A stretch of 64,000 bases of DNA, from contig NZ_JAAAMK010000002.1 of the NCBI RefSeq assembly GCF_024105665.1, positions 372,001-436,000 on the forward strand. The letters are read 5' to 3'. A program made the position numbers and the translations under genes. Position 1 is the stretch's first letter. Each line of letters begins with the position of its first letter. The notes beneath the pieces are model-generated. The model was not told the DNA's origin. It made no database searches and saw only the letters and a program-made list of their open reading frames with translations. Shown piece after piece: positions 1 through 64,000 of the stretch. This DNA is from Aliihoeflea aestuarii. Lineage in GTDB: Bacteria; Pseudomonadota; Alphaproteobacteria; Rhizobiales; Rhizobiaceae.

Positions 1-423
1 ATTACCAAGCTCAACCCGATGCGCGCCTTTTGCGTGGCTCTTTCGGCTGCGCTGACGGTCATCGTCGCATCGGCGCTCGGCATGCCGGTCAGTTCGACGC
101 ATATCGCCGTCGGCGCTGTGTTCGGCGTCGGCTTCTTTCGTGAATGGTACACGACGAACTCGTCGCGCCGTCGCCGCTACATGGAACGCAAGAACGCTGC
201 CCACCGCGCCGCGCGTGAACAGTCATCCGAAGATCAGGTCGCCTCCGCCGCAAAATTGGACGACGATCTCGATGCCGCGCCCGCATCGAGCGAGGAAATC
301 CGCCGCCGCCGTTTGGTGCGCCGGGCGCATGTGACGACGATTGCTGCCGCCTGGGTGACCACCGTTCCTGCCGCCGCCCTCCTCTCGGCGTTGATCTTCC
401 TTGCACTCAGCCTGTTCGCGTGA
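1..423 (+). CDS. PiT-family inorganic phosphate permease, 3' end (partial)
   Basis: The reading frame is already open at the first base and ends at a TGA at 421-423, so only the last 140 residues are present. The visible part has a hydrophobic helix with the PiT signature of glycine and serine/threonine residues (GMPVSSTHIAVGAVFGVG), then a charged, probably cytoplasmic loop rich in Arg, Glu and Ala, then a final membrane helix reaching the C-terminus. PiT proteins are inner-membrane metal-phosphate/H+ symporters; the SSTH segment belongs to the second of their two duplicated signature domains. The low-affinity phosphate transporter assignment is firm for the family, but substrate preference cannot be judged from the fragment. 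The next gene is unrelated (nrdJ). Confidence 0.85.
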   Translation: MTKLNPMRAFCVALSAALTVIVASALGMPVSSTHIAVGAVFGVGFFREWYTTNSSRRRRYMERKNAAHRAAREQSSEDQVASAAKLDDDLDAAPASSEEIRRRRLVRRAHVTTIAAAWVTTVPAAALLSALIFLALSLFA

Positions 424-978
424 GCGCAAATGGCACAGCCAAGGGCATCTGATCTTTCTCCCCGTTATCCACATCGGCCTCCACAATATCTAGCGGTCGG
501 CTAAGGATCGCAAACGATCCCTTGACGCTCGCGCACGAGTCGCGTTGTTATCGACCTTGCGCGACATCGTGCGCGCCGGAGCGGGTTTTACGGGTCGGGG
601 TTTTCTGGTTTTGGTGGAAAGTTTTGGTCGGCTGAGGCATTATCGAGTGCCTTTCCGAGCGCGGCATTACGTGCGTTTTTTCTGAACCGCATTGTCGAAA
701 TTTTTCATCGTAAACACTATATTTAGTGTTGCGACTGTATGATGACCCAAGATAGGGTTTAAGTCTGGTCCTTTAGAGTCGGAACCGGGAGTTGCCCGGC
801 GGTTCGATGAAGAGCATGAGGCTCCGCCGAGGATCGGCCAAGCGTAGGATTTGCAAAGCGTTTTCGAGGAAACGGGCTGTTGCGCGCATCGCGCCGGCCG
901 GATGCGGACACCGGGGATTTTCGCGGCCGACGAGCGGACCGCCCAGCCCCACAACATATAGACGATGGGACAGCCAAG
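424..978. other. Long intergenic region upstream of nrdJ
   Basis: These 555 bases lie between the phosphate permease and nrdJ. No reading frame here has protein-like composition. The only clear elements are the NrdR box pair at 714-760. The region was inspected for a cobalamin riboswitch, expected for some B12-dependent enzymes, but no B12-box-like segment was recognised. A long untranslated leader of about 200 bases between the NrdR boxes and the nrdJ start remains unexplained. Confidence 0.6.
714..760 (+). promoter_or_regulatory. Tandem NrdR boxes controlling nrdJ
   Basis: The first box at 714-729 reads ACACTATATTTAGTGT and differs from the NrdR consensus (ACAC-WATATATW-GTGT) at one position. 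A weaker second box starts exactly 31 bases downstream at 745-760 and matches about 11 of 16 positions. Paired boxes three helical turns apart are the usual arrangement for NrdR, the ATP/dATP-sensing repressor of ribonucleotide reductase genes. The position about 220 bases upstream of nrdJ fits. The first box is clear and the second is inferred mainly from the spacing. Confidence 0.75.
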
Positions 979-3900
979 ATGCGTATCGAACGTCGCTTCA
1001 CCAAGCCCGGTCAGTCGGCCTATGCCGAGATCGAATTCCGCAAGGCGCTGAGCGAGATCAAGAACCCGGACGGTTCGATCGTCTTCCGCCTCGCCGATAT
1101 CGACGTGCCGGCGCAGTTCAGCCAGGTCGCGGCCGACATCCTCGCGCAGAAATATTTCCGCAAGGCAGGCGTGCCCGCGCGCCTGAAGAAGTTCGAAGAG
1201 AATGATGTTCCTTCCTTCCTCTGGCGCTCAGTAGCCGATGAGGCTGCGCTTGCCGAATTGCCGGAAGACCAGCGCTACGGCTCCGAGACCGACGCCCGTC
1301 AGGTCTTCGACCGTCTCGCCGGCACCTGGACCTATTGGGGCTGGAAGGGCGGTTACTTCGCATCGGAGGAAGACGCGTCCGCCTTCAAGGACGAACTCGC
1401 CTATATGCTCGCCACCCAGCGCGTCGCGCCGAATTCACCGCAATGGTTCAACACCGGGCTGCACTGGGCCTACGGCATCGACGGTCCCGGCCAGGGCCAT
1501 TATTACGTTGACCCGTTCACCGGCAAGCTGACCAAGTCGAAGTCCTCCTACGAACATCCGCAGCCGCATGCCTGCTTCATCCAGGGCGTCGAGGACGATC
1601 TCGTCAATGAAGGCGGCATCATGGACCTTTGGGTCCGCGAGGCACGCCTGTTCAAATATGGCTCGGGCACCGGCTCCAACTTCTCCTATCTGCGCGGAGA
1701 AGGCGAAAAGCTGTCGGGTGGCGGACGCTCGTCGGGCCTGATGTCGTTCCTGAAGATCGGCGACCGCGCCGCCGGCGCGATCAAGTCGGGCGGTACGACT
1801 CGCCGCGCTGCCAAGATGGTCGTCGTCGATGTCGATCACCCCGATATCGAGGATTATATCGACTGGAAGGTGAAGGAGGAGCAGAAGGTCGCCTCGCTCG
1901 TCGCCGGCTCCAAGATCGTCCAGCAGCATCTCGCCGCCATCATGAAGGCGTGCCTCAATTGCGAGGCGGACGGCGACGATTGCTTCGACCCGTCGAAGAA
2001 CCCTGCCCTCAAGCGCGAGATCAAGGCCGCGAAGAAGAACTTCGTGCCGGAGAACTACGTCAAGCGCGTCATGCAGTTCGCGCGTCAGGGCTACACCTCG
2101 ATCGAGTTCAAGACCTACGACACGGACTGGGATTCGGAAGCCTATCTCACCGTCTCCGGCCAGAACTCGAACAATTCCGTCTCCTTGAAGGACGACTTCC
2201 TGCGCGCCGTCGAGACCGATGCCGACTGGCACCTGACCGCCCGCAAGGACGGCAAGGTCATGAAGACACTGAAGGCGCGCGATCTGTGGGAAAAGATCGG
2301 CCACGCCGCATGGGCGTCGGCAGATCCGGGCCTGCACTTCAACACCACGATGAACGACTGGCACACCTCGCCGGCCGCAGGTCCCATCCGCGCGTCGAAC
2401 CCGTGCTCGGAATACATGTTCCTCGACGACACGGCCTGCAACCTCGCCTCGATCAACCTTCTGACCTACCGCAACGCGGATGGCTCGATCGACATTTCGC
2501 GCTACGAGCACACTGTTCGCCTGTGGACGCTGGTGCTCGAAATCTCGGTCATGATGGCGCAGTTTCCGTCGAAGGAAATCGCACGCCTTTCCTATGAGTA
2601 CCGCACGCTCGGCCTCGGCTACGCCAATATCGGCGGCTTGCTGATGACCTCGGGCATCCCCTACGATTCGAAGGAAGGCCGCGCCATCGGCGGCGCGCTG
2701 ACCGCGATCATGACGGGCGTGTCCTATGCGACGTCGGCAGAGATGGCCGGCGAACTGGGCGCGTTCCCGGACTATGAGCGCAACGCCGACAACATGCTGC
2801 GCGTCATCCGCAACCACCGCCGCGCCGCCCATGGCCTGTCGGACGGCTATGAGGGCCTGTCGGTCAATCCCGTCCCGCTCGTCGCCGGCGACAGCCCGCA
2901 TGCGGACCTGATCGAGCACGCCAGGCTCGCCTGGGACAACGCGCTGGAACTCGGCCAGAAGCACGGCTACCGCAATGCGCAGGTCTCGGTCATCGCGCCC
3001 ACCGGCACGATCGGCCTCGTCATGGATTGCGACACGACCGGCATCGAGCCCGACTTCGCGCTGGTCAAGTTCAAGAAGCTGGCCGGCGGCGGCTATTTCA
3101 AGATCATCAACCGCGCCGTTCCGGAGGCGCTTCGCACACTCGGCTATTCGGAAAGCCAGATCGCCGAGATCGAGGCCTACGCAGTCGGCCACGGCAATCT
3201 GAACCAGGCGCCCGGCGTCAATCCCGGTTCGCTCAAGGCCAAGGGCTTCACCGACGAGAAGATCGCCGCGCTCAATGCTGCGACGGCCTCGGCCTTCGAC
3301 ATCAAGTTCATCTTCAACCAGTGGACGCTCGGCGCCGACTGGCTGAAGGAAACGTTCGGCTTCACCGACGAGCAGCTTTCCGATTTCTCCTTCGAGCTTT
3401 TGCCCGCGCTCGGCTTCTCGAAGAAGGACATCGAGGCGGCCAACATCCACGTTTGCGGCGCGATGACCCTTGAGGGAGCACCTTTCCTCAAGGACGAGCA
3501 CCTGCCCGTCTTCGACTGCGCCAATCCGTGCGGCAAGATCGGCAAGCGTTACCTGTCGGTCGAAAGCCACATCCGCATGATGGCGGCGGCCCAGCCCTTC
3601 ATTTCCGGCGCGATCTCCAAGACGATCAACATGCCGAACGATGCGACGGTGGAGGACTGCAAGGAAGCCTACATGCTGTCGTGGAAGCTGGCCCTGAAGG
3701 CCAACGCGCTCTACCGCGACGGCTCCAAGCTCTCCCAGCCGCTCAATGCCTCGCTCATCGCCGACGACGAAGACGCCGACGACATGATCGAGGAACTGAT
3801 CGCCGCACCTGCCGCCCAGCAGGCCGCCATCGTCACAGAAAAGATCATCGAGAAGATCATCGAGCGCGAAGTCCGCTCGCTGCGCGACAAGCTGCCGAAC

Positions 3901-4764
3901 CGCCGTAAGGGCTACACGCAAAAAGCCGTCGTCGGCGGTCACAAGGTCTATCTGCGCACCGGCGAGTTCGATGATGGCCGCCTCGGCGAAATCTTCATCG
4001 ACATGCACAAGGAAGGCGCTGCCTTCCGCGCCATGATGAACAATTTCGCCATCGCGATCTCGATCGGCCTGCAATATGGCGTCCCGCTGGAAGAATATGT
4101 GGAGGCGTTCACCTTCACCAAATTCGAGCCGGCCGGCATGGTCCAAGGCAACGACGCGATCAAGAACGCGACGTCGATCCTCGACTACGTCTTCCGCGAA
4201 CTGGCCGTTTCGTACCTTGCCCGCAACGACCTCGCCCATGTCGACCAGTCGGACTTCTCCAACACCGCGCTCGGCAAGGGCATTTCCGAAGGCAAGGCAA
4301 CGCCCATTTCGCGCGGCCTGACCCGCGGCGCATCACCCTTGAAGGTCGTCTCCAGCTCGGCCGAGCCGAAGGGTCTCGGGGGTTCGAATCCCTCCCCCGT
4401 TGCCAGCCCTGCCCGCGCCTCGTCCGGCTCCAACCTGCGCGCCATCGCCGGTGCCACGGTGACGACACTCAAGCAGGTCTCGTCCGAACGTCAGGACGAA
4501 GCCGTGTCCTTCAAGCGGGACTATCAGGAGCGTGCGGACGAACTGGCCGAGGAAGCCGCGAACGACGAAGCCTCCGCGCTCTTCACCGACGCGGCGGCAA
4601 ATGAAGCCGCCGAGGCCAAAGCCATCGCCGCCCAGCGCCGCGCCAAGTCCATCATGCAGGGCTACACGGGCAACATGTGCACCGAGTGCCAGAACTTCAC
4701 GATGGTGAGAAACGGAACGTGCGAAAAGTGCGATACATGCGGCGCGACAAGCGGTTGTAGCTGA
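979..4764 (+). CDS. nrdJ: Adenosylcobalamin-dependent (class II) ribonucleotide reductase
   Basis: A protein of 1,261 residues that reduces ribonucleotides to deoxyribonucleotides with a coenzyme B12 radical, independent of oxygen. The start at 979 ([11 protein letters not shown]) begins the conserved N-terminus; the frame is open upstream to 880 but that part looks like leader. Visible family marks are the glycine-rich [12 protein letters not shown] segment, the NPCSE active-site motif near residue 474, and a cysteine-rich tail from about residue 1234 (CTEC...CEKCDTCG...GC) typical of alphaproteobacterial NrdJ, likely used in re-reduction by thioredoxin. The preceding paired NrdR boxes indicate repression by NrdR. 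One oddity is the low-complexity linker at residues about 1115-1160, rich in Ser/Ala/Pro/Gly, which contains an in-frame tRNA 3'-end-like sequence (separate entry). Confidence 0.97.
4378..4405 (+). other. tRNA 3'-end-like segment inside nrdJ
   Basis: Within the nrdJ coding frame the sequence folds exactly like the 3' end of a tRNA. A 5-bp T stem (4378-4382 with 4390-4394, one G-T pair) encloses the canonical loop TTCGAAT (4383-4389). It is followed by seven bases in the acceptor position (4395-4401), one discriminator G (4402) and CCA (4403-4405). No matching 5' acceptor strand (AACGGGG) is seen upstream, so this is not a complete tRNA gene. Just upstream, GGCCGAG and GAAGG loosely resemble a class II tRNA D-arm. 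It encodes part of a variable linker of NrdJ. The structure is seen directly; an origin from a tRNA gene fragment is inference. Confidence 0.6.
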
Positions 4765-4828
4765 GGCTTATCTCGCTGATGACTGACTGACGCCGCCGCC
4801 ACGACCTAAGTTAGCTTGTTTGCACATA

Positions 4829-4867
4829 AAGTTCGCCGACCCCTCCAGTGGCGGGGTCGGCGAACTT
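4829..4867. terminator. 15-bp perfect hairpin downstream of nrdJ
   Basis: The arms AAGTTCGCCGACCCC (4829-4843) and GGGGTCGGCGAACTT (4853-4867) pair perfectly over 15 bases around a 9-base loop, 65 bases after the nrdJ stop. No T-tract follows on the plus strand, so it may be a factor-assisted terminator or an mRNA-stabilising stem. It separates nrdJ from the convergent phn operon, whose last gene ends at 5040. Confidence 0.6.
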
Positions 4868-5039
4868 CCGATGGCCGTTATGAGTGATCTGGCAGCGGAT
4901 GCTGTCAGGCGCGGTGGCCGATCCGTCGTAGGGTTCCGTATCGTATGGATTGCCCGTAGCGGCGACGTCTTCCAGGGACCGGGCGAAATCGCGATTATCT
5001 CATTTCGCGAGTGCTCAATTGTGCGATTGGCTATTGCCC

Positions 5040-5636
5040 TCATGCCCTCTGGTGTTTTCCGGTGCGCGAGCCGACATGCTCCATGGTCGATCTCAACAGT
5101 GCTATGAAAGCCTTGCCTGCCTCATCGAGGGATCCGTCATTCGCGATAATCCGATACTGAATGCCCGGCGCTGTGGCGGGCACGGACTGCGCCAGTCGCG
5201 CCGAGATTTCTTCGTGACTTTCACGTCCCCGCGCGGCAAGCCGTTCGGCAAGAATTTCAGGCGATACGGAAACGAGAACCGGCAGGACGCGGGGGAAGCG
5301 CAAAATGGCTTCCGCGACGCTCGAGCGTGACAGATTGGCAACCACCGTCTGGCCTTTTGCAAGACGATCCTCCACCTCGCGCGGGATGCCGTAGCAAAGG
5401 CCGTGCGACCGCCAGGACAACACGAAATTCCCCGCTGCCTCGGCGGCCCGAAAGCCGGCTTCGTCCAGCGTGTCGTGCAGTTCGGAGTTCGGATCGCAAG
5501 GGCGGGTGATGACCCGGCGGGCGAAATGTATCGAAGGCGTATCCGCCAGGCCCGCGCGAGCATAGGACATGATGGAGTCCTTGCCCGCCCCGCTCGGCCC
5601 GACGACCGGAACCAAAATGCCCTGCCGGCCACTCAT
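5040..5636 (-). CDS. phnN: Ribose 1,5-bisphosphate phosphokinase PhnN
   Basis: A cytoplasmic kinase of 198 residues that phosphorylates ribose 1,5-bisphosphate to PRPP, the last step of the carbon-phosphorus lyase route. It has a guanylate-kinase-like P-loop, GPSGAGKD at residues 13-20, and the length usual for PhnN. It is the last gene of the leftward phnD-C-E-E-DUF1045-phnM-phnN operon and overlaps phnM by 4 bases (ATGA), implying translational coupling. The stop lies about 170 bases from the nrdJ 3' hairpin. Similarity to guanylate kinases is the only alternative, and the context settles it. Confidence 0.95.
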   Translation of the reverse strand: MSGRQGILVPVVGPSGAGKDSIMSYARAGLADTPSIHFARRVITRPCDPNSELHDTLDEAGFRAAEAAGNFVLSWRSHGLCYGIPREVEDRLAKGQTVVANLSRSSVAEAILRFPRVLPVLVSVSPEILAERLAARGRESHEEISARLAQSVPATAPGIQYRIIANDGSLDEAGKAFIALLRSTMEHVGSRTGKHQRA

Positions 5637-6772
5637 GCGACGCGCACACCTTCCCGCCAGACCGACCGGACGACCGGCGCCCCGACCTCGCGGCGCACAC
5701 GGATAAGGTCAGCGCGCCTGCCCGCCTCGATCAGGCCGCGATCCGTCAGTCCGACGGTGCGCGCTGGCTTTTCCGTAACGAAGGACAGCGCTTGCGGAAG
5801 GTCGATCGTTTCCACCTGGTCGGCCAGTTGGAAGGCGGCAAAGATGAGGCTCGACGGCACGTAGTCCGACGAAAGGACGTCGAGAATGCCTGCTTCTGCA
5901 AGGTCCCGCGCAGCGATGTTGCCCGAATGCGAGCCACCCCGAACGATGTTCGGCGCGCCCATCAGAACGCTCAGGCCCGCGTCGTGAGAGGCGCGCGCGG
6001 CTTCCACCGATGTCGGAAATTCTGCCAGACGCACGCCGTCGCGCACCGCCTCGTCGACATGGTCGAGCGTCGCGTCGTCATGGCTGGCGAGCGTGACGCC
6101 GACACCCCGGCAATGTTCGCCGATCGCACGGCGGTGGGGCGCGGAATAGAGCGCCGACTGTTCCTGACGGCGGGCGACGAAGACGGCGAACTGGTCGTCC
6201 GTCAGGCCACGCTTGGTCTTGTAGTAGAGCGTATACTGCCCCATCGTCTGGAACTGACGCTGGCCGGGCGCGTGATCCATCAGCGAGGCAAGACGCACGC
6301 GACTGTCGCCGCGAAAACGTTCGAAGGCGTCGAGCACATCCGGCGCGGAAACCTCGCAGCGCAGATGAATGTAATGATCGGAGCGAAGACGTCCTTCGAC
6401 TTGCGCCGTCTCGATGGCGTCGGCCAGATCGCGCATCTCCTGCGGATCGAAACCGCCATCTTCGTCCGACCCCATGCGCAGGCAATCGAACACCGTTGTA
6501 ATGCCCGATGTCGCGACTTGCGCGTCATGCGCCTGAACGGCGGCGATCGCGTTCCAGCGTACGCCCGGACGCGGCGAATAATGGCCTTCAAGATGATCGG
6601 TGTGAAGCTCGACAAGTCCGGGCATCAAATAGTCGCCGCCCATGTCCTCACCTGCCCGCGATGCGCCCGCGTCGATCGCGGCGATACGGCCGTCGCGCAC
6701 GAGAACGCTGCCTTCGACGATCTCGTCGGCGAGAACGATGCGGGCATTGGTGAAGACGGTTTCGGCGGACAT
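5633..6772 (-). CDS. phnM: Alpha-D-ribose 1-methylphosphonate 5-triphosphate diphosphatase PhnM
   Basis: An amidohydrolase-fold enzyme of 379 residues that removes pyrophosphate from the 5-triphosphate intermediate, giving the 5-phosphate substrate of PhnJ. Its metal-binding start, LHTDHLEGH with His57 and His60, and the following YSPRPGVRW are characteristic of PhnM. In the second half, the histidine-bearing LASHDD segment and the SSDYVPSSLI segment supply further conserved residues. The gene overlaps phnN by 4 bases and touches the DUF1045 gene at a single base (6772). The distance from the phnGHIJKL part is unlike E. coli, where phnM belongs to one long operon. Confidence 0.96.
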   Translation of the reverse strand: MSAETVFTNARIVLADEIVEGSVLVRDGRIAAIDAGASRAGEDMGGDYLMPGLVELHTDHLEGHYSPRPGVRWNAIAAVQAHDAQVATSGITTVFDCLRMGSDEDGGFDPQEMRDLADAIETAQVEGRLRSDHYIHLRCEVSAPDVLDAFERFRGDSRVRLASLMDHAPGQRQFQTMGQYTLYYKTKRGLTDDQFAVFVARRQEQSALYSAPHRRAIGEHCRGVGVTLASHDDATLDHVDEAVRDGVRLAEFPTSVEAARASHDAGLSVLMGAPNIVRGGSHSGNIAARDLAEAGILDVLSSDYVPSSLIFAAFQLADQVETIDLPQALSFVTEKPARTVGLTDRGLIEAGRRADLIRVRREVGAPVVRSVWREGVRVA

Positions 6773-7458
6773 CAGGCGGTCTTTCTCATCGATTGGGAGG
6801 CGAGGTCATGAAATGCGCGGACGCGAAACGGCGCGCCGGGTTCGGGTTCGACGAAGAGGGCGAGCGAGGAGATGGCGATCGGCTCTTCGATCGAAGCACG
6901 AAAATGCTCTTCGAGCCGCGCGCGCATCTGCGGTGCATCGGCTTCCGGTATGCGGTCCGTCAGCGTCATGTGAAAACGGAACTCGTCGAGGACGTAAGGA
7001 TAGCCATATGCCTCCAGCATGTCGCGTTCGGCAGAGGTGAGACGGTCGGGATTGCGCCGGCTCATGTCATCGGCAGTAAGAGGGGCCCGGAACGGCTCGA
7101 ACTCAATCACGACATCCCGGGCGAATGCGTCGAGCGCCTCATTGCGCGCCTTGGGCACGAGCGCGAAGAACCCGTCGATCTGCTCGATGACGAGACGCGG
7201 GCCGGTGAAGGCTGTTTGCGTGACGGTCCAGTTCTCGAACGCATCGAGAAGCTCCGCTTCGCTCACCCCATCGGCCATCCGAAAAGGAGCCTTCAGCGTG
7301 GCATGGAAGCCATATCGCCGGGCAGATACCGTGACGGCTTCGCGCTCCGCCGGAATGGCGGATGCAGCGCCCGTGAAAGCGCTGTAACCGAGCCAGCTTT
7401 CGGCAGCGCGGGTCAGCGCGCTGCCTTGAGGTGGGGTGAAATAGATCGCGTAGCGCAT
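6772..7458 (-). CDS. DUF1045 putative 2H-type phosphodiesterase of the phn locus
   Basis: A protein of 228 residues with two HxT motifs, His52-Ala-Thr54 (FHATLKAPF) and His163-Met-Thr165 (FHMTLTDRI), spaced as in the 2H phosphodiesterase superfamily, whose members open cyclic phosphates. DUF1045 proteins are commonly annotated as phosphonate-metabolism proteins because of their neighbours. Here the gene lies between the importer genes and phnM-phnN, and no phnP is present in the locus. It is therefore a reasonable candidate for hydrolysing 5-phosphoribosyl 1,2-cyclic phosphate, the PhnP reaction. The motifs are visible; the assignment to that step is inference. An 89-base gap separates it from the upstream permease gene. 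Confidence 0.8.
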   Translation of the reverse strand: MRYAIYFTPPQGSALTRAAESWLGYSAFTGAASAIPAEREAVTVSARRYGFHATLKAPFRMADGVSEAELLDAFENWTVTQTAFTGPRLVIEQIDGFFALVPKARNEALDAFARDVVIEFEPFRAPLTADDMSRRNPDRLTSAERDMLEAYGYPYVLDEFRFHMTLTDRIPEADAPQMRARLEEHFRASIEEPIAISSLALFVEPEPGAPFRVRAFHDLASQSMRKTA

Positions 7459-7547
7459 GGCGCAGCTCCGTCTGGAAGACCGCCCCCTTAGGCGATTCAG
7501 ATGACAGGAATAAGAAACCCCTGTGCATCAAATCACAATCGGTCTTC

Positions 7548-8405
7548 TCAGTGTGCCTTCTCACCGATGAAGCGCTCACGGATCTTCCGCGACAGCCAGT
7601 CGATGACAAAGATGCAGACCAGAACGTTGAGGACGACGAAGGCGACCTGGTCGAACAGATTGGCGCGAAAGCGCTCGATGATGATCATACCGATGCCGCC
7701 CGCACCCACGATCCCGAGGACGGTGGCGCTGCGCGTTGAGGATTCAAAGAAGTAGAGCGACTGCGAGATGAAGACGGGCAGCACCTGCGGCAGATAGCCG
7801 TAGCGCACGACCTTGAGCGGTGAGGCACCAGTCGCCCGCACGCCTTCCACCTGTTTGCGGTCGACGTTCTCGATCGCTTCCGAATAGAGTTTCGACAGCG
7901 TGCCCATGTCCGACACGAAGATGGCCAGCACGCCGGCCAGCGGACCAAGGCCCACCGCACGCACGAAGACGAGCCCCCAGACGAGTTGATCGATGCCGCG
8001 CAGGACATCGAGGAACCGGCGTACGGTCTGGCGAACGATTCCGATCCGCATCGTGTTGCGCGCGGCAAGGAAGCCGATGACGAGCGCGGCCATCGAGGCG
8101 AGCATCGTTCCAAGGAACGCCATCGCGATGGTTTGCGCGATGCCGGTATAGATGTTGGTGAACTGCCAGGTCGAAAAATCGCGCCAGACGAAAAGCGTCG
8201 CGACGAGACGCCAGACGCGATCGGAAGCGTAGAAGAGCTTCCAGATTTCGAAATACCAAAGCGAGCCGGCAAGATAGGCAAGAACGCCGATCGCGATCGC
8301 CCAACCGATGGCCCGCCGGGCGGGCGAGCCGAAGGCGTGCGGATGGCTGCGGCGAACTTCCTCGATACCGGCGGCATCGACCGCCTGAAGGGTCGCGGCG
8401 CTCAT
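7548..8405 (-). CDS. phnE: Phosphonate ABC transporter permease PhnE (second copy)
   Basis: An inner-membrane permease of 285 residues with a hydrophobic N-terminal helix and a binding-protein-dependent transport domain. The EAA-type loop that contacts the ATPase lies around [25 protein letters not shown]. It overlaps the upstream permease gene by 4 bases (8402-8405). Together the two subunits probably form the heterodimeric channel of the phosphonate importer with PhnC and PhnD. Two phnE genes in tandem are common in rhizobial phn loci. Confidence 0.95.
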   Translation of the reverse strand: MSAATLQAVDAAGIEEVRRSHPHAFGSPARRAIGWAIAIGVLAYLAGSLWYFEIWKLFYASDRVWRLVATLFVWRDFSTWQFTNIYTGIAQTIAMAFLGTMLASMAALVIGFLAARNTMRIGIVRQTVRRFLDVLRGIDQLVWGLVFVRAVGLGPLAGVLAIFVSDMGTLSKLYSEAIENVDRKQVEGVRATGASPLKVVRYGYLPQVLPVFISQSLYFFESSTRSATVLGIVGAGGIGMIIIERFRANLFDQVAFVVLNVLVCIFVIDWLSRKIRERFIGEKAH

Positions 8406-9328
8406 GCAAAATGCTCCTTGCCGATGAAGTATGTGCGGATGCGCTCGGACAGAAGATCGATGGCGGTGACGAGCACGATGATCATCAGGAGCACGGCGAC
8501 CACGCGGTCGTCCGAGTAAAGGCTGATGACGCGGTTCAGCTCCATGCCGATGCCGCCCGCCCCGACGAAGCCGACGATGGACGACGCGCGCACATTGATC
8601 TCGAAGCGCAGCAGCGTATAGGACGCGAAATTCGGCAGCACCTGGGGCATAACGCCGTAGCGCATTTCCTCAAACCAGTTGCCGCCGACCCCGCGCACGC
8701 CTTCGACAGGCCGCATGGACGCGTTCTCGTTGACCTCGGAGAAAAGCTTGCCGAGCGCCCCGGCGGTATGGATGGCGATTGCCAGCACGCCGGCAAGCGG
8801 GCCGATGCCGACCGCGAAGACGAAGATGAGCGCGATCAGAATTTCGGGAACGCCGCGGCACACTTCCAGGAAGCGCCGCGAAACCCAGAAGATGAGGCGT
8901 GTCGGCGCGAGATTGCGCGCAGCGGGAAAGGACAGGATGAAGGCGGTCGCCGCGCCGAGGATCGTGGCGGTGAGCGCCATGAATATCGTTTCAACGATGA
9001 GGCGCAGATACAGCCAGAAATCCGTGTACCAGTAGACGATGGAGCCGGGCACGGCGCGTCCGTCATCGCCGCGCGGCAGAAGCAGATTGCCGAATTCGAG
9101 ATTCGGCATGATCGTGCCGAAATAATCGAAGATGCGCGGCAGGCCCGACGACAGGCGCTCCGGATAGAAGCGGGCGACATGAACGGATGCCGCCAGGACC
9201 GCAATAAACATGGCGATGAAAAGAACGTTCATCGCCAAGCGCTGGCGCTTCAGGTCTGCGCGGTGGCGCTCGAACGCCGAGACGGCGTCCTCGCCCTCGC
9301 GGCGATAAGGCAGATCGAGATTTGCCAT
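8402..9328 (-). CDS. phnE: Phosphonate ABC transporter permease PhnE (first copy)
   Basis: A permease of 308 residues with a longer, charged cytoplasmic N-terminus (about 35 residues) before the first membrane helix, then the transport domain. The EAA-type loop is near VEGVRGVGGNWFEEMRYG and is followed by GFVGAGGIGMEL, a motif also seen in the second PhnE. It begins 3 bases after the phnC stop and overlaps the second permease by 4 bases, so the two are translated as a pair. Confidence 0.95.
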   Translation of the reverse strand: MANLDLPYRREGEDAVSAFERHRADLKRQRLAMNVLFIAMFIAVLAASVHVARFYPERLSSGLPRIFDYFGTIMPNLEFGNLLLPRGDDGRAVPGSIVYWYTDFWLYLRLIVETIFMALTATILGAATAFILSFPAARNLAPTRLIFWVSRRFLEVCRGVPEILIALIFVFAVGIGPLAGVLAIAIHTAGALGKLFSEVNENASMRPVEGVRGVGGNWFEEMRYGVMPQVLPNFASYTLLRFEINVRASSIVGFVGAGGIGMELNRVISLYSDDRVVAVLLMIIVLVTAIDLLSERIRTYFIGKEHFA

Positions 9329-9331
9329 CGG

Positions 9332-10189
9332 TCAGCCTACGAGTGCTTCGGCTTTGGCGATCTGCGCCTTGGCGATTTCTGCTGCGGAAAGAGCGGGCTT
9401 GGCCGGCTGGCCGTTAAGAGAAGTCGAGGTCATGCCTTCGTGGAACGCTTCCTCGGCTTCCGCGCCGTAGATCTCGCGCGCCATGCGCATGGTCAGTTGC
9501 TCGGGATTCCCGTCGAAAACGACCTTGCCCTCGGCAAGGCCGATAATGCGGTCGCAATAGGTGCGCGCCGTGTCGAGCGTATGCAAATTGCAGATGACGG
9601 TGATTCCGTCCTCGCGATTGATGGTCCGCAGTGCGTCCATCACGATCTTGGCGTTGAGCGGGTCTAGCGATGCGATCGGCTCGTCGGCGAGCAGGAGTTT
9701 CGGCTCCTGCACCAGCGCACGGGCGATGGCGACGCGCTGCATCTGGCCGCCCGAAAGCGTGTCGGCCTGCTGAAGCGCGGTGTGCGCCATGCCGAGGCGG
9801 TCGAGCGCCTTGATCGCATAGGCACGCTCGGCTGCGGTGAAATGCTGGAGAAGGCTCGCCACGAGGCCGTGATGGTAGAGCCGTCCGGTCAGAACGTTGG
9901 TGATGACATCGAGGCGGCCGACGAGGTTGAACTGCTGAAACACCATCGCGCAGGTGGCGCGCCATGCGTGAAGCTCGCGGCCCTTGAGCGTGGTGATGTC
10001 GCGCCGTCCGAACAGGATGCGTCCCTCGCCGGGCTCGGCAAGCCGGTTGATCATGCGCAGCAGCGTCGATTTGCCCGCGCCCGAGCGGCCGATGATGCCG
10101 ACGATCTGCCCGTCCGGGATCTCGAGCGAGACGTTGTCGACCGCCTTGCGGTCCTTGAAAGCTTTGGTGAGGCCGTCGATCTTCAGCAT
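9332..10189 (-). CDS. phnC: Phosphonate ABC transporter ATP-binding protein PhnC
   Basis: The ATPase of the phosphonate importer, 285 residues from the chosen start. Walker A is GRSGAGKST, the ABC signature [15 protein letters not shown] and Walker B LLLADEP. The start at 10189 (MLKIDGLTK) was chosen because AGGA lies 7 bases upstream; an ATG at 10195 is too close to it, and the frame runs further to 10240 without a better site. The Ala/Lys-rich C-terminal tail of about 30 residues is longer than the E. coli protein. It lies downstream of phnD, separated by a strong hairpin (10227-10260). Confidence 0.95.
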
Positions 10190-10226
10190 GATCATGTCCT
10201 GTCGCGGGTTGGCCGGGGACGATGCG

Positions 10227-10260
10227 AAACAGGCCCGCATCGTTTGATGCGGGCCTGTTT
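10227..10260 (-). terminator. Intercistronic hairpin between phnD and phnC
   Basis: The arms AAACAGGCCCGCATC (10227-10241) and GATGCGGGCCTGTTT (10246-10260) form a perfect 15-bp stem with a 4-base loop. It starts right after the phnD stop and ends about 38 bases before the phnC start. It probably protects phnD mRNA or partly terminates transcription, so that the periplasmic binding protein is made in excess over the membrane components. Confidence 0.75.
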
Positions 10261-10273
10261 GTCGGTCGGATTT

Positions 10274-11206
10274 TTAACGGGAACCCTGAAGCTCGCGCTC
10301 GCGCATGGCGACGACGCCTTCAAAGAAGGAATGGTCGACGCGCTCGAAGCCCGGACCTTCGCCCTGCGAAACGTCCTTGTAGCACTCGTAATCGGTCTCG
10401 GCGAGGTTCGCCATCCAGTCGGTCCAGATGTCCTTGGCTTCCTGCGGCACCTCCTTGCGCACCACCCAAGGCCCGTTCGGGATGAGGTTCGAGGTCCAGA
10501 TGATGGAGAGGTCATTCATGTCGAGAAGGCCGTTATTGACCATCGTGTGCAGATTGCCGCGCGAGAAGCCTTGCGACTGTTCGCCTTGCCCGGAGGTCCA
10601 GGTGACGCCCGCATCGTACTGGTCGTTCAGAACCGCGACGACCGCCTGCTCGTGTCCGCCACCGAAGCCGGTGCGCGAGAAATAGGTCTCGATGTCGATC
10701 TCGGCAGCTTCGAGCTCGGCCTTTGGCACCAGATAGCCCGAAGTCGAGTTCGGATCGGCGAATGCGAGCGATTTGCCCTGCATATCCTCAAGGTCTTCGA
10801 TGCCGGAGTCCGACTTGGCGTACATCATCGCGTAATAGCCGTTGGAGCCATCGCTTTCGAGGCTGACGAAGACCGGCTCGACGGCTTCCGGGTCCTGCAG
10901 ATAGATGCCCGCATAGCCCGATGCGCCGAGAGAAGCGGTGTCGAGCTGGCCGGCCAGAAGGCCCTGCATCACGCCAGCATAGTCGGAGGCGGGGAAAAGT
11001 TCGACCGGGACGCCGAGCGCCTCGGAAAGCTGCTCGACGAGGCATTCATTGCGGCGCAGGCGATCGGCTTCGTTTTCGCCGCCCAGAAGGCCGACGCGGA
11101 AGACGGGCAGTTCGGATTTCCAGTCGTCCTGCGCGGCGGCCGGGGCGACGAGTGCGGAAGCGGCGATGGCCGCGGCACAGGTGGTACGGATGAGATGCGC
11201 GATCAT
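10274..11206 (-). CDS. phnD: Phosphonate ABC transporter substrate-binding protein PhnD
   Basis: A periplasmic binding protein of 310 residues with a clear Sec signal peptide (positive start, then AAAIAASALVAPAAA, cleavage near AQ-DD at about residue 25). The mature protein has the PhnD/PtxB marks LRVGLLGGEN-like start, ASDYAGVMQGLLAGQLD, GYYAMMYAKSDSGI and SGYLVPKAEL. It captures phosphonates for PhnC/PhnE. It is the first gene of the second phn operon. A candidate PHO box lies about 110 bases upstream (11317-11334). Confidence 0.95.
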   Translation of the reverse strand: MIAHLIRTTCAAAIAASALVAPAAAQDDWKSELPVFRVGLLGGENEADRLRRNECLVEQLSEALGVPVELFPASDYAGVMQGLLAGQLDTASLGASGYAGIYLQDPEAVEPVFVSLESDGSNGYYAMMYAKSDSGIEDLEDMQGKSLAFADPNSTSGYLVPKAELEAAEIDIETYFSRTGFGGGHEQAVVAVLNDQYDAGVTWTSGQGEQSQGFSRGNLHTMVNNGLLDMNDLSIIWTSNLIPNGPWVVRKEVPQEAKDIWTDWMANLAETDYECYKDVSQGEGPGFERVDHSFFEGVVAMRERELQGSR

Positions 11207-11316
11207 TGCGAAGCTCCCAAGCTTTCGTTTCGTATGGAATATTACAGCCGACGTCCTGTGGTCGGCTTGACGTGGGGAGCTTTAGGCACGGCTTGCGACA
11301 GTGCGATTACCGTTCG

Positions 11317-11334
11317 CTGACGGATTCATGACAA
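11317..11334 (-). promoter_or_regulatory. Candidate PHO box upstream of phnD
   Basis: Read on the minus strand, the site is TTGTCAT-GAAT-CCGTCAG, two 7-base half-sites separated by 4 bases. This is the 7-4-7 architecture of alphaproteobacterial PhoB sites (CTGTCAT repeats). The first half matches 6 of 7 positions and the second 5 of 7. It lies in the 181-base gap between the hexapeptide transferase gene and phnD, the right place to give the second phn operon its own phosphate-starvation promoter. Moderate confidence, since the second half-site is weak. Confidence 0.45.
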
Positions 11335-11387
11335 CTCACAGGCGGTGAAGTCATGTGTGCACGAAGAGCGTGCAGATGCCCGCTTAG

Positions 11388-12011
11388 TCATCGACTTTGC
11401 TCATATTTCTCCAGGAATGCCTCGACGGACTGCGACCGGAAGTCGGCGAGCGCGGCGCGCAGGCGCGCATGATCCCAGTCCCACCATGCCAGTCCCTGCA
11501 ATCGATCGGCGATGCTCGTCTCGAACCGCTCGCGGATGGGCCGCGCCGGCACGCCGGCCACGATCAGGTAAGGCGCAACATCCTTTGTGACGACCGCTCC
11601 CGAACCGATCACCGCACCGTTGCCGACCGTGACGCCCGGCAGGATCGTCGCGCCGTGCCCAAGCCAGGTGTCGTGACCGATGGTGGTCTTGTGATCCCGA
11701 CGCCAATCGAAGAAGGCCGCGTCATCGTCCGCATCGTCCCAGTAATTCGACGAGCGGTAGGTGAAGTGATGCAGCGTCGCCCGTTCGACGGGGTGGTTCG
11801 GTGCATTGATGCGGCAGGCGGCCGCGATGTTGGCGAATTTGCCGATCTCGGCGCACCAGACGCTCCCGTCTTCCACGATATAGGAATAGTCGCCGAGAAC
11901 GGATTCGATGAAACGCGTGCGTTCGCGCACTTCCGTGTAGCGTCCGAGACGGGAGTCGCGAACCGTCGCCGTGGGATGGACAAACGGCGTTTCGGAAAGT
12001 TTGCCCATCAC
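11388..12011 (-). CDS. Hexapeptide-repeat acyltransferase of the phn locus
   Basis: A protein of 207 residues with left-handed beta-helix hexapeptide repeats ([18 protein letters not shown] near the start; [27 protein letters not shown] around residues 119-145), related to xenobiotic/chloramphenicol acetyltransferases. A subgroup of these is consistently found in phosphonate operons. The gene overlaps phnL by 4 bases and ends the first phn operon. No phnO (GNAT-type aminophosphonate acetyltransferase) is present, so it may acetylate aminoalkylphosphonates in its place. That role is inference. Confidence 0.85.
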
Positions 12012-12712
12012 GCGGCCCTCGCCGGCGCAAAGGCGGAAACGTCGACCATGCGGTCGGCGACCCGCTCGCGCACGTCGGCGTCGTGGAAGATGCCTAGAAG
12101 GGCCACGCCCGCCGTTTTCTTTTCCTCGATCATATCGATCACCACCTGCCGGTTGACGGCGTCGAGCGATGCCGTTGGCTCGTCGAGAAGCAGCACCGCA
12201 TGGTCGGTGATGAAGCCGCGCGCAATATTGACGCGCTGCTGCTCGCCGCCGGAAAACGTCGCGGGCGGCAGGTGCCAGAGCCGCTCGGGCAGGTTGAGCC
12301 GAGCCAGAAGAACGCTTGCGCGCTCGCGCGCTGCATCTCTCGGCATTCCACGTTCGACCAGCGGTTCGGCGACGATATCGAGCGCTCCGACGCGCGGCAC
12401 AACCCGCAGGAACTGGCTGACATAGCCGATTGTCTCGCGCCGGATGGATAGGACCGTGCGCGGATCGGCCCTGGCAACGTCGATCAGCGCGTCGCGATGC
12501 TTGACGATGATCTCACCGGTATCGACCGCATAATTGCCGTAGACCATCTTGAGGATCGAACTTTTGCCGACGCCGGAGGGTCCGCCGAGCACCGCGCATT
12601 CGCCGGTCTTCAGCGAAAAGGACACGTTTTCTACGACCGGCAGCCGAACACCGCCCCGAACATGCATGGTGAAGGTCTTGGCGACGTCGTGAACGACGAG
12701 CGGAGTTGGCAT
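12008..12712 (-). CDS. phnL: C-P lyase system ATP-binding protein PhnL
   Basis: An ABC-type ATPase subunit of 234 residues needed for the carbon-phosphorus lyase machinery rather than for transport. It has Walker [11 protein letters not shown], signature [14 protein letters not shown] and Walker B VLLLDEP. The start at 12712 is supported by AAGGGA 8 bases upstream; the frame is open to 12748. It overlaps the hexapeptide transferase by 4 bases and follows phnK by about 40 bases. Confidence 0.95.
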
Positions 12713-12752
12713 GGCTGTTTTCCCTTGCGCGTGATGTTGCGAGGTCACACGG

Positions 12753-13547
12753 CTAAACTTGAAGGATCGAGGAGACGAGAAGCTGGGTGTAAGGAGCCTG
12801 TGGGTCGTCGAGCACGCGATCCGTCAGGCCGTGCTCGACCACCCGCCCGTCCTTCATCACCATCATGCGATGCGAGATGAGCCGCGCGACGGCAAGATCG
12901 TGCGTGACGACGATGGCCGACAGACCGAGTTCACCGACGAGACCGCGCAGAAGATCGAGCAGGCGCGCCTGCACCGACACGTCGAGGCCGCCGGTCGGCT
13001 CATCCATGAAGATGAGGCGCGGTCGCGTGACGAGATTGCGCGCGATCTGGAGGCGCTGACGCATGCCGCCCGAAAAGGCACGCGGCTCGTCGTCCACCCG
13101 GTCCCCGGCGATCTCGACGCGACCGAGCCAGTCGATGGCCGAGGCCCGGATTTCGCCATAGTGGCGTTCGCCGACAGCCATCAGCCGTTCGCCGACATTG
13201 GCGCCCGCCGAAACCGTCATGCGCAGCCCATCGGCCGGGTTCTGGTGAACGAAACCCCAGTCGGTCCGCATCAAAAGACGCCGCTCGGCCTCGCCCATGC
13301 GATAGATGTCACGGAAGGTTTCGTCGCGCATCCGATAATATACGGTGCCGGACGACGGGTTGAGGCGGGTCGCCATGCAGTTGAGAAGCGTCGTCTTGCC
13401 CGAACCGCTTTCGCCGACGATCGCCAGAACCTCGCCCGGCCAAAGCTCGAACGAGACATTCTCGCAGCCGATGCGCGAACCGTAAAACTTCGACACGCCC
13501 GCAACCTTCAGGAGTGGCGCGTCCTCGATCGTGTCAGTGCTCATCAC
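12753..13547 (-). CDS. phnK: C-P lyase core-associated ATP-binding protein PhnK
   Basis: An ABC-family protein of 264 residues that docks on the PhnGHIJ core complex. The P-loop GESGSGKTT, signature FSGGMRQRLQIARNL and Walker B LIFMDEP are present, with oligopeptide-ATPase-like features such as VHQNPADGLR at the Q-loop. The start at 13547 (MMSTDT) lies within the end of phnJ, an overlap of 14 bases. The PhnK/PhnL order following PhnJ is as in E. coli. Confidence 0.95.
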   Translation of the reverse strand: MMSTDTIEDAPLLKVAGVSKFYGSRIGCENVSFELWPGEVLAIVGESGSGKTTLLNCMATRLNPSSGTVYYRMRDETFRDIYRMGEAERRLLMRTDWGFVHQNPADGLRMTVSAGANVGERLMAVGERHYGEIRASAIDWLGRVEIAGDRVDDEPRAFSGGMRQRLQIARNLVTRPRLIFMDEPTGGLDVSVQARLLDLLRGLVGELGLSAIVVTHDLAVARLISHRMMVMKDGRVVEHGLTDRVLDDPQAPYTQLLVSSILQV

Positions 13548-14370
13548 GGCATTCCTCGCAGTGGTCGGTGTCGGAACAGACGAACATGCGTCCGCCGCGA
13601 TCGTCGAGGATCACCTCGTCCAGATAGACACCGGTCGATCCGCAAAGCGCGCAGGGCTCGGTAAAGGTCTGGATCTCGAAAGGATGATCCTCGAAATCGA
13701 GGCTGACGACATCGGTAAAGGGCGGAACCGCATAGATGCGCTTCTCGCGCCCCGCACCGAAAAGCTGAAGCGCCGGCGACATGTGCATCTTCGGATTGTC
13801 GAATTTCGGCGTCGGTGACGGGTCCATCACGTAGCGTCCCTCGACCTTCACCGGATAGGCGTAGGATGTCGCGATGCGCCCGTGCCGCGCGATGTCCTCG
13901 TAAAGCTTGACGTGCATCAGGCCGTATTCTTCGAGCGCGTGCATCTTGCGTGTCTCGGTCTCGCGCGGTTCGAGGAAGCGCAGCGGCTCTGGGATCGGCA
14001 CCTGATAGACGAGCACCTGACCTTGCCCCAGCGGCTTTTCTGGAATGCGATGACGCGTCTGGATGATCGACGCATCGCCCGTTTTGGTGGTGACGGCGAC
14101 ATTGGCGACCTTCTGGAAGAAGGCACGGATCGAGACTGCATTGGTCGTATCGTCCGCGCCTTGGTCGATCACCTTGAGCACGTCGTTCGGCCCGATGATC
14201 GCCGCCGTGACCTGCACGCCGCCCGTGCCCCATCCATAGGGCATCGGCATCTCTCGGCTTGCAAAGGGCACCTGATAACCGGGAATGGCGATCGCCTTCA
14301 GGATCGCGCGACGGATCATGCGCTTGGTCTGCTCGTCGAGATACGCGAAATTATAGCTGGCGATGTTCAT
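13534..14370 (-). CDS. phnJ: Carbon-phosphorus lyase PhnJ (radical SAM)
   Basis: The catalytic radical SAM enzyme of 278 residues that breaks the carbon-phosphorus bond, giving alkane and 5-phosphoribosyl 1,2-cyclic phosphate. Cys240, Cys243, Cys265 and Cys271 correspond to the cluster-binding cysteines of the family (241, 244, 266 and 272 in E. coli). Gly31, in IPGYQVPFASREMPMPYG, corresponds to the Gly32 radical site of E. coli PhnJ. All catalytic residues therefore appear intact. Its start overlaps the fosX stop by 4 bases and its end overlaps phnK. Confidence 0.98.
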   Translation of the reverse strand: MNIASYNFAYLDEQTKRMIRRAILKAIAIPGYQVPFASREMPMPYGWGTGGVQVTAAIIGPNDVLKVIDQGADDTTNAVSIRAFFQKVANVAVTTKTGDASIIQTRHRIPEKPLGQGQVLVYQVPIPEPLRFLEPRETETRKMHALEEYGLMHVKLYEDIARHGRIATSYAYPVKVEGRYVMDPSPTPKFDNPKMHMSPALQLFGAGREKRIYAVPPFTDVVSLDFEDHPFEIQTFTEPCALCGSTGVYLDEVILDDRGGRMFVCSDTDHCEECRDEH

Positions 14371-14786
14371 TCGGCCGCCTCCCGTCCCTTGGCATAGCGA
14401 GCGAGCCGGTCCCCGAGCGTGCCGGTATGAAGCTCGAACAGATGGTTGTCGCGATCGTAGAAATAGATCGAGCGACCCTCCCCCTCGACGCGCGGACGCG
14501 GCGGCTTTACCTCGAATTCCGCGGCGCGGAGTTTTTCGAGATGGAGTTCGAAGTCGTCATCGGCGATCTTGAACGCTACGTGATTGTAGCTGCGCTCGGT
14601 CAAAGGATCGCCCTCCATGATGGCGATCCAGATTCCATTCAGGAGGAAGAATCTTTCGCTCGAAACGGAAAACTGAACCTCTCCGCTCGAATAGACCTCT
14701 TCAGCCCCAAGAACATCTACAAGCAGACGGTTCATTTCATCGAGATCGCGCACGATGAACGTCATATGAGACAGCCCCTCGATCAT
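14367..14786 (-). CDS. fosX: FosX-type Mn-dependent fosfomycin epoxide hydrolase
   Basis: A glyoxalase-fold (VOC) protein of 139 residues that matches FosX closely: metal ligands His7, His69 and Glu118, and the catalytic base Glu44 that sets FosX (hydrolase) apart from FosA/FosB (thiol transferases). FosX opens the epoxide of fosfomycin with water; Mesorhizobium loti has a FosX gene in a phn operon. The start at 14786 overlaps the phnI stop and the end overlaps the phnJ start, each by 4 bases, so it is embedded in the C-P lyase core genes. A longer in-frame opening to 15011 lies inside phnI and is not used. Its natural substrate may be a phosphonate intermediate rather than the antibiotic. 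Confidence 0.92.
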   Translation of the reverse strand: MIEGLSHMTFIVRDLDEMNRLLVDVLGAEEVYSSGEVQFSVSSERFFLLNGIWIAIMEGDPLTERSYNHVAFKIADDDFELHLEKLRAAEFEVKPPRPRVEGEGRSIYFYDRDNHLFELHTGTLGDRLARYAKGREAAE

Positions 14787-15883
14787 TCGGCCGCCTCCTT
14801 GCCCTCTTCCTCGCCCGCCTCGGCCTGCTCTGCGCGCATGCGGCGCACGAGGTCGAGTTCGGCCTGGAAATCCACGTAATGCGGCAGCTTCAGATGCTCG
14901 ACGAAGCCGGTCGCCTGCACATTGTCGGAATGCGAGATGACGAATTCCTCGTCCTGTGCGGGCGCAAGGCGGTCCTCTCCGAACTCCTCGGCGCGCAGGG
15001 AGCGATCGCACAGCGCCATCGCCATGGCCTTACGCTCCGACTGGCCGAAGACGAGGCCGTAGCCGCGCGTGAACTGCGGCGGCACCTTGGACGACCCCTT
15101 GAACTGGTTGACCATCTGGCATTCGGTCAGACGGATGGAGCCGAGCGGCACGGCGAAGTCGAGTTCGGGCACTTCGAGTTCAAGCTCGACCTCGCCGATC
15201 CGCACCTCGCCGACGAATGGATGGGAGCGGCCGTAGCCGCGCTGCGTCGAATAGGCCAGCGCCAGAAGAAACCCTTCATCGCCCCGCGCCAGCGCCTGAA
15301 GCCGCGTGTCGCGCGCCATCGGGAATTCCAGCGGCTCGCGGGTGATGTCGCCGGGTCTGTGGTCGTCCGGCAGAACGCCGTCGGCCTCGATCAGCCCCTC
15401 CCCGGCGAGGATTTCGGAAACGCGCATGATTTTCTCGCCGGGCTCCTCGCGCCGCTCCGGCTCGTCGACCGGCGCATCCTCGGCAAGCTGCGGGTCGAGC
15501 AGGCGATGCGTATAGTCGAAGGTCGGCCCCAGAAGCTGGCCGCCGGGCAAATCCTTATAGGTGGCCGAAACACGGCGCTCGACCAGCATCGCCTCGGTAT
15601 CGATGGGCTTTGTATAGCCGAAGCGCGGCAAGGTCGTTCGGTAGGCGCGCAAAAGGAAGATCGCCTCGATCATGTCGCCCCTCGCCTGCTTGACGGCCAG
15701 AGCCGCAAGGTCGCGGTCATAGAGCGAGCCTTCGGACATGACGCGATCGACACCGAGCGCCAGTTGCTCGACGATCTGGTCGAGCCCGATGGCAGGCACC
15801 GATCGATCGCCTCTGCGACGATCGGCAAGAAGGCGGTGGGCATTCGATATAGCGGCTTCACCGCCCTTGACGGCAACATACAT
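14783..15883 (-). CDS. phnI: C-P lyase core subunit PhnI
   Basis: A protein of 366 residues, the core subunit that attaches the phosphonate to the ribose of ATP, releasing adenine, together with PhnG, PhnH and PhnL. The N-terminus MYVAVKGGEAAISNAHRLL and the SEGSLYDRDLAALAVKQARGDMIEAIFLLRAYRTTLPR block are typical. The C-terminal SHSDNVQATGFVEHLKLPHYVDFQAELDL contains conserved histidines. It lies 3 bases after phnH and overlaps fosX by 4 bases. The last 15 residues are an acidic, Ala-rich tail. Confidence 0.97.
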   Translation of the reverse strand: MYVAVKGGEAAISNAHRLLADRRRGDRSVPAIGLDQIVEQLALGVDRVMSEGSLYDRDLAALAVKQARGDMIEAIFLLRAYRTTLPRFGYTKPIDTEAMLVERRVSATYKDLPGGQLLGPTFDYTHRLLDPQLAEDAPVDEPERREEPGEKIMRVSEILAGEGLIEADGVLPDDHRPGDITREPLEFPMARDTRLQALARGDEGFLLALAYSTQRGYGRSHPFVGEVRIGEVELELEVPELDFAVPLGSIRLTECQMVNQFKGSSKVPPQFTRGYGLVFGQSERKAMAMALCDRSLRAEEFGEDRLAPAQDEEFVISHSDNVQATGFVEHLKLPHYVDFQAELDLVRRMRAEQAEAGEEEGKEAAE

Positions 15884-15886
15884 GGC

Positions 15887-16492
15887 TCAAGCCTCCGTCG
15901 TTGAAATGCGGGTGGTGCGCGGCAGACAGGCAACCGCGCCCGGCGCGGCAAGGATCACGTCGACGCCTCGCGGGAAACGCGCATTGTTCTGTCGCCATTG
16001 CTCCACGAAGTGACGCGGCATCGGACCGGGCGCAAGGCGCGTGGCGGTCTCGATCCCCGGACCTTCGAGAGTTAGTACTGCGCCGGCCTCGAGCGTCTCG
16101 ACCTGAAGGATCAACGTCGTCGAGCGGTCGGGATAGTCCTGAGAGCCTTGAGCGAAATTGTCGAGCGAGATCATCGTTGCCGGCTCGGCGATCAGCGCGA
16201 AATGCGCATCGGCAGGCGTATGCGCATACGGCGCGCCGGTCTGGAAGGACAGCCATGCCGAGACGGTCTCGACACCCTTCAGCGCCGGGTCGAGCCAGAC
16301 GGGCGTGTCGTGATCGCACAGGGTGAGCGCGACGGCGGCCGCCGATGCGGCGAGCGGTGCGGGCGGGTTCGTGCCGGCGGCGAGCTTCTGGACCGTGCCG
16401 GGCCGGGACATCGCATCCATGACGGCGCGAAAGACCGCCTGTCCGTCAAGTACCGGCGCGGTGAAGCCGCCTTCGATATGCGTGCTTTCCAT
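15887..16492 (-). CDS. phnH: C-P lyase core subunit PhnH
   Basis: A protein of 201 residues matching PhnH throughout, starting GGFTAPVLDGQAVFRAVMDAMSRPG, with the conserved LTLCDHDTPVWLDP and TGAPYAHTPADAHFALI segments. PhnH is a PLP-transferase-fold protein without its own known catalysis and part of the PhnGHIJ complex. Its start codon shares base 16492 with the phnG stop, indicating coupled translation. Confidence 0.95.
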   Translation of the reverse strand: MESTHIEGGFTAPVLDGQAVFRAVMDAMSRPGTVQKLAAGTNPPAPLAASAAAVALTLCDHDTPVWLDPALKGVETVSAWLSFQTGAPYAHTPADAHFALIAEPATMISLDNFAQGSQDYPDRSTTLILQVETLEAGAVLTLEGPGIETATRLAPGPMPRHFVEQWRQNNARFPRGVDVILAAPGAVACLPRTTRISTTEA

Positions 16493-16959
16493 CAGTCTTC
16501 TCCACGAACCATAGTGAAGAATTCGACCTTGGTGGCAGCCGTCTCCGCCTGTCGCTTGGCAGTCGCCTTCCCTTGAGCTTCACGCAGCGGCCCCAAAATG
16601 ACGGCCTCGACGGCCTCCGCTTCGCCGGGGCGCTGCAAAAGCGCATCGATGACGGCGCAGATGCGCGCCTTCTCGCCGTCGCGGCCGAGCGCATAGGCAT
16701 GGCCAACCTCGCCGCTGGCAAGGCGTACGCTCGCGCGCGTTACCGTCGCTTCGCCGACATTGAACGGCGCACCGCCGCCGCCGATGCGGCCGCGCACAGT
16801 GACGAGTCCCGTTTCCGGGCGACGCAGCATCCGCGCATCGCCATCGAAATCCGCATTCGAGAACAGTCGTGCAATCTCCTGGGCTGGCGCCGAGGCCAGA
16901 ACCTGCATCGCGTCGCGGCGGACCGCCGAGGCGCTCGCCGTGCTTTTCGTTTGAGGCAT
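16492..16959 (-). CDS. phnG: C-P lyase core subunit PhnG
   Basis: The first gene of the main phn operon, coding 155 residues from the chosen start. The start at 16959 (MPQTKSTAS) is preceded by AGGA at a spacing of 6. Upstream in-frame ATGs at 16965 and 16983 are less likely because the latter lies inside the PhnF operator. Family marks are the LVTVRGRIGGGGAPFNVGEATVTRASV block and a C-terminal KVEFFTMVRGE segment. PhnG joins PhnH, PhnI and PhnJ in the C-P lyase core complex. Confidence 0.95.
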   Translation of the reverse strand: MPQTKSTASASAVRRDAMQVLASAPAQEIARLFSNADFDGDARMLRRPETGLVTVRGRIGGGGAPFNVGEATVTRASVRLASGEVGHAYALGRDGEKARICAVIDALLQRPGEAEAVEAVILGPLREAQGKATAKRQAETAATKVEFFTMVRGED

Positions 16960-16971
16960 GATCATTCCTAT

Positions 16972-16991
16972 TTGTCTATTCATCTAGACAA
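16972..16991. promoter_or_regulatory. PhnF operator between phnG and phnF
   Basis: A perfect inverted repeat, TTGTCTA (16972-16978) and TAGACAA (16985-16991) around six bases, lies 13 bases upstream of the phnG start and 66 bases upstream of phnF. HutC-subfamily GntR regulators bind GTCTA/TAGAC palindromes of this kind. Its position indicates PhnF represses the phnG operon and probably its own gene. Confidence 0.75.
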
Positions 16992-17056
16992 TTAAACAAC
17001 TTCATATTACATCTATCGCCTACAAATGACAGCCTGATGACACAAGGAACGAGCCG

Positions 17057-17794
17057 TTGAACACACGCGCAGCAAGTCTGGATCGCGGCGGAGGCATCGC
17101 TTTATGGCGGCAGATCGCCGACGAACTGCGTCGCGACATCGTGGAGGGCTTACTTGTCGAAGGCGCGAAACTGCCGCCCGAACTGGCGCTCGCCGAACGC
17201 TTTGCCGTCAATCGCCATACCGTGCGCGCGGCCATTGCGGCGCTGACCGCCGAAGGCGTTCTGCATGCCGAACAAGGTCGCGGCACCTTCATCAGGCGTG
17301 CGCCGCGCATATCCTATGCGCTGGGGCGGCGCACCCGGTTTTCGACCAATCTGGAAGGACAGGCGCGTCAAACGCGGCGCCGCCTGCTTGACCATGCGGT
17401 CGAGGCGGCCGATCGGCAAACCGCCGAGACGCTCGGGATCAAGCCGGGCGCGTCGATCGTGCGCCTCGAACTGATCGCGGAGGCCGACGGCATACCAATC
17501 TCGCGCAGCACGGCATGGTTCGACGCAGAGCGCTTCCCGGACATGGCCAGAACGTTTCGAAAGACCGGCTCCATCACGGCCGCCTTCGCCGCGCAAGGCG
17601 TGAGCGACTACACCCGTCGTTCGACGATGGTGTCCGCCCGACATGCCGACCCGAAGACCGTCGAAGAACTCGGCCTGTCACCCGGTGCGATCGTGCTTGC
17701 GACTGAGGCGATCGACGAGGATGTCGACGGGCGGGCAATCGAACTGGCGCGCACGCTCTTTGCCGCTGACCGCGTCGAACTGACTGTCGGATGA
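17057..17794 (+). CDS. phnF: GntR-family (HutC subfamily) phosphonate regulator PhnF
   Basis: A regulator of 245 residues. An N-terminal winged helix (about residues 12-78, LWRQIADELRRDIVEG...LAERFAVNRHTVRAAIAAL...QGRGTFI) is followed by a UTRA ligand-binding domain (about 95-240), with the LGIKPGASIVRLELI and ELGLSPGAIVLATEAI elements usual in HutC-type proteins. It is divergent from phnG and shares a palindromic operator with it. It likely senses a phosphonate or a C-P lyase intermediate; the ligand is not known from sequence. Confidence 0.92.
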   Translation: MNTRAASLDRGGGIALWRQIADELRRDIVEGLLVEGAKLPPELALAERFAVNRHTVRAAIAALTAEGVLHAEQGRGTFIRRAPRISYALGRRTRFSTNLEGQARQTRRRLLDHAVEAADRQTAETLGIKPGASIVRLELIAEADGIPISRSTAWFDAERFPDMARTFRKTGSITAAFAAQGVSDYTRRSTMVSARHADPKTVEELGLSPGAIVLATEAIDEDVDGRAIELARTLFAADRVELTVG

Positions 17795-17813
17795 CTGAAC
17801 GCCGCGTCCGGCT

Positions 17814-18782
17814 TCACACATGCTCCTTGCCACTCAACAACCAACGCGCCGTATCGGCATCCGTAACGATCGCAGTCGCCAGCCCGGCCTTCAACACGGC
17901 GCGCAGGATCGCCCGTTTGTGCCGCCCGCCCGAAACGACGATGCGATGCGCGATCCCGCGATAGCGGGACAGATCGAGCGAGATCGCCTGCCGGTTCAAG
18001 GGATGGTCGACGGGCTGGCCATTCGCATCGAGATAATAGCCGAGCAGATCGCCGACCCCGCCTGCCGAAACGATCGTGCGCACATCCGTATCCGCGGGCA
18101 GGCCATACCGGACCTGCAACGAATGTCCGGTCACGTCGCCGACGCTGAGAAAGGAAAGGTCGACCCCGGCAGCCTCGTCCAGAAGCTCGCGGAAAACGGG
18201 TTGCCCGGCGATGAGATCGCGAGACGCGGCGCTGTCGGCATAGATCGGGGCCGCGAAGTAATGGCACTGCGCATCGAGCGCTTCGGCAAAACTGTGGACA
18301 ATCTCGAACGTGTTGATTTCGGCCCCGCGCGTCAGTCCGCCCATCATGGAGCAGACCGTCATGCGCGGATCGGCCAATGGGGCGCGGCTCATATGGCGCA
18401 CGGTTTCGCGCAAGGTGGAGCCCCAACCGAGACCGAGCGATGCAGGCCGCAGCGTCGCGATCATCCGGTCGAGAAGACCCGCCGCCACCCGGCCCATGAC
18501 GCCGTACATCAGATCGGGATTTTCGGGCGTCGGCGCGATGGAGGCTTCGGCCAGGCCGTAACGCTCCCGAAGCTGCGATTCCAGTTCGACGTTTTCCGCT
18601 AACGACGAGGAAAAGCTGATCCGCACGATGCCGCTGTCGAGCGCATCGGCAAGAAGCTCGTTGACCCGCCTGCGCGTCAAACTCATCCGCTCGCCGATCT
18701 GCGCCTGCGTCAAGCCTTCGACATGGTAGAGCCATGCCGCCTTTACCATCACTTCATGTATCGGCACATCCCCTCCGCCCAA
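17814..18782 (-). CDS. SorC-family sugar-responsive transcriptional regulator
   Basis: A protein of 322 residues with an N-terminal helix-turn-helix (about residues 17-45, LTQAQIGERMSLTRRRVNELLADAL) and a C-terminal SorC/DeoR-type phosphosugar-binding domain, including GLGWGSTLRETV, GGLTRGAEINTFEIVH and VSAGGVGDLLGYYLD. Proteins of this type sense phosphorylated sugars or their phosphate-released products. It is divergent from the HAD phosphatase gene and the transporter operon, with 109 bases between starts. That gap holds short repeats (18781-18809) that may be its operator, so it is the likely regulator of the 18.9-27 kb cluster. Confidence 0.9.
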   Translation of the reverse strand: MGGGDVPIHEVMVKAAWLYHVEGLTQAQIGERMSLTRRRVNELLADALDSGIVRISFSSSLAENVELESQLRERYGLAEASIAPTPENPDLMYGVMGRVAAGLLDRMIATLRPASLGLGWGSTLRETVRHMSRAPLADPRMTVCSMMGGLTRGAEINTFEIVHSFAEALDAQCHYFAAPIYADSAASRDLIAGQPVFRELLDEAAGVDLSFLSVGDVTGHSLQVRYGLPADTDVRTIVSAGGVGDLLGYYLDANGQPVDHPLNRQAISLDLSRYRGIAHRIVVSGGRHKRAILRAVLKAGLATAIVTDADTARWLLSGKEHV

Positions 18783-18809
18783 ATGTCACACAGACGTAAC
18801 ATTTGTAAC
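18781..18809. promoter_or_regulatory. Candidate operator of the SorC-type regulator
   Basis: The inverted repeat AAATGT (18781-18786) and ACATTT (18799-18804) overlaps a direct repeat of GTAAC (18796-18800 and 18805-18809). It lies at the 5' edge of the divergent region between the regulator gene and the HAD phosphatase gene. The repeats are visible; binding by the regulator is inference. Confidence 0.35.
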
Positions 18810-18891
18810 CTAACCCTTGCCGCGGGCCGGTTGCAAGCTGTCCCACAGATCGAAACGGAAGTCGACATTTTGACCGGGGACATTTCTGGCA

Positions 18892-19617
18892 ATGGCCGTC
18901 AACCCACCTGAACTGATCATTTTCGACTGCGACGGCGTGCTGATCGACAGCGAGCCGGTAGCCAGCCGGGTTTTGTGGCAGGCATTGACGCGCGCCGGAA
19001 TATCGATCTCGCTCAAGGACGTGCATCTTCGCTTCGTCGGTTATTCGCAAGCCGATGTGCGCCGTATCTGCATCGAGGAACTCGGCGCGAGCGACCCTGA
19101 TCGGATTTTCGCCGAAGCGCGCGACGATCTGTATGCCGAGTTTTCCAGATCGCTCGCGCCTATGGCCGGTATGAGCGAATTGATCCATGATCTCGACACG
19201 CTCAAATGCGTTGCCTCGAACAGCGGCATGGAGCGGCTGGAACGCAGCCTTGGTTTTTTCGACCTTTGGACCGCCTTCGCGCCGAACATCTTCAGCGCGG
19301 ACATGGTGGCACGCGCCAAGCCCGCACCGGACCTTTTCTATCTATGTGCGGCCAAGCTCGGCGTCGCGCCGGCGGGCTGCATGGTCATTGATGACAACCC
19401 CCACGGCATTGCGGGGGCGGTCGCAGCAGGAATGACAGCGATCGGTTTCGTCGATCCGACAGACATGCGGCCCGGCCGTGCCGAAGTGCTTATCGCCGCC
19501 GGCGCGCATGGCGTTGCAACGGGAGCGGACGAATTGGCCGCCCTCTTGAACAGAAATCCGGCAGGCGCGTCCGCGCGCCCGTCGGGCCGGTCCCGCGCGG
19601 AGCCGGCCATAGCGTAA
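18892..19617 (+). CDS. HAD-superfamily sugar phosphatase (subfamily IA)
   Basis: A protein of 241 residues with all four HAD motifs: the nucleophile motif FDCDGVLIDSE (Asp12, Asp14), the SNSG serine motif near residue 104, the Lys in RAKPAPDLF near residue 141, and the acidic IDDNPHG. The cap lies between motifs 1 and 2, as in beta-phosphoglucomutase or sugar-phosphate phosphatases such as YfbT/GS1. It is the first rightward gene of the cluster after the SorC regulator, 123 bases before the binding-protein gene. It probably dephosphorylates the sugar phosphate released by the cluster's phosphodiesterase. The last 25 residues are a Pro/Arg/Ala-rich tail outside the fold. Confidence 0.85.
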   Translation: MAVNPPELIIFDCDGVLIDSEPVASRVLWQALTRAGISISLKDVHLRFVGYSQADVRRICIEELGASDPDRIFAEARDDLYAEFSRSLAPMAGMSELIHDLDTLKCVASNSGMERLERSLGFFDLWTAFAPNIFSADMVARAKPAPDLFYLCAAKLGVAPAGCMVIDDNPHGIAGAVAAGMTAIGFVDPTDMRPGRAEVLIAAGAHGVATGADELAALLNRNPAGASARPSGRSRAEPAIA

Positions 19618-19740
19618 TCGTTTCCCGCAAAAGGCGGGCAACGGCAGAATTCGACAGACTAGAGCAGGACGCAACAAACCGCCCGCACGCGGAACCCTTT
19701 CGCGCGCGCCGGGCATCCTTTGGATCAGGAGCAGATGACC

Positions 19741-21375
19741 ATGTTGAAACTCAACCGCCGCCACGCCCTCGGCCTGATGGGCGCAGCCACCGGCAGCCTT
19801 ATCCTGCCACGCCTTTCCTTCGCACAAGGGTCGCGCCCTTCGGTGACGATCGCCGTTCAAAAGATCACCAACAACAACACGCTCGATATCTGGGCCGAAC
19901 AGTCCAATGTCGGCGAACGGGTGTTTTTCCCAAATCTGTGGGAAGGGCTGATCCTGCGCGACTGGATGGGCAATCAGGGGCCGGTACCCGGTCTGGCCAC
20001 CGAATGGCGCCGTCTTGACGACAAGACATTGGAATTGACTCTTCGCGAAGGCGTGAAGTTCCACAATGGCGACGAACTGACGGCCGAGGATGTCGCGTTC
20101 TCCTTTTCTGCCGAACGCGTTTTCGGCGACACGCAGCCAGCCGGCGGCGAAACCATTTTCGCTGAGCAGCACCAGCCGGCCACCGCCCGCGAACTTCCGG
20201 CCGCCGTGCCGGGTGTCGGTCGCCGCCTCTGGCCCGCGCTTGCCGGCGTCGAGATCGTCGACACGCACACGGTGCGCTTCCACAACGCTACGCCGGACGT
20301 CACGCTTGAAGGCCGCCTCTACGCATATGGCAGCCAGATCGCCAGCCGCCGCGCCTGGGACGAAGCGGAAAGCTATGCCGCGTGGACACGCAAGCCGGTC
20401 ACGACCGGGCCGTACATGGTCGATGAATATCGCCCCGACGTTTCGCTGACGCTCGTCGCCTTCGACGAATACTGGGGCGGTCGTCCCCCACTCGAGCGCA
20501 TCACTTTCGTGGAAGTTCCCGAAGTGGCCTCGCGCGTCAACGGCCTCTTGTCCGGCCAGTACGATTTTGCATGCGACCTGCCGCCGGACCAGATCGAGGC
20601 GGTCAACAATACGCCCGGCTTCGAGGTTCAGGGCTCGACGATCCAGAACCATCGAGTGTCCGTGTTCGACATGCACCATCCGGTGCTGGAAAACCCGCTC
20701 GTGCGCCGCGCGCTCACGCATTCGATCGACCGTCAGGCGATCGTGGAAGCGCTGTGGGGCGGACAGACCGTCATTCCGGCCGGCCTGCAATTCGAGTCCT
20801 TCAAGTCCGGCGACATGTTCATCGACGGCTGGACGGTTCCCGAGTTCGACCTCGAACTGGCCCGCGATCTGCTGAGGCAGGCCAATTACAATGGCGATCC
20901 GATCCCCTATCGCCTCCTCAACAATTACTACACCAACCAGACGCCGACGGGTCAGATTCTGGTGGAAATGTGGAAGCAGGCCGGCCTCAACGTCGAGATC
21001 CAGATGGTGGAGAACTGGGGGCAGGTCATGGATGCCGGCTCGCAGCGCGGCATCCGCGACTGGTCAGCCTCCGCCAACATCAACGATCCCGTCACGCCGA
21101 TGGTCGCCCAGTTCGGGCCGAACGGCCAGGTGCAGCAGGCACGCGAATGGTCGAACGACGAGGTCAACAAACTCTCGGTCGTGCTTGAAACGAGCACAGA
21201 CGGGGCCGAGCGAAAGAAGGCCTTCTCCCGGATGCTTGAAATCTGCGAGCGCGAGGACCCGGTCTATCAGGTTCTGCATCAGAACGCCGTATTCACCGGC
21301 ATGAAGTCGTCGCTCAACTGGAAGGCGGCGCCTGCCTTCGCGATGGATTTCCGCTCGGACAACTGGAGTTCCTGA
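19741..21375 (+). CDS. ABC transporter substrate-binding protein, family 5 (oligopeptide/opine type)
   Basis: A periplasmic protein of 544 residues. The N-terminus MLKLNRRHALGLMGAATG has a twin-arginine motif followed by a hydrophobic stretch and an AQG cleavage region, suggesting export by Tat. The mature part has the family-5 signature (WEGLILRDW...GPVPGLATEWR, LTLREGVKFHNGDELTAEDVAFSF). Start 19741 was chosen because AGGAG lies 9 bases upstream; ATG at 19735 is only 3 bases from it. Family 5 binds peptides, nickel, opines and oligosaccharides. With a phosphodiesterase and phosphatase in the same operon, a sugar phosphodiester is a plausible ligand (inference). A strong hairpin follows the gene. 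Confidence 0.9.
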   Translation: MLKLNRRHALGLMGAATGSLILPRLSFAQGSRPSVTIAVQKITNNNTLDIWAEQSNVGERVFFPNLWEGLILRDWMGNQGPVPGLATEWRRLDDKTLELTLREGVKFHNGDELTAEDVAFSFSAERVFGDTQPAGGETIFAEQHQPATARELPAAVPGVGRRLWPALAGVEIVDTHTVRFHNATPDVTLEGRLYAYGSQIASRRAWDEAESYAAWTRKPVTTGPYMVDEYRPDVSLTLVAFDEYWGGRPPLERITFVEVPEVASRVNGLLSGQYDFACDLPPDQIEAVNNTPGFEVQGSTIQNHRVSVFDMHHPVLENPLVRRALTHSIDRQAIVEALWGGQTVIPAGLQFESFKSGDMFIDGWTVPEFDLELARDLLRQANYNGDPIPYRLLNNYYTNQTPTGQILVEMWKQAGLNVEIQMVENWGQVMDAGSQRGIRDWSASANINDPVTPMVAQFGPNGQVQQAREWSNDEVNKLSVVLETSTDGAERKKAFSRMLEICEREDPVYQVLHQNAVFTGMKSSLNWKAAPAFAMDFRSDNWSS

Positions 21376-21384
21376 GCCCGTTCG

Positions 21385-21419
21385 GGCGGCGGCGATCTTC
21401 GCCGCCGCCACCCCTTTTT
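21385..21419 (+). terminator. Intercistronic hairpin plus T-run after the binding-protein gene
   Basis: GGCGGCGGCGA (21385-21395) pairs with TCGCCGCCGCC (21399-21409) around a 3-base loop. After five bases a run of five T follows (21415-21419), just before the ATPase gene at 21452. It resembles an intrinsic terminator, but transcription must read through for the rest of the operon. It likely limits downstream expression and protects the binding-protein mRNA, like the hairpin after phnD. Confidence 0.75.
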
Positions 21420-21451
21420 CACACTTGCATGAATCGGGAGAGGAAGGCGCT

Positions 21452-22453
21452 ATGCGACCCAATCTCGTGGAACTGCGCGGCCTGACGGTCGCATTCGACG
21501 GCACACCGGTCCTGCACGGCATAGACCTCGACGTCGCGCCGGGCGAAGCCCTCGGCCTCGTTGGGGAATCCGGCTGCGGCAAGTCCGTCACCTGGCTCGC
21601 CGCGCTTGGACTGCTGCCCGGCAAGGCGACCGTGACGGGTTCGGTCAAGGTGGTAGGACGCGAGATGCTCGGCCGCCCTCGCCCGGTCCTCGAAGGCATT
21701 CGCGGCGGCCGTATCGCGATGATCTTTCAGGATCCGTCGAGTTCGCTCAATCCGGTCCTCAAGGTCGGTCGGCAAATCGTCGAGGCGCTCAGGCTGCATC
21801 GCGGGCTTGTCGGTCAAGCGGCCAAAGCCGAGGCTATACGTCTGCTCGACCTCGTCGGCATTCCCGATGCGAGCCGTCGCTTCGATATTTTTCCGCACGA
21901 ATTTTCCGGCGGCCAGTCCCAGCGCGTAATGATAGCCATGGCACTTGCCGGCCAGCCCGACCTGCTCATTGCCGACGAGCCAACAACCGCGCTCGACGCC
22001 ACCATTCAGGCGCAAATCCTCGACCTTCTGGCAGCATTACGCGCTGAAACGGGCATGGCGACGGTCTTCATCAGTCACGATCTGGGCGCGGTTTCGCAGG
22101 TCTGTGAGCGCGTCTGCGTCATGTATTCGGGACGCATCGTCGAAGCCGGCCCCATCGACACGCTTTTCGAAGCCCCGCGCCACCCCTATACGCGCGGCCT
22201 CTTCGACGCCATTCCGCGCCTCGATGGCCCCCGCGCGCGCCTGATCCCCATCCCCGGCACGGTGCCGAACCCGAAGGACATGCCGTCCGGCTGCGCATTT
22301 TCGCCGCGCTGCGCACGTTCGAGCGATGCCTGCAACGAAAGCGTGCCCGCGCTGGTCGCGCAGGCAGAGGGACGGTCGCTCGCCTGCCGCAACCCCGTTC
22401 CCGGACAGCCGGTGAAACCCACTCGCCAAAAACTCCTGGAGGCCGTGCTTTGA
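21452..22453 (+). CDS. ABC transporter ATP-binding protein (OppD/DppD type)
   Basis: An ATPase of 333 residues with Walker A GESGCGKS, signature FSGGQSQRVMIAMAL and Walker B LLIADEPTTALD. The C-terminal oligopeptide-type extension holds the cysteine cluster GCAFSPRCARSSDAC, which in OppD/DppD-like ATPases binds an iron-sulfur cluster. The start at 21452 follows an AGGAAGG site; the frame opens earlier at a TTG without support. It overlaps the partner ATPase by 4 bases. Confidence 0.93.
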   Translation: MRPNLVELRGLTVAFDGTPVLHGIDLDVAPGEALGLVGESGCGKSVTWLAALGLLPGKATVTGSVKVVGREMLGRPRPVLEGIRGGRIAMIFQDPSSSLNPVLKVGRQIVEALRLHRGLVGQAAKAEAIRLLDLVGIPDASRRFDIFPHEFSGGQSQRVMIAMALAGQPDLLIADEPTTALDATIQAQILDLLAALRAETGMATVFISHDLGAVSQVCERVCVMYSGRIVEAGPIDTLFEAPRHPYTRGLFDAIPRLDGPRARLIPIPGTVPNPKDMPSGCAFSPRCARSSDACNESVPALVAQAEGRSLACRNPVPGQPVKPTRQKLLEAVL

Positions 22454-23436
22454 CCCAGCCTCTCATCAAAGCCACGAATCTCGTCAGAACCTACGCGGTG
22501 CGCCGCGGCCTTTTCGGCAAGATAACGCCGGTCCGTGCGGTCGACGGCGTCTCGCTTTCGGTCATGCCGGGCGAAACGCTGGGGATTGTCGGCGAATCCG
22601 GCTCCGGCAAGTCCACCCTCGGCCGCATGCTGCTTGGTATCGACCCCGCGCAGGGCGGCAGCGTCTCCTTCGAAGGCTCAGCCATGCCGCGTCTCGGCAC
22701 CGCCGAATGGCGGGCACTACGAGCGCGAATGCAACTCGTCTACCAAGATCCGCTCGCGGCACTGGACAAGCGTCTTCCTATATCCGTGCAGATCGGCGAA
22801 CCGCTCGAAATCCACCGGCTTTTGCCGAAGAACGAACGCCGCGCGCGGGTCGAGGAACTGATGGCCGCAGTTGGCCTGCGACGCGATCAGGCGGAGCGTT
22901 TTCCGCATGAGCTGTCCGGTGGTCAACGGCAGCGCGCGGTCATCGCGCGGGCGCTGGCCTCGCGGCCGGACCTGCTCGTATGCGACGAACCGGTCGCCGC
23001 GCTCGACGTGTCGATCCAGGCGCAGGTCGTCAACATGCTGCGCGATTTGCAGGAAAGCCAGCGCATCGCCATGGTTTTCATCAGCCACGACCTCAAGGTC
23101 GTACGCAACGTCGCCGATCGCGTGGCCGTCATGTATCTCGGCCATATCGTCGAGGAAGCCTCGTCCGACGTCATATTCGCCAGTCCGCGCCACCCCTACA
23201 CGAAGGCGTTGGCCTCGAGTGTGCCGGTGCCGGGCAAGAAGCTCGAAGGCCGCCTCATCTTGCAGGGCGAACCGCCCAACCCAGCCGACCGCCCGTCCGG
23301 TTGTCCTTTCCATCCACGCTGCCCGATCGCTGCCGACATTTGCCGGACCGCGCGACCCGCGCTGCAAACCGTTGCGCCTCAGCGCAACGTCGCCTGTCAC
23401 ATGGTCACGCCGCACACCGTGGCGATCGCCGCCTAG
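22450..23436 (+). CDS. ABC transporter ATP-binding protein (OppF/DppF type)
   Basis: The second ATPase of the importer, 328 residues, with Walker A GESGSGKSTL, signature LSGGQRQRAVIARAL and Walker B LLVCDEPVAALD. The C-terminal oligopeptide-type tail carries the cysteine-containing GCPFHPRCPIAADIC segment. It is translationally coupled to the preceding ATPase (ATGA overlap) and followed after 9 bases by the first permease gene. Confidence 0.93.
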   Translation: MTQPLIKATNLVRTYAVRRGLFGKITPVRAVDGVSLSVMPGETLGIVGESGSGKSTLGRMLLGIDPAQGGSVSFEGSAMPRLGTAEWRALRARMQLVYQDPLAALDKRLPISVQIGEPLEIHRLLPKNERRARVEELMAAVGLRRDQAERFPHELSGGQRQRAVIARALASRPDLLVCDEPVAALDVSIQAQVVNMLRDLQESQRIAMVFISHDLKVVRNVADRVAVMYLGHIVEEASSDVIFASPRHPYTKALASSVPVPGKKLEGRLILQGEPPNPADRPSGCPFHPRCPIAADICRTARPALQTVAPQRNVACHMVTPHTVAIAA

Positions 23437-23445
23437 GAGGCCGAA

Positions 23446-24372
23446 ATGATAGGATTTGCGCTTTCAAAGCTTCTGCGTGCAGTCGTCACGGTCTTCGCGG
23501 TCATGACCTTCGCCTTCGTCGTTCTTCGTTTGTCGGGCGATCCGGCGCAGGTCATGCTCGGCCCGGACGTGCCGACCAGCGCGGTCGATGCTTTCCGCAG
23601 CCAGTGGGGGCTCGACCAGCCCATATGGGTGCAATATCTCGCCTATATCCAGTCGATCCTGACCGGTGATTTCGGCGTGTCGATGCGCGATCGCGCACCG
23701 GCGATAGACCTCGTCATGGAGCGCATTCCCGCCACGCTGCAACTGACGATCCCGGCACTGTTCCTGAAGCTGGCACTCGGAATTCCCGCGGGCGTCTATG
23801 CGGCGCTGCATCACCAAAGCGCGACGGATCGCGGCGTCATCGTGCTTTCCATTCTCGGCTTCACGATACCCTCCTTCGTCCTCGGCCTGCTTCTCGTCCT
23901 GATCTTCTCCGTCACGTTCGGGCTGTTGCCGTCCGGCGGTTACGGCTCGTGGCAGCATTCCGTTTTGCCCGTCATCGCGATGAGCATCGGCGGTATCGGC
24001 ATTCTGGCCCGCTTTTCCCGCAGCGCCATGATCGAGGTGATGGGCCAGCCTTACGTACGCACAGCCTCCGCCAAGGGCGTTAGATGGTCGGACGTCATCT
24101 GGCGCCATGCCCTGCCCAACGCAGCGGTGCCGATCGTGACCATCGTCGGCTTCATGGTCGGCTCGCTGATCGCCGGCGCCGTGATCGTCGAGACGATCTT
24201 CTCGTGGCCGGGCATCGGCCGGTTGCTCGTCGTCTCGGTGACCAATCGCGACCTACCCGTCGTCCAGTGCATCCTTTTGATGATCGCCGCGACGATGGTC
24301 GTCTCCAACCTGATCGTCGACCTGCTTTATGGCTGGCTCGACCCGCGCCTGCGTATGCAGGCAGCGCATTGA
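23446..24372 (+). CDS. ABC transporter permease (DppB type)
   Basis: An inner-membrane permease of 308 residues with the DppB/OppB layout: an N-terminal helix, an extracytoplasmic segment (RLSGDPAQVMLGPDVPTSAVDAFRSQWGLD) typical of the family, and a transport domain whose EAA loop is near VRTASAKGVRWSDVIWRHALPNAAVP. It is preceded by AGGAGG (23426-23440 region) and followed 10 bases later by its partner. Confidence 0.93.
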   Translation: MIGFALSKLLRAVVTVFAVMTFAFVVLRLSGDPAQVMLGPDVPTSAVDAFRSQWGLDQPIWVQYLAYIQSILTGDFGVSMRDRAPAIDLVMERIPATLQLTIPALFLKLALGIPAGVYAALHHQSATDRGVIVLSILGFTIPSFVLGLLLVLIFSVTFGLLPSGGYGSWQHSVLPVIAMSIGGIGILARFSRSAMIEVMGQPYVRTASAKGVRWSDVIWRHALPNAAVPIVTIVGFMVGSLIAGAVIVETIFSWPGIGRLLVVSVTNRDLPVVQCILLMIAATMVVSNLIVDLLYGWLDPRLRMQAAH

Positions 24373-24382
24373 GGATCGCGTC

Positions 24383-25261
24383 ATGACCGCACTCGACATC
24401 GCTCCCATCGGCGAACGCGGCTTTCTCGCACGCAGGGTCAACCGGCTGCGCCGCGCCGTTCCCTTCAGCGTCGGCTTCGGCATCTTCTGGCTTGCCGCGA
24501 TGGTGTTCGTCGCCGCCTTCGCCGACTGGCTGCGTCCCTACGGCATTACGGCGATGGACCTGTCCAGCCGCCTGGTCGGCCCCGGCGATCCGCAACACCT
24601 GCTCGGCACGGACGAGCTTGGTCGCGACGTTCTCTCCCGGTTGATCCAGTCGATCCGCATTTCGCTCGTCATCGCCTTCGGCGCGACGATCCTGTCGGGC
24701 ATGGTCGGCACCGCGCTCGGCTTCGCGGCGGCAAAGTTTCGCGGCGTCGTGGAGCATCTGGTGCTGGCACTGGCCGATTTTCAGGCGGCGCTGCCGTTCC
24801 TCATCATGGCACTCGCCGTACTCGCCTTCTTCGGCTCTTCCATGTGGCTGCTGATCTGCCTGATGGGCTTTTACGGGTGGGAGCGATATGCGCGCATCGC
24901 ACGCGGCCTTGCCATCTCGGCCAGCGCGCAAGGCTACTCCTCAGCGGTGGTGCAACTCGGCGCAAAACCGAGCCGGGTCTATCTGAAGCACATTTTGCCG
25001 AACATCGCCTCCACGCTGATCGTGTCGATGACGCTGACCTTTCCCGAGATCATCCTGATGGAAAGCAGCCTGTCCTTTCTCGGCCTCGGCGTCCAGCCGC
25101 CCGAATCCAGCCTCGGCAACATGGTCGGTTTCGGACGCGAATATCTGACGACGGCGCCCTGGATCATGCTCGCGCCAGCCGTCGTCATCATGCTCACCAC
25201 GCTGTCCATCTCCCTTGTCGGCGACTGGCTGCGCGACAAGCTCGATCCGACCATCCGCTGA
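24383..25261 (+). CDS. ABC transporter permease (DppC type)
   Basis: The partner permease of 292 residues, with the DppC marks HLLGTDELGRDVLSRLIQSIRISL and, near the C-terminus, ESSLSFLGLGVQPPESSLGNM; the EAA loop lies at YSSAVVQLGAKPSRVYLKHILPN. The start at 24383 is supported by GAGGA 7 bases upstream; the frame opens earlier inside the previous gene. It completes a five-component importer with the family-5 binding protein and both ATPases. Confidence 0.93.
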   Translation: MTALDIAPIGERGFLARRVNRLRRAVPFSVGFGIFWLAAMVFVAAFADWLRPYGITAMDLSSRLVGPGDPQHLLGTDELGRDVLSRLIQSIRISLVIAFGATILSGMVGTALGFAAAKFRGVVEHLVLALADFQAALPFLIMALAVLAFFGSSMWLLICLMGFYGWERYARIARGLAISASAQGYSSAVVQLGAKPSRVYLKHILPNIASTLIVSMTLTFPEIILMESSLSFLGLGVQPPESSLGNMVGFGREYLTTAPWIMLAPAVVIMLTTLSISLVGDWLRDKLDPTIR

Positions 25262-25279
25262 AACACGGGGAGACTCCTC

Positions 25280-26029
25280 ATGACCTTCATCACCAGCCAT
25301 CGCGGCGCACGCGACCTCTGGCCGGAAAATTCGCTCGGCGGTTTCCGCAAGGTTCTTGCGCTCGATGTGGATGCGGTCGAATTCGACGTTCATCTGACGG
25401 ATGCCGGCGAACTCCTCGTCATCCACGACGCCACGCTCGATCGGACGAGCGACGGGGCCGGCCCGGCCCGCGCCCTTACGCCCGAAAAGCGCGCAACGGT
25501 GCGGCTGAGGGACTGCGACGAGACGATCCCCACGCTCGCCGACGTGCTCGAAGCGCTCGCCCCGGCAGCGGACAAGCGCCTCCATGTGGAGATCAAGTCC
25601 GACCCGGACGGCCGAGCCTATGACGGCATCGTCGAGCGTGTCGTCGCCGAGATCGACCGGCACGACCTTCGCGCACGCTGCCACCTGACCTCGTTCGACG
25701 TCTCCGTGCTGGAGGAATGCCGGCGCGTCGCGGCCGACATTCCCCGTCTCGTTTCGCTCAATGCGGCATGGGCCAACCGGCAAGGCGGCATCGAGGCTTT
25801 CCTCACCCGCGTCGACGCTCTGGTCGACATCGTAGCTGTCCACCACGAACTGATGGGTTCGAAGTGGGATGAGATCGCCACCATCGTCCCGGCCGAAAAT
25901 CTTTGCGTCTGGACGCTCAATGACGAGGCGCTGATCCGCAAATGGCTCGATCACGGCATCGGCCATCTGACCACCGACCGCCCCGACCTTGCTCTTTCCC
26001 TGCGCGCCCAGCGCCGTGCCGCCGCCTGA
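25280..26029 (+). CDS. Glycerophosphodiester phosphodiesterase-family enzyme
   Basis: A GDPD-fold TIM-barrel enzyme of 249 residues. Catalytic marks are HRGARDLWPENSLGGF (His7, Arg8, Glu16), VEFDVHLT with metal-binding Glu/Asp and the second catalytic His, and the VIHDATLDRTSDG motif. There is no signal peptide, so it should act in the cytoplasm on an imported phosphodiester, as UgpQ does. It is coupled to the importer (18-base gap after the permease) and followed by a sugar isomerase, suggesting the substrate is not simply glycerophosphodiesters; AccF of agrocinopine catabolism is a family precedent. The exact substrate is unknown. Confidence 0.88.
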   Translation: MTFITSHRGARDLWPENSLGGFRKVLALDVDAVEFDVHLTDAGELLVIHDATLDRTSDGAGPARALTPEKRATVRLRDCDETIPTLADVLEALAPAADKRLHVEIKSDPDGRAYDGIVERVVAEIDRHDLRARCHLTSFDVSVLEECRRVAADIPRLVSLNAAWANRQGGIEAFLTRVDALVDIVAVHHELMGSKWDEIATIVPAENLCVWTLNDEALIRKWLDHGIGHLTTDRPDLALSLRAQRRAAA

Positions 26030-26052
26030 TCTTTCAAAAAGGAGATACCGAC

Positions 26053-26961
26053 ATGACCAACATCATCGGCACCGGCTTCAACGCCGGTTCGATCGACGGC
26101 GAGTTCCACAGCCTCGAAACCGATCTTCGCAGCCTCGCTGAGATCGGCGTCGACACGGTCGAGCTTGGACTGACCAGTCTTGACCTCATCGCCGGCGGAC
26201 GGATCATTCCCGAGCGCGCCGAACGTCTCGTCGCGCTCACGAGCCAGTTCGATTTTCGCTACACCGTGCACGGCCTCGTTTCGTCGAACTTCATGGATCC
26301 TGTGACGTGCCGCTATCAGCTCGATGCCGCCAAAGCTCTGGCCGAGCTTTGCGACCGCGTCGGCTCGCGTATCCTGGTGCAGCACAGCGGCTGCCTGCGT
26401 CCCGATCAACTCCAGGAGCGCGCCGACGCCGATGCCCGCGAACGCGATGCGCTGTTCGAGCTGGCCGAGTTCTGCAAGCCCTATGGCGTGAAGATCGCGC
26501 TTGAAAACATCTTCACCACGGAACCGGGTCAATACCGCCAAACGCCGAGCGAAGTCGCCGCCACCGTGAAGGCTTTGAACCACCCGAACCTCGTCGCGCT
26601 GATCGATTTCAGTCACGCCTATATCGAATCCACCTATCGCGGCCTCGATTTCCGAAACGAACTGCGCGAGATGGCTCCCGTCGCGGGCCATCTCCACGTC
26701 CATGATTCATTCGGACGTCCACAGGGCTTCTACCGCCCCTACCACCTTCAGGAAAACACCGCGCTTGGCATCGGCGATCTGCATATGCCGCTCGGGTGGG
26801 GCGATATCGATTGGACCGACATCTTCGCCGAGCTCGAGTTTCTGCCCGATACGGTCCTGATGATGGAAATCAACCGGCGCTATCGCAGCGAACAGCCTGA
26901 AAGCCTGCAACTGGCGAAAAAGCTTATCGCCGGCAATGGGATCGTGGCCAAGGTGGCCTGA
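26053..26961 (+). CDS. TIM-barrel sugar phosphate isomerase/epimerase
   Basis: A protein of 302 residues of the xylose isomerase-like/AP endonuclease 2 fold. Putative metal ligands are seen in IALENIFTTEP (Glu), VALIDFSHAYIES (Asp and His), GHLHVHDSFGR (His) and MMEINRRYR (Glu). The start at 26053 follows AAGGAG; the upstream extension lies inside the phosphodiesterase gene. It ends the operon, 23 bases after the phosphodiesterase, and is followed by a hairpin (26979-27001). It probably converts the sugar or polyol released by the phosphodiesterase/phosphatase steps. The family cannot be resolved further by eye. Confidence 0.82.
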   Translation: MTNIIGTGFNAGSIDGEFHSLETDLRSLAEIGVDTVELGLTSLDLIAGGRIIPERAERLVALTSQFDFRYTVHGLVSSNFMDPVTCRYQLDAAKALAELCDRVGSRILVQHSGCLRPDQLQERADADARERDALFELAEFCKPYGVKIALENIFTTEPGQYRQTPSEVAATVKALNHPNLVALIDFSHAYIESTYRGLDFRNELREMAPVAGHLHVHDSFGRPQGFYRPYHLQENTALGIGDLHMPLGWGDIDWTDIFAELEFLPDTVLMMEINRRYRSEQPESLQLAKKLIAGNGIVAKVA

Positions 26962-26978
26962 TAGGGCCATTGATCATC

Positions 26979-27001
26979 GAGACGGCACGTCGTGCCGTCT
27001 C
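26979..27001 (+). terminator. Hairpin at the end of the phosphodiester operon
   Basis: GAGACGGCAC (26979-26988) pairs perfectly with GTGCCGTCTC (26992-27001) around a 3-base loop, 17 bases after the stop of the isomerase gene. No T-run follows, so a stem of uncertain termination efficiency is the safest reading. Confidence 0.55.
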
Positions 27002-27129
27002 CGCTGGCCCAAGCACCGCCGCTGGATAGAGGCTCGCTTTGCTGCTAGGCGTTTCGGCGATCGCGGTTCCCTCCCGAACAGCGCGCCAAATTCCCCGCCG
27101 ACAAACGGCCTTCTATCCGGACAGCCCCA

Positions 27130-28050
27130 TTGAGCCAGTCGTCGTCCCCCGCATCTGATCCGCGCGCCGGCATGCTCTACATGATCGCCACCTGCGCCGT
27201 CTTCGCGGTTCAGGACGGCGTGTCGCGCCATGTCGCCGAAAGCGTCAGCGTCTACATGGTCGTCATGCTGCGCTTCTGGTTCTTCGCGCTTCTGGCGATC
27301 ATGTGGGCCGCGCGTTCGAGCGGCGGTCTGCGCGCGGCGACACGCACCGCCTTTCCCAAGCTCCAGGCATTGCGCGCGGTTCTGCTGATCAGCGAAATCT
27401 GCCTGATCATGTTTTCGTTCGTCAGCATCGGGCTGATCGCGACGCATGCGGTCTTCATCTGCTACCCGCTCATCGTCGCGGCGCTGTCGGTGCCGTTTTT
27501 GGGCGAGAAGGTCGGCTGGCGGCGCTGGTCGGCGATTATCGTCGGCTTCGTCGGCGTGCTGGTCATCATCAATCCCGGCGCATCGGTCCTGAGCGTATGG
27601 ACCCTGGTTCCGCTCGCCTGTGCGACGCTCTTTGCAGCCTACAGCCTCCTGACGCGTTACGTCGCGCGCAAGGATGCCGCCAATGTCAGCTTTTTCTGGA
27701 CGGGCGTCTTCGGCGCGATCCTCATCACGCCGCTCGGCCTGTGGCACTGGCAGACGGTCGCGCCCGGCGATGCCGGCTGGATCGCAGCGCTCTGCCTTCT
27801 GGCGATCACGGGCAACTGGATGCTGATCAAGGCGTACGAGGTCGCGGACGCATCCAGCGTTCAGCCCTTCACCTATTTCCAGTTTCCATTCGTATCGCTC
27901 GTCGGGCTTCTGATTTTCGGCGAGGCGCTGAACATCAATCTCGTCGTCGGTGCGGCGATCGTCATGGGCGCGGGCCTCTTCACCCTATGGCGCGAGCGGG
28001 TGAAACGCGTCGCGGTTGCGGAACCGGCCGTGCCCGCCGACCGACCTTAG
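27130..28050 (+). CDS. EamA/DMT-family transporter
   Basis: A membrane protein of about 306 residues with ten predicted helices arranged as two EamA repeats (first ending near VIINPGASVLSV, second from about residue 155). Members export metabolites or amino acids. The frame begins with a TTG at 27130 without a clear ribosome site; the ATG at 27172 (MLYMIATCAV) just before the first helix is an alternative and would give 292 residues. It is separated from the upstream operon by a hairpin and 168 bases, so probably transcribed alone. The substrate is unknown. Confidence 0.85.
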   Translation: MSQSSSPASDPRAGMLYMIATCAVFAVQDGVSRHVAESVSVYMVVMLRFWFFALLAIMWAARSSGGLRAATRTAFPKLQALRAVLLISEICLIMFSFVSIGLIATHAVFICYPLIVAALSVPFLGEKVGWRRWSAIIVGFVGVLVIINPGASVLSVWTLVPLACATLFAAYSLLTRYVARKDAANVSFFWTGVFGAILITPLGLWHWQTVAPGDAGWIAALCLLAITGNWMLIKAYEVADASSVQPFTYFQFPFVSLVGLLIFGEALNINLVVGAAIVMGAGLFTLWRERVKRVAVAEPAVPADRP

Positions 28051-28157
28051 ATGCGTTTGGGAAAACACGGCGTCGATGGTACTTCGAATACCGTGACTGA
28101 TCGGCATGGCGCGGTCATGGGCAATGCTCCGTGCCAAAAGAAAAGGGGAATTTCTGC

Positions 28158-28922
28158 ATGAAGCGACTGATCTGCCTTACGCTTGGCCTTCTTTTGACGA
28201 CGGGCGCATTCGCCCGTGATCTGGACGAAATCATCGAGTCGGGAACGCTGCGGGTCGGCACGACGGGCGACTACAAGCCCTTCTCGTTTCGCGACGGCGA
28301 CGATTATGAAGGCTTCGACGTCGAAATGGCCGAACGCATCGCAATGGCGCTGGGTGTCGAACTCGAGCTGGTGGAGACGAGCTGGCCGACATTGATGGAA
28401 GACCTTGCCGCCGATCGCTACGACATCGGCATGAGCGGCATCAGCCGGACCGTCGCCCGGCAGCTTAATGCGCGGTTCTCACAGCCTTACCTGACATACG
28501 GCAAGACACCGCTCGTCCATGTCGACCAGTCGGATCGTTTCGGCTCTCTTGAGGATATCGATCAGGAAGGGGTGAAGATCGGCGTCAATCCCGGCGGGAC
28601 CAACTACGCCTTCGTTCAGGACAACATCGAAAACGCCGAAATCATCGTCATCGAAAGCAATCTGGCAATCCCGGTCGCGGTCGCCGAAAAAGAAGTCGAT
28701 GTGATGCTCACCGACAGCCCGGAAGCCATCTTCTATTCCGGCTCCGACGAACGGCTTGCAGCGCCACTCGCCGCCGAACCCTTCACGCGCAGCCAGCTTG
28801 CCTATCTCATGGCGCCGGACGCCGCGCGATTGCAGGACACCGTCGATTTCATTCTTCATGACATGGAACTGACCGGCGCTCTCGCAACGCTGCAGGAAAC
28901 ACACAGCCTGATAGCGCGCTGA
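28158..28922 (+). CDS. Periplasmic PheC-like (cyclohexadienyl dehydratase-related) binding protein
   Basis: A protein of 254 residues with a signal peptide (MKRLICLTLGLLLTTGAFA) and a family-3 binding fold. The GTTGDYKPFS start, TSWPTLMEDLAADRYDIGMSGIS, PYLTYGKTPLVH and NPGGTNYAF segments match PheC, the periplasmic cyclohexadienyl dehydratase. The catalytic glutamate that follows NPGGTN in active PheC is a tyrosine here, which argues for a non-enzymatic solute-binding protein. No ABC permease or ATPase gene is adjacent. The start at 28158 follows AGGGGAA. A hairpin repeat begins shortly after the stop. Confidence 0.8.
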   Translation: MKRLICLTLGLLLTTGAFARDLDEIIESGTLRVGTTGDYKPFSFRDGDDYEGFDVEMAERIAMALGVELELVETSWPTLMEDLAADRYDIGMSGISRTVARQLNARFSQPYLTYGKTPLVHVDQSDRFGSLEDIDQEGVKIGVNPGGTNYAFVQDNIENAEIIVIESNLAIPVAVAEKEVDVMLTDSPEAIFYSGSDERLAAPLAAEPFTRSQLAYLMAPDAARLQDTVDFILHDMELTGALATLQETHSLIAR

Positions 28923-28945
28923 TCGTGAAGCGCGCGCGGGAGCTA

Positions 28946-28995
28946 GAGCATTTTGCAGTCAGACGGAATCGTCTGGCGTCGCATGAATGCGGCCA
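28946..28995 (+). repeat. 50-bp intergenic hairpin repeat, copy 1
   Basis: A 50-base element beginning GAGCATTTTG and ending GAATGCGGCCA, containing an 8-bp stem (CAGACG pairing with CGTCTG at 28960-28965 and 28970-28975, extended by a G-T and a G-C pair). A second stem CGCAT/ATGCG lies at 28980-28991. A copy with 43 of 50 identical bases lies at 48028-48077. Here it sits 24 bases after the PheC-like gene. Confidence 0.75.
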
Positions 28996-29009
28996 GGAAT
29001 AATAAGCTG

Positions 29010-29047
29010 GAGCAGCGGGATTGCGTTCGTTAGAACGCCCGCTGCTC
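29010..29047. terminator. Hairpin between convergent genes
   Basis: GAGCAGCGGG (29010-29019) pairs with CCCGCTGCTC (29038-29047), a 10-bp stem around an 18-base loop. It abuts the stop of the leftward ParB-fold gene and lies downstream of the PheC-like gene, so may end both transcripts. The flanking repeat at 28946-28995 makes a compound structure. Confidence 0.45.
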
Positions 29048-29295
29048 TAGTGCCTGCGCGCCTGCACGAGATAAGCCTCGATCGTCGTCTCACCGAGAAA
29101 TTTCATCGCTTCCAGCCTGTGCAGCCCTTCGACCAGCACATAGCGCGCGCCGTCCTCTCGTACCTGAATCGGCGTTTGCAGTCCGTTCTCCAGAATGTCC
29201 TCCGCCAGAACGCGGGACGTGTCGGGATGCAGCGTCTTGCGGCGCGCGGTGGGCACGTAGACGGCATCGATCGGAACAGGTTTGGAGCGCAGCAT
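29047..29295 (-). CDS. Small ParB/sulfiredoxin-fold protein
   Basis: A protein of 82 residues made of a single ParB N-terminal-like domain: HPDTSRVLAEDILENGLQTPIQVRE, then YVLVEGLHRLEAMKFLGETTIEAYLV, where EGLHRLEA is the box II position. It lacks the helix-turn-helix and dimerisation parts of chromosome-partition ParB, so it is not a segregation protein. The start at 29295 follows AGGGAG 7 bases upstream; the frame opens much earlier inside the divergent neighbour. The function is unknown; nuclease, CTPase-like or adaptor roles are possible. Confidence 0.75.
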   Translation of the reverse strand: MLRSKPVPIDAVYVPTARRKTLHPDTSRVLAEDILENGLQTPIQVREDGARYVLVEGLHRLEAMKFLGETTIEAYLVQARRH

Positions 29296-29401
29296 GGATT
29301 TCTCCCTCGCATCATCCGGCAAGAAGACCTGCAAGCGCTTGCCATTGCAATGATGCGTGCGGACTATGTATCGAACGGCATGAAGAATGTGGGGGATTTC
29401 G

Positions 29402-30286
29402 ATGGATTCGGCCAGGCCGCTCGTAAAGGGCATCTTCGACAAGCGCACCTTTTCCATCCAGTATGTCGTGTCCGATCCGGCGACCGGCAAATGCGCGATC
29501 ATCGATCCCGTGCTCGATTTCGATGAAAAATCGGGCGCGACGGCCACGAAGAACGCCGACGCCATCCTCGCTTATGTCGAGAATGAACGGTTGACGGTCG
29601 AATGGATTCTCGACACGCATCCTCATGCCGACCACTTTTCCGCCGCGCCCTATCTCAAGGAAAAGACCGGTGCGCCGACCGCTATCGGCTCGCGGATCGT
29701 CGAGGTGCAGGAAATCTGGAAAGGCATCTACGGCTGGCCTGATTTTCCCGCCGACGGCTCCCAATGGGACCGCCTCTTCGCCGAGGGTGAAACCTTCTCG
29801 ATCGGCTCGATCCCCGTGCAGGTGCTCTTTTCGCCCGGCCACACGCTGGCCTCCATCACCTATGTCGCCGGCGATGCGGCATTCGTCCACGACACGCTCT
29901 TCATGCCGGATTCAGGCACGGCGCGGTGTGATTTTCCCGGCGGCAGCGCGGCGCGGCTTTGGACGTCGATTGGCGACATTCTGGCACTGCCTGACGAGAC
30001 CCGCATCTTCGTCGGCCACGACTATCAGCCGGGCGGGCGTGAACCGTTGTGGGAATCGACGGTCGCCGAACAGAAGGCGACGAACACGCATATCTCGAAA
30101 TGCCGCACCGAGGCGGAATTCGTGGCCCTGCGCGAGGGTCGGGACAAGACCCTGCCCATGCCAAAGCTCATTCTTCACGCGCTGCAAATCAACATGAATG
30201 GCGGCCACCTGCCCGCCCCTGATGCGAACGGCGGGCGCCACCTAAAGTTTCCGCTCAACGCCCTCAAGCACGCCGTCTGGGAGTGA
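29402..30286 (+). CDS. Metallo-beta-lactamase-fold hydrolase, persulfide dioxygenase-like
   Basis: A protein of 294 residues with the metal motif THPHADH (DTHPHADHFSAAPYLKEKTGAPTAIG), the distal Asp/His in FSPGHTLASITY and VHDTLFMPDSGTARCDFPGG, and a final FVGHDYQPGGR. The TARCDFPGG segment is typical of the ETHE1/Blh-like group that oxidises glutathione persulfide. It starts at 29402 after a GGGGGA site and is divergent from the ParB-fold gene, 106 bases apart. A sulfide-detoxifying role is likely from family, though no sulfurtransferase or regulator is seen nearby. Confidence 0.8.
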   Translation: MDSARPLVKGIFDKRTFSIQYVVSDPATGKCAIIDPVLDFDEKSGATATKNADAILAYVENERLTVEWILDTHPHADHFSAAPYLKEKTGAPTAIGSRIVEVQEIWKGIYGWPDFPADGSQWDRLFAEGETFSIGSIPVQVLFSPGHTLASITYVAGDAAFVHDTLFMPDSGTARCDFPGGSAARLWTSIGDILALPDETRIFVGHDYQPGGREPLWESTVAEQKATNTHISKCRTEAEFVALREGRDKTLPMPKLILHALQINMNGGHLPAPDANGGRHLKFPLNALKHAVWE

Positions 30287-30313
30287 AAGACAGCTCTGCC
30301 CGGCACAGGCAGG

Positions 30314-32977
30314 CTATTTTTCGTCCAGCATGTCCTTCACGACCGTCGCAAGCTGCTTGAGCGAGAACGGCTTTGGCAGGAAACCGAACCTGGCCTCCGC
30401 GGGAAGATTTTTCGCGAACGCGTCTTCGGCATAGCCCGAAACGAAGACGAACTTGATGTCGGGCGCGATCTTCCGCAACTCGCCCAAGAGCGTCGGCCCG
30501 TCCATTTCCGGCATGACCACGTCGGAGACGACGATGTCGACCTGGCCATCGAGTTCGTTGAAGATTTCCAGCGCTTCCACGCCGGACGAAGCTTCATGGA
30601 CCGTGTACCCACGCGATGCGAGCGCGCGCACGCCGCCCATGCGCACGGCGTCCTCGTCCTCGACCAGAAGGACCGTCGCCGTTCCGGACAGATCCTTGGC
30701 GGCCTCGCTTAGCTTTTGTGCGGGGGGGTGATCGACGGAAGCGGGCGCGCCTTCCGCATCGATCACCGCCATGTGACGCGGCAGGAAGATGCGGAACGTC
30801 GTCCCGGTCCCCTCCTGCGAATCGCAGAAGATGTAGCCGCCGGTCTGCTTGATGATGCCGTAAACCATCGATAGCCCGAGGCCGGTGCCCTTGCCGACTT
30901 CCTTGGTGGTGAAGAAAGGTTCGAAAATCTTCGAGATGACTTCATGCGGAATGCCCGTTCCTGAATCCTCGACCTCGATCATCACATAGTCGGCCGGCGC
31001 CAGTTCGCGGTAGCCGAAGGCCGCGCAGTCGCCGCTCGCGACATTGCGCGTGCGCACGGCCAACGCTCCACCTTCAGGCATCGCGTCGCGTGCATTGACC
31101 GCCAGATTGACGACCACCTGCTCGAACTGTCCGATATCGGCCTTGACGGCCCACAGATCACGCCCATGCTCGACCGAAAGCTGGATATCCGTGCCGACGA
31201 GGCGCACCAGAAGCATGCGCAAATCGGCAAGCACATCGGTCAGGTTGAGAACCTCCGGGCGCAGCGTCTGCTTGCGCGAGAAGGCGAGAAGCTGGCGCAC
31301 CAGCGAGGCGGCGCGGTTGGCGTTCTGCTTGATGTTCATGATGTCGGCGAAGGACGGGTCCGACGGGCGATGGCTGGTCAGGAGCAGGTCCGAAGCCATG
31401 ATGATGGCCGTCAGCACATTGTTGAAATCATGCGCGATGCCACCGGCAAGCTGCCCGACCGCCTGCATCTTCTGGCTCTGCGCCATCTGCGCTTCGAGCG
31501 CCTTCAGTTCGGTCGTCTCGACGGCGTAGACGATGGCGGCCTCCTCCGCTCCATCCTCGCCGCCGGCATCGGTCACCGCATTCACGTAAAAGCGCAAATG
31601 GCGCTCTTCGTTGTCGGGCAGAACGGTGTCGATCGGCGCGATATCCGCCTGCCCCGACTTGGCGGCATCGAGCGCCATGCGGAACGCCTCGCGATTCCGG
31701 TCATGGATAACGCGGTCGAGCGGCGCGTGGCCGTCGATCGCGTTACGGTCGATGACCGACGAGAACAGGGACAGGAACGGCGCGTTGGTGCGCAGGATCC
31801 GGCCGTCGCCGTCGATGCCGGCAATGGCCATGGGCGTCGAGTTGAAAAAGCGCGTGAACCTGATTTCGGAGGCGCGCAGATCGGCGGAACTGTCCGTTCC
31901 TTCGACGCGATTGAGAACGATCGTACGGCTGGGACCGGCGACCCCGTCTCGGCTCGTCGCCACGCGGTGCATGATACGCACGGGAATAGCCGCTCCCGAC
32001 ACGGCCATCAGATCGAGATCGACCACGGCGTCGCGAACGCCGCCGGGCTCGGCCTTCACGGCCGAGAGAAGCGCCATGCCGTCGCCTGCGATGATCTGAG
32101 ACAGACGCAGCGAACCGGGAGAAAAACCAGCCAGATCCACCCCGAGCCAATCGGCGAGCGTGGCGTTCAGATAGGTCAGCCTTCCGCCCGCATCCGAGGC
32201 GAAAAAACCGGCCGGCGCGTGGTCCAGATGGTCGATCGCCTTTTGCAGATCGAGGAAGAAGCGCTCCTGTTCCGCACGTTCGTCGGAAATATCGACCAAT
32301 GTCCACAACGCTGCCGGCTGACGCAAATCCGGCGAACGGAAGGTTCTTGCGGCGGCCCGATACCACCGTGCCCCCGCCTCGCCGCCTGCGCGCAGTGGAC
32401 GCGGCAAACGGAACTCACCATCGGCGTCACGACCGTCGCGAACGGCGGTCGACAGCTTGTGGACAATCTGCGCCGCCTCGGCGCTGTCGGACAGCAGCGC
32501 CTCGATCGTGCGGATATCATCCGCCGACACTGCGCCGGTCATGTCCGCATAGGCCTGATTCGCATAAAGAATGCGCCCCTTGACGTCGGTGACGACGAAG
32601 CCCTGGGACGCGCTGTCCACGAGCGAACGGGCAAGACTGTCGGAAGAGGATCGTCCCGATATCTGGATGAAGCCGATCGCAAGGGCGAACAGGAAACCCA
32701 CGCCGATCATGGCCAGCAGGCCCAGAAGGCCCAGCAAAGTGTTGTGGCTCAGGACATCGTTGAAGACGATTAACGCGATGGCACAGATGACGAACGCGAT
32801 GATAAAGCCAATCAATCGCGAAAGCGTCGACAAGCGCGTATTCTGGTCGACGATCGGCGTCAGGTCGGGCTCGCCATTCTTTTGCGCCATGAAGGCGGCC
32901 TCCCAGCCGGGTTCATCAAGAGGGTTCGTTTCCGCATACATCATCGCCATACGCAGTCGCAAGAACGGGACATGCAT
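30314..32977 (-). CDS. cckA: Cell-cycle hybrid histidine kinase CckA
   Basis: An inner-membrane hybrid kinase of 887 residues. Two membrane helices (about 53-75 and 80-105) are followed by PAS-type segments (about 112-235, 245-360, 370-490). Then come a HisKA domain with His516 in [15 protein letters not shown], a catalytic ATPase domain (about 610-735, including [10 protein letters not shown] and [13 protein letters not shown]) and a receiver domain (about 767-885) with phosphoacceptor Asp819 in [12 protein letters not shown]. The HDFNN form is typical of CckA, which phosphorylates CtrA and CpdR through ChpT. Its stop lies 28 bases from the convergent metallo-beta-lactamase stop, and the fliO-like gene is divergent. 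Confidence 0.93.
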
Positions 32978-33078
32978 GAAGAAAGCCTGACGTCAGCCTC
33001 GACGCAACCGGGTGGACGCCTTATGCGTTGCGGGGTTTAGCATTTGCTCATACAGGATTCGAAAAGGCGGAAACGAAC

Positions 33079-33831
33079 ATGCCGACATGGTTTGAGGATA
33101 TCGCGGGACCGGGCTATGCCAACGCGGTCATGTGGACGCTGATCGCGCTCGTCGCCCTCGGCGTCGTGATGCTGATCGTCAGGATTTTCCGGAAGGTGTC
33201 GTCGGGAACCTACGGGTCGGCCGGAAATTACCGGGCCCGGCTTGCCGTCATGGACGCCGCCGAGGTGGATGCGCAGCGCCGCCTCGTGCTCGTACGACGC
33301 GACGAGGTCGAGCATCTGATCATGATCGGCGGCCCGACCGACATCGTCATCGAGCAGAACATCATCGGCCCCGGTCGCTCCGTTCCGTACCAGCCGGCGC
33401 AGCCCCACGAAGCACCGCGCCGCCGCCATGAAGCGACATCCGCTCCTGCACCGGAACGGGCAAAGGTGGAACCGGTCGCCGCGACCGTCGAACGGGAGCC
33501 TCGAGTCGTCGCCGCACGCCAGCCTGTTACGCCACCCGTGCCCGAACGCCGCGAGCCGCTGGATGAAGCGCCCGCGATGCACACTACGCAAACGCCTGCC
33601 GTTCAGGCCGTGGACGCGCCGGTCGTCAAGCCGGATACGCCACGCGTGGAGCCTGCCATCGCCCAGCGCGTCGCCGCGACCGAGCCGAATGTGGACGAAG
33701 TCATGGTATCGGAGTTCGAACGTGATTTTCGCAAGACCGACGAACCCGCACCGGCAACGCAGCGCCGTGAACCGTCGATCGAGGACGAGATGGATCGCCT
33801 CCTGAACGAAGCGCCGCAGGAGCGGCGCTGA
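33079..33831 (+). CDS. FliO-like membrane protein
   Basis: A protein of 250 residues with one membrane helix near the N-terminus (AVMWTLIALVALGVVMLIVRIF, about residues 14-35). A FliO-type cytoplasmic domain follows (RLAVMDAAEVDAQRRLVLVRRDEVEHLIMIGGPTDIVIEQNI), then a long disordered Pro/Ala/Glu/Arg-rich tail of about 150 residues. FliO helps assemble the flagellar export gate, but no other flagellar gene is in the window and the placement next to cckA is common in rhizobia, so the flagellar role is unproven. Start at 33079 chosen as the ATG just before the conserved N-terminus. It converges tightly on dksA (3-base gap). Confidence 0.75.
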   Translation: MPTWFEDIAGPGYANAVMWTLIALVALGVVMLIVRIFRKVSSGTYGSAGNYRARLAVMDAAEVDAQRRLVLVRRDEVEHLIMIGGPTDIVIEQNIIGPGRSVPYQPAQPHEAPRRRHEATSAPAPERAKVEPVAATVEREPRVVAARQPVTPPVPERREPLDEAPAMHTTQTPAVQAVDAPVVKPDTPRVEPAIAQRVAATEPNVDEVMVSEFERDFRKTDEPAPATQRREPSIEDEMDRLLNEAPQERR

Positions 33832-33834
33832 TCG

Positions 33835-34251
33835 TCATTCGTCGCGATAGACCTTTTCGCGGCGTTCGTGGCGTTCCTGCGCCTCGATGGAGAGCGTCGC
33901 GATCGGCCTGGCATCGAGGCGCTTGAGCGAGATCGGCTCGCCGGTCTCCTCGCAATAGCCGTAAGTCCCTTCGTCGATACGCTGCAGTGCCGCGTCGATC
34001 TTGGAGATCAGCTTGCGCTGCCGGTCACGCGCCCGCAATTCAATCGCGCGGTCGGTTTCGGAAGATGCGCGATCCGCGAGATCGGGATGATTGGCATTCT
34101 CGCGCTGCAGGATATCCAGCGTTTCGCGCGCTTCCCGCAGGATGTCGTTCTTCCAGGAAACAAGCTTTCCGCGAAAGTATGACTTTTGCCGTTCATTCAT
34201 GAACGGCTCGTCTTCGGATGGCATATAGTCAGACTCGACAGCCTTGCTCAT
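33835..34251 (-). CDS. dksA: RNA polymerase-binding transcription factor DksA
   Basis: A protein of 138 residues with the DksA coiled-coil (about residues 30-85, WKNDILREARETLDILQRENANHPDLADRASSETDRAIELRARDR) and the C-terminal YGYCEETGEPISLKRLDARPIATLSIEAQERHE domain. Only one cysteine remains of the four zinc ligands of E. coli DksA, a form common in alphaproteobacteria that needs no zinc. It works with ppGpp at the secondary channel of RNA polymerase. The start at 34251 (MSKAVESDYMPSEDE) is the first plausible ATG; the frame opens further to 34311 with a Cys-rich stretch unlike DksA. Confidence 0.95.
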   Translation of the reverse strand: MSKAVESDYMPSEDEPFMNERQKSYFRGKLVSWKNDILREARETLDILQRENANHPDLADRASSETDRAIELRARDRQRKLISKIDAALQRIDEGTYGYCEETGEPISLKRLDARPIATLSIEAQERHERREKVYRDE

Positions 34252-34416
34252 AAGACTCACCCCACATAAGCAACCGGGCGCCTGTATATTCGGGGCGCAT
34301 GCACCACACAAGCGTTAAGAACCGGGCTTTCACGCATTTGTCACCTTGCGCGCACATGTGCGATCACCCAACGGTGCGGTGCATGCCAACTCATGCGAAG
34401 CGAACGAGGGACCCGA

Positions 34417-34911
34417 ATGCCGCGACTTTACCTTCTGCGCCACGCGAAAGCCGGCTGGGCATGTCCCGGCCAGCGCGATTTCGACCGCCCGCTGGAAGGG
34501 ATCGGCATCGACGATGCCACACGCCTCGGCAGCGAATTGCGCTCACGCAAATCGCTGCCCGGCAAGGTCGTCTCGTCATCGTCGGTGCGCACCCGGCAGA
34601 CCGTGGAGGCCCTGACGCTGGGTAATCTTACAGTCGAGTATCTGGACGCACTTTACGAGGCTACGCCGGTTCAGACGCTGGAGATTATCCAGGCCCAGAA
34701 AACGGATTCCGATCTGATGATCGTCGGCCACAACCCGGTCATGGAAGATCTGGCGACGGCTCTGGTGAAAAATGCCGGCAGCCATCCTGAGCTTCAGGGC
34801 GGCTTCCCGACATGCGGCCTGGCCATAATCGCCTTTGAAGAACCGCTGGAGCGGATCGAGCCGGGCTCGGGAACGCTCGAACTCTTCCTGCGACCTTCTG
34901 ATACGAAATAG
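34417..34911 (+). CDS. SixA-type phosphohistidine phosphatase
   Basis: A histidine phosphatase-superfamily protein of 164 residues with the catalytic LYLLRHAKAGW (Arg8-His9) motif, a second arginine in SSVRTRQTVEAL and the late VGHNP histidine. SixA proteins dephosphorylate phosphohistidine on Hpt domains or PTS NPr. The start at 34417 is supported by AGGGA 6 bases upstream. It is followed 70 bases later by ycjX. The true partner is not evident, although CckA (2 kb away) and an Hpt protein (41 kb) are in the window. Confidence 0.88.
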   Translation: MPRLYLLRHAKAGWACPGQRDFDRPLEGIGIDDATRLGSELRSRKSLPGKVVSSSSVRTRQTVEALTLGNLTVEYLDALYEATPVQTLEIIQAQKTDSDLMIVGHNPVMEDLATALVKNAGSHPELQGGFPTCGLAIIAFEEPLERIEPGSGTLELFLRPSDTK

Positions 34912-34981
34912 CGCGCGTTTTGTTGCAGGAAGGCCATTAAAACCTATCTCCTTGGCAACCGACCGCTTGGGGACCCGGCAT

Positions 34982-36439
34982 TTGGCATCACAGACCACAT
35001 TGGGCGACGAAGCCCGGCTGGCGCTCGACACCTTCACCGGTCGTGCGAGCGGGCTCTTCTCGCCTTCGCTGCGCTTGGGCGTGACCGGGCTGTCCCGTGC
35101 CGGCAAGACGGTCTTCATCACCTCCCTCGTCCACAACATGCTGCATGGCGGCCGCCTGCCGATGTTCGATGCGATGAAATCGGGACGGATCGCGAAAAGC
35201 TATCTGGAGCACCAGCCCGACGATGCCGTGCCGCGCTTTCAGTATGAAGACCATGTCGCCGCGCTGGTGGGCGAGCGCGTCTGGCCCGACTCGACCCGGG
35301 CCATTTCGGAATTGCGCCTGACCATCGAGTATGAATCGGCATCCGGCTGGGGACGCATGTTTTCGCCGGGCCGCCTGTCGCTCGACATCGTCGACTATCC
35401 CGGCGAATGGCTGCTCGACCTTCCGCTTATGGGAAAGACCTACGAAGAATTCTCCCGCGACGCGGCGGCCCTTGCCGAACTGCCGGCGCGGGCCGACCTC
35501 GCGCGCGAATGGCGAGAGACGGCCACCGCAACCGATCCTGCCGCCGACGCCGACGAAATGACCGCCCGCCGGCTTGCCGAGGCGTTCACGGGCTATCTGA
35601 AGGCCGGCAAGGATGATAGCCGCGCGCTTTCCACCCTTCCGCCCGGCCGCTTCCTGATGCCGGGCGATCTCGACGGGTCGCCCGCCCTCACCTTCGCGCC
35701 CCTGCCCGGCCTTGCCGTCGATGCCCGGCCCCGCGCCGGATCGCTCCACGCAATGATGGCGCGACGCTACGAAGCATACAAATCGCATGTGGTCCGCCCC
35801 TTCTTCCGCGATCACGTCGCGCGCCTCGACCGCCAGATCGTGCTGATCGACGCCTTGCAGGCGCTGAATGCGGGTTCCGAGGCCGTTGCCGACCTCGAAC
35901 GCGCGCTGACGGAAATCCTCTCCTGCTTCCGGCCGGGCGCGCGCAGCATATTCACCGACCTTTTCCTGCGCCGGATCGATAAGATCCTGATTGCGGCGAC
36001 CAAAGCCGACCATCTGCATCACGAAAGCCATGACCGGCTGGAAGCGATCGTGCGGCGGCTGGCCGAACGGGCGATCACGCGGGCGAGCGCGACAGGCGCC
36101 GACATCGAAGTGCTCGCCATGGCGGCAGTGCGTGCCACGCGTGAGGGAACCGTGCGCGAAAACGGCGACACGCTGCCGGTCATCATCGGAACGCCGCTGG
36201 CCGGCGAAACGATCGGCCGCGACCGCTTCGACGGCGAGACGGAAACGGCGATCTTTCCCGGTGATTTGCCGCGCGATCCCAAGGTTGCGCTGGAGGAAGG
36301 CGGCCTGCGCGCGCCGATCCGCTTCGTGCGATTCCGTCCGCCGCGTCTGGAGAAAACGGCCGAAGGCATGACGCTTTCGCTCCCCCATATCCGGCTCGAC
36401 CGTGCGTTCCAGTTCCTCATAGGAGACCGGCTGGCATGA
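34982..36439 (+). CDS. YcjX-family GTP/ATP-binding protein (DUF463)
   Basis: A P-loop protein of 485 residues with Walker A GLSRAGKT at residues 36-43, LDIVDYPGEWLLDLPLMGKTYEEFS (switch II-like) and TKADH (a GTPase G4-like motif). The family is stress-linked in many proteobacteria and almost always paired with YcjF. The start is taken as TTG 34982 (MASQTTLGDEARL), with GGGGA upstream, because no ATG precedes the P-loop at a sensible distance. It overlaps ycjF by 4 bases. Confidence 0.88.
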   Translation: MASQTTLGDEARLALDTFTGRASGLFSPSLRLGVTGLSRAGKTVFITSLVHNMLHGGRLPMFDAMKSGRIAKSYLEHQPDDAVPRFQYEDHVAALVGERVWPDSTRAISELRLTIEYESASGWGRMFSPGRLSLDIVDYPGEWLLDLPLMGKTYEEFSRDAAALAELPARADLAREWRETATATDPAADADEMTARRLAEAFTGYLKAGKDDSRALSTLPPGRFLMPGDLDGSPALTFAPLPGLAVDARPRAGSLHAMMARRYEAYKSHVVRPFFRDHVARLDRQIVLIDALQALNAGSEAVADLERALTEILSCFRPGARSIFTDLFLRRIDKILIAATKADHLHHESHDRLEAIVRRLAERAITRASATGADIEVLAMAAVRATREGTVRENGDTLPVIIGTPLAGETIGRDRFDGETETAIFPGDLPRDPKVALEEGGLRAPIRFVRFRPPRLEKTAEGMTLSLPHIRLDRAFQFLIGDRLA

Positions 36440-37500
36440 GCCGCGAGCGCGAACCGCAATCCTTTTCCGTTCCCGGCCAAAGGTCGGCCGTCGAAGCCGA
36501 GCCGCCGCTGCGTGAACCGCGCGCATTGTCGGGCGGCGAACTTGGCCGTGTCGAGGAAGCCGAGATCGACGTCTTCGACGTGATCGATGCCGATGCGCCA
36601 CCGCCGCTTGCGCCCCGTCGCCGACGTGGCCTGCGCCTCGGCCGCATCTTCGCCGGCGCATTCGGTCTGCTCGTCAGCCTCGCAGTCGGGTTATGGGCCG
36701 ATCGCGTGATCGCTGATCTGTTCGCTCGCTCGGAGGCGCTGGGCTTCATCGGGCTGGCGCTCGCGGCCGTCGCCGTGCTCGCCCTGCTCGCCATCCTGAC
36801 GCGGGAAACGCTTGCGCTGATGCGCCTTCAATCGGTCGAAAACCTGCGTATCGATGCGGATCGCGTATTGCGGGACGGCAGATTATCGGAGGCGCGATCC
36901 TTCGTGGGCAGGCTCAAGAGCTTTCTGGCGACGCGGCCAGAGACGGCTGCCGGCCGCGCCGCGCTCGACGCGCTCGCCGACGACGTGATGGACGCGGGCG
37001 ATCTGGTCGGGCTCGCCGAAACGGAACTCGTCGCGCCGCTCGACGCCGAGGCGCGCCGCCTCATTCTCGACGCAGCCAAGCGCGTCAGCGTCGTGACGGC
37101 CGTCAGCCCCCGCGCGCTCGTCGATATCGCCTACATTCTGTTCGAATCAGGCCGGCTCATCCGCAGGCTGGCCGAACTTTACGGCGCACGCCCCGGCACG
37201 CTCGGTTATTTCAAGCTTCTCCGGAACGTGCTCGCTCACCTTGCCGTGACTGGCGTCATGGCTGTCGGCGACGAATTCGTCCATCAGGTCGTCGGACAAG
37301 GCCTGGCTGCCCGGCTTTCGGCAAAGCTCGGCGAAGGCGTCGTTAACGGCGTGATGACCGTGCGCGTCGGGCTGGCGGCGATGGAAGTCGTGCGTCCGCT
37401 GCGGTTTCGGATCGTCAAACGGCCGACCGTCGCCGATTTCATCGGCAGTCTTGCGACTTTTGCGACACGCCGCGAGCGAGAAAATCCCTCGCGTGCATAA
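36436..37500 (+). CDS. YcjF-family inner-membrane protein (DUF697)
   Basis: A protein of 354 residues with an acidic, Pro-rich N-terminal 60 residues, a basic RRRRGLRLGR stretch, two membrane helices (about 70-90 and 100-121), and a C-terminal domain with SPRALVDIAYILFESGRLIRRLAELYGARPGTLGYFKLLR, typical of the YcjF family. Translationally coupled to ycjX by a 4-base overlap. YcjX-YcjF pairs are thought to act together at the membrane in stress responses, but the biochemistry is unknown. Confidence 0.9.
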   Translation: MSREREPQSFSVPGQRSAVEAEPPLREPRALSGGELGRVEEAEIDVFDVIDADAPPPLAPRRRRGLRLGRIFAGAFGLLVSLAVGLWADRVIADLFARSEALGFIGLALAAVAVLALLAILTRETLALMRLQSVENLRIDADRVLRDGRLSEARSFVGRLKSFLATRPETAAGRAALDALADDVMDAGDLVGLAETELVAPLDAEARRLILDAAKRVSVVTAVSPRALVDIAYILFESGRLIRRLAELYGARPGTLGYFKLLRNVLAHLAVTGVMAVGDEFVHQVVGQGLAARLSAKLGEGVVNGVMTVRVGLAAMEVVRPLRFRIVKRPTVADFIGSLATFATRRERENPSRA

Positions 37501-37562
37501 TGGGCTTGCGTCAGCCCGAAAGCTGACTCATTCTCCAAATCACTGCTTCGCCGGAAACATCC

Positions 37563-37570
37563 TTAACCAT
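37563..37570 (+). promoter_or_regulatory. CtrA-type half-site upstream of a secreted protein gene
   Basis: The sequence TTAACCAT matches the CtrA half-site exactly, 48 bases upstream of the start of the small secreted protein gene at 37619. A single 8-base match occurs by chance now and then, so this is only a candidate. Confidence 0.3.
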
Positions 37571-37618
37571 TTGCGGCCAGCCTTTCGACCAGCTCGCTCG
37601 CTCATAGGTGTCGATTCG

Positions 37619-38167
37619 ATGACTGCCCTTCGCCTCGCCTCTTCCTTTCTCGCGGCCACGACCGCAACGGTGATCGGCCTTGCCGCGCCCGCTCTGGCGT
37701 CGGACAAGGATCGCAAGTTCTTCTCTTCGGTGGAAGGTTCGTGGTCCGGACCGGGTGAAATCGTCGCCGGCAAGTACAAGGGCACGAAGTTCGTCTGCAA
37801 TTTCACAGGCGCGACGCCCAGCAGCAAGCTTGGCATGTCGCTCGACGGCGGTTGCCGGATGGGCCTCTTCACCCAGCGCATGCAGGCAAGCGTCGAGCAT
37901 CAGGGACGCGCGGGCTATCGCGGCAGCTTCATGGACGGGTCGGACGGAACCGGCCTCGATGTCATCGCCGGCAAGGTCGCCAATGATCGCGTGACGTTCA
38001 CGCTCAACCGCAACCAGTTGAACGGCGCCATGCTCGCCCGCATGGCTGACCCGGAAACGATGACGGTCACCGTATCCGTACTCGTCGACGACCAGATGGT
38101 GCCGGTCATCGGGATGAATCTGAAGCGCGTCGACAAGGGCTCGGTCGGCTCGATCGCCAACCGTTAA
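37619..38167 (+). CDS. Secreted protein of unknown function
   Basis: A protein of 182 residues with a clear signal peptide (MTALRLASSFLAATTATVIGLAAPALASD, cleavage near ALA-SD). The mature protein starts DKDRKFFSSVEGSWSGPGEIVAGKYKGTKFVCNFTG and looks like a small beta-sheet-rich domain with two cysteines (FVCNF and GGCRMG) that could pair in the periplasm. It resembles conserved hypothetical rhizobial proteins with an N-terminal GxWxGxGEI-like motif, but I cannot assign a function. The start at 37619 precedes the signal directly; upstream frame is not protein-like. It converges on folK with a 4-base overlap of the stops. Confidence 0.8.
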   Translation: MTALRLASSFLAATTATVIGLAAPALASDKDRKFFSSVEGSWSGPGEIVAGKYKGTKFVCNFTGATPSSKLGMSLDGGCRMGLFTQRMQASVEHQGRAGYRGSFMDGSDGTGLDVIAGKVANDRVTFTLNRNQLNGAMLARMADPETMTVTVSVLVDDQMVPVIGMNLKRVDKGSVGSIANR

Positions 38168-38682
38168 TCGTCAAGCCACCAGTCGGGTCCGACAGTCAGC
38201 CGCTTGATGCCGCTTGCATCCAGCGCATGCAGCGTATCCGCCATTGGTCGCCCGTCGATCGTAAGGTCCGGCGCGATCTCCAGCAGCGGAACCAGCACGA
38301 AAGCGCGTTCGCTGATGCGTGGATGCGGAACCGAAAGCCCCTCCTCGTCGATATGGCTGTCCCCGAAGGTCAAAATGTCGAGATCAATGGCGCGCGGTCC
38401 CCAGCGCTCGTCGCGCACCCTTTTCAACCGACGCTCGGCATCGAGGCAGGCATCCAGAAATTGGCGCGGTGAAAGCGTCGTTTCGACTTCGGCGACCGCA
38501 TTGAGAAAGTCGGGCTGGGCAGTCACGCCCCAGGGCGGTGTGCGGTAGAGCGACGAAACCTGCATAACCGCGAGATCGGGCCGGGCATCGAGAATGCGCA
38601 AGGCAGCCGCCATCGCAGCCTGCGGGTCGCCGAGATTGCCGCCAAGTCCCAGATAAGCCCTCGTCTTACTGCGGCCAGACAA
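38164..38682 (-). CDS. folK: HPPK, 6-hydroxymethyl-7,8-dihydropterin pyrophosphokinase
   Basis: A folate-synthesis enzyme of about 172 residues that transfers pyrophosphate from ATP to hydroxymethyldihydropterin. Marks are the AYLGLGGNLGDP start, SSLYRTPPWGV, FLNAVAEVETTLSP and the signature RDERWGPRAIDLDILTFG, followed by VPHPRISERAFVLVPLLEI. No ATG is available at the 5' end. TTG at 38682 has GAGG at a spacing of 6; TTG at 38694 is an alternative. It overlaps the end of folB. Confidence 0.95.
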   Translation of the reverse strand: MSGRSKTRAYLGLGGNLGDPQAAMAAALRILDARPDLAVMQVSSLYRTPPWGVTAQPDFLNAVAEVETTLSPRQFLDACLDAERRLKRVRDERWGPRAIDLDILTFGDSHIDEEGLSVPHPRISERAFVLVPLLEIAPDLTIDGRPMADTLHALDASGIKRLTVGPDWWLDD

Positions 38683-39025
38683 CGTTGACCTCAACGGAAT
38701 CCAGAACGCCGGGAACCGGTGCGCCCGGTTTGCGCACGGTTATCGACGCCGTCCTGATCTGCGGAAAACGGGAGCAAAGCGCCTTGGCGACATCGACCGC
38801 GAGTTTTTCGATAAGGAACCGCCGCGTGCCCGTCACCACCTTCTCAATCTCCACGAAGGCCGCACCGTAATCGACTGTTCCTTCTATCGAATCGCTCTCC
38901 AAAGATCCCGTCGGCTCGACGGTCAGTTCTGCGTCGATATAGAAGCGCTGCCCAAGTGTTTCCTCTTCGACATAGACACCATGGCGGGCGAAGAACGCGC
39001 AGTTCTTCAGGCGGATCGTATACAT
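38666..39025 (-). CDS. folB: Dihydroneopterin aldolase
   Basis: A protein of 119 residues that cleaves dihydroneopterin to hydroxymethyldihydropterin. Conserved parts are YTIRLKNCAFFARHGVYVEEETLGQRFYIDAELTV at the N-terminus (with the catalytic Glu), TVDYGAAFVEIEKVV and FLIEKLAVDVAKAL. It lies 17 bases after folP and its end overlaps folK, forming a folP-folB-folK operon. Confidence 0.95.
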   Translation of the reverse strand: MYTIRLKNCAFFARHGVYVEEETLGQRFYIDAELTVEPTGSLESDSIEGTVDYGAAFVEIEKVVTGTRRFLIEKLAVDVAKALCSRFPQIRTASITVRKPGAPVPGVLDSVEVNVVWPQ

Positions 39026-39042
39026 GGTACGAAAATCTCCCG

Positions 39043-39903
<861 letters not shown>

Positions 39904-40020
39904 TCACGGGCTATTGGACTGCCGACGACGCCAAATCAACGAATTTTCGTGAAAGGCAGCAATTGTTCAGCTTTAGGTGCAAGGTTGCGTGTCGTGGATG
40001 CAAGAGCGAGGAAACGGATC

Positions 40021-40635
40021 ATGAAGAAGCCGATGATGACGGCCGTCGCGATTCTCTTTTCCGCGATGGTCACCGCGGATGCCGCCTCCGTGTCGCGATC
40101 CTACAGCTATTTCACGATCGGCGGTCGTACGCTCGGCGAGATCGAGACGGAGCTGCAAAAGCGCGGGCCTGAACTGGGCACCACCGGCAGCCGCCATCCG
40201 GGCGCCACGCGAATGGCGTTCACCACCCGCATCGGCTATCAGGAGGAAGGCGGCCTGTGCAGCGTCTCACAGGCGAGCGTCGACATCGCGGCCGAGGTGT
40301 TCCTGCCGCGCTGGCGCAACAGAGACGGCGCGGAGATGGATACGACACTGATGTGGGATACTCTGTCCGCCGATATAAGGCGGCACGAGGAAGGCCACAT
40401 CGTCATCGCGCGCCGGTATGCCCTCGATATCGAACGGGCTCTTCTCGATATCCGCAATGCCGCCAGTTGCGAGGATGCCGCCAGCACGGCGGAAGGCATC
40501 AGCCGGCGAATGCTCGCCGAGCACGACGCCGAGCAGGCGCGCTACGACAATATCGAGAGCATCAATTTCGAAAGCCGCATGCTGCGCCTTCTGGACTACC
40601 GGCTACAGCAGATCGAGGCCGGCCGTCAGCCCTGA
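40021..40635 (+). CDS. DUF922 predicted secreted zinc-dependent protease
   Basis: A protein of 204 residues with a signal peptide ([21 protein letters not shown]) and a domain with the HEEGH (HExxH-type) zinc motif in [23 protein letters not shown], plus the family segment [26 protein letters not shown]922 proteins are predicted secreted metalloproteases. The start at 40021 follows a GAGGAAA site; the frame is open far upstream but that part is antisense to folP. Its end overlaps the ferredoxin gene stop by 10 bases. Confidence 0.85.
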
Positions 40636-40946
40636 CGCTCCGGCACCTGCACGATTAGCCCGTCGAGCTCATCCGACACGCGGATCTGGCAAGAAAGGCG
40701 CGATGTCGGGCGAACATCATAGGCGAAATCGAGCATGTCTTCCTCCATCGTCTCCGGAGCGCCCACCTGCGCAGACCATTCCTCGTCGACATAGACATGG
40801 CACGTAGCGCAGGCACATGCCCCGCCGCATTCGGCCTCGATCCCCGGAACGCCCGCCTTGATGGCATTTTCCATAACGGTCGAGCCATTGTCGGCCTCCA
40901 CGTCGAAACGCGTGCCGTCGAAGGCAACGAAAGTGAGCTTGGTCAT
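40626..40946 (-). CDS. 2Fe-2S ferredoxin (adrenodoxin/Isc type)
   Basis: A ferredoxin of 106 residues with the cluster-binding pattern C40-x5-C46-x2-C49 and Cys86, preceded by [26 protein letters not shown]. The acidic [11 protein letters not shown]-like middle part matches vertebrate/alphaproteobacterial adrenodoxin-type ferredoxins that serve cytochrome P450, iron-sulfur assembly or heme A synthesis. No partner reductase is nearby, so the role is not defined. Confidence 0.93.
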
Positions 40947-41018
40947 GGGAAAAATGCCTGTCGGAGAAGGTTTCGTACTGAGGATCGCCGCGATGACATA
41001 ATGGCTGCGAAAATGCTG

Positions 41019-41381
41019 TCAACCCGACCGGCTCTGGCGGGCATCCACTTCGCGGCGAAGGGCGACGGCCAGCGCGCCAAGGCGCGTTGCGGCACCATCG
41101 GGCGTTGGCGATACTTCGAGATCGGCAGCGCATGCCGCGACCTCTTCGATGCCAAGCGACCGCGCCGTCCCCTTCAGCGCATGCCCGAGCGCGGCACGGC
41201 GCTCAGACGGACAGGTCGCCATCTCGAGGGACGCGGCGTCGAGTTGCGCAACGAACATGGCCAGGAGTTCGGCCGCAAGGCGATGGTCGCCCATCGTCTG
41301 CCGGTCAAGGATCTCTTCGTCGATCAATCGGGAATAGGTGCCGTTCACCTGTGCCATTCCGGGATCGTGCGTGCCGCCCAT
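41019..41381 (-). CDS. Hpt-domain protein
   Basis: A protein of 120 residues with a single histidine phosphotransfer domain. The phosphoacceptor histidine lies in LGHALKGTARSLGIEEVAACAADLE, the usual H-x-L-K-G motif. No kinase or receiver domain is fused to it. An alternative ATG start at 41357 exists. It is transcribed leftward, divergent from the GPR-like gene. It is not ChpT, which has a different fold; its partner kinase is unknown. Confidence 0.85.
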   Translation of the reverse strand: MGGTHDPGMAQVNGTYSRLIDEEILDRQTMGDHRLAAELLAMFVAQLDAASLEMATCPSERRAALGHALKGTARSLGIEEVAACAADLEVSPTPDGAATRLGALAVALRREVDARQSRSG

Positions 41382-41454
41382 GGAGGCCGCGTTAACATGC
41401 CGCTTGGCATTTTCAAGGGCCGCTCAGCACTTCTTTCATATAGGTTGAGACGCA

Positions 41455-41470
41455 TTAACCTTATGTTTAA
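41455..41470. promoter_or_regulatory. CtrA-like site upstream of the GPR-like gene
   Basis: TTAACC at 41455-41460 is followed by a second TTAA at 41467-41470 with a spacing of eight rather than the seven bases of a canonical CtrA site. It lies 142 bases before the GPR-like gene and 74 bases before the divergent Hpt gene. Presence of cckA in the window makes CtrA control plausible but the match is imperfect. Confidence 0.3.
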
Positions 41471-41611
41471 AGTTTTACACATGAGCCGAATTGCGAGTTC
41501 CCATCCGGGTCTTGTGCCGATACGATACGAAATAGGCGAATTGGGCCTCAACTGGCGGGTGGTTTCAAGCCGAACACGGTGACCCGCTGCGATAGTATAG
41601 GGTAGAGCGGC

Positions 41612-44600
41612 ATGGCGACCAAACCGGCGACCAACACGGAACTCGACACCGATATCGAAAAGGAGCTGGAAGACGCCCTCGATATCGAACTCGTCATGGA
41701 CGAGGACGACGTGCAGGATGCAGACGAGCCGAGCCTCGATATCGCCGCCTCCATGGAGGACTTCGAAGCGCAGATTTCGCAGGCAGCCGAGGAACTCGCC
41801 TTCGAAAACCGCGATTCCGCGACCGTCGAATCCGTCGATATCGCCGCCGCCCCTCTGGCAGCGGCAGCCGTCGCACCCGCCCTCGCCAAACCGGCCGATG
41901 AAGGCCCGACACGCATTGCCGACCTGAAGCCGGTCGAGGCGCAGGCCCCTGCCCGGCCTTCCGCATTCGCCGCCGCCAATGACGATACCCAGAAGGACTA
42001 CAAGAGCTTCGTCCAGAGCATATCGAAGCCCGTTCCGACCACCATTTATTGGGCGGTCGCGCTTTTGTCTGTTGCGTGGGCGGCCGGCGGCCTTCTCATG
42101 GGCCACCTCCTGTTTTCGCCGCAAATCTGGCAGATCGGCTCGCTCGCCGAACTGATCGCGGCGCCCTACGCGGTCGGGCTGATTCTCGCCGTCCTCGTGC
42201 CTGTCATCCTGTTCTGGGGCTTCGCGGTGATGATCCGCCGTGCGCAGGAAATGCGCTACGCGGCCCAGTCGATGACTGAGGTTGCCTTCCGCCTCGCAGA
42301 GCCGGAGCACATCGCCACCGACCGCGTGATGATGGTCGGCCAGGCCGTGCGCCGCGAGGTGCAGTCGATGGGCGAAGGCATCGAGCGGACACTCGCACGC
42401 GCCGTCGAACTGGAAACGCTGGTCCACACCGAGGTCAATGAACTCGAGCGCGCCTATTCCGAGAACGAGACGCGCATCCGTTCGCTGGTTGACGGCCTCG
42501 GCAGCGAGCGCGAGGCGGTCGTCAGCCACGCCGAGCGCGTGCGCGCCTCGATTGCCGGTGCGCATGAAACGCTAAAGGACGAATTGTCCGCCGCAAGCGA
42601 CGTGATCCGCCAGAACATCGTCGACGTGTCCGGCCAGCTTTCCGGCACGATCGCCGACAGCGGCACATCGTTGATCGAGCGCATGAACGAGAACGGCGCG
42701 CTGTTGAGCGAAGCGCTGGACACGCGCATCGATACGATATCCGAGCGCATTTCCACCTCCGGCGATGGCGTCGCCAACCTGCTCGACACGCGCATCGCCT
42801 CGCTGACGGAAGCCACCGACACAGCCTCCCGCGCGCTCAACCAGATGCTGGACGACCGCACCAGCGGCATGATCTCGCTGCTCGGCAGCGCGTCGCGTTC
42901 GCTGTCCGACGAATTCGACACGCGCCTTCGCGATATCGAGCGCACGCTGGCCGAACGCGGTCAGTCGCTCCTGTCCGAATTCGAGACCCGCGCCCACGCG
43001 CTCGACAGCGGCACGCAAAAGCTCAACGCCGCCCTCGAGGCGCGCGCCAAGCAGATCAACGACACGCTCATCGACCGCACCAGGGAAATCGCGGCGACCT
43101 TCACGGAAGGCAAGAGCCAGCTCAACGTCCTTCTCGATGAGACCAAGGGCAAGATCGGCGCCGACTTCGCAGACCTCGTCATGTCGACATCGACGATGCT
43201 GGAAGCTCGCGCGAGCGACTTCGCCGGCAAGATCGGCGAAGGCCGTGGCCTGATCAGCGCTGCGCTCGACGAAGACCTCGAGCGTTTGGCCGAGACGCGC
43301 CAGGCTATGGACAATGCGATCACCAGCCATGTCGAGCGTATGGCCGAAGGCCGCTCGCTACTGACCGGAGCGCTCAACGACGACATCGCACTGATCGACA
43401 GCACGCGCCGTGGATTGGACGAAGCCGTTTCGCAGCATGTCCAGACCATCGCGGAGCGTCAGTCGGATCTGACCTCGGTTCTCGCGTCGGGCACGGCACG
43501 CGTCGAGGATGCCTTCGCCGGTCAGCTCGACCGCATGGCCGAGCGTCAGAACGAACTGTCGGCTGCGATGTCCGCCGACGCCGACAAGATCGACGAAGCC
43601 ATTTTGCGCGGCATCGAAACGCTGGGCTCGCGTCGGGGCGAGTTGCAGGCGGCGATAAGCGCCGACCTGTCGCGCATCGACGACGCATTCGATCGTCAGA
43701 TCGAGCGTCTGTCCGAGCGCCAGTCGGGCCTCGCCGCTGCCGTCGATGCCGATATGGAGCGTTTTTCCGGCGCATTCGACCGCCAGTTCGACGCGCTCAC
43801 CACGCGTCAGGGTGAGCTTGGCGCGCGCATCGATACGGACGTGGCGCGGATCGACGAGGCGTTCGCCCGCCACGTCGACGCGCTGTCGGTTCGCCAGAAC
43901 GAGATGGAGAATGCCGTGCACCGCGGCGCCGAGCGTTTTGCCGAACTCTTCGGCCAGCTTGCGGGCCAGATCGGCGACCGTCAGTCCGAACTGTCTACGG
44001 CTATCGCCGGCGATGCCCGCCAGATCGAGGAGATCTTTGCCGGTCACCTCGCGACGCTGGCAGCACGCCAGGATGAGCTATCCTCGGCGATTGGCGCCGA
44101 TATGGGCCGCATCGACGAGACCTTTGCCCGCCAGATCGAGCTGTTTGCCGAAAAGCAGACCGACCTCGCCTCCGCGATCAACATTGACATGGACAAGGTC
44201 GAGGAAGCCTTCGCCCGCCACATCGAAGCGCTGGGCGAGCGCCGCGCATTGATCACCGATGCCGTCGGCGCCGATATCGGCCGCATTGGCGAGGCGTTCG
44301 ACCGCCAGTCCGGCGTGATCGAAGAGCGTACCCATACAATGGAGCGCGCCCTCAAGGCAGGCGTGGAGAATGTCCGCGCCGCGCTCGAAGGCAGCGCCGT
44401 CGTGGTCGCCGGATCGCTGCGCGACAAGGTCCTCCAAGCGACCGCCGCGATGGGCGAGCAGGCCGGTCAGGCATTCGTCGATGTCGACAAACGCATCGCC
44501 GAACGCATGGAACAGACGGCGGCGGCCCTTGGCGCGAAGGCCGAGGAAATCGCCGGACAGCTCGAAAGCACGGATCGCCAGTTGGCCGAGCGGATCGAAG

Positions 44601-47098
44601 ATCGCGCGACGCTGATGACGAACCGCGCGGAAGACGTGGCCTCCCGCTTCGAGAACGCCGGGCGTTCGCTCGCGGATGGCTTCGAGGAGCGTACGCAGTC
44701 GCTGTTCTCGCGTGCGGCGGAAATGGTCGAGCGCTTCGCGGAAGCTGACGAGACGCTTGCAAGCCGTGCCGAAGAACGTGCCGTCTCTCTTGCCGGCAAG
44801 TCCGGCGAGGTGGTCGCTGCCTTCGAGGCGGCCGAACGCAACCTGACCATTCGCGTTGAAGATGCGGCAGGCGCGTTGTCGACACGCGCCGGCGAATTCG
44901 CCCAGATCGTCGAGGAGGCCGACCGCAATCTCGCCGGCAAGGCGGACGAAATCCGCGTCAGCCTCCTGTCGCGCGCCGACGAAGTCGTCTCGCGCTTCGA
45001 CGAGGCCGGCAATGCGCTGGTCGTACGCACCGAAGACGCCGCCAGCGCTCTTTCCAGCCGCGCCGACGAACTTCGCGGCGTGTTCGCCGATGCCGATCGC
45101 CAGATCGTATCGCGCCTTGACGAAACAGCGACCGTTCTCGCTGCACGGTCGAGCGATATCGCATCGGTTCTCGACGGTTCGAACGAAAGGCTGCAGGAGC
45201 GTGCGAACGAACTCGCCCGCACCTTCGACACAGCCGAACAGCGCATCATGGCGCGCACGCACCAGACTTCAGCCGAACTCGACGCCCGTGCGGCCGCGAT
45301 TGCCGAAGCGCTCGGCGCGGCCGAAGGCAAGCTTGCCGACCGCACGACTTTGTTCGCCTCGCGCATCGAAAACCAGATCGTATCGGCCGAAGAACGCCTG
45401 ACGAACGGCGCGGCGAATATCGGTGGCCGTCTTCAGGAGCAGGTCGCGCGCGTCGAAACCGAACTGGTGGAACGGGCGAACGCGATTGCCGAAACCTTTG
45501 CGGCCATGAACCGCCACCTCGACGAAAGCACCGAAGGCGCGTCCGACAAGCTCGACGAAAAGACGCGTCAGCTTAACGCCATGCTTTCGGCGCGCTCGTC
45601 GGAAATTTCGCGCATTCTGGACGAAACGGCACGACCCCTGGTCGATCGTTTCGCAGAGAGCGGCAGCGAATTGCAGCGCAATCTCGAGGATATCACGCAG
45701 GCCGCGACCGAGCGCCTGCAATCGGGCAACACGGCCCTGATGTCGGCACTCGAAGCACGGACCAGCGAGACCGTTTCGGCTGTCGAACGCGTCCAGATCG
45801 ACCTTGCTCGCGGCGTCGACGGCCTCATCGGTCGCCTGTCCAGCTCCAACGCGAAGCTGGCCGAACTGGTGGAAACCGCGTCGGCCAATCTCGGCGGCGT
45901 CGACGAGAAACTCGCCGGCACCACCGAGCAGTTCGCCGAGACGACCGAAAAGGCCGCACGCTCCTTCGCCTCGTCGGCCCGCATCATCGAGGCCCATGCT
46001 GGCAAGCTGTCCGAACTGTCTTCGTCCACGCTGCACGAGGTTGCAGGCATCGCATCGCGTTTCGAGGATCACGGAAAGATGCTCGCCGGCGCGCGTGACC
46101 TTCTGAACTCCGCGCAGGAAACGCTGGCGACGACCCTCGACGATCGTCAGACGGCGCTCGAGACGCTCGCATCGGGCCTTTTGAAGAAGTCGGAAGAGAT
46201 CGGGCGCGTCATGCGCTCGTTCGAAAACGTCGTCGGCAAAGCGTTGGAAGGTGCGGAAGGACGCACGAAGACCTCGACGGAGCAGATCCGCTCGGCGATC
46301 ACCGAGGTGGTCGAAAGCGCGACCAAGCGCTTCGCCGACGCGACGGACGAAATCCGCAAGACTGCGGGCTCCATCCGCTCCGAACTTGACCAGACGCGCG
46401 CCGAACTGAAAAAGGGTGTGATGCAACTGCCGGACGAGACGAAGGAATCGACCAGCGCGATGCGCAAGGCCGTTTCCGAGCAGATCAAGGCCCTGAAGGA
46501 ACTGTCGGACATCGTCGCCAAGTCCGGCCGCACCTTCGATGTGGCGCCGGCCCGTGCCGAGCGTCAGCCCCAGCCCGCGCGCCGCCCGGTGGCTCCCGTC
46601 GCATCCGCACCGCCGGCCCCGGCTCTGCGCGGTTCGCTTGCGGAGGTTGCGCCGCAGCCTGCCTCGGGAAGCTGGGTCGGCGCGCTCCTGCGGGGTGCTT
46701 CGAAGGAAGACGCGCCCGCTCAGGCCCCCTCGCAGCCGCAGCGTTCGCCGCTTCATCTGGTCGAATCGCTGAACTCGCTGTCGGTCGACATCGCCCGCGC
46801 GATCGACCACGACGCCTCGATCGAGTTGTGGGACCGTTACCGCAAGGGCGAGCGCAACGTCTTCACGCGCCGGCTCTACACGCTGAAGGGCCAGCAGACG
46901 TTCGACGACATTCGCCGCAAATACCAGAACGAAGGCGAATTCCGCAGCGCTGTCGACCGCTATTGCCAGGACTTCGAGAAGCTCCTTGCCGACGTCGCCA
47001 AGAACGACCGCGACAACATGATGTCGCAGACCTATCTGACCTCCGATACGGGCAAGGTCTACACGATGCTCGCTCATGCGAGCGGCCGCTTGAAGTAA
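41612..47098 (+). CDS. Growth pole ring (GPR/RgsE)-like giant coiled-coil membrane protein
   Basis: A protein of 1,828 residues. An acidic, Ala-rich cytoplasmic N-terminus (about 1-140) is followed by two membrane helices (about 143-166 and 182-208). A very long helical rod (about 220-1640) is rich in Glu, Arg, Ala and Ser and contains two blocks of 29-residue repeats. Next comes a Pro-rich linker (about 1645-1720), then a conserved C-terminal globular part (LHLVESLNSLSVDIARAID...LWDRYRKGERNVFTRRLYTLKG). Size, layout and apolipoprotein-like rod match GPR of Agrobacterium (about 2,100 residues), essential for polar growth, and RgsE of Sinorhizobium. It has its own intrinsic terminator at 47120. 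Homology is inferred from architecture. Confidence 0.82.
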   Translation: MATKPATNTELDTDIEKELEDALDIELVMDEDDVQDADEPSLDIAASMEDFEAQISQAAEELAFENRDSATVESVDIAAAPLAAAAVAPALAKPADEGPTRIADLKPVEAQAPARPSAFAAANDDTQKDYKSFVQSISKPVPTTIYWAVALLSVAWAAGGLLMGHLLFSPQIWQIGSLAELIAAPYAVGLILAVLVPVILFWGFAVMIRRAQEMRYAAQSMTEVAFRLAEPEHIATDRVMMVGQAVRREVQSMGEGIERTLARAVELETLVHTEVNELERAYSENETRIRSLVDGLGSEREAVVSHAERVRASIAGAHETLKDELSAASDVIRQNIVDVSGQLSGTIADSGTSLIERMNENGALLSEALDTRIDTISERISTSGDGVANLLDTRIASLTEATDTASRALNQMLDDRTSGMISLLGSASRSLSDEFDTRLRDIERTLAERGQSLLSEFETRAHALDSGTQKLNAALEARAKQINDTLIDRTREIAATFTEGKSQLNVLLDETKGKIGADFADLVMSTSTMLEARASDFAGKIGEGRGLISAALDEDLERLAETRQAMDNAITSHVERMAEGRSLLTGALNDDIALIDSTRRGLDEAVSQHVQTIAERQSDLTSVLASGTARVEDAFAGQLDRMAERQNELSAAMSADADKIDEAILRGIETLGSRRGELQAAISADLSRIDDAFDRQIERLSERQSGLAAAVDADMERFSGAFDRQFDALTTRQGELGARIDTDVARIDEAFARHVDALSVRQNEMENAVHRGAERFAELFGQLAGQIGDRQSELSTAIAGDARQIEEIFAGHLATLAARQDELSSAIGADMGRIDETFARQIELFAEKQTDLASAINIDMDKVEEAFARHIEALGERRALITDAVGADIGRIGEAFDRQSGVIEERTHTMERALKAGVENVRAALEGSAVVVAGSLRDKVLQATAAMGEQAGQAFVDVDKRIAERMEQTAAALGAKAEEIAGQLESTDRQLAERIEDRATLMTNRAEDVASRFENAGRSLADGFEERTQSLFSRAAEMVERFAEADETLASRAEERAVSLAGKSGEVVAAFEAAERNLTIRVEDAAGALSTRAGEFAQIVEEADRNLAGKADEIRVSLLSRADEVVSRFDEAGNALVVRTEDAASALSSRADELRGVFADADRQIVSRLDETATVLAARSSDIASVLDGSNERLQERANELARTFDTAEQRIMARTHQTSAELDARAAAIAEALGAAEGKLADRTTLFASRIENQIVSAEERLTNGAANIGGRLQEQVARVETELVERANAIAETFAAMNRHLDESTEGASDKLDEKTRQLNAMLSARSSEISRILDETARPLVDRFAESGSELQRNLEDITQAATERLQSGNTALMSALEARTSETVSAVERVQIDLARGVDGLIGRLSSSNAKLAELVETASANLGGVDEKLAGTTEQFAETTEKAARSFASSARIIEAHAGKLSELSSSTLHEVAGIASRFEDHGKMLAGARDLLNSAQETLATTLDDRQTALETLASGLLKKSEEIGRVMRSFENVVGKALEGAEGRTKTSTEQIRSAITEVVESATKRFADATDEIRKTAGSIRSELDQTRAELKKGVMQLPDETKESTSAMRKAVSEQIKALKELSDIVAKSGRTFDVAPARAERQPQPARRPVAPVASAPPAPALRGSLAEVAPQPASGSWVGALLRGASKEDAPAQAPSQPQRSPLHLVESLNSLSVDIARAIDHDASIELWDRYRKGERNVFTRRLYTLKGQQTFDDIRRKYQNEGEFRSAVDRYCQDFEKLLADVAKNDRDNMMSQTYLTSDTGKVYTMLAHASGRLK
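43457..44326 (+). repeat. Ten tandem 87-bp (29-residue) repeats, block 1 of the GPR-like protein
   Basis: Residues 616-905 consist of ten consecutive 29-residue units without gaps, each starting RQ/RR/KQ plus x-x-L and following the pattern RQxELxxAIxADxxRIDEAF then ARQIExLxE. The period was counted directly in the translation. It equals 7+11+11, expected for a right-handed or mixed coiled coil rather than a plain heptad rod. The DNA units are diverged, so the repeat is old and held by selection. Confidence 0.9.
44537..45373 (+). repeat. Second 29-residue repeat block of the GPR-like protein
   Basis: Residues 976-1254 hold nine 29-residue units (for example those starting RAEDV, RAAEM, KSGEV, RAGEF, RADEV, RADEL) plus one shortened unit of 18 residues (starting RSSDIASVL). 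The short unit lacks exactly 11 residues, one hendecad. The sequence pattern, RAxEVxxxFExADxxLxxR, differs from block 1 although the period is the same. Confidence 0.88.
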
Positions 47099-47119
47099 CA
47101 GGGTCAGCCGTCCGGATCG

Positions 47120-47152
47120 GGCCGCGATTGCGCAAGCGATCGCGGCCTTTTT
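47120..47152 (+). terminator. Intrinsic terminator of the GPR-like gene
   Basis: GGCCGCGAT (47120-47128) pairs with ATCGCGGCC (47139-47147) and is followed at once by five T (47148-47152). It starts 21 bases after the stop codon. This is the clearest rho-independent terminator in the window and separates the giant gene from mazG. Confidence 0.9.
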
Positions 47153-47213
47153 CGTTGGCGAGCAAGCGCCGGGGCTTGTATCAAGAGCCTGAAATCGCAA
47201 TGCAGGACATAAG

Positions 47214-48029
47214 ATGCAGCCCTCCCGCGACATATCCCGCCTCCTGGAAATCATGGCAGCGCTTCGCGATCCGCAGACCGGCTGTCCGTGGGACGTCGAA
47301 CAGGATTTCGCGTCCATCGCCCCCTACACGATCGAGGAAGCCTACGAGGTTTCCGACGCGATCGAGCGCGGCGACCTCACCGATCTGCGCGACGAGCTCG
47401 GCGACCTGCTGCTTCAGGTGGTCTTTCATGCGCGCATGGCGGAAGAACGAAAAGCGTTCGCTTTCGCCGACGTGGTCGAGGCGATCACGACGAAAATGAT
47501 CCGCCGTCATCCGCATGTCTTCGGGCCTGAAGAGGCGCGCGGCGCCAAAATGGCGAAAGGCATGTGGGAGACGATCAAGGCCGAGGAACGCGCGGAAAAG
47601 AAGGCCGAGCGCGAAGCGCGCGGCATCATGACGGCAGAGCATGGCTATCTGGACGACGTGCCGGTCGGCCATGCCGCGCTGACGCGGGCGCTGAAATTGC
47701 AGGAGCGCGCCGCGCGCGTCGGCTTCGACTGGAAGGAGCCCGGCCCGATCCTCGACAAGATTTCCGAAGAGGTGGACGAATTGCGCGCCGCGCTCGACGC
47801 CGGCGAAACGGCCGCGATCAAGGATGAATTCGGTGACGTGCTCTTCGCGCTCGTCAATCTCGGCCGGCATCTGGGCATCGACGCCGAGGCGGCCTTGCGC
47901 GGGACGAACGACAAGTTCCGCCAGCGCTTCCACCACGTCGAAAAAGCCGTCACCGAGATCGGCTCGAGCCTCGAAGACGCGACGCTGGACCAGATGGAAA
48001 CGCATTGGCAAGCGGCAAAGCGTCTTTGA
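47214..48029 (+). CDS. mazG: Nucleoside triphosphate pyrophosphohydrolase MazG
   Basis: A protein of 271 residues with two MazG domains. The first has CPWDVEQDFASIAPYTIEEAYEVSDAIE and LRDELGDLLLQVVFHARMAEE, with the metal-binding E-x-x-E...E-x-x-D pattern. The second has ISEEVDELRAALDAGETAAIKDEFGDVLFALVNLGRHL. It hydrolyses (d)NTPs to monophosphates and clears damaged nucleotides. A charged linker (KAEERAEKKAEREARG) joins the domains. A 50-bp hairpin repeat overlaps its stop codon. Confidence 0.95.
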   Translation: MQPSRDISRLLEIMAALRDPQTGCPWDVEQDFASIAPYTIEEAYEVSDAIERGDLTDLRDELGDLLLQVVFHARMAEERKAFAFADVVEAITTKMIRRHPHVFGPEEARGAKMAKGMWETIKAEERAEKKAEREARGIMTAEHGYLDDVPVGHAALTRALKLQERAARVGFDWKEPGPILDKISEEVDELRAALDAGETAAIKDEFGDVLFALVNLGRHLGIDAEAALRGTNDKFRQRFHHVEKAVTEIGSSLEDATLDQMETHWQAAKRL

Positions 48030-48077
48030 GCATTTTGTCGCCAGCCGAAATCGGCTGGCGTCGCACGAATGCGGCCA
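48028..48077 (+). repeat. 50-bp intergenic hairpin repeat, copy 2
   Basis: An element of 50 bases sharing 43 with the copy at 28946-28995, including the ends GAGCATTTTG and GAATGCGGCCA. Its stem GCCAGCCG/CGGCTGGC (48040-48047 and 48052-48059) is perfect. The changes from copy 1 inside the stem are compensatory. It overlaps the last bases of the mazG stop and sits between convergent mazG and hflX. Confidence 0.75.
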
Positions 48078-48084
48078 TAGAACG

Positions 48085-49467
48085 CTATTCGTCTGCTGAC
48101 GGCCGGCGCTGGCCGATTTCGCTGATGATGGCGGCGGGTGCGCGGACGGTCAGCGCGACCGAGCCATCCTCCCGATCCTCGCGCGCGATGACGGAGCCGT
48201 TGCGGTAGACCCAGTCGATCCGTGTTCCTTCATGCGGGCCGAAGACGAACTCTTTCTCATCGAGCGCGCCAGAGATGCGTGCCTCGACCACGGCGAGCAG
48301 GTGATCGACACCCTCGCCCGAGATGGCCGAAATCAGCACCGGACCTTCATCGGCCTGCTCGCGCGGAAAATTGCCTCGTGCCTGCTCGTTCAGGAGGTCA
48401 ATCTTATTCCACACTTCCAGAACGTGATGGCTGTCGCCCGCCTCGACGCCGAGGTCCGAAAGAATGCGCACGACATCAGCAGCCTGCGCCGCCGTATCGG
48501 GGTCGGAAATGTCGCGCACATGAAGGACGAGATCGGCTTCGACCACTTCCTCGAGCGTCGCGCGGAAGGCAGCGACGAGATGTGTCGGCAGGTCTGAAAT
48601 GAACCCGACCGTATCGGACAGGATGACGACGGTGCCATGCGGCAACCGCACGCGCCGCAAGGTCGGGTCCAGGGTGGCGAAGAGCATGTCTTCGGCCAGA
48701 ACCTCGGACCCTGTCAGCCGGTTGAAAAGCGTCGACTTGCCGGCATTGGTGTAGCCGACGATCGCGACGACCGGATACGGAACCTTGCGCCTTTTGGCGC
48801 GGTGAAGGTCGCGCGTGCGCCGTACCGTTTCAAGTTCGCGCTTCAGCCGCGTGATCTTTTCCTGAAGCATGCGCCGGTCGGCTTCGATCTGCGTTTCACC
48901 GGGGCCGCCGAGAAAACCCGCTCCGCCGCGCTGGCGCTCAAGGTGCGTCCAGGAGCGCACGAGACGGCCGCGCTGATAGTTGAGGTGGGCAAGATCGACC
49001 TGCAGCACGCCTTCCTTGGTGCGCGCGCGCCGCCCGAAGATTTCGAGGATGATGCCGGTACGGTCGAGAACCTTCGCGTTCCACGCCTTTTCCAGATTGC
49101 GCTGCTGAACGGGCGTCAGCGGATGATCGACGACGACGAGGTCCGCTTCGCTCGCCTTGATGCGTTCGCCGATTTCCTCGACCTTGCCGGTACCGATCAG
49201 CGTTGCCGGACGCGGGTCCGCGACGGTGACGATTTCGCGGTCGGCGATGTCGAGATCGATGGCAAGCGCGAGACCGACGGCCTCTTCGAGGCGGGCTTCG
49301 GGGCTGCGCTGGATCGCCGATGCGCCGGCATTGTCGTCCGCTGCGCGTTGCGCTTTCGTCAAGACGGGCACGATGACGACCGCGCGCGTGGGAACGGCGC
49401 GCAAATCCTCGTCCGCCGCAGTGCCGCTGCGGCGTGGTTTACGTCCTTCGGAGTCCGATGCGCTCAA
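48085..49467 (-). CDS. hflX: Ribosome-associated GTPase HflX
   Basis: A GTPase of 460 residues that splits stalled ribosomes under stress. An N-terminal HflX domain includes GTGKVEEIGERIKASEADLVVVDHPLTPVQQRNLEKAWNAKVLDRTGIILEIFG and RGGAGFLGGPGETQIEADRR; a central helical segment follows. The G domain has G1 GYTNAGKSTLFN, DTVGFI and NKID. It lies directly after hfq (stop and start adjacent), the widespread hfq-hflX pair. The first 40 residues are variable. Confidence 0.96.
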   Translation of the reverse strand: MSASDSEGRKPRRSGTAADEDLRAVPTRAVVIVPVLTKAQRAADDNAGASAIQRSPEARLEEAVGLALAIDLDIADREIVTVADPRPATLIGTGKVEEIGERIKASEADLVVVDHPLTPVQQRNLEKAWNAKVLDRTGIILEIFGRRARTKEGVLQVDLAHLNYQRGRLVRSWTHLERQRGGAGFLGGPGETQIEADRRMLQEKITRLKRELETVRRTRDLHRAKRRKVPYPVVAIVGYTNAGKSTLFNRLTGSEVLAEDMLFATLDPTLRRVRLPHGTVVILSDTVGFISDLPTHLVAAFRATLEEVVEADLVLHVRDISDPDTAAQAADVVRILSDLGVEAGDSHHVLEVWNKIDLLNEQARGNFPREQADEGPVLISAISGEGVDHLLAVVEARISGALDEKEFVFGPHEGTRIDWVYRNGSVIAREDREDGSVALTVRAPAAIISEIGQRRPSADE

Positions 49468-49716
49468 TCAGCCGTCCCGGCCGTTCTCTTCGCCTTCGAA
49501 CATCTGCACGGGCTGGCTCGGCATGATGGTCGAAATCGCATGCTTGTAGACAAGCTGCGAATGACCGTCCCGGCGCAACAGCACGCAGAAATTGTCGAAG
49601 GACGTCACGACGCCGGTCAATTTGACGCCGTTGATCAGAAAAATCGTGAGAGGATTCTTGCTCTTGCGTACGGAGTTAAGAAACAGATCCTGAAGGTTTT
49701 GCGTACGTTCCGCCAT
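49468..49716 (-). CDS. hfq: RNA chaperone Hfq
   Basis: An Sm-like hexameric RNA chaperone of 82 residues. The sequence contains the Sm1 region ([42 protein letters not shown]) and the Sm2 motif [14 protein letters not shown]. It assists small RNA-mRNA pairing, and in rhizobia affects nitrogen regulation. It is upstream of hflX with no gap, and about 190 bases downstream of dat, so may have its own promoter. Confidence 0.97.
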
Positions 49717-49907
49717 TGTTTTATTTCTTTCGCAGATCCGCCGAGGCGTTTCGTTGTTATGGCCACACCGTTCGCCATCCAGGTTCGCCCACCCGGAAGC
49801 TGAAGTGCCGAAGCGCCAAGATAATGGGCTCTTTCCGAACGCACAACCGGCCTGAAAAGCCTGTCGAAACTGAAAAGAGAACGCCCCGGCCCCCGTGGGA
49901 TTGGTTA

Positions 49908-50771
49908 TCAGCCGGCAGTTTTCTCTGCAACGTCAAAAAAGGCCTTGCGAAGCGAAAGCGCAGTGGAGCCGGGATGACTATTGGCGACCGAATGGCCGTC
50001 GATCGCCACGACCGGCATGACAATCGTGGACGCAGCCGTAATGAACGCTTCGCGCGCGCTGCGCGCTTCCTCCACCGAAAAGCCGCGTTCCTCGACATCG
50101 AGACCGAGCTTTTGCGCGACCTTCATCACGGTCGCGCGCGTAATCCCCTTCAAGATGCCGCTTTCGGCGGGACGCGTCACGAGCTTCCCGTCCTTCGTAA
50201 CGATCCAGGCATTGGTCGCCGCCCCTTCCTTGACCGTGCCGTCCGGGTCGACGAACCAGGCTTCCTGTGCTCCGGCCTCGCGCGCCTGCTGGCGTGCCAA
50301 TACGTTGGGAAGGAGGCCGACCGATTTGATGTCCACGCGTTCCCACCGGTTTTCCGGCACGGTGATGACGTTGATACCCGCCTCGGCACGCTTGTCGGCC
50401 GCCGCCGGATTGCCCTTCTTGGCGGTGACGACCAGTGCCGATTTGACCGGAACCGTCGGAAAGAAATGATCGCGCGGGGCGACGCCGCGCGTCACCTGGA
50501 TATAGACCAGTCCGTTCGCGACCCCATTGCGTGCGATCACTTCGCGCATGACAGTCTGGAGCGCTGCACGCGACATCGGCCACGATATGCGAAGTTCGCG
50601 CAGCGACCGGTCGAGCCGGTCGAGATGCGGCTCCATGTCGATGATGAACCCGCGCGAGATCTCGCACACCTCGTAGACGCCGTCGGCGAACTGGTAGCCA
50701 CGATCTTCCACATGGACCACTGCGTTGCGATGCGGGAGATAACGGCCATTGACGTAAGCGATCTTGGGCAT
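49908..50771 (-). CDS. dat: D-amino-acid aminotransferase
   Basis: A PLP-dependent class IV aminotransferase of 287 residues. The lysine that binds PLP is Lys149 in [18 protein letters not shown], the arrangement found in D-alanine aminotransferases. Other marks are [30 protein letters not shown] at the start and [16 protein letters not shown] near the phosphate site. It probably makes D-glutamate/D-alanine for cell wall. It follows trkA by 8 bases. Branched-chain or aminodeoxychorismate lyase activities in the same fold cannot be excluded. Confidence 0.92.
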
Positions 50772-50779
50772 GGATGGTC

Positions 50780-52156
50780 CTAGAAGAATTCGAGACTGAC
50801 GCGAAAGAGATGTTCGACCTGTTTGACCGCCTTGGCCATGACGAACATGACGATCCGATCCTTGGGTTTGATGCGAAGCGAACCGCTCGGCGACAGCACC
50901 TTTCCGTCGCGATAGATCGCGCCGATCCGGATGCCGTCAGGCAAATCGAGTTCACGCAATTCGTGGCCGACAAGCGTCGAGGTTTCAAGAGCTTCTGCCT
51001 CGATGACTTCTGCCGTATCTTTTTCGATCGAATGGACGGCACGGATGCGTCCGCGCCGCACATGCTGGAGTATCCGCGAGATCGTCGCCGTGCGCGGGTT
51101 CACATGCGCATCGATCCCCAGCATGTCGGTGAAGTCGTGATAGGTCGGATTGTTGATCAGAACCAGATTCGACTTGCAGCCGAGACGCTTGGCCAGCACA
51201 GAGGAAAGAATATTGACCTGATCGTCATTGGTGAGCGCGACCATCAGGTCCGCATCGGCGATGTCGGTCTCCATCAGCAGCTTTTGATCGAGCGCGCTGC
51301 CGTTGAGCACGATCGTGCGTCGCAGATTTTCCGCAACCTCGACGGCGCGCTCCCTCGACGCCTCGATGATGCGCACGCGTGTACGGTTCTGACGCTCCTC
51401 GATCCGCCGCGCCACATAGAGCCCGACATTGCCGCCTCCGGCGATGACGATGCGCGTTGCCTCCTGCTCCTCATGCCCGAACAGGCTGAGCGTCCGGCGC
51501 ACCTGTTCTTTCGTGGACACGACATAGGCGAGATCGCCCGCAAGGAGTTGGTCGGCCGAGCGAGGAATGAACAATCGCCCCTGCCTCGAAACCCCGACAA
51601 CGGTCGACATCAGGTCAGGAAAAAGATCGGTCAGTTGCAACAGCGGCGTGTTGATGATCGGGCAATCGTCAAGGCACTCGATCGCCACCATGACGATCCG
51701 GTCATCGGCGAAGCGGACGATTTCGGTGGCGCCGGGAATCTCGATTCGGCGCAGAACCGTCTCGGCAACCTCGCGTTCGGGAGAGATGACGACATCGATG
51801 GGAAGATGCTCGCGCGCGAAAAGATCGCGATAATGCGGTTGCAGATAGGACTGGGAGCGGATGCGCGCGATCTTGGTGGGCACGTTGAAGAGTGCGTGCG
51901 CAACCTCGCACGCGACCATGTTGACCTCGTCGTGGAGCGTCACGGCGATCAACATGTCGGCATCCTGCGCACCGGCTGCCGCCAGCACTTCCGGATGCGA
52001 ACCCTGCCCGACAAAACCGCGCGCATCCAGATTGTCGCGTACGTTCTGGATACGAACGGCCGATGTATCGATGAGCGATACGTCGTTATGTTCGGCCACC
52101 AGGCGCTCGGCGATGCCATAGCCCACCTGCCCCGCCCCGCAGATGATCACCCGCAT
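50780..52156 (-). CDS. trkA: Trk potassium transporter NAD-binding protein TrkA
   Basis: A peripheral protein of 458 residues with two RCK-type halves. Each half has a Rossmann domain (RVIICGAGQVGYGIAERL at the N-terminus and RIVIAGGGNVGLYVARRI near residue 230), followed by a TrkA-C domain. It gates TrkH/TrkG potassium channels in response to NAD(H)/ATP. No trkH is in the window. In many alphaproteobacteria trkA lies directly after ntrX, as here (28-base gap). Confidence 0.96.
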   Translation of the reverse strand: MRVIICGAGQVGYGIAERLVAEHNDVSLIDTSAVRIQNVRDNLDARGFVGQGSHPEVLAAAGAQDADMLIAVTLHDEVNMVACEVAHALFNVPTKIARIRSQSYLQPHYRDLFAREHLPIDVVISPEREVAETVLRRIEIPGATEIVRFADDRIVMVAIECLDDCPIINTPLLQLTDLFPDLMSTVVGVSRQGRLFIPRSADQLLAGDLAYVVSTKEQVRRTLSLFGHEEQEATRIVIAGGGNVGLYVARRIEERQNRTRVRIIEASRERAVEVAENLRRTIVLNGSALDQKLLMETDIADADLMVALTNDDQVNILSSVLAKRLGCKSNLVLINNPTYHDFTDMLGIDAHVNPRTATISRILQHVRRGRIRAVHSIEKDTAEVIEAEALETSTLVGHELRELDLPDGIRIGAIYRDGKVLSPSGSLRIKPKDRIVMFVMAKAVKQVEHLFRVSLEFF

Positions 52157-52184
52157 GCGATCTTTCCCCCGCTCGCGCCAGCCA

Positions 52185-53546
52185 TCAAACGCCGAGTGAC
52201 TTCAGCTTGCGATGCAGCGCGGAACGCTCCATGCCGATGAACTCGGCCGTGCGCGAGATATTGCCGCCGAAACGGTTGATCTGCGCCAGAAGATATTCCT
52301 TTTCGAAAAGCTCGCGCGCCTCGCGCAGCGGCAGCGCCATGATGTGCTGGTCCGACTGCGTCGGCGTGCGTGGCATCACGTCGCCGATCTCCGATGGCAG
52401 AAGGTCGGCTGTGATCGGCTTGTCCTCTTCCCCGTCGCGCGACAGGATCATCAATCGTTCGATGTTGTTTTTCAGTTGGCGCAGGTTCCCGGGCCAGTTA
52501 TGCGCCTGCAAAACCGCCATGGCGTCATTTCCGATCCGGCGAATGCGGATACCCGCATGCTGGGCCGTCTGGCGCATGAAGTGATCGACCAGAAGCGGGA
52601 TGTCATCGCGGCGCTCGGCCAGCGGCGGCACGATCACCGGCACGACCGCAAGCCGGTGGTAGAGATCCTGCCGGAAACGCCCCTGCGCGATCTGGTCCTC
52701 CAGATTGTAGGCCGTGGACGAGATGATCCGCACATCCACCTTCACGCGCTTGGTGCCGCCGACACGCTCGAATTGCTGCTCGACGAGAACGCGCAAGATC
52801 TTGGCCTGCGTCTCGCGCGGCATGTCCGCCACCTCGTCGAGATAGAGAATGCCGCCATGCGCCTGTTCGAGCGCGCCCACCTTGCGCTCCGAACCGTTCG
52901 CCTCGGTGCCGAAAAGCTCGATCTCCATGCGCTCGGGCGTGATCGCAGCGGAATTGACGGCCACGAATGGACCGCCCTTGCGCGATGAGGACGAGTGGAT
53001 CGCGCGAGCCACCAGTTCCTTGCCCGATCCGGACGGGCCGATGATCATGATACGGCTGTTCGTCGGTGCGACGCGCTCGATCGTCTGGCGAAGCTGGGCC
53101 ATCGCACTCGACATGCCGATCAGGTCGAAACTGTCGCCCGACCGCTTCTTGAGGTCGGAGACCTCGCGCCTGAGCTTCGACGTTTCCAGCGCACGCTCGG
53201 CGATAAGCACGAGCCTGTCGGCCTTGAACGGCTTTTCGATAAAGTCGTAGGCACCCTTGCGGATCGCGGAGACGGCCGTTTCGATCGTTCCGTGACCCGA
53301 TATCATGACGACCGGCAGGTCGGGATAAAGGGTCTTGATCGCATCGAGCAGTTCCAGCCCGTCCAGCTTCGATCCCTGCAACCAGATATCGAGGAAAACC
53401 AGCCGCGGCACACGATCCGCAATCGCAGCGAGCGCGCTGTCGCTGTCGAAGGCCGTGCGGGTTTCGTGGCCTTCATCCGAAAGAATGCCCGAGACGATCT
53501 CACGGATATCCTCTTCGTCATCGACAATCAGAATATCAGACGCCAT
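52185..53546 (-). CDS. ntrX: Response regulator NtrX
   Basis: A regulator of 453 residues with an N-terminal receiver domain (ILIVDDEEDIREIVSG; phosphoacceptor Asp in LVFLDIWLQG), an AAA+ domain with [15 protein letters not shown] and YLDEVADMPRETQAKILRVL, and a C-terminal Fis-type helix-turn-helix (FIGMERSALHRKLKSLGV). The sigma54-contacting GAFTGA loop present in NtrC is absent: the place between ELFG and ALEQAHGG reads TEANGSERKVG. It likely regulates without sigma54, as known for some alphaproteobacterial NtrX. It overlaps ntrY by 11 bases. Confidence 0.95.
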   Translation of the reverse strand: MASDILIVDDEEDIREIVSGILSDEGHETRTAFDSDSALAAIADRVPRLVFLDIWLQGSKLDGLELLDAIKTLYPDLPVVMISGHGTIETAVSAIRKGAYDFIEKPFKADRLVLIAERALETSKLRREVSDLKKRSGDSFDLIGMSSAMAQLRQTIERVAPTNSRIMIIGPSGSGKELVARAIHSSSSRKGGPFVAVNSAAITPERMEIELFGTEANGSERKVGALEQAHGGILYLDEVADMPRETQAKILRVLVEQQFERVGGTKRVKVDVRIISSTAYNLEDQIAQGRFRQDLYHRLAVVPVIVPPLAERRDDIPLLVDHFMRQTAQHAGIRIRRIGNDAMAVLQAHNWPGNLRQLKNNIERLMILSRDGEEDKPITADLLPSEIGDVMPRTPTQSDQHIMALPLREARELFEKEYLLAQINRFGGNISRTAEFIGMERSALHRKLKSLGV

Positions 53547-55821
53547 CTGCCACCTTTTCAGTCTCGGGCCCGGTCTGTGCCATGGCCTCTTGCTTGTCCC
53601 CCAGGGGGAATATCATGCGCACCCGCGCACCGACGCCGTCGTGAAACGAAGCCGGCGCGTCCAGAAGTTCGAGCGTACCGCCATGGTCCTCGACAATCTT
53701 CTTGACGATGGCAAGGCCAAGGCCCGTGCCTTTCTCGCGCGTCGTCATATAGGGCTCGAGAAGCCGTTGACGATTCTCCTTCGGCAATCCTTTGCCATTG
53801 TCGATGACCTCGACGACGACATTGTCGCCCGAACGCGCGCAGCGAACGAGAATTTCCCCTGGACGGCCGGTATCGGCCTGCGCCTGTTCGATGGCCTCGG
53901 ATGCGTTCTTGACGATGTTGCCGAACGCCTGCGCCAAAAGCCGGCTGTCGAACCGGCCCATGAGCGGCTCGCTGCCGAATTCGCGCCGGAACGCGATATC
54001 CGAGCGGCTGACCTCGACCAGAAACGATGCCTCGCGCAGGGGCTCGCGAATGTCGACCATCTGCATGTCGGGCTTGGGCATCCGCGCGAAGGCGGAGAAT
54101 TCGTCCACCATGCGCCCGATATCGCCGACCTGCCGGATGATCGTTTCGGTGCACTGGTCGAAGACTTCGCGATCTTCCGTGATGACCTTGCCATAGCGCC
54201 GGCGAATGCGTTCGGCCGAGAGCTGGATCGGGGTCAGCGGATTCTTGATCTCGTGCGCGATCCGGCGCGCGACATCGGCCCATGCTGAGGAGCGCTGCGC
54301 CTGGACGAGATCGGTGATGTCGTCGACGGTCACCACATAGGAGCGGCCGCCCTTGCGCACCGAACTCTGCTCCGTGGTGATCTGGACGTTGAACGTTCGT
54401 TCCGCTCCGGCCCGCACGGCGACGACCTGCTCGCGATAGACGGGACGGCCAAGCTCGCGCCCCTTTTCGAAGACGCTGCCGATCTGCGGCAATGCCTGTG
54501 CGAGGCTTTTACCCACCAGCGCCTTCGCCGGTAGGGACAGCATCTTCTCCGCCGAGCGGTTGACAATGGCCACGTCGCCTTTGGGATCGACACCGATGAC
54601 GCCGGCGGACACGCCTGACAGCACGGCCTCGGAGAAACGACGGCGTTCGTCCATGACGTTTCTGGCGCGCACGAGCTGGTTGCGCTGCGTTTTCAACTGC
54701 TGGATCATCTTGTTGAACGTGTCGCCCAGCGATCCGACATCGCCGTCGGTGCGCTTTACCGGCACCGACACATCCAGATTGCCGGTCGCAACCTCGTCGG
54801 CCGCACCGATCAATTGACGGATCGGCCGAACGATGCGATCCGCCACCGCGATGCCGGTCCAAATCGCCGCAAGCACAACGATCAGCGTCACGCCGAGATA
54901 AAGAATCGCGAAGGCAAGCTGCGTCGTGACGCGGTTCTGCTCCAGCCCGCGGTATTCTTCCGTATTGGCGCGCACGATCTGGCGCGCGCGGATCACCTGC
55001 GGATCGAGCTCGCGTATGGTGAAGAGATAGGCATCGTCGATTTCCTGCAGCCTGATGATGGCGCCGACGATGTTGCGTACGCGCGGCTCGATCAAAAGCG
55101 GCTCGCCCTGCGAAGCCAGTTCGACCCACTCTGCAGGAACTTCCGGCAAGGAGATGCCCGAAGGCGAATCGGCCTGGAGAATCACGGAGCCGTCGGGCCG
55201 GATCAACGCCGCCTGCGCCAGCGCGCGACCGCGCACATGATTCGTCATCAATTGACGAAAGCCAGTCCTGTCCAGTTGGTAGAGCGTGCGGGCCTGGTCG
55301 AGATCGAACGCCATCGACAAGGTCGTTCCCTGCAGGCTGCGCCCGTTCTCCTGCACATAGGCTTCCGCGATCGACAGCGAGGAAGAAACGATCGCGCGGG
55401 TTCGCAGCTCGAACCAGCGATCGAGCCCGATATCGAGCGTTACCGACGCGACGATGGCAACGAGTATTGCGGGGATCGCGGCGACCAACGAAAACATCGC
55501 CACGATGCGCACATGCAGCCGCGAGGCGGCCTTTCCCCGACGCCGCGCCTGATAGATGCGGTTGATTTCGACGCCGATCAGGGCAAGCAGAAGGAGCGTG
55601 AACCCCATATTGATCGCGATGAGGACAAGCGTATTGGCCGCGTCGGGCGCGATCGGCGTAAGGCCGAGAAGGATGGCGAATGAAACCGCGGCAGAGACGA
55701 GCGCGCATACCACGCCGACGATGCCGAAGATCAGGCCCAGTCGCCGCCCGTCGAAGGCGCGGCTGGAAGTCCCCGTCAATGCGTCGTCAGATGCGGTGGT
55801 CTGTATCGTCATCGTGCCCAA
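53536..55821 (-). CDS. ntrY: Membrane sensor kinase NtrY
   Basis: A sensor kinase of 761 residues. Several N-terminal membrane helices (about 30-125) and a further helix near 310-330 frame a periplasmic sensor region. HAMP (about 335-390), PAS (about 395-500), HisKA with the His in [23 protein letters not shown], and a C-terminal ATPase domain ending in GTGLGLAIVKKIVEDHGG follow. It phosphorylates NtrX in response to nitrogen or redox signals. It begins 84 bases after the ntrC stop. Confidence 0.95.
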   Translation of the reverse strand: MGTMTIQTTASDDALTGTSSRAFDGRRLGLIFGIVGVVCALVSAAVSFAILLGLTPIAPDAANTLVLIAINMGFTLLLLALIGVEINRIYQARRRGKAASRLHVRIVAMFSLVAAIPAILVAIVASVTLDIGLDRWFELRTRAIVSSSLSIAEAYVQENGRSLQGTTLSMAFDLDQARTLYQLDRTGFRQLMTNHVRGRALAQAALIRPDGSVILQADSPSGISLPEVPAEWVELASQGEPLLIEPRVRNIVGAIIRLQEIDDAYLFTIRELDPQVIRARQIVRANTEEYRGLEQNRVTTQLAFAILYLGVTLIVVLAAIWTGIAVADRIVRPIRQLIGAADEVATGNLDVSVPVKRTDGDVGSLGDTFNKMIQQLKTQRNQLVRARNVMDERRRFSEAVLSGVSAGVIGVDPKGDVAIVNRSAEKMLSLPAKALVGKSLAQALPQIGSVFEKGRELGRPVYREQVVAVRAGAERTFNVQITTEQSSVRKGGRSYVVTVDDITDLVQAQRSSAWADVARRIAHEIKNPLTPIQLSAERIRRRYGKVITEDREVFDQCTETIIRQVGDIGRMVDEFSAFARMPKPDMQMVDIREPLREASFLVEVSRSDIAFRREFGSEPLMGRFDSRLLAQAFGNIVKNASEAIEQAQADTGRPGEILVRCARSGDNVVVEVIDNGKGLPKENRQRLLEPYMTTREKGTGLGLAIVKKIVEDHGGTLELLDAPASFHDGVGARVRMIFPLGDKQEAMAQTGPETEKVADGV

Positions 55822-55905
55822 AGGTGCCCGTCAGCGATGAGTCTATGCATCGCATTGTGGCCATTGTGCAACATTTTTGACGATGGCAGAAGTATTGGCT
55901 TCTTT

Positions 55906-57359
<1,454 letters not shown>

Positions 57360-57363
<4 letters not shown>

Positions 57364-58484
57364 GCTGAGTGCTCCTCGTCATCGATGGTCTTGCCGCCGA
57401 TGGGTTTCTTCCAGGTTGGCATGAGAATGCGGAACGTGGTGCCGCGGGACGATGAATCGCATTCGATGACGCCGCCGTGCTCGCCGACGATCTTGGCGAC
57501 GAGCGCAAGGCCGAGGCCCGAGCCGTTCTGCTTGGTCGTGATGAACGGATCGAACAGGATCGACTTGATGTCGTCGGAAACACCCGGCCCGTTGTCATGC
57601 ACGCAAAATTCCAGCGGCAGCGAGATCCGATCCCGCGTGCCCGGCATGCCGATACGCATTCCCGGCCGGAAGGCAGTCGACAAAGTGATCTCGCCGGATG
57701 GTTCGTTTCCAATGGCTTCAGCGGAGTTCTTCACCAGATTGAGGAAGACCTGGATCAATTGATCGCGATTGCCGAACACAGGCGGCAGCGACGGATCGTA
57801 GTCCTCGATGATCCTGACACGGCTGGCAAAACCGTTGCGCGCGATCGCCTTGACGTGATCGAGGACCACATGGATGTTGACGGGCTGGCGCTCGATCGGT
57901 CGTTCGTCGGAAAATATCTCCATGCGATCGACAAGCGAGACGATACGATCGGTTTCGTCGGTGATCAGGCGGGTCAGCGCCCGGTCCTCATCGCCGACCG
58001 CCGTTTCCAGAAGCTGCGCAGCGCCGCGAATTCCCGACAGCGGATTCTTGATCTCGTGCGCCAGCATCGCCGCCAGACCCGTCACCGACCGCGCGGCGCC
58101 GCGATGCGTCATCTGGCGATCGATCTTGTCGGCCATCGAACGTTCCTGGAACATGACGACGACGGCGCCGGGCAGTTCGGCAATCGGCGAAGCGTGAAGA
58201 TCGACAAGCCGGTCCGTGCCGAGGCGCGGCGAGGAAATGTCGACGCGATATTCGTTGAAGGGCGCGCGGCGCTCGCGAACCTGCTCGATCAGCGTAACGA
58301 GCGGGCTGCCGAAGGGGACGAAACGCTCGATCGGGTCGCGGGCCAGCATCGCGGCGCTGGAACGGAAGAAATCCTCGGCCTCGGCATTGGCGAACGCGAT
58401 GTGCCCCGCCTCATCGACCAGGATGACCGGGTGGCGGATTGCATTCAGGATCATGATCGACGAGTTGATGGCAGCCTGGCTCAT
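57360..58484 (-). CDS. ntrB: Nitrogen regulation sensor kinase NtrB
   Basis: A soluble kinase of 374 residues with an N-terminal PAS domain (about residues 10-120), HisKA with the phosphorylated His in [24 protein letters not shown], and an ATPase domain with [10 protein letters not shown] and [19 protein letters not shown]. It is controlled by PII proteins and phosphorylates or dephosphorylates NtrC. The start at 58484 ([13 protein letters not shown]) overlaps the dusB stop by 4 bases; the frame opens further into dusB without meaning. Confidence 0.96.
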
Positions 58485-59494
58485 GCCGCCACCGCCAGCG
58501 GCTGCGCCGCGAACGCTTCGCCCAGATGGACGATCACCTCGGCCGGGTCGAGCCCGGTCATGATCACTCTGCGCATCTCCGGATCGGTATGCGGAACATG
58601 CCGGTCGAGATACCAGCCGAGATGCTTGCGCGCATGGCGCAGGCCCTGCCCGACGCCGTAAAGCGACAGCATGTCCTCGTAATGCGCAATGACGTAGGGC
58701 GAAAAATCGTTGCCGACCGGCACGCCCCGCGCGGGTGCTCCGCCCGCGGCAGCGACGATCAAGGCGGCGGTCCATGGTGCGCCGTAATGTCCGCGCCCGA
58801 CCATGACCGCGTCCGCGCCCGAAAGCGCCAACGCACGCGCGGCGACCCTGGCATCCACGATATCGCCGTTGACGACGACGGGTACGGACACCGTCTCTTT
58901 CACGGCCCGGATTGCGGCCCAGTCCGCCTCGCCCTTGTAGAATTGCTCGCGCGTGCGGCCATGGACCGTGATCATGGCCACGCCAGCAGCATCCGCGCGG
59001 CGCGCGATCTCAGGCGCGTTGATGCAATCCGCATCCCAACCCAGCCGCATCTTGACCGTCACCGGCACGTCAACGGCATCGACGACGGCTTCGATCAGGG
59101 ACAGCGCATGATCCGGCTCGCGCATCAGCGCCGAGCCGCAATAACCGCCCGTCACCTTCTTGGCCGGACAGCCCATATTGATGTCGATGATGTCCGCACC
59201 CTGGCCCGCAGCGATCCGCGCGCCCTCCGCCATCCAGTGCGCATCGCGACCTGCAAGCTGGACCACATGGGTCGCCACATCAGGGCGGCGGATGCGCCGT
59301 TCCGATTCTGCACGGCCGCGTGCGAGTTCACCGCTTGCGACCATTTCGGAAACCACCATGCCCGCGCCATGCCGAAGCGCACGACGGCGCATCGGCTCGT
59401 CTGTCACGCCTGAAAGCGGCGCGAGGAAAACGCGGTTGGGCACGACGACGCCCCCGATGGACAGGGGCTTCGAGAGGTCGCTGAATTCGGCCAT
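58481..59494 (-). CDS. dusB: tRNA-dihydrouridine synthase DusB (NifR3)
   Basis: A flavoprotein of 337 residues that reduces uridines in the tRNA D-loop. Marks are [16 protein letters not shown] at the N-terminus, [24 protein letters not shown] with the catalytic cysteine, [28 protein letters not shown] and NGDIVDA. In rhizobia this gene (nifR3/orf1) heads the ntrBC operon, as here. The promoter should lie in the 133-base gap to ispDF. Confidence 0.96.
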
Positions 59495-59627
59495 GCTTAA
59501 AAACCCGGCACAATTTTATTCTTGCTTATCCAATAGCCATTTTGGCTGATGGCCGCAACAACTATGCTCATAATATCTGGCATTTCAGCCATGCACTGAT
59601 AGATGTGCTCTTGTTCAGGGAGCGCGC

Positions 59628-60830
59628 ATGAAAAAGATGAAAATCGCCGCGATCATCGTCGCGGCAGGCCGGGGCGAGCGGGCCGGAGATCCGGCGGATG
59701 GGCCGAAGCAATACAGGCATATCGGCGGCGAAGCCGTCCTGCGGCACACGCTGCGCACCTTCCTCCATCACCCGGATATCGACGTCGTCGCAATTGCCAT
59801 CCACCCCGACGACGAGCAGCTTTTCCGTGAAGCGGCGGGAGAATTCGCCGACCGCGTCCTCGTGGTCGTCGGCGGCGCGACACGCCAGGCTTCGACATGG
59901 AACGCCCTGCAGGAACTGGCCGCCCACGCGCCGGATGCCGTGCTCGTCCATGATGGCGTCCGGCCCTTTGCCGACGCCGCGCTGATCGCGCGCGTCGTCA
60001 CCGGCATCGATGCGCGTACGGGCAGCCTTCCCGCGCTCGCCGTTTCGGACACGCTCAAGGAAGCATCGCCGGAGGGTCTCGTCGCCCGGACAGTTCCCCG
60101 CGCCGGGCTCTTCGGCGCACAGACGCCACAGGGTTTTCCCTTTGCGCTTTTGCATCTGGCACATGCGCGTGCCGCCGGCGAAGGCCGCGACGATTTCACC
60201 GACGATGCGTCGATCGCCGAATGGGCGGGCATTCCAGTCCGGCTCGTGGAAGGATCGCCCGACAACATCAAGCTGACCTGGGCGCGCGACATCGCCAGTG
60301 CCGACGAGAAGATGAGGAAAACGGTGGCCATGTTCCCAGATATCCGCACCGGAAACGGCTATGACGTTCACTCGTTCGAGCCCGGCGACGCGGTTATCCT
60401 GTGCGGCGTCGCCATCCCGTATGACCGCAAGCTTTCGGGCCACTCGGACGCGGATGTCGGCCTCCACGCCTTGACCGACGCACTTCTGGCAACGTGCGGC
60501 GCGGGCGACATCGGCACCCATTTTCCGCCCTCCGATCTGCAATGGAAGGGTGCCGCATCGCATATCTTCGTGGAAGAAGCCGTTCGCATCGTGCGTGCGA
60601 AAAAGGGCCGCATCGCCAATGCCGACATCACGCTTATCTGTGAATCGCCCCGGATCGGCCCATATAGGGATGCTATGACGAAAAAACTCGTCGCCATGCT
60701 CGGCATCTCGGCCGACCGGGTTTCGGTGAAGGCGACGACGAACGAGAAACTCGGCTTCGTTGGGCGCGGCGAAGGCATTGCCGCGATCGCCACCGCCACC
60801 GTCGCCTATCCAGGAGGTTTGCCCGAATGA
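59628..60830 (+). CDS. ispDF: Bifunctional MEP-pathway enzyme IspDF
   Basis: A fused enzyme of 400 residues. The N-terminal IspD part (about 1-230, [14 protein letters not shown]...[30 protein letters not shown]) makes CDP-methylerythritol. The C-terminal IspF part (about 240-400, [11 protein letters not shown] with the Asp-x-His zinc ligands, [32 protein letters not shown]) forms the cyclodiphosphate. The fusion is characteristic of alphaproteobacteria. Start at 59628 with AGGGAG 6 bases upstream; pncC overlaps its end by 4 bases. Confidence 0.97.
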
Positions 60831-61318
60831 TGATGAGTGTAGTGCCCGAACTCGCCCAGGATTTCCTAGACGCCTGCAAGCGCAAGGGTATACTCGCCAC
60901 GACAGCCGAATCGTGCACCGGCGGCCAGATCATCGCGCTCCTGACCGATATTCCCGGCGCCTCCAAAATGGTCGATTGCGGCTTCGTTACCTATTCGAAC
61001 GACGCCAAGCAGACCATGCTGGGCGTGAGCCCGGCAACGCTCGACGCGCATGGCGCCGTTTCGGCACAAACGGCCCGCGAGATGGCCGAAGGCGCGCTGG
61101 CGAACTCGAAAGCGAATATCGCGCTGGCAGTGACCGGCATCGCCGGCCCCGATGGCGGCACGGAGGAGAAGCCAGTGGGTCTCGTCTTTTTCGCGGTCGC
61201 GGTAAAAGGCCAGCCGACGCGCGTCGAAAAGCGCGAATTCGAAGACAATGGCCGCGATCATATCCGCAACGAGACGGTCCGCACCGCGCTCGTCATGGGA
61301 ATTTCGGCGCTAGGCTGA
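60827..61318 (+). CDS. Nicotinamide-nucleotide amidase (CinA C-terminal/PncC family)
   Basis: A protein of 163 residues consisting only of the CinA C-terminal amidase domain. The conserved [36 protein letters not shown] (residues about 26-61), ARGMAEGA-like helix and [24 protein letters not shown] segment are intact. It deamidates nicotinamide mononucleotide in pyridine-nucleotide recycling. Translation is coupled to ispDF; the first three codons are all ATG, so the exact start is ambiguous by 6 bases. Confidence 0.93.
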
Positions 61319-61768
61319 CGCTTCCGAATAGACTTTATCGGCACGCTTTTCGAACGCTTCGGCAAACATGCGAAACGCCCGGTCGAACATCGTGCCCATC
61401 ATGGCGCCGAGAATGCGGCTCTTGAACTCGTAATCGATGAAGAAGTTGATTGTCGTTCCGCCATCGGGCAGCGCCTCAAAGCGCCACTGATTATCGAGAT
61501 AACGGAACGGCCCGTCGACATAGGAAACGTCGATCGCGTTTTCCTTCGGCTTCAGAACGACATTGCTGGTAAAGGTCTCGCGCAGCGCCTTGTAGCCGAC
61601 AGTCATGTCCGCGACGAGCAGCGTCATGTCCCCCCGCTCTTTGCGCGAGCGCACGGAAAGCGCTTCGCACATCGGCAGGAATTCGGGATATCGCTCGACA
61701 TCGGCCACCAGCGCGAACATCTGCTCGGGCGAATGCTTGACGACTCGTTTTGTCTCGAACTGAGGCAT
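61310..61768 (-). CDS. Coenzyme Q-binding START-domain protein (COQ10/RatA family)
   Basis: A protein of 152 residues of the SRPBCC fold, with HSPEQMFALVADVERYPEFLPMCEALSVRSR at the start, DMTVGYKALRETFTSNV in the middle and INFFIDYEFKSRILGAMMGTMFDRAFRMFAEAFEKRA at the end. This family binds ubiquinone and helps respiration; RatA is an E. coli member. The start at 61768 is the ATG just before the conserved region. It converges on the CinA-type gene with a 9-base overlap. Confidence 0.92.
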   Translation of the reverse strand: MPQFETKRVVKHSPEQMFALVADVERYPEFLPMCEALSVRSRKERGDMTLLVADMTVGYKALRETFTSNVVLKPKENAIDVSYVDGPFRYLDNQWRFEALPDGGTTINFFIDYEFKSRILGAMMGTMFDRAFRMFAEAFEKRADKVYSEASA

Positions 61769-61778
61769 GGAAAAAGCG

Positions 61779-62321
61779 CTACACTTCCGTTTCGATGCGA
61801 GCAAGAAGCGCTCGGACTTCCGATGGATTTCGCAACACGACGATGGGCAAATCGACCCCATACTTGTTGAGCCCGTCTATAATTTCCGGTTTTTCCGTGC
61901 GCTCGAAATTCCAGATGTAGCGCAGGAATTCCAGATCGATCTTCTCGGGGCAGCCGTCGGTCATCTCAGGCCGGCTTTTACCTGCATAGAGGATGCGCCG
62001 CTTGACGATCCGCCAAAGACACATGAGGCGCGATATGCGCAGCCAGATCACCATGTCGGCCCGTGGAAGCCTGACATGCAGCGTGCCGGGACTGGTTCCG
62101 TCCATGATCCACCGATCGTGTGCTACGGCATCGGTAATCATGCGCTTTATCTTGGTGCGGTCGCGCAGCTTCCAGCCGGGAAGCCAGAAGAATTCACGGT
62201 CCATGGAGATGTAAGGCAGCCCAAGCCGCGTCGACAGCGAGCGTGAAAGCGTCGATTTGCCCGCTCCTGCGCAACCGATCACCAATATCCGCCGCGCATT
62301 TCGGATCAGCGTGTCATCCAT
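61779..62321 (-). CDS. FlaR-like P-loop kinase-fold protein
   Basis: An adenylate-kinase-like protein of 180 residues with Walker A GCAGAGKST (residues 16-24) and the family segment LPYISMDREFFWLPGWKLRDRTKI, plus WIMDGTSPGTLHVRLPRADMVIWL. Such proteins are annotated as DNA topology modulation (FlaR) proteins, but the true activity is unknown; small-molecule kinase is possible. It lies 10 bases upstream of the CoQ-binding gene and 19 bases downstream of lipA, so may be cotranscribed with both. Confidence 0.85.
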   Translation of the reverse strand: MDDTLIRNARRILVIGCAGAGKSTLSRSLSTRLGLPYISMDREFFWLPGWKLRDRTKIKRMITDAVAHDRWIMDGTSPGTLHVRLPRADMVIWLRISRLMCLWRIVKRRILYAGKSRPEMTDGCPEKIDLEFLRYIWNFERTEKPEIIDGLNKYGVDLPIVVLRNPSEVRALLARIETEV

Positions 62322-62340
62322 GCCGTTGGATCGGGACGGC

Positions 62341-63303
62341 TCAGGCGGCAGCTAACTTGGCGGCGCGGGCATCGCGAAGCCGCGCGAAGTCATCGCCTGC
62401 ATGGTGCGAGGAGCGCGTCAGCGGGCTCGACGCGACCATCAGGAAGCCCTTGGAATAGGCGACCTTCTCGAACGATTTGAACTCGTCGGGCGTGACGAAC
62501 TTCTTGACGGCGTGGTGCTTTTTCGACGGTGCCAGATACTGGCCGATCGTGATGAAATCGACATCGGCCGAGCGAAGATCGTCCATCAGTTGCAGGACTT
62601 CGTTCCGCTCTTCGCCGAGGCCGACCATGATGCCCGACTTGGTGAAGATCTCGGGATCGATCTCCTTGACCTGCTGCAAGAGCCGGATCGAGTGGAAATA
62701 GCGCGCACCGGGGCGAACCGTCAGGTAGTTCGACGGGACGGTTTCCAGATTGTGATTGAAGACGTCGGGCTTCGCCGCGACCACGATTTCCAGAGCGCCC
62801 TTCTTGCGCAGGAAGTCGGGCGTGAGGATTTCAATCGTCGTGCCGGGTGCGGATTCGCGAATGGCATAAATGACTTCTGCGAAATGCTGCGCGCCGCCAT
62901 CGGAAAGATCGTCACGATCAACGGATGTGATGACAACGTGGTTCAGGCCCATTTGCGCGACCGCGCGGCCGACGCTTGCCGGCTCGTTTGGATCGAGCGG
63001 CATCGGAATGCCTGTGGCGACGTTGCAGAATGCACAGGCACGCGTGCAGATTTCGCCCATGATCATGAACGTCGCGTGCTTCTTGTCCCAGCATTCACCG
63101 ATATTCGGGCAGCCGGCTTCCTCGCACACGGTCACGAGCTTGTTCGACTTTACGATCTCGCGCGTTTCGAGGTAGCCCTTGGAAACCGGGGCCTTCACCC
63201 TGATCCATTCAGGCTTGCGCAACACCTCCTGATCCGGCTTGTGTGCCTTCTCGGGGTGGCGCGGACGCGGGCGACTGAGTGTGTTGTCGAGAACGGTGAC
63301 CAT
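62341..63303 (-). CDS. lipA: Lipoyl synthase
   Basis: A radical SAM enzyme of 320 residues that inserts two sulfurs into octanoyl-lipoyl domains. It has both cysteine sets: Cys60, Cys65 and Cys71 for the auxiliary cluster, and Cys86-x3-Cys90-x2-Cys93 (CTRACAFC) for the radical SAM cluster. The last part holds [11 protein letters not shown] with the conserved serine. The start at 63303 ([19 protein letters not shown]) has GGAG 6 bases upstream; the frame opens to 63339. It lies close to lpdA, whose partner enzymes need lipoate. Confidence 0.97.
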
Positions 63304-63365
63304 GAATGCTCCGGTGCGAATTTCCGCCGGTTTCGTCACCTTATTCTATAGGCACTTGCGCACAA

Positions 63366-63398
63366 AAATGTAAGGCCGCCATGGAACATGGCGGCCTT
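63366..63398 (-). terminator. Intrinsic terminator of the YmgE-type gene
   Basis: AAGGCCGCCATG (63372-63383) pairs perfectly with CATGGCGGCCTT (63387-63398) around a 3-base loop. Read leftward it is followed after three bases by five T (the A-run at 63366-63370). It starts 27 bases after the stop of the leftward gene at 63425 and separates it from lipA. Confidence 0.85.
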
Positions 63399-63424
63399 GC
63401 AAATATGCTTGCTTGATAGACTGA

Positions 63425-63679
63425 CTACCGTCGTATCGCCCTTGCGATCGCGATGAGCAGACACGCACCGATGAAACCGACGATCAGATAGATCAGGATG
63501 CCGGTACCGGTATAGATGCCGAGAACGCTCAAAAGGAAGTTGAGGAAGGCGGCGCCGATGATGCCGAGAATGATGTTCATGAAGATGCCCATATTGGACT
63601 TCATGAACTGCTCGGCGAGCCAGCCTGCTATGCCGCCCACGATGATTGCCCCTAGCAGGCCCATTCCATTGAGATCCAT
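63425..63679 (-). CDS. GlsB/YeaQ/YmgE-family small membrane protein
   Basis: A protein of 84 residues that is mostly membrane-embedded: three hydrophobic segments with glycine-rich faces (GLLGAIIVGGIAGWLAEQFM, MNIILGIIGAAFLNFLLSVLG, and LIYLIVGFIGACLLIAIARAIRR). The family includes stress-induced transglycosylase-associated proteins of unknown mechanism. It has a dedicated terminator downstream and an 89-base gap to lpdA upstream, so it is probably a single-gene unit. Confidence 0.9.
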   Translation of the reverse strand: MDLNGMGLLGAIIVGGIAGWLAEQFMKSNMGIFMNIILGIIGAAFLNFLLSVLGIYTGTGILIYLIVGFIGACLLIAIARAIRR

Positions 63680-63768
63680 TCCGCCGTCTCCTGATGATTT
63701 GCGGTAAATTCACCAGAAGAACGCGAAATGTCGCACCCGGTTCCAGACCAGCTTCCGAAATCGCTAAA

Positions 63769-64000
63769 TTAGGCGTTGAGCGCGCGTCCGTAGGCGTCGA
63801 GTACGCTTTCCTTCATCATCTCCGACAAGGTCGGGTGCGGGAAGACGGTATGCATCAACTCTTCCTCGGTGGTCTCGAGGTTCATCGCGACGACGAAGCC
63901 CTGGATCAGTTCGGTCACTTCCGCGCCCACCATGTGCGCGCCAAGGAGTTCGCCGGTCTTCTTGTCGAAGATGGTCTTGATCAGGCCCTGATCCTCCCCG
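63769..64000 (-). CDS. lpdA: Dihydrolipoyl dehydrogenase, C-terminal part (partial)
   Basis: Translating leftward from the window edge gives an open frame of 76 residues ending at the TAA at 63769-63771. It reads KTIFDKKTGELLGAHMVGAEV, ELIQGFVVAMNLETTEEEL and HTVFPHPTLSEMMKESVLDAYGRALNA. This is the dimerisation domain of E3 dihydrolipoamide dehydrogenase, with the catalytic histidine in HPHPTLSE. The rest lies beyond the window. The flavoenzyme reoxidises lipoyl groups in 2-oxoacid dehydrogenases, which fits the nearby lipA. Confidence 0.93.
   Translation of the reverse strand, partial: GEDQGLIKTIFDKKTGELLGAHMVGAEVTELIQGFVVAMNLETTEEELMHTVFPHPTLSEMMKESVLDAYGRALNA

Follow-up and report, generated by a model that had tools for sequence, protein, structure and literature searches.

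The locus and the layout of the protein

The window, that is, the whole stretch of 64,000 nucleotides of Aliihoeflea aestuarii DNA that was analysed, carries on its plus strand an open frame for a protein of 1,828 residues. The flanking genes are housekeeping genes, with folP and folK on one side and mazG, hflX, a D-amino-acid transaminase gene, and trkA on the other. When the 4.1-Mb genome of the organism was searched with the protein, the sole match was the product of 41612-47098 itself. The features are the following.

41612-47098, plus strand: GPR/RgsE-like polar scaffold gene, 1,828 aa (open frame; coordinates include the stop)
41612-42037, plus strand: N-terminal acidic, low-complexity region, residues 1-142 (from the translation)
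42038-42232, plus strand: two hydrophobic membrane-type segments, residues 143-207 (from the translation, boundaries by eye)
42278-46495, plus strand: rod with one amphipathic helix stripe, residues 223-1628 (1,406 residues, 3 prolines)
43241-43456, plus strand: two 36-residue units (29+7) that precede block 1, residues 544-615 (544-579 and 580-615)
43457-44326, plus strand: block 1, ten 29-residue units, residues 616-905
44327-44536, plus strand: inter-block stretch, residues 906-975
44537-45373, plus strand: block 2, nine 29-residue units and one 18-mer, residues 976-1254
45146-45199, plus strand: 18-residue unit (29 less 11), residues 1179-1196
46496-46750, plus strand: end of the helical region and proline/alanine-rich linker, residues 1629-1713 (from the translation; rod end by the proline rule)
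46751-47095, plus strand: conserved C-terminal domain, residues 1714-1828 (alignment and structure model)

The preliminary description had called this protein GPR-like, and the identity is borne out by the membrane segments, the long rod, and the conserved C-terminal domain, as in scaffolds of the GPR/RgsE type. By a hydropathy rule, the first membrane segment lies at the same spot in homologue L032. In an alignment with 35 homologues, the C-terminal domain was 50-93% identical to that of the Aliihoeflea aestuarii protein, and the top named relative kept, Aliihoeflea sp. (Phyllobacteriaceae, Hyphomicrobiales), reached 94% identity over this domain. The structure model of the domain is made entirely of helices, with a mean pLDDT of 86. 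Foldseek matched it to no known fold at E<=0.001, so that the model lends no support to any role of the domain, and the best VIA-align Z of 5.5 is too low to count for a helical bundle. Antisense to the rod, the minus strand carries long open frames (42572-47317), the longest with 682 aa (45269-47317), and in four homologues (L050, L055, L059, and L066) the longest frame in the locus was the antisense one.

Repeat blocks and the register of the rod

The ten gap-free 29-residue units of block 1, counted earlier in the translation, were recovered with a mean pairwise identity of 0.346, compared with at most 0.114 in 2,000 residue shuffles. When unit lengths from 20 to 44 were compared over block 1, 29 scored 0.346 and the runner-up, 36, scored 0.114. 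The count for block 2 was also as claimed, with seven 29-mers, the 18-mer, and two further 29-mers, and the mean identity among its nine 29-mers was 0.300 (shuffle maximum 0.145). The proposal that the 18-mer is a 29-mer minus one 11 was supported. Along the entire rod, the identity autocorrelation had its top lag at 29 (z 14.6) and the next at 58 (z 11.4). The two 36-mers, which the preliminary description did not include, end in the motif of block 1, while no significant single period was detected in residues 906-975 (peak power 7.5 vs a shuffle maximum of 9.2). The two blocks had further been said to use different sequence patterns with the same period. This is correct for identity, which across the blocks averages 0.093 over rotations with a best value of 0.169. 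As listed, the positions that are always bulky (5, 9, 16, and 27) coincide between the blocks, but no single rotation stands out as the best, the hydrophobicity correlation being 0.55 at rotation 11, 0.49 at 22, and 0.47 at 0. Tandem Repeats Finder, which misses copies less than about 70% alike, reported no 87-base array between 42200 and 46500, and the 29-mer units have thus diverged at the DNA level.

A register fit in which core steps were restricted to 3 or 4 reads 3,4,4 / 3,4,4 / 3,4 (11+11+7) in nine of the ten units of block 1, the unit at 761-789 being the sole deviant, in line with the earlier decomposition of 29 into 7+11+11. For the whole rod the score was 533.6, against a maximum of 280.0 over 200 shuffles, and the fit comprised 98 hendecads and 45 heptads, with 77% of all I, L, V, M, and F on the 27.6% of residues called core. 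Register fit, spectrum, and units together show the 29-residue blocks to be a local amplification of the 11+11+7 order. A reading of 29 as 28+1, with a skip residue, gives the same 29/8 arithmetically and was rejected, lag 28 reaching z>=4 in none of the 149 rods described below.

The hydrophobic spectrum peaks at 3.622 residues per turn in block 1 and at 3.620 in block 2, compared with 3.625 for 29/8, and the power at the heptad value of 3.5 is only 1.0 and 0.3, respectively. The period is 3.646 in residues 223-543, 3.654 in residues 1255-1628, and 3.636 over the whole rod. Since a straight helix is given as about 3.63 residues per turn, with hendecads only slightly right-handed (PMC4786415), these block values sustain the predicted mixed heptad/hendecad, nearly straight rod. 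Relative to 3.63, a period of 25/7 corresponds to a left-handed supercoil and one of 11/3 to a right-handed supercoil, while 29/8 leaves next to no supercoiling; if 3.62 is taken as the reference instead of 3.63, the sign for 29/8 is reversed.

In the window protein, I, L, V, M, and F make up 0.72-0.85 of the residues within about 30 degrees of the stripe centre and 0.13-0.15 at 80 degrees, a sharpness that is partly built in, as these hydrophobic residues also served to define the centre (with the scored one left out). Basic residues are mostly on one flank of the stripe and acidic ones on the far side. Judged by its sequence, such a narrow hydrophobic stripe looks like the face of a coiled coil. 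In hendecads, one core residue is described as facing the axis, where it wants a small side chain or more helices (PMC9858780). Among the homologous rods, alanine at the stripe centre amounts to 5-6% in the 29-type and 11n groups and to 16% in the group with a mean period below 3.61, and prolines number 0.18-0.30 per 100 rod residues across these three groups. Because bulky residues, not alanine, face the centre, the rod is probably an assembly of more than two helices. A structure model of the rod, computed as a monomer only, was of low confidence (pLDDT 57.7, pTM 0.19, two breaks) and carries no weight here. No PDB entry matched the rod sequence at E<=0.001.

Periods and indels in homologous rods

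Rods were collected from homologues recognised through the C-terminal domain. A homologue of this domain was found in 60 of the 61 genomes sampled from the window's family (its own included), in 190 of 199 genomes sampled from the order, where it mostly ends a very long open frame, and in 105 of 289 genomes of the class sample. The class-level homologues have a common plan of a membrane pair, a low-proline rod, and a homologous C-terminal domain. The family set was taken from 57 of the 59 other matching genomes (G008 and G049 stop at a contig edge; G056 gave no match), and L052 was kept in it though it has no 5' end. The class set, with one or two genomes per family, was taken from 53 of the 104 other matching genomes; 52 were analysed, L192 being dropped for a rod under 250 residues, and L169-L171 belong to the window's order. 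The order set consists of 39 loci. It leaves out families f160, f162, f163, f175, f180, f181, f183, f191, and f197 as well as the short f182 and f205 matches, and the most divergent members of the order are therefore missing from it. In the named set, 80 loci with no Agrobacterium and no Sinorhizobium among them, 5 were dropped for low score and L098, ended by a contig edge, was too short for analysis. At the class level, G159 and G291 each had two C-terminal domain matches at different places in long open frames. The closely related C-terminal domains of L246 and L247 (genus code g319) go with rods of 1,554 and 537 residues; L247 may be a split or broken gene, since its rod is short and the hydropathy rule found no membrane segment in it.

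The strongest period varies by lineage among the 149 homologous rods. Within the window's family (58 rods), z>=4 was reached at lag 29 in 47 rods and at lag 22 in 55. The strongest lag there was a multiple of 11 in 35 rods and 29 or 58 in 15, the strongest period being mostly 22, 29, 33, or 36. Lag 29 reached z>=4 in 11 of the 42 rods from the rest of the order, whose strongest lag was a multiple of 11 in 39 and 29 or 58 in none. Outside the order it did so in 8 of 49 rods; here lag 25 reached z>=4 in 36 and either 25 or 50 was strongest in 37, which makes a 25-residue period (7+7+11) the main one in other Alphaproteobacteria. Over lags 8-59, of which sums 7a+11b cover 54%, such sums account for 701 of the 710 combinations of rod and lag with z>=4, the other nine being at lags 8, 15, and 37. 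The wider rule is a grammar of 7 and 11, and the 29-residue repeat is one local version of it: 29 is common near the window and recurs in a few distant rods, but elsewhere its place is taken by other sums of 7 and 11.

The mean hydrophobic period was at least 3.61 in 98 of 100 order rods and below 3.61 in 46 of 49 other rods. Mapped onto a poorly resolved, midpoint-rooted tree of the C-terminal domain (149 rows, 118 columns), this two-state twist label required 5 changes, compared with an average of 40.9 and a minimum of 33 in 100 shuffles. The unit type (25, 11-multiples, or 29-like) was more labile, with 24 changes on the same tree. Rod length and mean period were weakly correlated in the 97 family and order rods, uncorrected for relatedness (Spearman 0.35, p 0.0005).

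Indels were scored between close homologues. The set held 225 proteins, 217 of them distinct with rods of at least 250 residues, and yielded 139 nearest-neighbour pairs, of which 138, with at least 50% identity, were used. These 138 alignments contained 187 rod indels with clean flanks. All 123 of those with 8-59 residues had a length of the form 7a+11b, for which 54% of lengths qualify, and in 122 of the 123 the length was a multiple of 3.636 rounded to the nearest integer (a class that takes in 27% of the lengths from 8 to 59). Outside the rod, 7a+11b fitted only 6 of 18 indels, 6 of 14 in N-terminal regions and none of 4 in C-terminal ends. These results apply chiefly to the window's family, as 122 of the 123 fitting indels came from pairs within the family or its named near relatives, many of them Mesorhizobium, and one from two members of the order. 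Since nearest-neighbour pairs share relatives, each protein was also used only once, and the median fit was then 36 of 40 among rod indels shorter than 60 residues (lowest fraction 0.83). With two other gap penalties, 122 of 122 and 111 of 111 rod indels fitted. The in-register lengths were not caused by the aligner, since among 139 simulated deletions that were recovered, 72 were out of register and 67 of these 72 were reported as such. The flank filter did not cause them either: when it was varied over 130 pairs and the strict rod, the fit was 294 of 314 (no filter), 215 of 218 (0.3), 121 of 121 (0.5), and 66 of 66 (0.7).

Ten small rod indels broke the rule, eight of 1 residue, one of 2, and one of 4. 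All eight 1-residue indels lie 116-134 residues ahead of the linker (L037, L038, L046, L049, L088, L092, and L141), and this clustering suggests that the strict rod ends there. Outside the order a single rod indel fell in the range of 8-59 residues; its length of 8 does not fit 7a+11b. The three same-order genomes in the class set gave four fitting rod indels, all of 11. In the class-level indel set, from which L287 was dropped and in which L305 was not included, length changes were few, with 10 rod indels in 29 pairs (three same-order) vs 187 in the 138 pairs above, at unmatched levels of identity. Rods of the 25 type thus offered too few indels to be used.

A probable polar scaffold, rival readings, and known systems

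Under the earlier proposal, the ring protein has a structural quantum fixed at 29 residues per 8 turns, and this quantum would set the ring geometry. Both blocks of the window protein are on 29 and lag 29 is significant in most rods of the family, as such a quantum would have it. The strongest periods contradict it: 29 or 58 leads in no more than 15 of the 58 rods of the family and in none of the 42 from elsewhere in the order, with 11-multiples in 39 of those 42 and 25 or 50 in 37 of 49 outside it. The lack of a 29-residue period in other genera had been the preliminary description's own ground for refutation, and lag 29 is significant in just 11 of those 42 rods and 8 of those 49. As a family-wide rule the quantum is refuted by the periods of the 149 rods, and we consider it very improbable. 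More room is left for the view that in-register indel lengths result from recombinational gain or loss of whole repeat units, without selection on the stripe phase. The commonest rod indels, of 29 (35 cases) and 36 (27 cases), equal local units. However, the 17 indels of 11 and the 6 of 18 are shorter than the local units, and Tandem Repeats Finder detected no DNA-level tandem array in the window between 42200 and 46500. Both objections are indirect, as rods rich in hendecads could recombine at 11 too. Recombination without selection appears rather unlikely to us, although recombination and selection on the stripe phase can act together.

The published papers on GPR read the rod as apolipoprotein-like amphipathic helices that bind lipid at the growth pole, and GPR is described there through its likeness to apolipoprotein A-IV and Pfam PF01442, with arguments from homology and from SWISS-MODEL (PMC8262873). 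The window protein indeed matches PF01442 (E 9e-25, 8 stretches), and L228, a homologue from the same order, scores 125.8 bits, above the cut-off of 90. Amphipathic helices with an 11/3 period are typical of lipid-surface proteins, which also favours this reading. The window protein itself, however, scores 87.9 bits, under the gathering score of 90, which no protein of its own genome passes; PF01442 also matches the antisense frame of the gene at 20 bits and gives sub-cut-off matches in 7 of the 14 control genomes. In a shuffle test made on the window protein, a native 400-aa piece of the rod scored 39.7 bits, whereas three shuffles that kept only the position relative to the stripe, and were slightly longer (418-436 aa), scored 53.5, 45.5, and 60.6, and neither of two fully shuffled pieces (413 and 415 residues) matched PF01442. 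Because the phase-keeping shuffles outscore the native piece, the match reports an amphipathic period near 11/3 and not descent. Apolipoprotein descent was rejected on the sub-cut-off score, the antisense and control matches, and these shuffles. The hydrophobic face is also narrow, basic residues are mainly on one flank, and prolines are nearly absent. Lipid binding by convergence may be compatible with these tests, but as an account of the rod we find the apolipoprotein reading improbable. Among other family matches, ZorA of the Zorya defence system was rejected as well, its score being 35.5 bits vs an NCBIfam cut-off of 190, with the best stretch at 1255-1516 in the rod; L228 reached 68 bits against the same cut-off, and a search for papers on ZorA tails brought up nothing of relevance.

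We regard it as probable that the protein is a polar-growth scaffold of the GPR/RgsE kind whose rods pack via the stripe, under a constraint on phase, and act as struts. The two N-terminal membrane segments anchor the scaffold, as read from its sequence. The helical rod, about 210 nm if fully extended, presents a single narrow hydrophobic stripe built from 7- and 11-residue modules, through which rods may come together as a coiled coil that is nearly straight and probably has more than two helices. The constrained quantity would be the phase of the stripe and not the number 29, with selection as the presumed cause. Rod length would change in steps of 7a+11b, the indel lengths seen in the window's family, so that it can evolve while the packing face is kept in line. 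The conserved helical C-terminal domain may be the end that docks or localises the protein; published C-terminal deletions are described as blocking complementation in Agrobacterium. Finally, the rods could serve as stiff struts at the membrane, keeping growth-pole partners in place and at a distance from one another.

The growth pole ring reportedly measures 200 nm. Purely as arithmetic, if an Agrobacterium rod has 1,700 helical residues of 0.15 nm, six such rods add up to 1,530 nm; the circumference of a ring of 200 nm is about 2.4 times smaller, and one may speculate that overlapping strands run around it. GPR-type proteins act as organisers of polar growth in a large order, and the rod has so far been interpreted as apolipoprotein. 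A 7/11 coiled-coil rod of quantised length offers instead a testable physical picture of stiff struts with definable twist and length, and through the indel result the constraint on stripe phase becomes measurable in the window's family.

By its named relatives, the window's order is Hyphomicrobiales, formerly Rhizobiales, described as growing unipolarly. A tentative extension of the scaffold reading, to which we give somewhat less than an even chance, is that the twist of the scaffold changed at or near the base of this order, and that within the order the stripe phase is selected and rod length evolves freely but in quantised steps. The twist would be about 25/7 (3.57, left-handed, pitch about 33 nm) in other Alphaproteobacteria and 11/3 to 29/8 (3.63-3.66, straight to right-handed) in the window's order, where an extended rod length of about 66-360 nm could tune the geometry of the pole. 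The lineage difference in twist provides a natural experiment for relating the handedness of the rod to growth mode.

Among known systems, GPR (Atu1348, Agrobacterium tumefaciens; 2,115 aa) and RgsE (SMc00190, Sinorhizobium meliloti; 2,089 aa) are of a similar size class by their published description, and like the window protein they are described as membrane-anchored, cytoplasmic, with a long helical region and apolipoprotein Pfam matches (PMC8262873, PMC7327166). They differ in that these papers describe apolipoprotein domains and 21-residue coiled coils (PMC8262873, PMC7327166). RgsE is termed "repeat-containing", with details absent from the available part of the text (PMC7327166), and the words "repeat", "periodic", "heptad", and "hendecad" have zero occurrences in the main text of PMC8262873. 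Neither "heptad" nor "hendecad" occurs in the three papers, among the 25 of 701 matches listed, in which the growth pole ring protein is named. Among the papers listed by a literature search, judged by titles, abstract starts, and term counts, none links GPR or RgsE to hendecads or to a 29-residue period. TipN of Caulobacter crescentus (882 aa) has been called similar to GPR (PMC8546619) and analogous to it (PMC13170164). The class-wide C-terminal domain, with its plan of membrane pair and rod, is compatible with such a likeness; most class-level rods have 25-residue periods.

Scy and FilP of Streptomyces are likewise cell-division or polar rods rich in hendecads (PMC9858780), as is the rod of the window protein. 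Theirs, however, are described with a DivIVA-like N-terminal domain and alanine-rich dimer cores (PMC9858780), whereas the window protein gave no DivIVA match among its 6 Pfam families at E<=1 (a scan that may discard weak matches), and its stripe centre holds little alanine. Striated fibre assemblin (SFA) forms a segmented coiled coil with a 29-residue repeat (PMC6070942), the same number as in the window protein; it is eukaryotic, with a rod of about 240 residues, and the SFA family was absent from the Pfam scan of the window protein. A parallel for quantised length is found in the coiled coils of bacterial chemoreceptors, which are described with 12 to 32 paired heptads (PMC6628036). Those are heptads in a four-helix coiled coil, whereas the rod of the window protein mixes 7s and 11s.
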